Shown: piece by piece, positions 1 through 32,740 of the stretch
Position numbering within the stretch: the stretch's first letter is position 1
Layout of the letters: each line of letters begins with the position of its first letter
NCBI GenBank assembly: GCA_017646765.1
Contig: JAGCMD010000030.1
Location: 1-32,740, forward strand
Reading direction: 5' to 3'
Source of the DNA: Elusimicrobiaceae bacterium
GTDB taxonomy: Bacteria > Elusimicrobiota > Elusimicrobia > Elusimicrobiales > Elusimicrobiaceae
Length of the DNA stretch: 32,740 bases
The notes under the pieces: generated by a model
What the model saw: the letters and a program-made list of their open reading frames with translations, nothing else
Databases searched by the model: none
Told to the model about the DNA's origin: nothing
Translations under genes and position numbers: made by a program

Positions 1-1
1 T

Positions 2-85
2 CATAATCTGCGGGAATATAGTCCTTTAAAAGTCCAAGTTCCACAAGAGTGGGCTCAACGTTTGAAGGGATATTTATTTGTGTGA
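2..85 (+). CDS. C-terminal end of an unidentified protein (truncated by window edge)
   Basis: The reading frame is open from the left edge and ends at a TGA, giving 27 residues that end in RLKGYLFV. The composition (charged and aromatic residues, no low complexity) and the GC-rich hairpin right after the stop suggest a real gene end rather than a chance frame. Too little is visible to name a family. The gene runs towards tRNA-Val, which is on the other strand. Confidence 0.45.
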   Translation, partial: HNLREYSPLKVQVPQEWAQRLKGYLFV

Positions 86-113
86 AAGCCCCCCAAATAG
101 CCCAGGGGTTTTT
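86..113 (+). terminator. Weak hairpin terminator after the first gene
   Basis: A CCCC run pairs with GGGG (105-108), followed by five T, immediately after the stop codon at 85. The stem is short and the loop long, so this is a moderate call. Confidence 0.4.
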
Positions 114-120
114 GTGGTAC

Positions 121-153
121 AAAAAATTAAAAAGCACCCACAAAGGGTGCTTT
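121..153 (-). terminator. Terminator of tRNA-Val
   Basis: AAAGCACCC (131-139) pairs with GGGTGCTTT (145-153). Read on the minus strand, the stem is followed by a T-rich run (complement of 121-130). It lies a few bases past the tRNA 3' end, so it is the intrinsic terminator of the tRNA transcript. Confidence 0.8.
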
Positions 154-158
154 AAATT

Positions 159-230
159 TGGGCAGTACAGGATTTGAACCTGTGACCTTCCGCGTGTGAG
201 GCGGACGCGCTACCGCTGCGCCAACTGCCC
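159..230 (-). tRNA. tRNA-Val (anticodon CAC)
   Basis: On the minus strand the gene begins GGGCAGTTGGCGCAGCGGTA and ends GTTCAAATCCTGTACTGCCC plus discriminator A. The 7-bp acceptor stem GGGCAGT/ACTGCCC, a short D arm, an anticodon stem TCCGC/GCGGA around loop CTCACAC (anticodon CAC, decoding GUG) and a standard T arm are all visible. CCA is not encoded. Two partial copies of the tRNA 5' end lie upstream in the same orientation (285-301 and 355-366), so they would be in the precursor transcript. Confidence 0.95.
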
Positions 231-240
231 TAAAAAAATC

Positions 241-380
241 CTTCCCGGCGCGTCCGCCCTTGCGGACGAACTTTATGCTATAAGCGCTGCGCCAACTGCC
301 CTAAAAATTTCTTCTTGGCGCGTCCGCCCTTGCGGACGAACTTTATGCTATAAGCGCTGCGCCAACGGCTTTGGAAATCT
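241..380. repeat. Two tandem 70-bp units carrying the tRNA-Val 5' end plus a hairpin
   Basis: Units start at 241 and 311. A 50-base core is identical between them (247-296 and 317-366). Each unit has a perfect hairpin CGTCCGC/GCGGACG and then, on the tRNA strand, a copy of the tRNA 5' end: 17 nt in the first unit, 12 nt in the second. The GCGCGTCCGCC of the tRNA D/anticodon region also occurs in the units, but inverted. The A-rich junction after the tRNA start is copied too. These look like tRNA-derived duplications with inverted segments. They lie between the likely tRNA promoter (396-401) and the tRNA. Confidence 0.85.
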
Positions 381-395
381 TTATTCTACTTAGTT

Positions 396-401
396 ATTAT
401 A
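396..401 (-). promoter_or_regulatory. Probable -10 of the tRNA-Val transcript
   Basis: TATAAT on the minus strand. It is the only consensus -10 upstream of tRNA-Val and would place both repeat units in the tRNA 5' leader. No convincing -35 is seen. Confidence 0.45.
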
Positions 402-461
402 CTAATTTTCGCGCTAAATGGATAGCCATAGTTCTTCCCCCTTTATATGAATTTGATATAC

Positions 462-467
462 TATAAT
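462..467 (+). promoter_or_regulatory. Probable -10 of the marC-like gene
   Basis: A consensus TATAAT lies 46 nt before the start codon at 514. The -35 region is poor. Confidence 0.45.
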
Positions 468-513
468 GTAGATAGCAAATCAGGTGTAACGGATTTTTAG
501 GGAGACGAATTTT

Positions 514-1197
514 ATGGAATGGAGTACACTCTTTAACGCTTTTATCGGTATATTGGCTATTTTAAACCCTATTGGCAATATGCCTATTTTTTTGGAACAC
601 GTGGAAAATGAAACACCCCGTGTGCAACGGGCGGTGGCAATTTTGATGTCGCTGTCCATGTTTATCTTATTATTGATTTTTTTCTTATTCGGCAATCGCA
701 TTCTAACTATGTTTGGTATAACATTGCCGGCGTTTAGGTTGGCAGGGTCTATTATGATTTTGCTTATCGGGCTTCGTATGTTACAAGGTAAAAGTAAATT
801 TGAGCAACACGGCATTGAAACCGCGGCGGTTAGCGGAAATACGTTTGACCAGGCGCGCAACAGTTTAAGCCATATTTTGGTGCCGGTAGCTATGCCCCTG
901 TTTATTGGGCCCGGAACGATTACAACGGTTATTTTGTATGCGGAAAAAAGCGAGACATGGTTGACGTCTTTTATGATGGCACTTATTTTGTTGTTGTGCT
1001 CGTGCATTGTGGCGGCGGTGTTGGTAAGTTCGCAATATATATTTGATAAGATCGGGCGCAACGGTACGCAAATTGTGATTCGTTTTATGGGTATGATTTT
1101 GTGTGCGATTGCTATGCAGTTTATGATTGACGGAGTAGCGCAGCTGTTACCGGGCGTGTTGGACACCGCCTTTATCCACACGGCGGTTACGCGTTGA
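514..1197 (+). CDS. MarC/YhgN-family (UPF0056) inner membrane protein
   Basis: A 227-residue, strongly hydrophobic protein with about six membrane segments. The N-terminal segment carries the family signature ILNPIGNMPIF (residues 16-26), and a later PLFIGPGTIT (about 129-138) matches the second conserved half-repeat of MarC proteins. Length is usual for the family. The start at 514 has a GGGAG-type ribosome-binding site. The family was once linked to antibiotic resistance and is now loosely linked to small amino acid export in some members; the substrate here cannot be read from sequence. It is a single-gene unit, with its own -10 upstream and a strong terminator shared with the convergent nucleotidase. 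Confidence 0.88.
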   Translation: MEWSTLFNAFIGILAILNPIGNMPIFLEHVENETPRVQRAVAILMSLSMFILLLIFFLFGNRILTMFGITLPAFRLAGSIMILLIGLRMLQGKSKFEQHGIETAAVSGNTFDQARNSLSHILVPVAMPLFIGPGTITTVILYAEKSETWLTSFMMALILLLCSCIVAAVLVSSQYIFDKIGRNGTQIVIRFMGMILCAIAMQFMIDGVAQLLPGVLDTAFIHTAVTR

Positions 1198-1221
1198 GGT
1201 TGTTTCCGGTTTTTATCTTAT

Positions 1222-1258
1222 AAAATGCCCCCGGGTAAATTGCCCGGGGGTATTTTTA
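1222..1258. terminator. Terminator between convergent marC-like and nucleotidase genes
   Basis: CCCCCGGG (1228-1235) pairs with CCCGGGGG (1243-1250), followed by TATTTTTAT. The stem is very stable and best suited to the plus strand, but it probably serves both convergent genes. Confidence 0.88.
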
Positions 1259-1278
1259 TAAGGTAACTGCCGGAAAAA

Positions 1279-2898
1279 TTATTTCCGGTCGGTTTGGGTA
1301 ATTTGCACGTCTTTAGGGGCCTCAAAAATAGACATACCGTCTTTGCGGGGCAAGCGTTTGACAATGTCAAATAACAAGGCCGAGCTGGTCGCTTCGCGGT
1401 AGTGTTTAATAATTGTGCCGTCATCGGGCAAGTTTTTGGGCCACACTTCAAAAGGTTTACCTTCGTAGAAACCACGCGGCAAGTGTGTGAGCATAGCCAT
1501 ACGATATACTTTGTTGTTTTGGACTTCTTCACCGTTAATGGTCATTTTGGTCAAGCGGATGTTATCGCCGTTTTGGCCACACGTAAAGGAAATGCGCACA
1601 TTGTCCGAATACCCATAAACGGAGAAGCAACCGTATTTTTTATCGTATTCAATGCTTCCGGTTACAGCACGTTTTAAGTGGTTTCCGGTAATATCAAACG
1701 TGCCGGCGTGCTCGTCGTAGGGGACTAAGTCCGCCAACGCGCGTCCGGTCAATTTGCCGGCATTTAAGTCGCTGCGAGTAGAGTTTAACGAATAGGCCGC
1801 TAAGTCCAACCCCGGTTCTTTGGCTTTGATATTTTGATACATTTCTTCGGCCATCATGCGGGCACGGGCCGGAGCACGGTCTTTGCTGTTTTCCGGATAT
1901 TTGGGAATCCGTTGCGGAACTAAGGCATACACCGTTTGATCCAACGAGTCGTTGCGGATTAGATCCAAGTATTTTTTAACTTGCGGATCTTCGGGAGTGT
2001 AGAGCGCAATATATTGCGGCGTTCCGATACTAATTTCGCCGGTAGCGTCATCTTTATGAATAATAATTTGAGTGACGCCTTCCATATAGGAGCGGCTTTC
2101 CATCAGCCAAGGCGCTAAATCTTTTTTGCTATCGGTTTGTTTGATAAATTGTTTGTGTGCATGACCGCCTAAAAATAAATCAACACCGGCAAAATCTTGA
2201 TAATTTTTTAACTGCGGAAGCAGTGCGGTTTTCTTATCTTCCGAAACGCCGATTTCCAACATAGAATCGTGTGCCAGAACAACGATTACGTCGGCCTTGT
2301 TATCTTTTAGTTTTTGGATTTCGGTCAATAAATCTTCTTCGCGCGGTTCAATGATAAGCATACGTTCGGCCCCTACTCCGCCCATGGCTATACCAATGAC
2401 ACCGATTTTAATGCCGTCTACATTATAAATAGCGGAACTCTTAAGCGGGTTGCCGGGGATAGATAATCCGAAGATATTGTTGGCTAAAACGTCTCCTTTA
2501 AAGCTACCCAGCATTTTGCGCAGGCCTCTGTCGCCATAATCACTGTCGTGGTTGCCGATGGTGAGGGCCGCATATCCGGCTTTTTTAAAGTTTTTATCCG
2601 TTTTACCGGCATTATTCATTAAATAAATGGAATAAGCCCCTTTGGAAGTGTTGGCTTCATAGGAACCGTTGCTAAAGTCCCCGCTATCCAACAGAATAAA
2701 GGGATGTTCCGACTGTTGTAAAAAGGTTTCCAGCCGGGCAAATCCGCCGAAAGGAATACCCGTTTCATCCGGGCGACTAAAATAATGCCCGTGCATATCT
2801 GAAGTGTGATAGATCGCGACGTCCTTTGCGTAACTGCCAAATGCAAACAGAACAAGCGCCAGACACAAACTGCTCTTTTTAAATAAGTTCCGCATCAT
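1279..2898 (-). CDS. Exported 5'-nucleotidase / UshA-like metallophosphoesterase
   Basis: 539 residues with an N-terminal signal peptide (KK then a hydrophobic core, cleavage near SYA-KD at about 24/25). The metallophosphoesterase half shows the expected metal ligands in order: DMHGH (34-38), a D in LDSGDFS, GNHDSDYG, VLAHD and GGHAH. The C-terminal half fits the 5'-nucleotidase substrate domain (SLNSTRSDL, DLVPYDE). Such enzymes hydrolyse nucleotide monophosphates or UDP-sugars in the periplasm for salvage. Two adjacent ATGs follow an AGGAG site; the second (2895) has better spacing. It is transcribed alone from a good sigma-70 promoter at 2949-2977. Confidence 0.92.
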   Translation of the reverse strand: MMRNLFKKSSLCLALVLFAFGSYAKDVAIYHTSDMHGHYFSRPDETGIPFGGFARLETFLQQSEHPFILLDSGDFSNGSYEANTSKGAYSIYLMNNAGKTDKNFKKAGYAALTIGNHDSDYGDRGLRKMLGSFKGDVLANNIFGLSIPGNPLKSSAIYNVDGIKIGVIGIAMGGVGAERMLIIEPREEDLLTEIQKLKDNKADVIVVLAHDSMLEIGVSEDKKTALLPQLKNYQDFAGVDLFLGGHAHKQFIKQTDSKKDLAPWLMESRSYMEGVTQIIIHKDDATGEISIGTPQYIALYTPEDPQVKKYLDLIRNDSLDQTVYALVPQRIPKYPENSKDRAPARARMMAEEMYQNIKAKEPGLDLAAYSLNSTRSDLNAGKLTGRALADLVPYDEHAGTFDITGNHLKRAVTGSIEYDKKYGCFSVYGYSDNVRISFTCGQNGDNIRLTKMTINGEEVQNNKVYRMAMLTHLPRGFYEGKPFEVWPKNLPDDGTIIKHYREATSSALLFDIVKRLPRKDGMSIFEAPKDVQITQTDRK

Positions 2899-2948
2899 CT
2901 TCTCCTTTGAGGGCGGGGTTGGTGAGATCTTACCCCGGCTCTGTCTAT

Positions 2949-2977
2949 ATTATAACCAAAAGGAAGAGAAACAGCAA
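2949..2977 (-). promoter_or_regulatory. Sigma-70-type promoter of the 5'-nucleotidase
   Basis: On the minus strand TTGCTG (2977-2972), a 17-bp spacer and a perfect TATAAT (2954-2949). The leader to the start codon is about 45 nt and contains a small GGGGT/ACCCC hairpin. Confidence 0.7.
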
Positions 2978-3034
2978 GATTTTAATTTTATGGAGAGTGA
3001 GGACGAAGTATTAGTGCCCAATTGCAGCAAGAAA

Positions 3035-3183
3035 GCCGAGGATGGGAATTCCCTACGGTAAAACTCCTGACGGAGTTTTCTTCCGGGCCGGGGCTCACGG
3101 TACTCGCCTTTGCCTAACGGCAAAACTCGTACAACGTTCCGCCCTTCAATTCCCAACGCACACCAAGCAGTTGGTGTGCTTCC
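3035..3183. repeat. Truncated tRNA-Thr copy and hairpin cluster downstream of tRNA-Thr
   Basis: Positions 3035-3050 repeat exactly the 16 terminal bases of tRNA-Thr (3229-3244), and 3052-3059 repeat CCTACGGT from its anticodon stem (3255-3262). The T-arm 5' half and variable loop are missing. After it come several perfect hairpins: AAAACTCC/GGAGTTTT (3060-3079 region), TTTGCC/GGCAAA (3111-3126 region) and GCACACCAA/TTGGTGTGC (3158-3179 region). TGGGAATT (3043-3050) also recurs inverted as AATTCCCA (3148-3155). I see no coding gene in 2978-3190. Confidence 0.8.
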
Positions 3184-3190
3184 AGCCTAA

Positions 3191-3220
3191 ATTCAAAAAA
3201 CCCACCTTGCGGCGGGTTTT
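3191..3220 (-). terminator. Terminator of tRNA-Thr
   Basis: On the minus strand AAAACCCGCC pairs with GGTGGGTTTT around a GCAA loop and runs into TTTTTTGAAT. It lies directly downstream of the tRNA 3' end. Confidence 0.85.
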
Positions 3221-3227
3221 CAAATTT

Positions 3228-3300
3228 AGCCGAGGATGGGAATTGAACCCACAACCTACGGTTTACAAAACCGTTGCTCTGCCAGTTGAGCTACCTCGGC
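3228..3300 (-). tRNA. tRNA-Thr (anticodon UGU)
   Basis: The minus strand reads from GCCGAGGTAGCTCAACTGGC to TTCAATTCCCATCCTCGGC plus discriminator T. Acceptor stem GCCGAGG/CCTCGGC, a normal D arm, and an anticodon stem ACGGT/ACCGT around loop TTTGTAA give anticodon TGT. CCA is not encoded. A partial copy of its 3' end lies about 190 bp downstream. Confidence 0.96.
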
Positions 3301-3310
3301 ATATATCAAT

Positions 3311-3339
3311 ATCATAGCATTTTTTACGCGTACTTCCAA
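3311..3339 (-). promoter_or_regulatory. Promoter of tRNA-Thr
   Basis: On the minus strand TTGGAA (3339-3334), a 17-bp spacer, then TGC-TATGAT (-10 at 3316-3311), giving a start about 10 nt before the tRNA 5' end. Confidence 0.65.
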
Positions 3340-3347
3340 TGATTTGC

Positions 3348-3353
3348 TACAAT
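3348..3353 (+). promoter_or_regulatory. Extended -10 promoter of the tldD-like operon
   Basis: TTGC-TACAAT, an extended -10 (TGn plus TACAAT) 20 nt before the start codon at 3374. The same TTGCTACAAT string precedes the preA-like gene (12782-12787), suggesting a recurrent promoter form in this genome. The leader carries the ribosome-binding site AAGGAG. Confidence 0.55.
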
Positions 3354-3373
3354 AAAACGAAGGAGAATGTATT

Positions 3374-5086
3374 ATGAGAAAAATATTTTTTGTGTGCTTT
3401 GCGCTGGTAATAGGGACAAACCTTTTAGGCGCTCAAGAAAATTGTAAAGTAGAAAACGAAGTGCCTTTGCGTTTAATGTCGCAAGAATTAAAAAGAAGTA
3501 TCAAAACTTTTAAGAAGTTACATCCGCCCGTGTATTACCTTTCTTATACGTACGAAGACAAACAGCAGATAAATCTTTCTGTCAAGCAAGGTGGGGTGGA
3601 TAAAGAACAAGATAAAAGCAGCCGTTTAGCTATAGTCGCCCGGGCCGGAAGTCCGAAAATGGATAATACTCGGTTGCTCAAAGGAGAAAGTAATTATTCC
3701 CGGCAATTTGTTTATTATGATGATAGCGTAATTCCCACGCCGGATACGGCAGAAACTTTTCGTCTGTTTTTGTGGCGTTCCACTCAAAAAATAGCCGAAA
3801 AAGCCCAAGAGGAATTTGGCCGAGTACAAACCAACACCCAGGCATCCGCCACCCGGCAAGATGATTCGGATGATTTTGTTTTGCCGCCGGTTTCGCACTA
3901 TTGTCATACGCAAGAGCCGGTTCCTTTTGATACGGAAAAAATCGGACAAATGCTACTCAAAGCCAGCGAACTTACGCGCGGCAAAAAATTTATTAAAGGT
4001 AGTGAGTTTTGGTTGCAGATGACGCAAGGCCACCGTTATTTTGCAGATTCGCAAGGTACACAAATTAAAACGCCGTTTTTATTGGTTCGCTTTGGCTATG
4101 AAATGTCCAACCAATTACAGGATGGTACCCGCTTGAGTCGTTCCAAAACTTATGATGTAATTCGGGAAGACCAATTGCCCGGTGAGGAGCAATTTTTCGC
4201 TAATGTGAAACAATCTATAGAGGAGTTGGAAATGCTGACCAATTCCCCGGAGGCCGATCCGGTTACGGTTCCCACCATTTTAAAAAGCCGCGCCATGGGC
4301 GTATTTGTGCATGAAGTGCTGGGACACCGCTTGGAAGGCCACCGTCAAAAGCAAGATTCTTTTGGCAAAACATTTACCAGCAAAATCGGCCAACCGGTTA
4401 CGGCGCCTTTTATTTCAGTAGTAGATGACGCTACGATGGCTTACTTTAACGGGCAGCCGTTACGCGGATTTTATGAATATGATGATGAGGGTGTCAAAGC
4501 CCAGCCGGTCACATTAATAGAAAACGGCGTGTTGCGCGGGTTTTTAATGTCCGGCAGTCCCATAGAAGGTTTCCCGGTTTCCAACGGGCACGGTCGTGCT
4601 TCTTTTGGCCGATTGCCCGTAGCACGTATGGGAAATACGCGGTTGATTGCCTCTAAAACCGTTCCGTATGCGGAGCTGGAAAAACAACTGTTGCAAGAAA
4701 TCCGCTCCCAAAATAAACCGTACGGATATATTATTGAAGATTTATCCGGCGGGTTTACCATGACCGAAAGCGATATGCCTCAGACTTTTAAGTTAGAGCC
4801 CAAATTGGTTTACCGTATGTACCCGGACGGGCGCAAAGAAATTGTGCACGGGGCCGATATTGTAGGGACGCCGCTGGTAAGTTTCGGCCAAATTATAGCC
4901 GCCGCCGATGACGATGATGTTTTCAATGGCACATGCGGAGCCGAATCGGGCTGGGTGCCGGTTTCGGCCATTTCGCCCAGCGTGCTTTTAAAATCACTGG
5001 AAATTGAAAAGGCGGCTAAAAGCGATAACAAACCGCCTATATTGCCTTCGCCCTATTCGTTACCCAAAGGAGGAAAAAACAAATGA
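3374..5086 (+). CDS. Exported TldD-like metalloprotease subunit
   Basis: 570 residues with a signal peptide (cleavage near LLGA-QE, about residue 20). The TldD/PmbA fold is supported by the zinc motif HEVLGH (H313, E314, H318) followed by RLEGH, by ENGVLRGFLMS with the NGHGRA loop, and by a C-terminal TCGAESGWVPV segment. Cytoplasmic TldD pairs with TldE to cleave unfolded peptides, for example in microcin maturation and CcdA degradation. Here both partners carry signal peptides, so the pair probably acts outside the cytoplasm. The gene overlaps the next by ATGA (5083-5086), which implies translational coupling. It is longer than E. coli TldD (about 480) because of an extra N-terminal region of about 100 residues. 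Confidence 0.87.
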   Translation: MRKIFFVCFALVIGTNLLGAQENCKVENEVPLRLMSQELKRSIKTFKKLHPPVYYLSYTYEDKQQINLSVKQGGVDKEQDKSSRLAIVARAGSPKMDNTRLLKGESNYSRQFVYYDDSVIPTPDTAETFRLFLWRSTQKIAEKAQEEFGRVQTNTQASATRQDDSDDFVLPPVSHYCHTQEPVPFDTEKIGQMLLKASELTRGKKFIKGSEFWLQMTQGHRYFADSQGTQIKTPFLLVRFGYEMSNQLQDGTRLSRSKTYDVIREDQLPGEEQFFANVKQSIEELEMLTNSPEADPVTVPTILKSRAMGVFVHEVLGHRLEGHRQKQDSFGKTFTSKIGQPVTAPFISVVDDATMAYFNGQPLRGFYEYDDEGVKAQPVTLIENGVLRGFLMSGSPIEGFPVSNGHGRASFGRLPVARMGNTRLIASKTVPYAELEKQLLQEIRSQNKPYGYIIEDLSGGFTMTESDMPQTFKLEPKLVYRMYPDGRKEIVHGADIVGTPLVSFGQIIAAADDDDVFNGTCGAESGWVPVSAISPSVLLKSLEIEKAAKSDNKPPILPSPYSLPKGGKNK

Positions 5087-6732
5087 AAAAAATTTTAATC
5101 GTACTAACCGGGTTCCTTTTTTCCGGTTCGTTAGTTGCGGCGCCTATGCCGGACAATGTCTATTTTCGTGCCATGAACGACGAAATGCAGCGTTCGCTTA
5201 AAGAACTGCGCTTAAAAAACCAGCCCAATCCGTATTTAATATCGTATTGGATTTCTCGCAAATATATGTTGGAAATATCCGCCGATATGGGTTCTTTGGT
5301 GCGGCAGTACAATGATCCGTTGGATGACGGATATATCCAGGTGCAAGCGTTTGTTTCCGTGGGGTCTGATCAACAAGACGGTCTGGGCTTTATGGCTGAC
5401 GATCGCGGTTACTACTATTACCGCCAGCCGAAATTGCCTTCCCAACGGGAAGTACCGTTCAGTTACGACAGCTTGCGCCAGACCTTATGGGAGGTGACGG
5501 ATCAAGCGTATTTGCAAGCGGTTGATTTATATAAACAGAAACAAAATTATAAGAAAAAGAAAAATATTCAAGATAAATTGCCGGATGTTGTGCCTGCTAA
5601 ACCGGCCCAATTTGTAGAGCCGATAGCTCCTTTTAAACAGCCGGATATGGAACAGCTTTCCCGGCAAGTGAAAGAAATTTCTGCCCTTGGGAAGAAACAT
5701 CCGCACTTGGAATACTTTGAAGTTTCGCTGCGGTTATCACAAGAGGATAGGTACTCGCTCAATAGCCGGGGTTCTTTCGTCCAATATTCTCAACCGAGAA
5801 AAAAACTTGCCTTCAATGCCGGCTTTCGCCGTCCTGACGGGCAAATGGTGGAAACTTATCAAAGGTTTGATTTGCGGGATATTTCAACGGCGGAAATGGA
5901 TCGCATCAAACAAGAAGCAGAAAAGTTTTTGGAAAAAGTTGACCATAGCCGTGAGGCTAAACCCGGCGAGGCTTATGTGGGTCCCATTTTATTAAAACCG
6001 CAAGCCGCAAGTTATTTTTTGATGAGTTCCTTATTAAAAGATTTACAAAACAGCAAGCCTTTTTTGTTGTCGTTTGCGGATGATGATGACGAAGCCGGCA
6101 AGCTGTATAAAAAACGTCAATTGCGGGCCGGTACCGATTTAATAACGGTATATGATTTACCACAGAAACGGGAATTTGACGGATTTGTGTTGGAACGATT
6201 TCTCCCGGTAGATGGGGAAGGAGTGGCCGCTAAAGATTTAACATTGCTTCAAGACGGATATGTTAAAGAATTTCCGCTTACGCAACGTCCGCTTACCAAA
6301 AATCACCATAGCAATGGACACGCCCTCATCAATAATATGTATGGCCCGCGTGAAAAATTGACCAACGTTTTTGTGGAAACTAAAAAACCGTTAACCGATC
6401 AAGAAATGGAAGATAAATTGCGCGCACGTTGCCGCGAATTGGGCCTTGCATATGGGTATATTTTAGAGCAGGCTTTTGACTCGGACATGGGGATTGAGCG
6501 GATTTATACCGAAGATGGGCGCAAAGAAAGGGTGATTGATTTGCGTTGGGAAGATATTCCCACAGCGCGCGATTTGCGTGCCGTGTTGGCCGTGGGCGGA
6601 AAAAGGGAACTGCAACAAGGAACTTTGGAGGGCCCCGCTATCGTAACGCCTTCCATCTTATTGCAAGAAGCCGAATTGGTGCCGGTGGAGCACAAGCCGC
6701 ATCGGCAGCCGTTTGTTCCGCGGCCTAAATAA
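5083..6732 (+). CDS. Exported TldE/PmbA-like partner without zinc motif
   Basis: 549 residues starting four bases inside the upstream gene, with a strong AAAGGAGG site. The signal peptide ends near LVAA-PM. The N-terminal region resembles that of the upstream protein (a MNDEMQRSLKEL-type helix followed by PYLISY, compared with MSQELKRSIKTF and PVYYLSY), suggesting ancient duplication. The HExxxH motif is absent, as expected for a TldE/PmbA-type partner that shapes the active site without binding metal. The C-terminal EGPAIVTPSILLQEAEL matches the end of PmbA/TldD domains. A heterodimer with the upstream protein is inferred. An 18-bp-stem terminator follows. Confidence 0.8.
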   Translation: MKKILIVLTGFLFSGSLVAAPMPDNVYFRAMNDEMQRSLKELRLKNQPNPYLISYWISRKYMLEISADMGSLVRQYNDPLDDGYIQVQAFVSVGSDQQDGLGFMADDRGYYYYRQPKLPSQREVPFSYDSLRQTLWEVTDQAYLQAVDLYKQKQNYKKKKNIQDKLPDVVPAKPAQFVEPIAPFKQPDMEQLSRQVKEISALGKKHPHLEYFEVSLRLSQEDRYSLNSRGSFVQYSQPRKKLAFNAGFRRPDGQMVETYQRFDLRDISTAEMDRIKQEAEKFLEKVDHSREAKPGEAYVGPILLKPQAASYFLMSSLLKDLQNSKPFLLSFADDDDEAGKLYKKRQLRAGTDLITVYDLPQKREFDGFVLERFLPVDGEGVAAKDLTLLQDGYVKEFPLTQRPLTKNHHSNGHALINNMYGPREKLTNVFVETKKPLTDQEMEDKLRARCRELGLAYGYILEQAFDSDMGIERIYTEDGRKERVIDLRWEDIPTARDLRAVLAVGGKRELQQGTLEGPAIVTPSILLQEAELVPVEHKPHRQPFVPRPK

Positions 6733-6746
6733 AAAGTACTTATTGA

Positions 6747-6789
6747 AAACAAAGACGGCACAAACAAATTATTTGTGCCGTCTTTGTTT
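6747..6789. terminator. Bidirectional terminator between tldE-like and a small membrane protein gene
   Basis: A perfect 18-bp inverted repeat (6747-6764 with 6772-6789, 7-nt loop) with A-rich and T-rich outer arms, lying between convergent genes. Confidence 0.9.
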
Positions 6790-6804
6790 GTAGAAAAATG
6801 TTTG

Positions 6805-7065
6805 TTATTTCTCTCTACGGAAACGGTTTACAAATTCCAACCCTGTTTTGGCCGCTCTAAAAATGCCCGAATCAAAGAACGAAGCTACATTATCTAGTAA
6901 AGTAAACGCGCTTTGCGTTTTATCTACTTTTTCGGCGGTAGATAAGGCCAAATACTCCACTGCTTCGGCCGTATGCATAATTTGAATCAGCGTGCGGATA
7001 GCAAAAACTACTAATACCAGAAACGCTAATACGGCGGTCAGAACACATCCTTGATACAAATTCAT
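6805..7065 (-). CDS. Small single-pass membrane protein (DUF948-like)
   Basis: 86 residues: one N-terminal membrane helix (about 7-27), then an amphipathic helix with many Ala, Glu and Lys residues and a basic C terminus (RFRREK). This layout recalls the DUF948 and YtxH groups of small envelope proteins, but no family-defining motif is visible, so the match is tentative. A GGGAGG site precedes the ATG. It is a monocistronic unit, convergent with the protease operon and divergent from nrdD. Confidence 0.65.
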   Translation of the reverse strand: MNLYQGCVLTAVLAFLVLVVFAIRTLIQIMHTAEAVEYLALSTAEKVDKTQSAFTLLDNVASFFDSGIFRAAKTGLEFVNRFRREK

Positions 7066-7202
7066 AAATACCTCCCTTGTGCTTTTTTAAATTAAACAAG
7101 TTTGTGTATGTGTTAGTCAAGATTTAAAAAAGGTAACTAAATTTATTTTTGAGGGGGAAAAATAAAAATTGCCCATTTTTTCGTAATTATTTGTATTTTG
7201 CA

Positions 7203-7230
7203 TTGACATAAATCTTTTTATTAGTAATAA
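7203..7230 (+). promoter_or_regulatory. Promoter of the anaerobic ribonucleotide reductase operon
   Basis: A perfect TTGACA (7203-7208), a 16-bp spacer and TAATAA (7225-7230); with a 17-bp spacer the -10 would be AATAAT. This is the best -35 in the window and suggests strong expression unless it is repressed. Confidence 0.65.
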
Positions 7231-7236
7231 TTACTA
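7222..7236. promoter_or_regulatory. 7-1-7 palindrome over the nrdD -10 (Fur/PerR-type operator candidate)
   Basis: TAGTAAT-A-ATTACTA is a perfect 7-1-7 inverted repeat covering the -10. Fur and PerR operators share this architecture and the inner TAATnATTA core, so a Fur-family repressor sensing iron or peroxide is a reasonable candidate. No regulator gene of this family lies in the window. Confidence 0.5.
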
Positions 7237-7423
7237 TTAAGAAAGACGCTGTTTAAACGGTTTCGGTTTTTGAGAACGTGGCTTTTTGCCGACGGAGAAA
7301 GCTGTTTTAGGTCCATCGGTTGTTTTGATGGCTCAGACGGATATTTGCAATTTTGCTTTGTTTTTGCCAAAATCTTAAAAGCCGCTACTTTTCAGCGGAC
7401 ATTTTTACCTAGGACTAACAATT
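7237..7423 (+). promoter_or_regulatory. Long untranslated leader of nrdD with a hairpin before the ribosome-binding site
   Basis: About 180 nt separate the promoter from the start codon. Visible structure: CCATC/GATGG (about 7312-7330) and CCGCT/AGCGG (7382-7398), the latter followed by ACATTTTT, which could be a weak attenuator. AGGA at 7411 serves the ATG at 7424. I recognise no known riboswitch. The frame running through the leader gives an unconvincing peptide. Confidence 0.35.
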
Positions 7424-9484
7424 ATGGAAAACTCGGAAGTTATTACCCACATCGTCAAACGTGACGGAACTACGCAACAATTTGATTCGCGCAAAATTAC
7501 CAAAGCTATTGCCAAAGCGGCAGAAGCTACCGGCGAATTTGATGCAGATACCGCTAAAAAATTAACGATTCGCGTTATCAACATTATCCAACAGTTATAT
7601 TCGGATAATGTGCCTAATGTGGAAAATGTACAAGATATCGTGGAAGACGTACTTTTAACTTCCAATTATCACAAAACCGCTAAAGCGTATATTTTGTACC
7701 GCGACCAACACGCCCGTATGCGTGAAATTTCGTCCAAATTTAACGTAGACCTCGTAGACCAATACTTGCAGCAAATTGACTGGCAAGTCAACGAAAACAG
7801 CAACATGGGCTACTCTTTGCAAGGGCTTAACAACTATATTTCTTCGGAAATCAGCAAAGTATATTGGCTCAATAAAATTTATCCCGCCAACGTCAAACGC
7901 ATGCACTCGGAAGGCGATTTTCACTTGCACGATTTAGGGCTTTTGGGCGCGTACTGCGTCGGTTGGGATTTGCAAGATTTACTGTTAAGCGGTTTTACCG
8001 GTGTGGTCGGAAAAGCGGAAAGTAAACCCGCCAAACACTTGCGCACCGCTTTAGGGCAAGTAGTCAACTTCTTCTATACCTTACAAGGCGAAAGTGCCGG
8101 CGCGCAAGCGTTTAGCAACTTTGATACCTTGCTTGCTCCGTTTATTTATTACGATAAACTCACGTACGATGAAGTCAAACAGGCGCTCCAAGAATTTTTG
8201 TTTAACGTCAACGTACCCACCCGCGTCGGTTTCCAAACGCCGTTTACCAACCTAACTTTAGATTTAACCGTTCCGTCTTATTATAAAGACCAGCCGGTTA
8301 TCATCGGCGGGAAATTGCAGGACAAAACATACGGCGAATTCCAAAACGAAATGGATATGCTCAACCGCGCGTTCTGCGAAGTGATGCTCGCGGGCGACGC
8401 TAAAGGCCGCGTATTTACGTTCCCGATTCCCACCTATAATATTACGCGCGATTTTGATTGGGACAACCCCAAACTGACTCCTTTGTGGGAAATGACTGCC
8501 AAATACGGGATCCCGTACTTTGCTAACTTTATTAACTCGGACATGAACCCCGAAGACGCCCGCTCCATGTGCTGCCGTCTGCGCATTGATAACCGCGAAC
8601 TTCGTAAACGCGGCGGCGGACTTTTCGGTTCGGCTCCTTTGACGGGTTCTATCGGCGTGGTAACAATCAACTTGCCGCGTTTAGGGTATCTGTCCAAAAA
8701 CGAAGAAGATTTCTTTGCTAACTTAAAAGACCGCATGGAAGTAGCCAAAACAAGTTTGGAAATCAAACGCAAAGTTATTGAACGCTTTACCAAAGGCAAC
8801 CTCTATCCGTATATGAGTTTCTACTTGCGCTCGGTACGCCAACGCTTTAACGAGTATTGGAAAAACCACTTCTCCACGATCGGTCTGGTGGGCTTAAACG
8901 AAGCGGCTGTCAACCTCATCGGCGAAGATATCGGAACGGAAAAAGGCCGCAAATTTGCCGAGAAAGTATTAACTTTTATGCGCGAAACGTTAGTTAAATT
9001 CCAAGAAGAAACCGGCAACAACTATAACTTGGAAGCTACCCCGGCCGAGGGTACTTCGTACCGCCTCGCCAAGTTGGATAAAGAGCGTTACCCTGATATC
9101 ATCTGCGCCAACGAAGAATTGTACAAGCAAGGCCACCAGCCTTTCTATACCAACTCTTCGCAATTGCCGGTTAACTATACCGACGACGTATTTGAAATGT
9201 TGGACTTGCAAAGCACCATCCAATCTAAATACACCGGCGGAACGGTACAACATATTTTTACCGGCGAGCGCATTAAAGATTTAGAAGCTATGAAGAAGTT
9301 CATCCGCACCGTGTGTGAAAAGTACACCTTACCGTACTTCTCCATTACGCCGACGTTTAGCGTCTGCCCCAAGTGCGGCTACATTGAAGGCGAACATTTT
9401 GAATGCCCCAAGTGTAAAGCCGAACGGATGCAGGAGTTGGAACACAAGGTAAAAATGTTGGAAGAACAGCTTTACAGTAAATAA
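7424..9484 (+). CDS. nrdD: Class III anaerobic ribonucleoside-triphosphate reductase, catalytic chain lacking the glycyl-radical domain
   Basis: 686 residues. An N-terminal ATP-cone (VKRDGTTQQFDSRKITKAI, about 8-95) is followed by the NrdD barrel with adjacent cysteines in SMCCRL (C383, C384), the RKRGGGLFGSAPLTGS loop and TINLPRLGY. Near the end the zinc-finger cysteines are present (C648, C651, C661, C664). In ordinary NrdD a short link then leads to the glycyl-radical loop. Here the chain instead continues into a heptad helix (L672, V676, L679, L683) and stops. No RVxGY motif occurs in the protein. The missing piece is encoded by 9633-9860, so the enzyme reduces NTPs to dNTPs only if the two chains assemble. 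Confidence 0.95.
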   Translation: MENSEVITHIVKRDGTTQQFDSRKITKAIAKAAEATGEFDADTAKKLTIRVINIIQQLYSDNVPNVENVQDIVEDVLLTSNYHKTAKAYILYRDQHARMREISSKFNVDLVDQYLQQIDWQVNENSNMGYSLQGLNNYISSEISKVYWLNKIYPANVKRMHSEGDFHLHDLGLLGAYCVGWDLQDLLLSGFTGVVGKAESKPAKHLRTALGQVVNFFYTLQGESAGAQAFSNFDTLLAPFIYYDKLTYDEVKQALQEFLFNVNVPTRVGFQTPFTNLTLDLTVPSYYKDQPVIIGGKLQDKTYGEFQNEMDMLNRAFCEVMLAGDAKGRVFTFPIPTYNITRDFDWDNPKLTPLWEMTAKYGIPYFANFINSDMNPEDARSMCCRLRIDNRELRKRGGGLFGSAPLTGSIGVVTINLPRLGYLSKNEEDFFANLKDRMEVAKTSLEIKRKVIERFTKGNLYPYMSFYLRSVRQRFNEYWKNHFSTIGLVGLNEAAVNLIGEDIGTEKGRKFAEKVLTFMRETLVKFQEETGNNYNLEATPAEGTSYRLAKLDKERYPDIICANEELYKQGHQPFYTNSSQLPVNYTDDVFEMLDLQSTIQSKYTGGTVQHIFTGERIKDLEAMKKFIRTVCEKYTLPYFSITPTFSVCPKCGYIEGEHFECPKCKAERMQELEHKVKMLEEQLYSK

Positions 9485-9632
9485 ATACCTTTTTTGGGTT
9501 ATCTTCTCTTGGTGGGTAACCCAAAAAAGCAGTTGCATCCGCAACTCTAAAAATACATAATAAAAAAGCGAGTTATCACGGACTCGCTACGGCTCGGCCC
9601 TAAGCCGGCCTAAGATAATTAGGAGAGTTACT
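9485..9632 (+). other. Intercistronic hairpin array between nrdD and the radical-domain gene
   Basis: Four stem-loops follow each other: CTTTTTTGGGTTA/TAACCCAAAAAAG (9489-9529), AGTTGC/GCAACT (9531-9546), AGCGAGT/ACTCGCT (9567-9588) and CGGCT/AGCCG (9590-9607). None is followed by a T run in the plus direction, so they look like processing or stability elements rather than terminators. The ribosome-binding site AGGAGAG follows at 9621. Confidence 0.7.
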
Positions 9633-9860
9633 ATGACCGCACAAGAAAAACAAGCTGTAGAAAATAAAATTTCCGAACTTAAACAAGAAATGAACGATGT
9701 ACACGGTTCTAAATGTGAAGTTTACTCCCGCGTGGTAGGTTATTTGCGCCCGGTGCAAAACTGGAATAAAGGCAAAAAAGAAGAATTTGGGATGCGCAAA
9801 AACATGAACGTCAACAATTGCAATTGCTCCTGCGGTTGCGATTGCGCCAGTGACAAATAA
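9633..9860 (+). CDS. Stand-alone glycyl-radical domain of class III ribonucleotide reductase
   Basis: 75 residues in three parts. Residues 5-23 form a heptad helix (V9, I13, L16, M20, V23 in a/d spacing). Residues 28-56 carry CEVYSRVVGYLRPVQNWNKG and KKEEF, which is the C-terminal glycyl-radical loop of NrdD with Gly36 as the radical site. The tail CNCSCGCDC (63-71) has five cysteines in nine residues and is not part of the usual loop. The upstream NrdD lacks exactly this segment. With its own ribosome-binding site 148 nt after nrdD and 27 nt before the activase nrdG, it is best read as the second subunit of a split NrdD. It resembles the spare-part protein GrcA (YfiD) of pyruvate formate-lyase in concept, but the main chain here has no radical loop of its own. 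Confidence 0.88.
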   Translation: MTAQEKQAVENKISELKQEMNDVHGSKCEVYSRVVGYLRPVQNWNKGKKEEFGMRKNMNVNNCNCSCGCDCASDK

Positions 9861-9887
9861 TTTCTACGTAAAGGGCGGCGTGCTCGG

Positions 9888-10511
9888 ATGAAAATCGGCG
9901 GACTGATTAAATTTACGCTTATTGATTTTCCGGGGCATCCAGCAGCGGTAATTTTTACCCAAGGGTGTAATTTCCGTTGCCGTTACTGCCACAATCCGGA
10001 GCTGGTGTACCCGCATTTATTCACCGAGCCCGCCCCCTTAGAAGAAATCTTATCCTTTTTACAACGCCGCCAGGGTACCCTGGAAGGCGTTGTTGTTTCC
10101 GGGGGGGAACCGACGCTGCATGACGATTTGCCGGCGTTTATGGCCCGAATAAAAGCGTTTGGTTATGCCGTTAAGTTGGATACCAACGGCACGCGCCCGG
10201 AGATGATTCAAGAACTCATAGACAAAAAACTGGTTGATTATATCGCCATGGATTTAAAAGCTCCGTTGGAAAAATACGCGCTGATTACCGGCACGGATAC
10301 CAATCCGGAGATTTTGACCCGTTCTATGGATATTATCCGCAAAAGCGGCTTAGCTTATGAGTTCCGCACTACCTACGATAAAGAAGTCTTAACGGACGGC
10401 GATATTGAAGCCTTAAAAAAACTGACCGGCAACATACACTACCGCGTGCAAGAGTGCTTGCCGGTTGCTAAAGAGAAAGCCGCTCTTAAGGTGCTGCATA
10501 AAGAAATTTAG
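9888..10511 (+). CDS. nrdG: Anaerobic ribonucleotide reductase activating protein (radical SAM)
   Basis: 207 residues. The radical-SAM cysteines are in CNFRCRYC (C27, C31, C34; CxxxCxxC), followed by the SAM-binding motif VVSGGEPT and the strand KLDTNG. The opening KFTLIDFPG is typical of NrdG-type activases. It generates the glycyl radical by cleaving S-adenosylmethionine at a 4Fe-4S cluster; here its target is presumably Gly36 of the 75-aa protein directly upstream. Gene order nrdD, radical domain, nrdG supports one operon. Confidence 0.93.
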   Translation: MKIGGLIKFTLIDFPGHPAAVIFTQGCNFRCRYCHNPELVYPHLFTEPAPLEEILSFLQRRQGTLEGVVVSGGEPTLHDDLPAFMARIKAFGYAVKLDTNGTRPEMIQELIDKKLVDYIAMDLKAPLEKYALITGTDTNPEILTRSMDIIRKSGLAYEFRTTYDKEVLTDGDIEALKKLTGNIHYRVQECLPVAKEKAALKVLHKEI

Positions 10512-10533
10512 GCGTTTTCCCGACGGGGAAATT

Positions 10534-11490
10534 ATGAACACACTAAATCTTTGTTTGGCTTGCGACGATAATTATGCGCCCTATATGGGGATGGCTATTT
10601 TTTCCGCTTTAAAAAATGCTGCCCCGCAAGATAAATTCCATTTCTACATCTTAGATAATAAAATTTCGGCTGCCGGTAAAAAGAAAATAGAATCGTTGCG
10701 TGCCGCCTATCCGTTTGAGTTGACCTACCTGCCGTTAGACGAAAAACTCTTTGCCGCGTGCGACGTTAAACGTGCCCAATGGACGTTATCTATTTTCGGT
10801 CGTTACTTGATACCTAAACTTATCCCGGAAGACAAAGTCCTGTATTTAGATTGCGACGTGATGGTGCGCGGAAGTTTGCAAGATTTGTGGGAGACGGACC
10901 TGACCGATTACTACATAGCGGGTGTGCCCGATTACAATGTTATTTTCCGCGGCCGGTTAAAAGAGCGTTTTGGGGCAGATTTTAAAGTAGAAGAATATGT
11001 CAATTCCGGCGTACTGCTGATTAATAACCAAAAATGGCGGGCGGAAAATTTATTTGAAAAATTGTTAGATTACTCCGTCAAAAATGCGAGTTCGTTGCAA
11101 TACCCCGACCAAGATGCCATCAATTTTATTTGCCGGGAACATAAAAAAATGCTGCCCGATTATTATAATGTAAGAAGTTATTTGTATAAACCCGATTTAT
11201 TTTTACATCATCCGCGTTTTAATGAAATTATACAGGCCCCCAAGAAGGCAATTATACGGCATTTTGCCCCGTGGAAAAAGAACTTTTTTGCTCCGCACCG
11301 GCAAGAATACTTGGATTTAATGCGTGTAAGCCCGTGGGCGGACCATATCCCCCAAGATGACAACCGCGTGTGGGGTTGGACGAAACTAATAGCACGGTAT
11401 TTGGGACGTCATCCGTTTTGTTTTCTGCTGCCTAAATTTTACCGGCGTTGGTATTACCGCGGGTCGGCTTGTTTGTTTTTAGATGATTAA
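10534..11490 (+). CDS. Glycosyltransferase family 8 protein
   Basis: 318 residues from the ATG at 10534. A longer frame opens at 10465 but would overlap nrdG by 47 bases, and GACGGGGAA precedes the chosen start. The opening LNLCLACDDNYAPYMGM is the typical GT8 start. YLDCDVMVRG holds the metal-binding DxD-type motif (D106-D108), and VNSGVLLINNQKWR follows. GT8 enzymes transfer glucose or galactose from nucleotide sugars, often to lipopolysaccharide core. The acceptor is unknown. It has no membrane segment and lies at the end of the nrd cluster, probably by read-through rather than shared function. Confidence 0.87.
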   Translation: MNTLNLCLACDDNYAPYMGMAIFSALKNAAPQDKFHFYILDNKISAAGKKKIESLRAAYPFELTYLPLDEKLFAACDVKRAQWTLSIFGRYLIPKLIPEDKVLYLDCDVMVRGSLQDLWETDLTDYYIAGVPDYNVIFRGRLKERFGADFKVEEYVNSGVLLINNQKWRAENLFEKLLDYSVKNASSLQYPDQDAINFICREHKKMLPDYYNVRSYLYKPDLFLHHPRFNEIIQAPKKAIIRHFAPWKKNFFAPHRQEYLDLMRVSPWADHIPQDDNRVWGWTKLIARYLGRHPFCFLLPKFYRRWYYRGSACLFLDD

Positions 11491-11530
11491 CTGCGTCTGA
11501 TATGTTAGGCGGGTTCCGGCAAAAAATTAT

Positions 11531-12775
11531 ATGCACTTACCGCAAGAATTTATTTCCTATACTGCTGCACTGTTTGGGGCTGAGCGTTGGCAATGGTTTT
11601 TAAACGCCTTAAACCAAGAACCCGTTACCAGCGTTCGTTTCAACCCGTTTAAGTATTCGGGAGAGCCGGTCTTTACATCTAGGGTCCCTGTGCCGTGGTG
11701 TAAAGAGGGGTATTGGCTGTCCGAACGTCCTAATTTTACGTTAGACCCGCTTTTCCATGCCGGAGTTTATTATGTGCAAGAGGCGGGCTCGCTATTTTTG
11801 GACCACGTATTGCGTACACACGTATCTTCACCGGTGTTGGCCCTTGATTTATGTGCGGCACCGGGGGGAAAGTCTACCTTGATGCGCGCAGCCTTGCCCG
11901 AAGGTTCTGTGCTAATTAGCAACGAGCCGGACCGCCGCCGCGCGAATATACTCTTGGAAAATATGCTTAAACAAGGCCACCCGGACGTACTTGTAACGCA
12001 CAATTACGCGCATGATTTTGCCAAAACGGATTGGATGTTTGACGTGATTTTGACCGACGTGCCTTGCTCGGGCGAAGGGCTTTTTCGCCGGGATGAGGGG
12101 GCTGTTAACGAGTGGAGTTTATCCAATGTGCAATTTTGCCAACGACGCCAACGTCAAATTCTGCAAGATGTTTGGCCGTGCTTGCGCCCTGGCGGTTTTT
12201 TAATTTACAGTACGTGTACGTTTAACACTTGCGAAAACGAAGAAAACGTGCGCTTTATAGCGGAAGAATTGGGTGCGGAAATTTTACCCGTTCCTATAAA
12301 CCCCACGTGGCAAATCACCGGCTCTTTGCTTGGCGGCTTTGACGGCCCGGTGTATCGTTTTATCCCCGGCCTTACACAAAGCGAGGGCCTTTTTATGGCG
12401 GTGCTGCGTAAAAAGGGAACGCCGAGTAGGCCGCCTTTGTTGCCGGGAACCGCCAGACGACACGCGCAAACCCACCGCTTAATTCATTTGTTGTCCGATG
12501 GTATGCCACAGCCCGAACAAAAAGGAAAAGAACAAATACCTTCCGTCGCGCAGGCGCTTTGCGTCAATCTGCCGCCGGACAAATATCCGCGCGTGGAACT
12601 GTCTTTAGAACAAGCACGTCGCTACTTGCACCGCGAAAGTTTTACCTTACCCGCCGCTACTCCCCAAGGGTTTGTTGTGGTCACGTACAAAAACCATCCG
12701 CTTGGATTTATGAAAAATTTAGGCGACAGAGCCAATAATTTGTATCCCAAAAATTGGGCCATACGCAAATTGTAA
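11531..12775 (+). CDS. RsmF/YebU-type 16S rRNA m5C methyltransferase
   Basis: 414 residues of the NOL1/NOP2/Sun family. SAM-binding LDLCAAPGGKST (about 105-116) is followed by TDVPCSGEG (C179) and the catalytic YSTCTF (C229). The C-terminal region (about 300-414) has the RsmF-like arrangement ending in PLGFMKNLGDRANNLYP. It methylates cytosine in ribosomal RNA using SAM; RsmF acts on C1407 of 16S in E. coli, but the exact position here cannot be read. The ribosome-binding site is weak (GGCGGG about 15 nt upstream). Confidence 0.87.
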   Translation: MHLPQEFISYTAALFGAERWQWFLNALNQEPVTSVRFNPFKYSGEPVFTSRVPVPWCKEGYWLSERPNFTLDPLFHAGVYYVQEAGSLFLDHVLRTHVSSPVLALDLCAAPGGKSTLMRAALPEGSVLISNEPDRRRANILLENMLKQGHPDVLVTHNYAHDFAKTDWMFDVILTDVPCSGEGLFRRDEGAVNEWSLSNVQFCQRRQRQILQDVWPCLRPGGFLIYSTCTFNTCENEENVRFIAEELGAEILPVPINPTWQITGSLLGGFDGPVYRFIPGLTQSEGLFMAVLRKKGTPSRPPLLPGTARRHAQTHRLIHLLSDGMPQPEQKGKEQIPSVAQALCVNLPPDKYPRVELSLEQARRYLHRESFTLPAATPQGFVVVTYKNHPLGFMKNLGDRANNLYPKNWAIRKL

Positions 12776-12781
12776 AATTGC

Positions 12782-12787
12782 TACAAT
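12782..12787 (+). promoter_or_regulatory. Extended -10 promoter of the preA-like gene
   Basis: TTGC-TACAAT, the same extended -10 seen before the tldD-like gene. It lies 28 nt before the start at 12816, which has a TAGGAG ribosome-binding site. Confidence 0.5.
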
Positions 12788-12815
12788 GAAATAAAATTAC
12801 TTAATAGGAGTATTT

Positions 12816-14006
12816 ATGTCCCATATTCTACGAACTTCTTTTTTAGGAATTGATTTTGAAAACCCGTTTTTGCTCGCGTCAGCACCTCCGACGGCTTTGG
12901 TAGAAAGCATTGACAAGGCTTTTGAAATGGGGTGGGGAGGAGCCGTCCTTAAAACAATCACTCCCGACGATTTGGAGATGAACGAGGCCAGTCCGCGTTA
13001 TGCTGTTTTGCAAGATAAAAAACGCATTATCGGGTTTCAAAATATTGAGTTGTTAAGTCACCAAACCGTTAAATACTGGTGTGACGGAATTAAGTTCTTA
13101 AAACAAAAACATCCACACAAAGTTGTCATTGCCAGCATCATGGCTCCTGTGACTAAAGACGCTTGGCAAGATTTGGTTAGAACGCTTAATAATACGCCGG
13201 CCGATGCGTTTGAACTTAATTTTTCATGTCCGCACGGTATGCCGGAAAAAGGAATCGGTATGGCTATCGGCACGGATGCCGATATCTCTGCCCAAATTAC
13301 ACGTTGGGTTAAAGAAGTAGCCCAAAAACCGGTATTTGTTAAACTTTCCCCCAACGTAACCGATATTGTCCGCATAGCCCGTTCGGTAGAAAATGCCCAG
13401 GCGGACGGCTTGGCTGCTATCAACACCGTGCAGGGATTTATGGGGATAGACCTAAATACGTTTGACCCGATACTTAACGTCAACGGCAAAACCGCGTACG
13501 GCGGGTGTTCCGGGCCGATAGTTAAACCGATAGGACTCCGTTGCGTGGCACAAATTCGTCAAGTCAGTAGACTGCCCATTTTGGGTCAAGGTGGAATTTC
13601 CAACTGGGAAGATGCCGCGCAATATATAGCTGTCGGAGCGGACGCCGTACAAGTTTGTACGGAAGTTATGCTAAACGGTTATAAGGTTATCGGCCCGATG
13701 GTAAAAGGGTTGCAATCTTATTTGGACGAAAAAGGATTTGCTGATTTAAGTGTCCTTAAAAATAAAGCGATTGAGCGCATTAGCTCGCACAAAGATTTAC
13801 AAAAAACGCCGCTCACGTATCCGCAAATTACGCATGATAAATGCGGCCGTTGCGGCAAATGCGTAACTATTTGTAGCGAGTCCGAACATCAGGCCCTGCG
13901 CTTAGAAGACGGATATATTACCCTGGATAAAACCCGTTGTGTCGGATGTGGTTTGTGCCGGTTTGTTTGCCCGGCCGGGGCTATCATCCCTGAAAAACAG
14001 AATTGA
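12816..14006 (+). CDS. PreA-like dihydropyrimidine dehydrogenase subunit with two 4Fe-4S clusters
   Basis: 396 residues. The N-terminal barrel has NPFLLASAPPT and the active-site loop NFSCPHGMPEKGIGMAIG, whose Cys138 corresponds to the catalytic cysteine of dihydropyrimidine dehydrogenase. The C terminus holds two ferredoxin motifs (CGRCGKCVTIC and CVGCGLCRFVCP). Together these mark the PreA subunit, which interconverts uracil or thymine and the dihydropyrimidine using an FMN site. The usual partner PreT (FAD/NADH subunit) is not in the window, so it is encoded elsewhere or electrons come from another donor. A dihydroorotate dehydrogenase is less likely given the fused ferredoxin domain. Confidence 0.88.
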   Translation: MSHILRTSFLGIDFENPFLLASAPPTALVESIDKAFEMGWGGAVLKTITPDDLEMNEASPRYAVLQDKKRIIGFQNIELLSHQTVKYWCDGIKFLKQKHPHKVVIASIMAPVTKDAWQDLVRTLNNTPADAFELNFSCPHGMPEKGIGMAIGTDADISAQITRWVKEVAQKPVFVKLSPNVTDIVRIARSVENAQADGLAAINTVQGFMGIDLNTFDPILNVNGKTAYGGCSGPIVKPIGLRCVAQIRQVSRLPILGQGGISNWEDAAQYIAVGADAVQVCTEVMLNGYKVIGPMVKGLQSYLDEKGFADLSVLKNKAIERISSHKDLQKTPLTYPQITHDKCGRCGKCVTICSESEHQALRLEDGYITLDKTRCVGCGLCRFVCPAGAIIPEKQN

Positions 14007-14030
14007 TGCTTTTTGCTTCGCGCAGAAGAG

Positions 14031-14061
14031 CCGTCCCTTACATTTGTAAGGGACGGTTTTT
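14031..14061 (+). terminator. Terminator after the preA-like gene
   Basis: CCGTCCCTTAC (14031-14041) pairs with GTAAGGGACGG (14046-14056), followed by five T. It touches the stop codon of the convergent PAP2 gene. Confidence 0.88.
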
Positions 14062-15008
14062 CAGGTATGAGATTTTTTACCGGTAAATCGTTTTAAGATA
14101 AGCGGATAGAGTGCAATAATATAAAATACAATAACGGCTGACCACACCAAGGAACCCGCTTGCGCTCCGAACAAGTGTTTAAGGGGTTTGCCTGCAAAGG
14201 CAAGCAGCAAGTACAACGGAAGAAGCCCGGCAAGGCAATAAGCAACCCCTTTTAGATTTAATCCGGTCTCTTTAAAACGTATCCATGTCTTTTCTATATA
14301 ACGTGCCGCACAAAAAGCCAGTAACGCGCCAATACCCTCAAACGCTCCTTTAAGCATTTTATGCGGATTTACTAGCAATTTGCCGTTTACATAATCTAGC
14401 GGATAAGGTTTATAAAGTATATAAATAATTGCCAAGACGCACACGGTCGCGGTAAGAAGAAGCCATTTGTTTTCTTTCTCTGGGTGTTTTTCAAAGTAAG
14501 CATTCGCTTTCCAAACTGCGCCTAAACAACCCACGCTTAATAGAAACCCTACGACTACATCTTGCGGTGTATGAACGCCTAAGTAGTTGCGCGAGAGTCC
14601 GGTCAGTAGGGCTAATATCACACAAATTATTGTTAAAATTTTCGTTTGTTTTTTCTGCCAAAAAGCTAGACCGGATCCTAAATACATTGCTGTTCCCATG
14701 GTTGTATGCCGGCTGGGAAACGAATAACTGCTAGGCAGTGATTTTACTGCTGGAACAATGCGGGGGTCTTTTACCCACGGACGGTACACGCACGCGGTTA
14801 GTTTAATCAGGGCTGTCAAAAATTCGCATAAGAACAAAGCTTCCAATGTCAAAAGTCCGCGTTTTTTATCCCAACCCCAATAAATAAAAACCGGAAAAAG
14901 TAGCAAGTAAGAAATGCTAAATGCCGATAACTCTTGCATAAACGGAGTGAAAACTCCGTGTGTACTCAGGCGGAAATCTTGCCACCAAAGAAGATAGTTG
15001 ATATCCAT
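14061..15008 (-). CDS. PAP2-family membrane phosphatase
   Basis: 315 residues from the ATG at 15008. A TTG start at 15044 would extend it by 12 residues into the upstream gene, but the sequence from the ATG (MDINYLLWWQDFR) is already a typical PAP2 N terminus. The three PAP2 signatures are present: K69 with RP at 76-77, PSRH (98-101), and SR (139-140) to H146. Several membrane helices surround them and continue for about 140 residues past the motif. PAP2 enzymes remove phosphate from lipid phosphates or pyrophosphates such as undecaprenyl pyrophosphate. It is the third gene of an operon with a polyprenol-kinase-like protein. Confidence 0.87.
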   Translation of the reverse strand: MDINYLLWWQDFRLSTHGVFTPFMQELSAFSISYLLLFPVFIYWGWDKKRGLLTLEALFLCEFLTALIKLTACVYRPWVKDPRIVPAVKSLPSSYSFPSRHTTMGTAMYLGSGLAFWQKKQTKILTIICVILALLTGLSRNYLGVHTPQDVVVGFLLSVGCLGAVWKANAYFEKHPEKENKWLLLTATVCVLAIIYILYKPYPLDYVNGKLLVNPHKMLKGAFEGIGALLAFCAARYIEKTWIRFKETGLNLKGVAYCLAGLLPLYLLLAFAGKPLKHLFGAQAGSLVWSAVIVFYIIALYPLILKRFTGKKSHT

Positions 15009-15021
15009 AGTCGTTTGTCCG

Positions 15022-15960
15022 TTAAAAAATAGCACAGATGCCAAACAGTAATGAGAATCCGATTAACATCATTATTGGTGTATCCATAGAATGAGGTGAA
15101 AAAGCTTCGGCCAAGGTCATTACTGGGGGAAATACGATAAGCGCCGTCAAAAACTCTTTTGGATTAGCAAATTGTCTGCTGTATAGCAGTAAGAATAGAA
15201 GCGCACAAATATACACACATGCACTTCCCGCGTAAGAACGAACGTACCTATTTTTCAGATTCCAAGAAGGGACTATATATTTTTTCTTTCCTAGATATGT
15301 GCCGACCGGTTCAGCCAATCCGTCCCCGATGGCAACAGTAAACACGACAACAGCGGCCAGCAGCGGTAAATTTAAATATGTTTCAAAAACTTGCTTAAAA
15401 ATGGTAATAATCAATAATCCCGGTAACATATTGCCCAACACGATCCACTTAAGCGTATTGGGGCGGTCTTCCACCCGATCTAATGAGTTAAATTGCAGCA
15501 TAAAAAATGTGGAAGACTCGCGTATGGGCTTTATCAGTACCAGAAACATAAGCAGTACAAATAATGATTCCCACAAGTGCGGCAAGATGCCCAAGGGTTC
15601 CGTCGGCGGACTTAACAAGGGCACTAAATAGGCGGCAAAATGCTGGATTTTACGCGTATAGTTTACTTTAAACCATTTATTCTTTGGAGTAGTAATATAT
15701 CCCTTTTCATCTACGTTGCAGTAGTGTCTGCATAACATCCCGCCAAAGAGAGCCAATAGCATCATTATGCACAACTTGACGGCGGTACGTAGGAAAAAGG
15801 CCTTTGCATTAAATATGCTGGGGTCAAAAAGGATTGTCCACACGAGCAGTATTGCAAATAGGACCAGCCAGAGTATTAAAAAAGTTAAATCAAAGGTCTG
15901 TGTCCATTTGGCATCATAATTTCCGGCGGCATCGCCAGGCATAAGCACTTTGTCTTGCAT
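15022..15960 (-). CDS. CTP-dependent polyprenol/dolichol-kinase-like membrane protein
   Basis: 312 residues with about eight membrane segments. The family signature is visible: RKIQHF (103-108), VAIGDGLAEPVG (GDG at 212-214), RSYAGS (241-246) and EAFSPHSMDTP (285-295). These match the dolichol kinase/phytol kinase/phosphatidate cytidylyltransferase-like group, which uses CTP to phosphorylate a lipid alcohol. The lipid is not known here; polyprenol or diacylglycerol are candidates. A GAGG site precedes the ATG, 15 nt after the dipeptidase stop. The next gene encodes a lipid phosphatase, so the pair could interconvert an alcohol and its phosphate. Confidence 0.8.
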   Translation of the reverse strand: MQDKVLMPGDAAGNYDAKWTQTFDLTFLILWLVLFAILLVWTILFDPSIFNAKAFFLRTAVKLCIMMLLALFGGMLCRHYCNVDEKGYITTPKNKWFKVNYTRKIQHFAAYLVPLLSPPTEPLGILPHLWESLFVLLMFLVLIKPIRESSTFFMLQFNSLDRVEDRPNTLKWIVLGNMLPGLLIITIFKQVFETYLNLPLLAAVVVFTVAIGDGLAEPVGTYLGKKKYIVPSWNLKNRYVRSYAGSACVYICALLFLLLYSRQFANPKEFLTALIVFPPVMTLAEAFSPHSMDTPIMMLIGFSLLFGICAIF

Positions 15961-15975
15961 AAAAACCTCGCTCGC

Positions 15976-16653
15976 CTACTCTACATCAAAGTTGAAATAG
16001 GTGTCTTTGTACGGTTCATCTTTGAGTGTAAAGTGCCACCACTCCGAATCAATGCCTTGAAAGCCCGCTTTTTCCATAGCTTTTCTTAAAATCTCGCGGT
16101 TCTTTTTTTGTTTTTTGGAAATTTTTTTGTAATCGGGGTGGGAAATTTCCGAGAATAAATCAAACGTGCCGCCCATATCCACAAAGCCGCCGTTCTTTTT
16201 AATAATCGTTAAATCAACGGTGCTTCCGCGGCTGTGGCCTGATTTGGCCATAATATAATTTCCTTCCAATAAATTGGATTTCTCCAAAGTAGGATAGAAA
16301 GATTTGTCGCCGGGGTCGCTAGGGTCGTTGATCCATGCCACAAAATTATCTACCGCTTTTTGCGGACGGTAGGTATCCCAAATTAAGATGCGGTAGCCTT
16401 GTTGGCGTAAATCTTCCGCCGCCTGGGCCAGGGCGGCCAAGGCTTTCTTAGTCATGTAAGCCCGGGGGGCTTTGTAACCGTTTATTTTGTTTCCCGTAAA
16501 ATTATAGGGGGAATAATACCGAATATCGTATACGGCATCATCAATAACGGTGCTAACTTCGGCGAAGTCGCTTTTATTGGTAGAAATAGTATCGGCCCAC
16601 ATAGGTACAGCACAACTTGCAACCAGTAATAGAGCAATTGCCACTTTTTTCAT
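15976..16653 (-). CDS. Exported D-alanyl-D-alanine dipeptidase (VanX/DdpX-like, peptidase M15D)
   Basis: 225 residues with a signal peptide (cleavage near MWA-DT, residue 20). The metal and catalytic residues of VanX-type enzymes are present: SGHSRGSTVDL (H140, D147), EWWHF (E204, H207) and an arginine in WDTYRP (R96). It should hydrolyse D-Ala-D-Ala in the periplasm. Outside vancomycin resistance, such enzymes scavenge D-alanine from wall turnover. No vanH, vanA or two-component pair is nearby, so resistance is not suggested. It is first in an operon with the lipid kinase and PAP2 phosphatase, all envelope related. Confidence 0.92.
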   Translation of the reverse strand: MKKVAIALLLVASCAVPMWADTISTNKSDFAEVSTVIDDAVYDIRYYSPYNFTGNKINGYKAPRAYMTKKALAALAQAAEDLRQQGYRILIWDTYRPQKAVDNFVAWINDPSDPGDKSFYPTLEKSNLLEGNYIMAKSGHSRGSTVDLTIIKKNGGFVDMGGTFDLFSEISHPDYKKISKKQKKNREILRKAMEKAGFQGIDSEWWHFTLKDEPYKDTYFNFDVE

Positions 16654-16683
16654 ATTTTCTCTCCTGTAATGAGGTATAAAATA

Positions 16684-16712
16684 ACTATATCAAAAAATAA
16701 TATCGGTTACAA
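16684..16712 (-). promoter_or_regulatory. Promoter of the dipeptidase operon
   Basis: On the minus strand TTGTAA (16712-16707), a 17-bp spacer and TATAGT (16689-16684). GGAGAG precedes the start codon at 16653. Confidence 0.6.
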
Positions 16713-16729
16713 ACATAAATTAATAAGGG

Positions 16730-16760
16730 TTGTATTTCCGGCTATCCTTTTAGGTACAAT
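16730..16760 (+). promoter_or_regulatory. uvrB promoter with the -10 six bases before the start codon
   Basis: TTGTAT (16730-16735), a long 19-bp spacer and TACAAT (16755-16760). The start codon is at 16767, so transcription would begin at or next to the ATG, giving a leaderless message. No Shine-Dalgarno sequence is visible. Confidence 0.5.
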
Positions 16761-16766
16761 ATACAT

Positions 16767-18752
16767 ATGACGTTTAAACTTGTTTCCGATTTTAAGCCGG
16801 CGGGGGACCAACCCAAAGCCATTGACGCGCTCACGCGCGGCGTGTTGGACGGTAAAAAACGCCAAACGCTACTAGGTGTAACGGGTTCGGGCAAGACGTT
16901 TACTATGGCAAACGTTATCGCGCGGCTCAATAAACCCACGCTTATTTTATCGCCCAACAAGGTGCTTGCCGCGCAACTCTACGCCGAGTTTAAACAATTC
17001 TTCCCCGAAAATGCCGTAGAGTATTTTATTTCTTATTACGATTATTACCAGCCCGAGGCCTACATCCCGCAGACGGACACCTATATTGAAAAAGACTCCG
17101 CTATTAACGAGCATATTGATAAACTGCGTTTGAAGGCGACTACGTCTTTAACGTCGCGTAAGGACGTGATTGTGGTGGCGTCGGTATCGTGCATTTACAA
17201 TATCGGCTCGCCGGACAGTTTCCGCGAAATGCGTATTTACGTCAAACAAGGTATGGATATGACGCGCGCACAACTTTCCGGCCACCTCATCAAAATCCAG
17301 TACCACCGGAGCGATGTGGAATTTTTATCCGGCCAGTTTCGCACGCGCGGCCCGAATATAGATGTGATGACGCCGTATAGTCAAAATGCGATACGCCTGG
17401 AAATTGCCGGGCGGACGATTGCCCATATTTACGAGATACACCCTATCACGGGTAATGTGCTGGCCGAGTTAAAAGAAGCGTGGATTTATCCGGCTAAACA
17501 TTTTGTGGCGACGGACGAAGACACCCAAAACGCTATTGAACAAATCCGCCAAGATTTACAAGTGCGCCATGCAGAACTATTAAAAATGGGCAAAGAAATG
17601 GAAGCGTACCGTCTGAAACAACGCACGGAATATGATTTGGAAATGCTTGAGCAAGCCGGGTTTTGCAGCGGCATAGAAAATTATTCGCGCTATATGGACG
17701 GTCGCCAACCCGGCGAGCGGCCCTCTACGCTGATTGACTACTTTAAAAAATACGACGATTTTTTGCTCATGGTGGACGAATCGCACGTGGCCCTGCCGCA
17801 AGTGCGCGGCATGTTTAACGGCGACCGGGCCCGCAAGCAAATGTTGGTAGATTTTGGTTTCCGTTTGCCTTCGGCGTTGGATAACCGCCCGCTTAAATTT
17901 GAAGAATTTGAAAGTTTAATGCCGTCCACGGTTTTCGTTTCCGCCACGCCCGGACCGTATGAGCTGACCGTGTGCGGTAATAATATTGTGGAGCAAGTTA
18001 TCCGTCCTACCGGGCTGGTGGATCCGAAGGTGGAAGTCCACCCCACCGCCGGACAGATTGATCATTTGGTCGGTAAAATTAAAGAACATGCGGATAAAAA
18101 AGAGCGCACGTTGGTCCTGGCACTTACCAAAAAAACCGCGGAAGATTTAAGTACCTATTTTACGGAGCACAACATCAAAACGCGCTATTTGCACTCGGAC
18201 ATTGAAGCCCTGGACCGTGTGGAAATTTTAAAAGAATTTCGGCAAGGGAAATTTGATGTGCTCGTGGGTATTAACCTTTTGCGCGAGGGAATTGATATCC
18301 CGCAGGTAGGGCTTGTGGCTATTTTGGGTGCGGATAACGAGGGCTTTTTGCGAAACACGACGACGCTTATTCAAATTTCCGGCCGTGCGGCGCGTAACGC
18401 GGGCGGCGAAGTAATTTTATATGCCGACCGAAAAACTGATTCTATTAAATACGCGCTAAACGAAATGAACCGCCGGCGCGAACTGCAAGAAGCGTATAAT
18501 AAAGAACATCACATCACGCCCAAAACTATCCAAAAAGCGGAAGTGGAACTGAAAGAATTTGAACAGCAAGCCAAAACAAGTGCGTTTGGTATTTTGGCGG
18601 ATTCGTTGCCTGCCCCGACGGCAAAAAATATTAAAATGGTAGAAAAAGATTTAGAGCAACAAATGCGCGACGCGGCCGATGCGCTTAATTTTGAATTGGC
18701 GGCCGAGCTGCGCGACAGACTATTTGAACTCAGACAAATGAAATTAAAATAA
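16767..18752 (+). CDS. uvrB: Excinuclease ABC subunit B
   Basis: 661 residues. Opening FKPAGDQPKAI, Walker A GVTGSGKT (37-44), the YYDYYQPEAY beta-hairpin that clamps damaged DNA, DESH of motif II, ISGRAARN (motif VI), and a C-terminal UVR domain (EKDLEQQMRDAADALNFELAAELRD) that contacts UvrC. Length and motifs are standard. It verifies damage handed over by UvrA and recruits UvrC for incision. It is cotranscribed with birA 12 nt downstream. The promoter suggests a leaderless mRNA. Confidence 0.98.
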   Translation: MTFKLVSDFKPAGDQPKAIDALTRGVLDGKKRQTLLGVTGSGKTFTMANVIARLNKPTLILSPNKVLAAQLYAEFKQFFPENAVEYFISYYDYYQPEAYIPQTDTYIEKDSAINEHIDKLRLKATTSLTSRKDVIVVASVSCIYNIGSPDSFREMRIYVKQGMDMTRAQLSGHLIKIQYHRSDVEFLSGQFRTRGPNIDVMTPYSQNAIRLEIAGRTIAHIYEIHPITGNVLAELKEAWIYPAKHFVATDEDTQNAIEQIRQDLQVRHAELLKMGKEMEAYRLKQRTEYDLEMLEQAGFCSGIENYSRYMDGRQPGERPSTLIDYFKKYDDFLLMVDESHVALPQVRGMFNGDRARKQMLVDFGFRLPSALDNRPLKFEEFESLMPSTVFVSATPGPYELTVCGNNIVEQVIRPTGLVDPKVEVHPTAGQIDHLVGKIKEHADKKERTLVLALTKKTAEDLSTYFTEHNIKTRYLHSDIEALDRVEILKEFRQGKFDVLVGINLLREGIDIPQVGLVAILGADNEGFLRNTTTLIQISGRAARNAGGEVILYADRKTDSIKYALNEMNRRRELQEAYNKEHHITPKTIQKAEVELKEFEQQAKTSAFGILADSLPAPTAKNIKMVEKDLEQQMRDAADALNFELAAELRDRLFELRQMKLK

Positions 18753-18764
18753 AAGGAAAAATTT

Positions 18765-19352
18765 ATGCAAAATTCGTTAACTGTAAAATCAGTAACCAAA
18801 GTGATTGGATTGGAAAGTACGGATAGTACGCAAAACGTAGCTAAAGAATTGGCGCTTGCCGGCGAGCCGGAAGGCACCCTGGTGCTGGCGTGCCACCAAA
18901 CTGCCGGGCGCGGCCGCTACGAGCGGAGTTTTGACTCCGGTGAAGGGGGCGTCTATTTTACGCTCATTTTACGTCCTAAAAAACCGGCGGCGTGTAACGC
19001 CTCCTTGAGCGTTCGTGTGGGGCAAGTGGTGGCTAAAACATTAACGGATATGTTTGGTTTTAAAACTAAAATTAAAGAACCCAATGATGTTTTAGCGTGG
19101 GATAAAAAGTCGCACGGGTGGAAAAAGATTTGCGGTATTTTGATAGAAACTTCCGCCGGAGAAAGTGCGGATCACTGGGTGTTGGTGGGCGTGGGAGTAA
19201 ATGTAAATAACCGGTTGCCGGCCGCTCTTACAAAGACGGCTGTTAGCGTTAAGAATTTGGTCGGACAAGAAGTGTTGAAAGAAATTTTCTTGGAGGAGCT
19301 TTTAGATAATTTTTGGAAAGATTATGCCTGTTGGCTGCTTTCTTGCCGCTAA
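18765..19352 (+). CDS. birA: Biotin--[acetyl-CoA carboxylase] ligase, catalytic domain only
   Basis: 195 residues, so it has neither the N-terminal DNA-binding domain of bifunctional BirA nor a clear C-terminal SH3-like domain; it cannot be a DNA-binding repressor. LESTDSTQ binds the substrate region, and the biotin loop reads GRGRYERSF (48-56) where GRGRxGRxW is usual. KEPND (104-108) replaces the usual KWPND, and the catalytic lysine lies in KKICGILIE (121-129). It attaches biotin to a carboxylase carrier. An AAGGA site precedes it, and a bidirectional terminator follows. Confidence 0.9.
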   Translation: MQNSLTVKSVTKVIGLESTDSTQNVAKELALAGEPEGTLVLACHQTAGRGRYERSFDSGEGGVYFTLILRPKKPAACNASLSVRVGQVVAKTLTDMFGFKTKIKEPNDVLAWDKKSHGWKKICGILIETSAGESADHWVLVGVGVNVNNRLPAALTKTAVSVKNLVGQEVLKEIFLEELLDNFWKDYACWLLSCR

Positions 19353-19369
19353 AATAGCTTACACATAGC

Positions 19370-19395
19370 AAAGGCCGCGTACAAACGCGGCCTTT
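19370..19395. terminator. Bidirectional terminator between birA and the receiver gene
   Basis: AAAGGCCGCG (19370-19379) and CGCGGCCTTT (19386-19395) with a 6-nt loop, between convergent genes. Confidence 0.85.
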
Positions 19396-19416
19396 ATCAA
19401 AAAGTTTCTTTAACTT

Positions 19417-19785
19417 TTATTCATCGCCAATAGCCTGTTTGACTTTGATGATAAAATCTTTGAGCACAAACGGTTTCGCACAAAACCCTTTCACTTGCGG
19501 ATACGGGGTGAACATCCGTTCCGATTCCAGTAAAGCAGATGTAACGATTACCGGAATGGAAGAGAGAAATTCATCCTCATGCATAATGCGTACAATGCTG
19601 GCGCCGTCAAGCCCGGGCAGCATAACATCCAAAATAATCAAGTGCGGCCCCACCTGTTTAATGGCGGCAATAGCATCCCGGCCGGATTGGCATGTATGTA
19701 CTTCATACCCCTCGCGTGCAAGCACGAGGTGTAAGAGTTCAATGATAGCGGGCTCATCTTCTATGATTAAAATTTTCTTTTTCAT
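19417..19785 (-). CDS. Single-domain response regulator (receiver only)
   Basis: 122 residues forming a complete receiver domain with no output domain. Acidic pocket E9/D10, phosphoacceptor D53 (ILDVMLPG), the T/S position in VTSA (82-84) and K104 in AKPF. It would be phosphorylated by a histidine kinase encoded elsewhere and pass the signal by protein contact. No kinase is in the window. It is transcribed divergently from tilS from overlapping -10 elements. Confidence 0.92.
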   Translation of the reverse strand: MKKKILIIEDEPAIIELLHLVLAREGYEVHTCQSGRDAIAAIKQVGPHLIILDVMLPGLDGASIVRIMHEDEFLSSIPVIVTSALLESERMFTPYPQVKGFCAKPFVLKDFIIKVKQAIGDE

Positions 19786-19812
19786 GGTGGTTCCCTATAC
19801 TCCACTATATTT

Positions 19813-19820
19813 ATTATACT
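19813..19820. promoter_or_regulatory. Overlapping divergent -10 elements of the receiver gene and tilS
   Basis: ATTATACT contains TATAAT on the minus strand (19818-19813) and TATACT on the plus strand (19815-19820). The tilS ATG is only 7 nt beyond, implying leaderless transcription. The receiver gene has a leader of about 20 nt. Confidence 0.5.
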
Positions 19821-19827
19821 TTTTTAT

Positions 19828-20559
19828 ATGACAAAAAAAAGCTTTCATGCATCCGTATTGCCGCGTATGCGGGCTTTTGCTGCCCGGCTTATCGGCCGTT
19901 CCGACGCGGTTTTAGTGGGGTTGAGCGGGGGGGCTGACTCGGTGTGTTTGCTGCATTTTTTGCATTATTTATCTAAAGAAAAGCATTTTCGTTTAGCGGC
20001 TTTACACGTTAATCACGGCTTGCGCGGCAAAGCCGCTTTGGCAGACCAGCGCTTTTGTAAAGAGCTATGCCAAACCCTGGAAATAGAATTTTTTTCACAA
20101 AAAGCGGCGGTTAAAAAAGTGGCGCGCGAGCTCAAATTAAGCCCGGAACACGCCGCGCGTAAAGCGCGCTATGCCGTGTTTTCAAAAGTGGCCCGCTCAT
20201 GGGGAGCTACCAAATTAGCACTGGGCCACCACCAAGATGATCAAGCCGAAACAATTTTGCTTAATTTATTACGCGGAACACAAATCAAAGGGCTGACCGG
20301 TATCCCGCTGCGCCGTCCATTAACTCCGACGGTGGAAATTATCCGTCCGCTTTTATGTATTACTCGTAAAGAAACCGAAGCGTACCTAAAAAACAATCAT
20401 CTTACCCATATTACCGACCAAAGTAATTTTGATGATAAGTTTACCCGTAACTGGGTGCGGGGAACGCTCCTTCCTTTGTTGGAAACTAAACAGCCGCAAA
20501 TTAAAAAACACTTGGCGCAAATGGCACAGCAAATTGCCGATCTGACGAGCGGAAAATAA
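19828..20559 (+). CDS. tilS: tRNA(Ile)-lysidine synthase, short form
   Basis: 243 residues. PP-loop SGGADS (33-38), the ALHVNHGLRG strand, LGHHQDDQAETILLNLLRG and RPLL are the N-type ATP pyrophosphatase signatures of TilS. The C-terminal domains of E. coli TilS (about 430 residues) are absent, as in several compact bacterial forms. It adds lysine to C34 of tRNA-Ile(CAU) so that AUA codons can be read, and is normally essential. No Shine-Dalgarno is seen; the promoter abuts the start. Confidence 0.93.
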   Translation: MTKKSFHASVLPRMRAFAARLIGRSDAVLVGLSGGADSVCLLHFLHYLSKEKHFRLAALHVNHGLRGKAALADQRFCKELCQTLEIEFFSQKAAVKKVARELKLSPEHAARKARYAVFSKVARSWGATKLALGHHQDDQAETILLNLLRGTQIKGLTGIPLRRPLTPTVEIIRPLLCITRKETEAYLKNNHLTHITDQSNFDDKFTRNWVRGTLLPLLETKQPQIKKHLAQMAQQIADLTSGK

Positions 20560-20583
20560 TAGTTTTCTTTCGTCTAAATTTGA

Positions 20584-20589
20584 TAGTAT
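20584..20589 (+). promoter_or_regulatory. Possible -10 for murE immediately before its start codon
   Basis: TAGTAT ends 6 nt before the ATG at 20596. No ribosome-binding site is seen, so a leaderless murE message is possible. The -35 is weak, and read-through from tilS is an alternative. Confidence 0.35.
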
Positions 20590-20595
20590 ATATCT

Positions 20596-22049
20596 ATGGG
20601 AAGTAGTGTGTTGGAGCAAGCCCGCTTGGCGGGCGCAAAAGTCACAGGTCTTACATTTCGGTCGCAGGAAGTGCGTCCCGGATTCGTGTTTTTTGCGCTC
20701 AAGGGGGCCAACGCGGACGGCAACACTTTTATCCCGGAAGCTGTTAGGCGCGGGGCTTCGCTGGTCGTATCCGAACAACCGCTGCAAACTTCCTTGTCTG
20801 TTCCGTTTTATCAATCTACCGATATAGATAAAGATATGGCTGACGCCGCGTATGAGTTTTACGGGCGCCCATCGGATGCATTACGTATGATTGGCGTGAC
20901 CGGCACCAAAGGTAAAACTTCTATTGCCTATTTAGTAGAAAGTATTTTGACGGCTGCCGGACAAAAAGTCGGTGCGCTTGGGACCGTCAGTTACCGCATC
21001 GGCGGCCGCAAAATTTGTGATGCCCCGAACACCACCCCGGCGGCACTACCGCTTTTTAATTTGTTGGCCGAAATGAAGAAGGAAAATTGCCAAACGGTCG
21101 TGATGGAAGTTTCTTCCCACGCGTTAGAACTTCAGCGCGTACGTCATATCTGGTACGACACGGCAATTTTTACTAACTTACAGCGCGACCATTTAGATTT
21201 TCACCAAACCTTTGAAAATTATTTTAATGCGAAAGTAAAGCTGTTTAACAATTTGGTTGATCCCCAAAATCCCAAACCAAACCGTACCGCCGTTATCAAT
21301 GCGGACGATCCGTACGGACAGAAGTTAATTAATTTATTGCAAGACCGCGTGCGTGTGGTTACGTTTGGCTTGGAACAAAAAGCCGATTTCTGTGCAACCA
21401 ACATCCGCGAATTTCTAACCCATACTAAGTTTGAAGTAAATGGTCGTAAAGCCCGTATTAGCTTGCTGGGCAGACATAATGTGTATAATGCGCTGGCCGC
21501 TTGGGCTGCCGCCTTTGCAAACGGCGTGCCGACGGAAAAAATCGTACAGGGCCTGGCTGCACTGCCCGGTGTGCCGGGACGTATGGAGCGTATAAATGCG
21601 GGGCAAGATTTTTTGCTTTTGTGGATTTTGCATATACCAATGAATCACTTGCGCGCGCTTTTGCAACGGTGGCTCCCTTTAAGAAAGGCAAGATTTTTGT
21701 GGTTTTCGGTTGCGGCGGTCAACGCGACCGCACCAAACGCCCGTTGATGGGGCGCACGGCTTGTACGCAGGCCGATTACGTTTTTTTAACCAACGACAAC
21801 CCGCGTTGCGAAGCCCCCCAACAAATTTTTAAGGATATCCTGGCCGGCATGGAGGGTTGTACAAATTACGAAATCGTGCCCGACCGCGCCGAAGCTATCC
21901 GCCGTGCCTTAAGCACCGCACAAAAAGACGATATTGTGATCGTAGCCGGAAAAGGACACGAAAATTATCAATTAGTCGGTACGGAAAAACGTCATTTTTC
22001 CGACCAGGAAGTTATCCGAGAGTTTTTAAAGGAGAAAGCCCGTGTTTAA
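20596..22049 (+). CDS. murE: UDP-MurNAc-tripeptide synthetase (meso-DAP type), reading frame broken by one base
   Basis: Frame 1 gives a normal MurE N terminus and ATPase domain (GVTGTKGKT near 101-109, NTTPAALPLF, EVSSHALELQRV) up to about residue 339. It then turns into unrelated sequence and stops at 21747. The rest of MurE continues in the -1 frame: VVFGCGGQRDRTKRPLMG, TNDNPRCEAP and VAGKGHENYQ, to 22049. The break lies in a six-T run at 21609-21614; seven T would restore one protein of usual length (about 485). DNPR is the motif of meso-diaminopimelate-adding enzymes. Since murE is essential, a sequencing error or a programmed -1 slip at T-TTT-TTG is likelier than a dead gene. murD overlaps by 8 bases. 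Confidence 0.88.
21609..21615 (+). other. U UUU UUG heptamer at the murE frame break
   Basis: In the upstream frame the codons are gaT TTT TTG, which is a canonical X XXY YYZ slippery heptamer. A -1 slip here joins the two murE frames exactly. GGGG lies 10 nt upstream; no strong downstream stem is obvious. Confidence 0.5.
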
Positions 22050-23433
22050 ACCGCAACTGTGGAAAGGCAAAAAAGCAGGGGTGTTGGGGTTTGGTAAAAG
22101 CGGTCGCGCTGCAGCGGAACTGCTTTATGCCAGTGGTATTACGGTTCTTATCAGCGAAGAATCTCCTTTGCCTAAGAGTGCTTTATCCGTGATAGCAAAA
22201 GGGATATCGGTAGAAACAGGCGGGCATAGCCCGGCTTTGTTTGATTGCGATTTTTGGGTCAAAAGCCCCGGTGTATTACCGCATGCGGCGGTATTACAAG
22301 AGGCTAAAAAACGCAAAATTCCCGTCTATAGCGAGCTGGAAGTAGCCCTGGCTTTTATGCCTAAAAAAGCACGCATTTTTGCAGTTACCGGCACCAACGG
22401 CAAAACCACTACAACGGCTTTGCTTGGCAGTATTTTGAAAGATTACGCGCGCGAAGAACAAGGGAACAAACGCAATGTGTTTGTGTGTGGCAATATCGGC
22501 AATCCCGTTTCGCTGTGTGCCACCCAAGTCCGCCCCGGGGATGATGTGGTAATAGAAGTCTCCAGTTATCAATTGGAAGACAGCACGTATTTCCGCCCGC
22601 ATGTGGCGTGTTTGCTAAACATCACGCCCGACCATTTGGAACATCACGGCAGCATGCGTAATTATATTAAAGCCAAAGGCAAAATTTTCAAAAATCAACG
22701 CAGTAACGATATTTTAGTTATTAACGGAACAGACGTATCTTGTGCCGAACTGGCAGAAAAAGCCAAAAGCCGCGTGCTGGCTTTTTCTACCCACCCCAAA
22801 CACTTGCTTAAAACCGCTGTGTTTTTTGACGGAGATGAACTCGTTTTTAGCGAAGGACAACTGTTACGCGCGCCGCATTTGCAAGGTATCCACAATGTAG
22901 AAAATGCCATGGCCGCGGCCTTGATGGCGCTTAGTTGCGGGGTGCCGACCCAAACCATCCAAAAAGTATTTGATTCCTTTCAGGCCATGGAACACCGTAT
23001 TGAACAGTTCGCGTATCACCGGGGGGTTACGTATGTAAATGACTCCAAGGCTACCAATTTAGATTCTACGATTACTGCTTTAAAAAGTTTTGAAAAATGC
23101 GGCAATATATGGCTGATTTTGGGCGGACGCGATAAAGGCGCTTCGTACGAAGTGCTGTTGCCGTACCTGAAGGATTATTGCAAAAAAGTGCTGACTATCG
23201 GCGAGGCCATGGAAAAAATTGAGCGCGAACTGCCCGGCTATCCGGTGGTGCGTTGTTATACATTGGACAAAGCGGTGGAAACGGCAATGAACGGAGCCGT
23301 ACGCGGAGATGTGGTACTTCTTTCTCCGGCGTGCGCGTCGTTTGACCAATTTAAAAGTTTTGAACACCGCGGAAAAATTTTTAAGCGTTTGGTAGATGCG
23401 CGCATTTTTAAGGAACGCACCGAAAAGAAATAA
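22042..23433 (+). CDS. murD: UDP-N-acetylmuramoylalanine--D-glutamate ligase
   Basis: 463 residues from a GTG at 22042 that overlaps the murE stop by 8 bases. An N-terminal Rossmann motif (VLGFGKSG), ATP-binding GTNGKTTT (117-124), EVSSYQLE, NITPDHLEHHG, the HRIEQF loop and the C-terminal YVNDSKATN and LILGGRDKGA are all standard MurD. It adds D-Glu to UDP-MurNAc-L-Ala in the cytoplasm. Order murE then murD without murF or mraY between is a reduced version of the classical division and wall cluster. Confidence 0.96.
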   Translation: MFKPQLWKGKKAGVLGFGKSGRAAAELLYASGITVLISEESPLPKSALSVIAKGISVETGGHSPALFDCDFWVKSPGVLPHAAVLQEAKKRKIPVYSELEVALAFMPKKARIFAVTGTNGKTTTTALLGSILKDYAREEQGNKRNVFVCGNIGNPVSLCATQVRPGDDVVIEVSSYQLEDSTYFRPHVACLLNITPDHLEHHGSMRNYIKAKGKIFKNQRSNDILVINGTDVSCAELAEKAKSRVLAFSTHPKHLLKTAVFFDGDELVFSEGQLLRAPHLQGIHNVENAMAAALMALSCGVPTQTIQKVFDSFQAMEHRIEQFAYHRGVTYVNDSKATNLDSTITALKSFEKCGNIWLILGGRDKGASYEVLLPYLKDYCKKVLTIGEAMEKIERELPGYPVVRCYTLDKAVETAMNGAVRGDVVLLSPACASFDQFKSFEHRGKIFKRLVDARIFKERTEKK

Positions 23434-23444
23434 AATATAGTGTA

Positions 23445-23475
23445 AAAAATGCCCCGGTTACTCCGGGGCATTTTT
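23445..23475. terminator. Bidirectional terminator between murD and mnmA
   Basis: AATGCCCCGG and CCGGGGCATT with flanking A and T runs on both sides, between convergent genes. Confidence 0.9.
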
Positions 23476-23492
23476 ACGTTAGTAAGTTTTTT

Positions 23493-24575
23493 CTAATCAA
23501 TCATGCCGCCGCCTAGCACAACGTCTTCATCGTACATAACAGCGCTTTGTCCGGCGGTAATAGAAAGTTGCGGCTCGTTAAAAACGGCTTTAATACTTCC
23601 GTCATCTTGCACAGTTACGCGGGCCTTGGCGGGCAGGTGTAAATTGCGGATTTTAATTTCACAATCAAATTCAACTGCGGGCGGCTCGCCGGCTACCCAG
23701 CTGGCTTGACGGGCCGTAAGCGTATCCTTATATAAAGCTTCTTTCGGGCCGATAACCACTTGGTTTTTGGGCGCGTTGATTTCCACTACATACATGGGAG
23801 TTGCAAACCCGCTAATACCTAAACCTTTTCGTTTGCCGATTGTATAACCCCAAATGCCGTTGTGGTGCGCCACGACTTTTCCGTCTTGCGTGACGATATC
23901 GCCCGGCTTGTTGGGGAAATTTAACAGATCGTTGTAGTCGCCGCAATAAAAGTCTTGGCTGTCTTCTTTGTCGGCCACTTCCAGGCCGGCGGCACGCGCT
24001 ACTTCGCGGATTTGCGGTTTTGTTTTTTCACCCAGCGGAAACAGCACGTGGGCGAGTTGTTTTTGCCCCAAACGGTGCAGGAAATAACTTTGGTCGCGCG
24101 ATAAATCAACCGCTTTTTTGAGTTCGTATTTACCGGTTTTTTCGTTATAACAAACGCGTGCGTAATGCCCGGTGGCAAATTTATCAAAAGCGATACCTTG
24201 CGCACGCGCGGCGCTTGGCAATACGCCGAATTTGATAAAACTGTTACACAGCACACACGGGTTGGGCGTGCGGCCGCACGAATATTCCAGGCGGAAATTA
24301 TCTAAAACTACTTTGCGGTACTGTTCGCGGCAATCTACGCAGACGTGTTCAATGCCCAGTTTTTCGGCAATCTTTTTGATGTCTGTTAAATCTTCTTTTT
24401 CCGGAGCCAAACACGCGTTTTTTTGGTATTCCCCTTTGGGGGTAGGAAGCGAAGGATCCCACACGAGCATGGTAGCTCCTACAACGTGGTATCCCTGTTC
24501 TTTAAGTAATACAGCCGTGGCGGCAGAATCTACGCCGCCGCTTAAGCCGACAAGCACAGTCTCTTTTTCCATCAT
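23493..24575 (-). CDS. mnmA: tRNA-specific 2-thiouridylase
   Basis: 360 residues. PP-loop GLSGGVDS (10-17), CGRTPNPCVLCN with the catalytic cysteine, ATGHYARV, SQDFYCGDYNDLL with the second cysteine, and TIGKRKGLGI in the C-terminal barrel. It thiolates U34 of tRNAs for Lys, Glu and Gln. Two consecutive ATGs follow a GAGG site; the second (24572) has the better spacing. It is monocistronic, divergent from the structured RNA. Confidence 0.96.
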   Translation of the reverse strand: MMEKETVLVGLSGGVDSAATAVLLKEQGYHVVGATMLVWDPSLPTPKGEYQKNACLAPEKEDLTDIKKIAEKLGIEHVCVDCREQYRKVVLDNFRLEYSCGRTPNPCVLCNSFIKFGVLPSAARAQGIAFDKFATGHYARVCYNEKTGKYELKKAVDLSRDQSYFLHRLGQKQLAHVLFPLGEKTKPQIREVARAAGLEVADKEDSQDFYCGDYNDLLNFPNKPGDIVTQDGKVVAHHNGIWGYTIGKRKGLGISGFATPMYVVEINAPKNQVVIGPKEALYKDTLTARQASWVAGEPPAVEFDCEIKIRNLHLPAKARVTVQDDGSIKAVFNEPQLSITAGQSAVMYDEDVVLGGGMID

Positions 24576-24691
24576 AACCTCGCTAAAACAAATTTGTACT
24601 TAAGGTTGAAAGCCAAAAGGACACTTATATTTTAGTATTTTTGGAAGTAGTTTCGCAGGGAAGATGACAGCACTTTTCCGGCAAGGCCAAA

Positions 24692-24697
24692 TATGAT
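24692..24697 (+). promoter_or_regulatory. Probable -10 of the structured RNA
   Basis: TATGAT, with a start expected near 24704. It is the last clear -10 before the folded region. The -35 is uncertain. The rest of 24576-24691 shows no gene. Confidence 0.45.
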
Positions 24698-24703
24698 AGC
24701 ATA

Positions 24704-24982
24704 AAAAGGTAGAAAAATTGGATGTGCGGGAGTTGCTTGGTAGTACCCTAAGCCAACACAATCGGCTTAGTAAAATTTAGGACTGTTTTTGGAGGGCATA
24801 AGCCCACTTTTTTGTGAAAGCAAAAAGGCTTCTGAACCAAAGATAGTCGCCCTATTGCCGATAGAAACGGACTAATTACCCGGACTTATCGGCAGGTAAT
24901 CCTGTATTTGATTTGAAATCATGCAGGTAGGCGGCTGTTTATTTGAGAGTTCAGAAGCCCTCAAATAGCAGCCGCCTTTTTT
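24704..24982 (+). ncRNA. Candidate structured RNA of unknown class (about 280 nt)
   Basis: No protein frame of interest occurs, yet the sequence folds throughout. In order: hairpin CTAAGCC/GGCTTAG (24748-24770); a 12-bp helix 24781-24792 with 24837-24848 (two G-U pairs) enclosing two hairpins, GGGC-ATAA-GCCC (24794-24805) and an 8-bp stem at 24807-24828; an H-type pseudoknot with stem TGCCGATA/TATCGGCA (24856-24863, 24887-24894) whose loop ATTACC (24875-24880) pairs with adjacent GGTAAT (24895-24900); hairpin CCTG/CAGG (24901-24927); and a long terminator. The free strand CTTCTGAA (24829-24836) is complementary to the terminator loop. It lacks signature sequences of RNase P RNA, tmRNA, SRP RNA or 6S RNA. 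It may act in trans or as a leader of the gene at 25014. Confidence 0.68.
24930..24982 (+). terminator. Two-part stem terminator of the structured RNA
   Basis: GGCGGCTG (24930-24937) pairs with CAGCCGCC (24969-24976), and TATTTGAG (24940-24947) with CTCAAATA (24960-24967), followed by six T. The 12-nt apical loop contains GTTCAGAAGCC (24949-24959), the exact complement of 24827-24837. Confidence 0.9.
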
Positions 24983-25013
24983 GTTGGGAAAATTAAATAA
25001 GGAGGAGAGAATT

Positions 25014-25727
25014 ATGGAACAAAATCAAATAACAGAACAGGAAATCGTGCGTGTATTAGAAGTTGTAAAGAAAATAGGATATATAAATTGGGCCGTTTGT
25101 AATAAAGAGTTATCTTCTCCTCATAAAGCTACAGTCATATTACGCGTACTTCAAAAGAGGGGCGTTATTCAAGAAGATGAAAATGGAGAATGGGCGGTAA
25201 ATACAAGTCATACAATCTTAGGAACTAGTTCTATGGGAGTGACAGCCGATGTAGATGAAATGAATTTAAATAAGGAAAAGATAAAAAGGGGAAATAACAA
25301 TCAACAGCCTGAATGGATAACAATATGTACTTGGATAGTTGGACTTGTTCTTTGTTGCGTATACGGAGTTGTATTTTTTAGTGATTTTTCAGATAAAAGT
25401 ATTAATGTTTTTCAACGTCTTATGTTCACATTGGGGTGTAGTGTAATAGGTGCTGGAGCGGTAAATTTGATACTTTCAATATTTTATTATTCTGTCGTAG
25501 GAATTGCAAAAAGCACCGCAGCATTAACTAATAAGGGCTCACAAATATTGAGTAATATGTCAATAGCGATTACAAAACGAATCGCAAAGGCTGTGGTAAA
25601 TGTGAAAAAGGATATTATGTTAGAAGAAGAAAAAAACTTACGTAAACGCGTTAATGATTTGGAGTTACAACTGTTAAAACAGCGTATACAAGCGTTGGAG
25701 AATACCCTCACACAACAAAAGAAATAA
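25014..25727 (+). CDS. Membrane protein with winged-helix-like N terminus and coiled-coil C terminus (unknown function)
   Basis: 237 residues from the ATG at 25014, chosen because AAGGAGGAGAG lies just upstream. Residues 5-62 look like a winged helix (helices around VLEVVKKI and KATVILRVLQKRG, wing near EDENGEW), loosely like the FtsK gamma domain. Two membrane helices follow (about 101-122 and 137-163), then a long amphipathic helix and a charged coiled coil (about 200-236). Composition is more AT-rich than the neighbours, hinting at acquisition. Only 31 nt separate the RNA terminator from the start codon, so expression probably requires read-through of that terminator. I do not recognise a family. 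Confidence 0.75.
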   Translation: MEQNQITEQEIVRVLEVVKKIGYINWAVCNKELSSPHKATVILRVLQKRGVIQEDENGEWAVNTSHTILGTSSMGVTADVDEMNLNKEKIKRGNNNQQPEWITICTWIVGLVLCCVYGVVFFSDFSDKSINVFQRLMFTLGCSVIGAGAVNLILSIFYYSVVGIAKSTAALTNKGSQILSNMSIAITKRIAKAVVNVKKDIMLEEEKNLRKRVNDLELQLLKQRIQALENTLTQQKK

Positions 25728-25843
25728 AAAATTTAAACTGCGAATTACGGCCTAGTATCTAAACATACAAATGTTAAGTCTTAATTATTATTAAAGAGAT
25801 TGGTGGCAAATTTAAATAACTTAAAATATAAGGAGAAAAAGGA

Positions 25844-25969
25844 ATGTTTATACTGATATTTTGTTTGTTGTTAGGGTGGTTTATTTTTACAGCCCATAAA
25901 GCGTACGGCAATGTAAAATTATTAGCGTCATATCAAAAACAAGCACGGATGATGACGAGTATTTTATAA
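25844..25969 (+). CDS. 41-residue membrane peptide
   Basis: An AAGGAG site and a short hydrophobic protein: one membrane helix (about 2-17), then a basic tail with KLLASYQKQAR. The stop lies 4 nt before the next start codon, implying an operon with the lipoprotein. The function is unknown. The 116 nt before it show no other gene. Confidence 0.6.
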   Translation: MFILIFCLLLGWFIFTAHKAYGNVKLLASYQKQARMMTSIL

Positions 25970-25973
25970 AATC

Positions 25974-26576
25974 ATGAAAAAGTTTATTATTGTAGGTTAT
26001 ATTGCTTTGGTAGGGTTGGGTTGTAAAACAGTGCCCTTGCAATCCAATTATTCAAATCTCCCCAGAAATGTATTGGAAGAAAAGACTCGTGCGGGAGATT
26101 TGCAAGCCGCCTTTTGGTTGGGGGATATGTATCTTTTAGGCAAAGGCGGCCCACAAGACACCCAAAAGGCATGGGCGGAGTGGAAAACGGCAAGACTGGC
26201 TTTTGAAAAAGAACCGGCCCTTATTTCGCAAACCTGGTTCAAAAAAGCATATCAAAATAATCATCCGCTGGCCATTGTATTAGAACTAATTGCTTTCGGC
26301 ACAAACCCTGCAAAAATCAAAGAACCCAATGAACACTTCCTACAATCGCTTGGGAAAATCATAGATAAATTTTTATTATCGCAAGAGCAATATCCCCAAT
26401 ACAACGAGTTTTTGACACAGGAGCAAGAACTGTCAACTTTTTGGGGAGAAATAGCTTATACCATAGGGCAAAGATATTATGCCACAGAACAAATGCAAAA
26501 CGCGTATCTGTGGGCAGACCGAGCTTGTAAATTAAAGAATAAAGATGGTTGTATTTTAGCTATGAAAACTTTTTAG
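25974..26576 (+). CDS. Lipoprotein with a Sel1-like repeat
   Basis: 200 residues. The signal peptide ends in the lipobox LGLGC with Cys17 as lipidation site. Residues about 41-71 (LQAAFWLGDMYLLGKGGPQDTQKAWAEW split over two helices) match one Sel1-type helix pair, and the C-terminal AYLWADRACKL resembles a second. Such repeats mediate protein contacts in the envelope. It is followed with no real gap by a secreted nuclease gene. Confidence 0.72.
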   Translation: MKKFIIVGYIALVGLGCKTVPLQSNYSNLPRNVLEEKTRAGDLQAAFWLGDMYLLGKGGPQDTQKAWAEWKTARLAFEKEPALISQTWFKKAYQNNHPLAIVLELIAFGTNPAKIKEPNEHFLQSLGKIIDKFLLSQEQYPQYNEFLTQEQELSTFWGEIAYTIGQRYYATEQMQNAYLWADRACKLKNKDGCILAMKTF

Positions 26577-26577
26577 G

Positions 26578-27018
26578 ATGAAGAAAATATTTTGTATTTT
26601 GGGCATAGGGTTTATTTCGCCAATAGTATTTGCACAGACGGAAATTTTAAGCCAAAACTTTAACAAAGTGTCACTGGCGTCTGTATACGACGGCGACACA
26701 TTCCGCGTGCATTTGTCGTGTAAGTACGGCGTATTTTGCAAAACGATTCCTATCCGTGTGCGTGGCGTGGATTGCCCGGAAATCAAAGGCGGTTCGGCAG
26801 AAACTAAAGCCCTAGCCAAACAAGCCAAAGCATTTACAAAAAACTTCCTCAAAAGCGGTAAGATTTTGTTGCGTAATTGCGGGCGTGATAAATACTTCCG
26901 GCTACTCTGTGATGTAAAGGTAAATGGACAAAGTCTAGGCGAAGAACTTATCAAAGCCGGACACGCTATCCCCTATGATGGCGGCACGAAAACACCGTTT
27001 CCACCTAAATTCCGCTAA
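26578..27018 (+). CDS. Secreted staphylococcal-nuclease-like (thermonuclease) protein
   Basis: 146 residues with a signal peptide (cleavage near VFA-QT, residue 19). Catalytic and calcium residues of the SNase fold are visible: D38 and D40 in YDGDTF, R60 and E68 in PIRVRGVDCPE, and R108 in DKYFR. It should cut DNA or RNA outside the cytoplasm. Extra cysteines (48, 54, 66, 101, 111) may form disulfides. It starts one base after the lipoprotein stop, so coupling is likely, and it overlaps the convergent HD-GYP gene by 4 bases. Confidence 0.87.
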   Translation: MKKIFCILGIGFISPIVFAQTEILSQNFNKVSLASVYDGDTFRVHLSCKYGVFCKTIPIRVRGVDCPEIKGGSAETKALAKQAKAFTKNFLKSGKILLRNCGRDKYFRLLCDVKVNGQSLGEELIKAGHAIPYDGGTKTPFPPKFR

Positions 27019-28205
27019 AATAATTTTATTTCGTTGGGTAGGTTAGCCGGTTTTTTGGGCTGTTTGTTGACGGAGATATGCGCGTATAAGCGTTTAACGG
27101 ACGGATAGATTTTCCTAAACGCTTCCACGATGCGCGGGTCAAACGATTTGCCGGCCTCATCTAAAATATACGACAAAGCTTCTTCGGTCCGCCACGCTTT
27201 TTTATACACGCGGAACACGCACAACGCATCAAACACGTCGGCTACCGTAACAATGCGCGCTTCTAACGGGATTTCTTCCCCGTGCAACCCTTTAGGATAG
27301 CCCGAGCCGTCCCATTTTTCGTGGTGATACAAGCTCATCTTATGCGCCATTTGTAATACTTTAGAGTGCGCCCCTTCCAAAATGCGTCCGCCGTAAACGG
27401 TGTGCGATTTCATGGTTTCAAATTCTTCCGGTGTTAATTTGCCGGGTTTAAGTAAAATACTGTCCGCCAACGCTACTTTGCCGATATCGTGCAAGGGGCT
27501 GGCGTTTTTGATAAGTTCCGCTTCGCTCTTGCTCATCCCGAGCGCAAGCGCGAGTAAATACGAAATGATGCTGATATTTTTTAAGTGCTGGCGGGTATCT
27601 TGCTGGTCGCGGTATTCGGCGGTGACGGCCAGGCGGTAAATGGTTTCCAGCTGGGCCACGCGCACTTCCTGGTAGAGTTTGGCAATTTCAATAGAGCCCG
27701 AGGCTAGCGTAGCCAATAAACGCAAAAGCCCTTCGTCCGTTTTATCAAACGGGGTGCCGTCTGATTTATTAGACACTTGGAAAACGCCCAATACTTCGCC
27801 GGTATTATTTTTAAGCGGCACGGCAATCGTGGCGTGTGTGCGGAAGGCGGTAACAATATCCACGTCAATAGAAAATCGGGGATCTTCGTAAGCGTTGGGT
27901 AAATTGATGGTTTGTCCGGTACGCGCGGCGAGCGAAATAAAGCCGTCGCTGCTCATCGGGATGCGGATTTCGGTATGTTCCAACCCTTTGCCTTGGGCGA
28001 TTTTAGACCATAATTCTTGGGTGTCTTCGTCTTTCAAATAAATCGCGCAACGACCCACGTCCAGCATTTGCGTAATTTGCTGGGCGATGATATCCAGTAG
28101 CTTATCTAGGTGAAGTTCGGAAGAAATACGCGTGCCGAACTCTACCAGCAGACGGAGTTTTTCTTCTGCCGTCAACCTCTCGTGAGCGTGCATAGGGCCT
28201 TGCAT
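27015..28205 (-). CDS. GAF domain plus HD-GYP phosphodiesterase-like protein
   Basis: 396 residues. A GAF domain (about 30-175) with the VPL/GVFQVSNK core is followed by an HD-GYP domain: LHDIGKV (HD at 239-240), SHTVYGGRI, HHEKWDGSGYP (294-304) and ADVFDAL. These are the ligands and signature of cyclic-di-GMP phosphodiesterases. After ADVFDAL the usual T/S-x-x-RPY is replaced by CVFRVY, so activity should not be taken for granted. No receiver or membrane segment is present, so a cytoplasmic small-molecule sensor is inferred. It starts 4 nt after the GlcF-like stop, in one operon. Confidence 0.9.
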   Translation of the reverse strand: MQGPMHAHERLTAEEKLRLLVEFGTRISSELHLDKLLDIIAQQITQMLDVGRCAIYLKDEDTQELWSKIAQGKGLEHTEIRIPMSSDGFISLAARTGQTINLPNAYEDPRFSIDVDIVTAFRTHATIAVPLKNNTGEVLGVFQVSNKSDGTPFDKTDEGLLRLLATLASGSIEIAKLYQEVRVAQLETIYRLAVTAEYRDQQDTRQHLKNISIISYLLALALGMSKSEAELIKNASPLHDIGKVALADSILLKPGKLTPEEFETMKSHTVYGGRILEGAHSKVLQMAHKMSLYHHEKWDGSGYPKGLHGEEIPLEARIVTVADVFDALCVFRVYKKAWRTEEALSYILDEAGKSFDPRIVEAFRKIYPSVKRLYAHISVNKQPKKPANLPNEIKLF

Positions 28206-28209
28206 GACA

Positions 28210-29520
28210 TTACCTGTTCACGTGTACGAAATGCGTCGCTTGTGCCGCGGGATAGAATTTTTTTAGCACGTACGCTAATTCTAAAGCGGCCAGCCCGGAT
28301 AGTGTTACCACCTGTTGGGTTTGCAACCGGGCGATTTTTTCTACTGTTTTCAAACTCATACGTGTTGCATTTTTCGGTGCAACAAACGTGTAACCGAACG
28401 CGGGCGTGTCCGCGTCCGTATAAAAACACTTTACAAAATTTTTTCCAAAAAGAGTAGTAAGAATTTTTTCCGCTTTTTCAAAGGCCGGGCCTTGCCGCTC
28501 AAAAAGCGCACTGCGCTCCAGTTGCACGCTGCCGGGGGTTGAGGGTATTTTATCGTCGGAGTCAGTGGGAAAAATATCCGTTACAAAAAGTAAATTTTGG
28601 GCCAGGTTTTGGGCGCGTTCTTGCCACAATTTCCGGCCGGAAAAAAGTTGTGGTGCGCGTTTTAAAAACAGGTAAACATCCACGCTGTCTGTCAGCAGGG
28701 GGCGTTTTCCGTTGCCTGTTTTTGCGTGGCGCGCAAGCAGTTTTCGCAACATCTTGCGGCTTTGGCGCAGGTCCCCATACACGTATGAAAAAAGCCCGGT
28801 GGCGGTATTTTGCCAAGTTTCGGTACGGTATTTTTTTTGAGCCAAACGCAAGGTGGCTAACGCGATATTTGGCAAAATAAATTCGGCTTCTAAGGAAGGC
28901 AGATAAATTAACTCCGGGTTTTCTTGGTTGGCTTGCACATTGGCTTTGGCTAAAACTTTAGCCAAGGGAATAATTCGTGCGGGCAAAACATCGTCCAGGT
29001 GGTTTATCCACGTCAGCCCGGGCAAGTGTGTAATTTGAAACAGCCACGCAATTTTAACCACCCATAGCCGGCGTAAGATAAGTGCGGTTCGGGTAAGCGT
29101 GCTAAACAAGCGCGGCTTATGGTCGCGCAGTTGCAGAAAACTTTGCAACAGACGCGGCAGGACACGCAAGCCAAGCGCACGGCGCATTTCCAACACATGC
29201 TCGGCGGTAGGCACCTGCGCGGCACATGCCTCATTACAACGGCCGCACAATGTGCAAGAAATAAGTGCTTCACGCAAGACACGATTTTCTTTGTTTAATT
29301 TAATTTTTCCTTCCAGACACAGCCGCAAAATTTGATTGCGTCCGCGCGGGGAAAAATTTTCTTGATGATATAGTTGATATGTCGGACAAACAGCCGCGCA
29401 GATGCCGCAACGGTTGCAAGCGGATACGGAATTATAAAGCGTTTTGTTGCCTAGCGAGGTTTGTAATTCTTCCACATGCCGCCGGGGGAAAAGCGGCTCT
29501 AAACACGGATCATTGAACAT
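28210..29520 (-). CDS. GlcF-like iron-sulfur protein with degenerate CCG domains
   Basis: 436 residues. Two N-terminal 4Fe-4S motifs are intact: CNRCGICAAVCP (C35, C38, C41, C45) and CTLCGRCNEAC (C89, C92, C95, C99). The C-terminal two thirds keep the GlcF outline, but the cysteines of both CCG motifs are lost: LFSYVYGD stands where CCG...GD is expected, and FGYTF and LSGLAALEL replace the second set. It probably forms a complex with the FAD subunit encoded just upstream (11-bp overlap) and relays electrons. The missing CCG sites suggest an altered or absent second electron acceptor site. Confidence 0.82.
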   Translation of the reverse strand: MFNDPCLEPLFPRRHVEELQTSLGNKTLYNSVSACNRCGICAAVCPTYQLYHQENFSPRGRNQILRLCLEGKIKLNKENRVLREALISCTLCGRCNEACAAQVPTAEHVLEMRRALGLRVLPRLLQSFLQLRDHKPRLFSTLTRTALILRRLWVVKIAWLFQITHLPGLTWINHLDDVLPARIIPLAKVLAKANVQANQENPELIYLPSLEAEFILPNIALATLRLAQKKYRTETWQNTATGLFSYVYGDLRQSRKMLRKLLARHAKTGNGKRPLLTDSVDVYLFLKRAPQLFSGRKLWQERAQNLAQNLLFVTDIFPTDSDDKIPSTPGSVQLERSALFERQGPAFEKAEKILTTLFGKNFVKCFYTDADTPAFGYTFVAPKNATRMSLKTVEKIARLQTQQVVTLSGLAALELAYVLKKFYPAAQATHFVHVNR

Positions 29521-31504
29521 GGGCTGTTTCCTCCGGTATTTTCAACAGATTTTTAGGGTCTAATTCTTTTTTCATCCGCTTGTATAGTTCATTTTGCCGG
29601 AGCGGTACAAAAGGGTTGGCTGTTAGGGGGGCAGGTTTTACCGCATAAATTTTAAATGTAAGTTCGGTTACTACCCCCCATGCGCCTTGGGCTCCGGCAA
29701 ACAGACGCAGCAAATTATATCCGGCGGCATTTTTGGTTAATTTCCCGCCGTAACGTACGCAAGAACCGTTGGGCAACAGTGCCTGCAAGCCGGTTGTATG
29801 GGCGTAAAACGCCGGGTAACAGCCGGAGGAGAAGGCCCCTCCTAAGGTGCCTTTTTCTTCGGGAAGCACGCTGTAAACGCCGTGTTTTTTTAACGTACGT
29901 GCCAGTTGCTTTAAAGTAACGCCGGCTTGCGCGGTGACGGTGTAATTAGTTAAATCAATATCCACAATTTCGTTTAATTCTTTAACGGAAAGAAAGGTTT
30001 CTTGGGTTTGCAAAACGGCATTTGTGCCGGTGATAAAAAACGGTTTTTCTGACGCAAGTTGCTGTTTAAATTGTTGCTGAAAGTTCTGTAATTTGCCGGG
30101 CTCGTTCTTAGCCGTGCCGGCTGTTTTTTCCGCATAATCAACGGGGATAATTTTGCAAGGATTGGCCAAATCTTCCGGGTCAAAAGCGTGCTTGATGTGG
30201 CTAAACAAATCAAGCGTATCCTGATTATATTGGCAGGCCAGCATGCTGCGTTTCTCTACGCCGATGCCGTGTTCGCCCGACACGGTGCCGCCCGCGTCTA
30301 TACACGCTTGTAGAATAAGTTTGGCTACCTTTCCGGCCCGTTGTGTTTCAATAGAGTTACGTTCGTCAAAAATCAGTTGCGGGTGGAAGTTCCCGTCCCC
30401 GGCGTGAAAGAGTAAGCTGGCGGTCATATTATGTTGCGCTAAAATTTGGCGAACTTTTCTAAGCGTACCCGGCAGTTCGCTGCGCGGAACGGTACCGTCG
30501 CACACCAACACATTGGGGGCCAACCGTGCCATGGCGTTGTAAGCATTTTGACGGGAGTGCCACCATAAAGCCGCTTGATTGTTTTGTGCGGCTTGTATTT
30601 TCAGCGCGTGATTTTGCCGGCAAACTTCTTGTACGATTTTTTCTTCCTTTTCAAGAGACCTTTTCTCGCCGTCTAATTCCAGTAATAAAGCGGCGCCGGC
30701 GTTTGTCGGAAAACCGGCCGGGGCCATTTGTTCCACTGTCTGAGTAGTCAGTTGGTCCATAGCTTCCATACAGCGGGGAATAATGCCTCGGGCGGTCAAA
30801 TCAGTGACGGTTTGTACGCAGTCTTCCAACGTAGGGAAGGCGGACAAGAAGGTACGCACGTGTTTGGGAGTAGGCAAAATTTTTACTTTGAGTTGGGTGA
30901 CAATGCCCAAAGTGCCTTCGCTGCCGCACAAAAGCCCCACCCAGTCGGGGCCGGTTTCTTGGCGTGCAAGCGTTTGCGTTTTGCCGTCGGGCAAAACAAG
31001 TGTAATTTCCAGCACGTGGTCCAATGTGCCGCCGTATTTTAAACACCGGGCCCCGCTGGCATTTTGCGCTAAATTACCGCCCAGCGTACATGCTTTTTGG
31101 CTGGCGGGATCCGGTGCGTAGAAAAATCCAAGCGGCTTTAGTTCCCGGCCGAGTTGTGCCGTAACCACACCGGGTTCTACCAGCGCATAGCCTGCTTGCG
31201 TGTTAATTTGCAATATGTTGGTAAGGGCCGCCAAATTTAAAACAGCGCCGCCTTTGGGAGTGCTGCAGCTGCCGGCGTGATTAGTGGCACCGGCGCGGGC
31301 TACAAACGGAATATGATGTCGGTGCAAAATTTTAACAACACGGGCGACTTGTTCGGCTTTTGTGAGGTGGATAACCACATCGGGCCGCATACGCGACAAA
31401 GAACAATCATACGCATGTAGCAAGACGGAAACGTCGTCCGTACATACGTTTTGCTGGCCGACCGCGCGTTTTAGTGCGCGCAAAGTGGAGGCGGGTATGT
31501 GCAT
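29510..31504 (-). CDS. FAD-linked 2-hydroxyacid oxidase, fused GlcD-GlcE
   Basis: 664 residues. Residues about 1-455 are a complete GlcD-type protein: FAD-binding VARAGATNHAGS and PDPASQKACTLGGNLAQNASG, then HAGDGNFHP and SGEHGIGVEK. Residues about 490-650 form a second FAD-binding domain like GlcE (YTVTAQAGVTLKQLA, GTLGGAFSSG, RYGGKLTKNAAGYNL). In most bacteria these are separate subunits of glycolate oxidase. The substrate could be glycolate, lactate or another 2-hydroxyacid. The complex would be completed by the GlcF-like protein. No Shine-Dalgarno is obvious. The promoter is shared with the divergent phosphatase. Confidence 0.88.
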   Translation of the reverse strand: MHIPASTLRALKRAVGQQNVCTDDVSVLLHAYDCSLSRMRPDVVIHLTKAEQVARVVKILHRHHIPFVARAGATNHAGSCSTPKGGAVLNLAALTNILQINTQAGYALVEPGVVTAQLGRELKPLGFFYAPDPASQKACTLGGNLAQNASGARCLKYGGTLDHVLEITLVLPDGKTQTLARQETGPDWVGLLCGSEGTLGIVTQLKVKILPTPKHVRTFLSAFPTLEDCVQTVTDLTARGIIPRCMEAMDQLTTQTVEQMAPAGFPTNAGAALLLELDGEKRSLEKEEKIVQEVCRQNHALKIQAAQNNQAALWWHSRQNAYNAMARLAPNVLVCDGTVPRSELPGTLRKVRQILAQHNMTASLLFHAGDGNFHPQLIFDERNSIETQRAGKVAKLILQACIDAGGTVSGEHGIGVEKRSMLACQYNQDTLDLFSHIKHAFDPEDLANPCKIIPVDYAEKTAGTAKNEPGKLQNFQQQFKQQLASEKPFFITGTNAVLQTQETFLSVKELNEIVDIDLTNYTVTAQAGVTLKQLARTLKKHGVYSVLPEEKGTLGGAFSSGCYPAFYAHTTGLQALLPNGSCVRYGGKLTKNAAGYNLLRLFAGAQGAWGVVTELTFKIYAVKPAPLTANPFVPLRQNELYKRMKKELDPKNLLKIPEETAHVQ

Positions 31505-31530
31505 AATAATCGCAGTTGTGCTAAGTTTTG

Positions 31531-31549
31531 TATACTATATTATAGTATA
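31531..31549. promoter_or_regulatory. 19-bp perfect palindrome forming a shared divergent promoter
   Basis: TATACTATA-T-TATAGTATA is a perfect 9-1-9 inverted repeat lying in the 44 bp between two divergent start codons. It contains TATAAT on the minus strand (31544-31539) and TATTAT on the plus strand (31538-31543). TTGTGC at 31516-31521 is a possible plus-strand -35 with a 16-bp spacer. Its last base is the A of the phosphatase ATG. It may be a symmetric promoter, an operator, or both. Confidence 0.6.
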
Positions 31550-32337
31550 TGCAAACACCCAAACGCGGAAAAAGACTTATTGTTGTGGGCGATGTGCACG
31601 GCCAGTATCAGCCGCTGGTGACTCTGTTGCAACATGCGGGAGTGATAGACAGCAAGCTAAACTGGACGGGCGGACACGACAGGCTTATCCAAATGGGCGA
31701 TATTTTGGACCGCGGCCCCAACGCAGAAGAAGCCAATAATTTATTAGATAAAATTCAAGTTCAAGCCATGCAAGCCGGCGGCGAAGTGATTCGGCTGGTG
31801 GGTAATCACGAGTTAGAAGTATTGCTTTCCAATTTTTCCATTTCCGGTTTAAACGGCGTGGATGCCATCCATTTGCGCGACAAATTAACCCGCCGGGTGG
31901 AAACCGGGCAAATGCGCGCGGCGTATGCGTATAAGGGATTTCTTTTCACACACGCGGGTGTAACGCGTAAGCTCTACAAGATTTTTCAAATGCAGTTGGA
32001 TGATCCCAATGCATATAATATATCGGTGCTTATCAATTTAATTTTTAGAGAGTCTATCAAACACCAATTTTTTAAACATCCCATTTTTAACATCAGTTTA
32101 AGCCGGGCCGGGTCGGATAAGTTCGGTGGTATCTTTTGGGAAGATTTGCTGGATTTAGTCAATTCGTTTGAGCAAAGCCCGGTGTGGCAAATTGTCGGGC
32201 ACACGCAAGTGGAACATATTATTATAGACCAAGTTTCCCGCCTAATAGCGGTAGATGTGGGGCTTTACCGACGTATGCAGTATCTGGTAATAGACGAAAA
32301 TAATAAATTGCAAATTTGCGAAGCGCCTCAAGTGTAA
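31549..32337 (+). CDS. PPP-family metallophosphatase (serine/threonine phosphatase-like)
   Basis: 262 residues. Motifs in order: GDVHGQ (14-19), GDILDRGP (50-57), GNHE (85-88), FTHAGV and VGHTQ, the full metal set of PPP phosphatases. No signal peptide or membrane segment, so it is cytoplasmic. The substrate may be a phosphoprotein or a dinucleotide (ApaH-like), which sequence cannot settle. The start at 31549 is forced because GDVHG begins 13 residues later. No ribosome-binding site fits, so the message is probably leaderless. Confidence 0.9.
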   Translation: MQTPKRGKRLIVVGDVHGQYQPLVTLLQHAGVIDSKLNWTGGHDRLIQMGDILDRGPNAEEANNLLDKIQVQAMQAGGEVIRLVGNHELEVLLSNFSISGLNGVDAIHLRDKLTRRVETGQMRAAYAYKGFLFTHAGVTRKLYKIFQMQLDDPNAYNISVLINLIFRESIKHQFFKHPIFNISLSRAGSDKFGGIFWEDLLDLVNSFEQSPVWQIVGHTQVEHIIIDQVSRLIAVDVGLYRRMQYLVIDENNKLQICEAPQV

Positions 32338-32355
32338 AGGGCGGTTTGTTCCGGC

Positions 32356-32384
32356 TTGACTTATCATCACAGTTTTAATAGACT
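32356..32384 (+). promoter_or_regulatory. Probable promoter of the prepilin gene
   Basis: TTGACT (32356-32361), a 17-bp spacer and TAGACT (32379-32384). Confidence 0.5.
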
Positions 32385-32510
32385 AAAAGTAATTGCTATA
32401 GCGTAAAGGCAAAAGCGATCAAGGGCGTTGTGCCTAAAAAGTCTTTGCGTGTATAGAAAGGTGCCCGGAGAGGGAACTCTTTGGGTGGCCGGAATTTCTG
32501 GAGGGACAGT
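32385..32510 (+). promoter_or_regulatory. Structured leader of the prepilin gene
   Basis: About 115 nt between the promoter and the start contain AGGCA/TGCCT around an inner AACG/CGTT-type stem, and a 9-bp hairpin CCCGGAGAG-GGAA-CTCTTTGGG (32464-32485), then the ribosome-binding site GGAGGGA. I could not match it to a cyclic-di-GMP riboswitch, although such switches often precede pilin genes. Confidence 0.4.
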
Positions 32511-32740
32511 ATGAAACAAAGCACGAAAGGGTTTTCCCTGTCGGAGTTATTGATTGTCGTTATTGTTATTGGGATATTGGCGGCGGTGGTGTTGCCGCGG
32601 TATAACAAGTCGTTGGAAACGCGCAAAACTACGGAAGCGGAAAATATTATGGAAGCGGTGCGTACGGAACAAGAGCGCCGCTGTGCGTTAAGCAAGACCT
32701 ATGCGGGGGACATAGCGCAATTAACCGACATTGTGCCAAA
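32511..32740 (+). CDS. Type IV prepilin-like protein (truncated at window edge)
   Basis: 76 residues are visible. KGFSLSELLIVVIVIGILAA (6-25) is a type III signal: prepilin peptidase would cut after Gly7 and methylate the next Phe, and the Glu at mature position 5 is present. The hydrophobic helix and then charged helix are as in major and minor pilins. RCALSKTYAG and the following region resemble the abundant pilins of Elusimicrobiota. The remainder lies outside the window. It has its own promoter and a strong GGAGGGA site. Confidence 0.93.
   Translation, partial: MKQSTKGFSLSELLIVVIVIGILAAVVLPRYNKSLETRKTTEAENIMEAVRTEQERRCALSKTYAGDIAQLTDIVP

What the first reader, a model, noticed from the sequence alone, without database searches (positions are those of the whole stretch)
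24704..24982. Candidate new structured RNA with a pseudoknot and a loop-strand tertiary pairing
Seen: every part of this 280-nt stretch folds. A 12-bp helix closes a multiloop with two hairpins. A compact H-type pseudoknot follows (8-bp and 6-bp stems). The terminator loop GTTCAGAAGCC is the exact complement of GGCTTCTGAAC, whose middle CTTCTGAA is the only unpaired strand of the multiloop. That precise match between two exposed segments is hard to explain by chance. No signature of RNase P, tmRNA, SRP or 6S RNA was found.
Basis: partly seen in the sequence, partly recalled or inferred. Interest (0 to 1): 0.78.

Follow-up and report, generated by a model that had tools for sequence, protein, structure and literature searches.

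The report
New multi-copy RNA transcription switch
In front of a gene in a gut bacterium of the phylum Elusimicrobiota sits a previously uncatalogued folded RNA, repeated up to about 25 times per genome ahead of pilus, sugar-coat and other accessory genes, that looks like an on/off switch deciding whether RNA polymerase stops before the gene or reads through.

Summary
The conserved element is 24783-24982. It matches no Rfam family. I recovered 171 distinct copies, confined in every collection searched to Elusimicrobiota: 62 of 66 genomes of the window's genus, 18 of 18 of a sister genus, and scattered genomes of a distant family. Up to about 25 copies occur per genome. Helices P1, P4, P5 and P6 are supported by covariation. 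The match between terminator loop and multiloop strand (J) occurs in 103 of 105 copies, about 10 contiguous pairs with freely varying sequence, and 0 of 10,000 permutations approach it.

The "tertiary pairing" is better read as the distal half of a long antiterminator: J plus the 3' strand of P1 pairs with the 5' arm and loop of P6. P6 is a terminator about 30 nt before an ORF start. Nascent-chain folding gives P1 first, then the antiterminator (102 of 103 copies), then P1 plus terminator (about 91%).

Best explanation: a cis-acting transcription attenuator, riboswitch-like, of an undescribed RNA class. It controls accessory genes, about half of them type IV pilin-like. The signal is unknown; the exchangeable P4 loop is the best candidate input. 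Termination has not been shown experimentally.

The parts
24748..24770 (+). 5' leader hairpin CTAAGCC...GGCTTAG upstream of P1; similar GC-rich hairpins precede many copies, others have a promoter -10 box there
   Evidence: sequence; copies listed
24783..24792 (+). P1 5' strand CTGTTTTTGG (the window's helix extends to 24781)
24794..24805 (+). P2 hairpin GGGC/GCCC inside the P1 multiloop
   Evidence: variable in sequence across copies
24807..24828 (+). P3 hairpin inside the P1 multiloop
24827..24837 (+). J strand GGCTTCTGAAC, exact complement of the P6 loop; sequence differs from copy to copy but complementarity is kept
24837..24849 (+). P1 3' strand CCAAAGATAG plus conserved TCG; alternatively pairs with the P6 5' arm (antiterminator)
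24857..24893 (+). P4 hairpin; apical CGG/CCG closes the 9-nt loop ACTAATTAC (24871-24879), which comes in discrete exchangeable types
24901..24927 (+). P5 hairpin CCTG...CAGG
24930..24976 (+). P6 hairpin, predicted intrinsic terminator; loop 24949-24959 GTTCAGAAGCC pairs with J
24977..24982 (+). T6 run after P6
   Evidence: sequence; T run of at least 5 next to P6 in 140 of 171 copies
25000..25007 (+). Shine-Dalgarno-like AGGAGGAG
   Evidence: sequence
25014..25727 (+). first regulated ORF, 237 aa, no Pfam match
25974..27018 (+). further genes of the putative operon: Sel1-like protein (25974-26576) and SNase-domain protein (26578-27018)
24644..27010 (.). approximate accessory islet (leader RNA plus operon) between mnmA and the HD-GYP gene; most relatives have the two genes adjacent without it

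Best explanation
It is the 5' leader of an mRNA and works as a transcription attenuator. Co-transcriptionally P1 forms first. When the 5' arm and loop of P6 emerge, they pair with J plus the 3' strand of P1 and unzip P1; this long antiterminator (about 20-25 bp, enclosing P4 and P5) lets RNA polymerase pass. If P1 is held closed, or if the P6 3' arm wins the strand exchange, P6 forms as a terminator before the T run and the downstream gene stays off. Because J and loop are matched in each copy by a private sequence of about 10 nt, the exchange is specific in cis. A signal is presumably read by the constant part (P1-P3 junction) and/or the exchangeable P4 loop. Shown here: conservation, covariation, alternative pairings, thermodynamic ordering, position ahead of genes. 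Inferred: that P6 terminates in vivo, the direction of control, and that a signal exists.
For: All four helices covary: 615 cells changed on both sides against 144 in shuffles, 96.2% of cells paired, slid controls at most 48%. J-loop pairing is universal and sequence-free: all four pair types at each of 9 positions, 88 distinct 8-mers in 103 copies. The window copy folds to P1 at 24929, to a single long J+P1-3'/P6 helix at 24961, and back to P1 plus terminator at 24982. The same three stages appear over 103 copies: P1 0.99 before P6; antiterminator favoured by a mean 13.6 kcal/mol at the loop, over 50% in 102 of 103; P1 plus P6 over 50% in 91% at full length. The bases just after P1 (TCG, CCG or CTG) are unpaired in the P1 state yet vary in ways that mostly keep pairing with the P6 5' arm CGGCTG/CGACTG. 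A T run of at least 5 follows P6 in 140 of 171 copies, and an ORF start follows at a median 45 nt, with an SD-like site in 145 of 160. -10-like boxes lie just upstream in many copies.
Against: No transcript, termination or probing data. Folding energies ignore kinetics, RNA polymerase and pseudoknots. With J scrambled, the antiterminator arm alone still beats P1 in about 84% of copies, so J is not strictly required for the switch in this model. The two arms themselves are too conserved to covary much. No ligand or factor is identified, and a constitutive attenuator is not excluded.
Confidence: 0.76

Rival explanations
1. One reading: J and the P6 loop form a stable tertiary (pseudoknot or loop-strand) contact in the finished RNA, clamping P1 and P6 together. 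The switch, if any, is secondary.
For: The complementarity is exact and the two segments are both exposed in the P1 plus P6 fold. J-loop pairing is topologically compatible with that state and could persist through the strand exchange.
Against: It does not explain why the complement continues through the P1 3' strand and its 3' extension into the P6 5' arm, nor why nearly every copy folds through an antiterminator stage.
Confidence: 0.25
2. A free-standing sRNA: the RNA ends at the P6 terminator and acts in trans through J, the P6 loop or the P4 loop.
For: It is self-contained with its own terminator and often a promoter-like box just upstream. P4 loops are shared between copies as discrete types.
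Against: Copies lie at a tight distance ahead of same-strand ORFs with SD sites, which an sRNA gene does not need. J and loop match each other, not a constant target.
Confidence: 0.12
3. A metabolite riboswitch for a surface-lifestyle second messenger such as c-di-GMP, with P1-P3 (or P4) as aptamer.
For: Riboswitch-like layout. Targets are mostly envelope and pilus genes. GGDEF proteins are present in all 21 genomes tested and an HD-GYP gene is next door.
Against: GGDEF genes are equally present in relatives without the element. The P4 loop varies as types within one genome and one copy lacks P4, unlike an aptamer core. No Rfam riboswitch matches.
Confidence: 0.1
4. The element is a recombination or cassette-integration site that acts as folded single-stranded DNA, and its RNA form is incidental.
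For: Element plus gene occur as lineage-specific islets at the same spot in at least three genomes with different genes and orientations.
Against: T run, SD and promoter features, G-U tolerance in the helices, and no integrase or repeated boundary found.
Confidence: 0.04

Closest known systems
yxjA purine riboswitch of Bacillus subtilis (PMC9756952)
   Same: An off-type transcriptional layout: P1 forms first, a nascent central helix (antiterminator) invades P1, and the terminator then invades that helix.
   Different: No purine aptamer match here. The invading helix is extended by a copy-specific 10-bp J/loop pairing, there are extra hairpins P4 and P5, and the element is multi-copy ahead of accessory genes.
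Classical terminator/antiterminator attenuators and T-box leaders (from general knowledge)
   Same: Mutually exclusive terminator and antiterminator in a 5' leader.
   Different: No Rfam T-box match, and no conserved leader ORF was seen. The P4 loop is exchangeable in types.
c-di-GMP riboswitches (Rfam RF01051, RF01786)
   Same: Known elsewhere to control surface and pilus genes (from general knowledge).
   Different: No Rfam match in the element. RF01051 was not found in 66 genus genomes, although its control genomes were silent too.
Retroviral dimerisation-initiation kissing loops (from general knowledge; RNA dimer review PMC7357161 surfaced)
   Same: A 9-nt hairpin loop holding a palindrome (TAATTA, TTATAA; 4-mers in other types).
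   Different: A/U-rich, bacterial, some loop types not palindromic; dimerisation untested. A resemblance only.

Membership tests
transcription attenuator (cis-acting leader) | intrinsic-terminator-like hairpin plus T run upstream of an ORF on the same strand | tested here: met
   P6 plus T run of at least 5 in 140 of 171; ORF called downstream in 160 of 171, start at median 45 nt
transcription attenuator (cis-acting leader) | conserved antiterminator mutually exclusive with the terminator | tested here: met
   (computed; not chemically probed)
transcription attenuator (cis-acting leader) | regulated termination in vivo or in vitro | not testable with these tools
   no expression data available
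riboswitch | conserved aptamer that binds a small ligand and changes expression | not testable with these tools
   conserved core exists, but the P4 loop is exchangeable; no ligand assay
any Rfam 15 family (RNase P, tmRNA, SRP, 6S, T-box, known riboswitches, HEARO and others) | covariance-model match at or above gathering score | tested here: not met
   no match over the element or eight other own-genome copies; best sub-threshold hit 18 bits against a cut-off of 55
H-type pseudoknot RNA (reader) | second stem between the P4 loop and the P4-P5 linker conserved or covarying | tested here: not met
   6 bp in 2 of 95 copies; partner unchanged when the loop changes
phage- or plasmid-borne RNA element | homologues in phage, plasmid or viral collections | tested here: not met
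   no match at the sensitivities used

The most novel reading that the evidence does not exclude
A modular RNA switch family: a constant strand-exchange platform with a private, freely drifting 10-nt cis address, carrying an exchangeable P4 recognition loop (at least eight types, several in one genome, mostly with self-complementary cores) that is read by a trans partner (another RNA, a homodimer, or a protein). Accessory genes could then be placed under different signals by swapping one hairpin tip.
Probability: 0.25. Interest if true: 0.85.

Novelty: new variant of a known kind. Interest (0 to 1): 0.68.

Why it matters
It adds an undescribed, abundant cis-regulatory RNA class in a phylum with almost no described RNA regulation, and it controls variable surface and DNA-modification genes of gut and rumen bacteria. 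The per-copy private J/loop code is an unusually clean natural example of sequence-independent strand exchange. Hundreds of natural variants make the roles of invading strand, terminator and sensor loop directly testable in vitro. If the P4 loop is the input, it is a natural swappable-sensor design.

Tried and rejected
Known RNA family: Rfam at gathering and permissive thresholds, nothing.

Intramolecular partner for the P4 loop: complementarity to the rest of its own element is not above permuted loops (4.85 against 4.94).

P4-loop palindromes as proof of dimerisation: 15 of 17 distinct tips hold a 4-nt or longer palindrome against 39% expected by shuffling, but the tips are related and the test was post hoc, so this is kept only as a lead.

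A second competitor, downstream TCCAAAAACAG pairing with P1-5': present in about 20% of copies, but own copies do not clearly exceed other copies; kept as noticed.

J as an obligatory toehold: scrambling J leaves the antiterminator arm dominant in most copies, so only a stabilising and specificity role is claimed.

c-di-GMP: GGDEF is present everywhere and not discriminating; the c-di-GMP-I search had no positive control.

Element as a pilin-only regulator: in the window's own genome only 1 of 63 pilin-motif hits was seen behind an element copy, while about half of the targets over all genomes are pilin-like.

Literature: no paper describing this RNA was found in the open-access library; a key survey (Weinberg 2017) is not held.

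Full report
What is there. The conserved element is 24783-24982 on the + strand. P1 (CTGTTTTTGG, 24783-24792, with CCAAAGATAG, 24837-24846) closes a multiloop with hairpins P2 and P3 and one free strand, J (24827-24837, partly inside P3 in the minimum-energy fold). P4 (24857-24893) follows with a 9-nt apical loop ACTAATTAC, then P5 (24901-24927), then P6 (24930-24976) with a T6 run. An SD-like AGGAGGAG and an ATG at 25014 follow about 30 nt after the T run. The ORF (237 aa, no Pfam match) heads a putative operon with a Sel1-like and an SNase-domain gene. The fold is much better than shuffles (z -6.6 and -7.5). No Rfam family matches.

Homologues. blastn and a core pattern found the element many times in the genus. 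A covariance model built from 60 copies matched 98 of 341 Elusimicrobiota genomes: 62 of 66 of the window's genus g1, 18 of 18 of sister genus g5, 1 of g2, 16 of a distant family f21, and one weak match in f25. Only a few candidates per genome were scored in that search; the weak single matches in G308 and G327 did not hold at E 1e-4 on re-search. The window's genome holds nine confident copies; two f21 genomes hold 22 and 25 matches. A stricter sequence pattern over 84,980 bacterial and archaeal species returned 78 stretches; all but three carry Elusimicrobiota names and those three are labelled uncultured bacterium. No match was found in viral contigs, phages or plasmids. In total 171 distinct copies were compared.

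Structure test. On 105 copies, 96.2% of cells in the 41 model pairs are standard pairs. 31 pairs have two-sided changes, and 615 cells are changed on both sides against 144 in shuffles. Sliding the partner drops pairing to at most 48%. The alignment was fitted to the model, which favours it. An independent RNAalifold run on the MAFFT alignment of 60 copies gave 25 of 41 pairs with compensatory change.

The loop-strand match. In 103 of 105 copies J and the P6 loop share at least 7 contiguous Watson-Crick pairs (mean 9.98). J of one copy with the loop of another gives 4.2, and 10,000 permutations never exceed 4.76. All four pair types occur at every one of nine positions, and 88 different 8-mers are seen in 103 copies.

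The P4 loop is near-invariant within its main type, while its supposed partner is not. Six pairs are possible in 2 of 95 copies. Copies with loop CTTATAACC retain the old GTAAT. It is rejected.

What the match is for. J is continuous with the 3' strand of P1, and the P6 loop is continuous with the 5' arm of P6. The whole J+P1-3'+TCG stretch is complementary to the whole P6-5'+loop stretch. For the window copy, the minimum-energy fold ending at 24929 has P1; ending at 24961 it is one long helix that replaces P1; ending at 24982 it returns to P1 plus the P6 terminator. Over 103 copies the same order holds: P1 probability 0.99; then J-loop pairing above 0.5 in 102 of 103 with a mean advantage of 13.6 kcal/mol; then P1 and P6 both above 0.5 in 91%. 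Scrambling J weakens but usually does not abolish the antiterminator, so the J/loop code adds stability and cis specificity rather than being strictly required in this model. The logic is that reported for the yxjA riboswitch, where a nascent central helix invades P1 and the terminator then invades the central helix (PMC9756952).

Targets. Of 160 copies with an ORF called downstream, the start lies at a median 45 nt after the element and 145 have an SD-like site. Of 144 target proteins scanned, 73 carry the type IV pilin N-methylation motif. Others are glycosyltransferases (about 13), polysaccharide pyruvyl transferases, outer-membrane barrels, DNA methyltransferases of R-M type and lipoproteins. 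The window's genome has 63 pilin-motif hits, one of them seen behind a copy. So this is an accessory-gene leader, not simply a pilin leader. In Endomicrobium, pilin and competence genes have been discussed as a route for gene uptake (PMC8809381); no link to this RNA is shown.

Islet. In most relatives mnmA and the HD-GYP gene are direct neighbours, with 84-256 bp between them in those inspected. In the window the leader plus three genes lie between them. Of the 30 loci examined, G032 has an element with a related Sel1-like gene there, and G020 has an element with a pilin gene there in the opposite orientation. Leader and gene thus come and go together.

Exchangeable P4 tip. The 9-10-nt loop comes in discrete types: ACTAATTAC and close variants (most copies), CCTTATAAC, GCTGATCCC, AAGTCATGAG, GCTCATTAC, GCTCGCTAC, GCCAGCTAC, GGTAGCTCC, CACTGCAAA, and a GCTATGTTG type. 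Several occur in one genome, and one copy in the window's genome lacks P4 altogether. Most types have a self-complementary centre, a post hoc lead only. I regard the tip as the likeliest input site, by inference.

Limits. Everything is computed. Termination, the direction of control and the signal are inferred. Taxon names of the G-handles are not given; the identity of the phylum rests on record titles.

Noticed in passing
L312, L313, L317, L319, L329, L325, L072:412-624, L300, L298, L306-L310, L314, L265, L249 (P4 loop); window 24871-24879: The P4 apical loop exists as discrete exchangeable types, mostly with palindromic centres (AATT, TATA, GATC, CATG, AGCT, TGCA); several types coexist in one genome.
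   Followed up: partly
L315:2422-2578 (window's genome, contig C83): A copy that lacks P4 entirely but keeps P1-P3, P5, P6 and a 9-bp J/loop match, ahead of a pilin gene.
   Followed up: no
L362, L366, L369, L371-L380, L384-L387 (pilin genes of the window's genome): Many other pilin genes have near-identical promoters TTGACTTA followed by a poly(T) tract of variable length between the -35 and -10 regions. This looks like slipped-strand phase variation of a large pilin repertoire.
   Followed up: no
L086, L100, L121, L241, L103 and others, just after the T run: In about a fifth of copies a second P1-3'-like stretch (TTCCAAAAACAG) and an anti-SD stretch (TTCTCC facing GGAGAA) follow the terminator, suggesting an extra translational layer. 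Not significant against other copies.
   Followed up: partly
window 24644-27010; L334; L348: Leader RNA plus different accessory genes inserted at one spot between mnmA and the HD-GYP gene in three genomes, absent in most relatives; no repeats or integrase seen.
   Followed up: partly
many copies, 30-60 nt upstream of P1: An AGGAG stretch followed by a GC-rich hairpin (TAAGCC...GGCTT) and TTACAATTT precedes copies that lack a close promoter; no leader ORF is evident.
   Followed up: no
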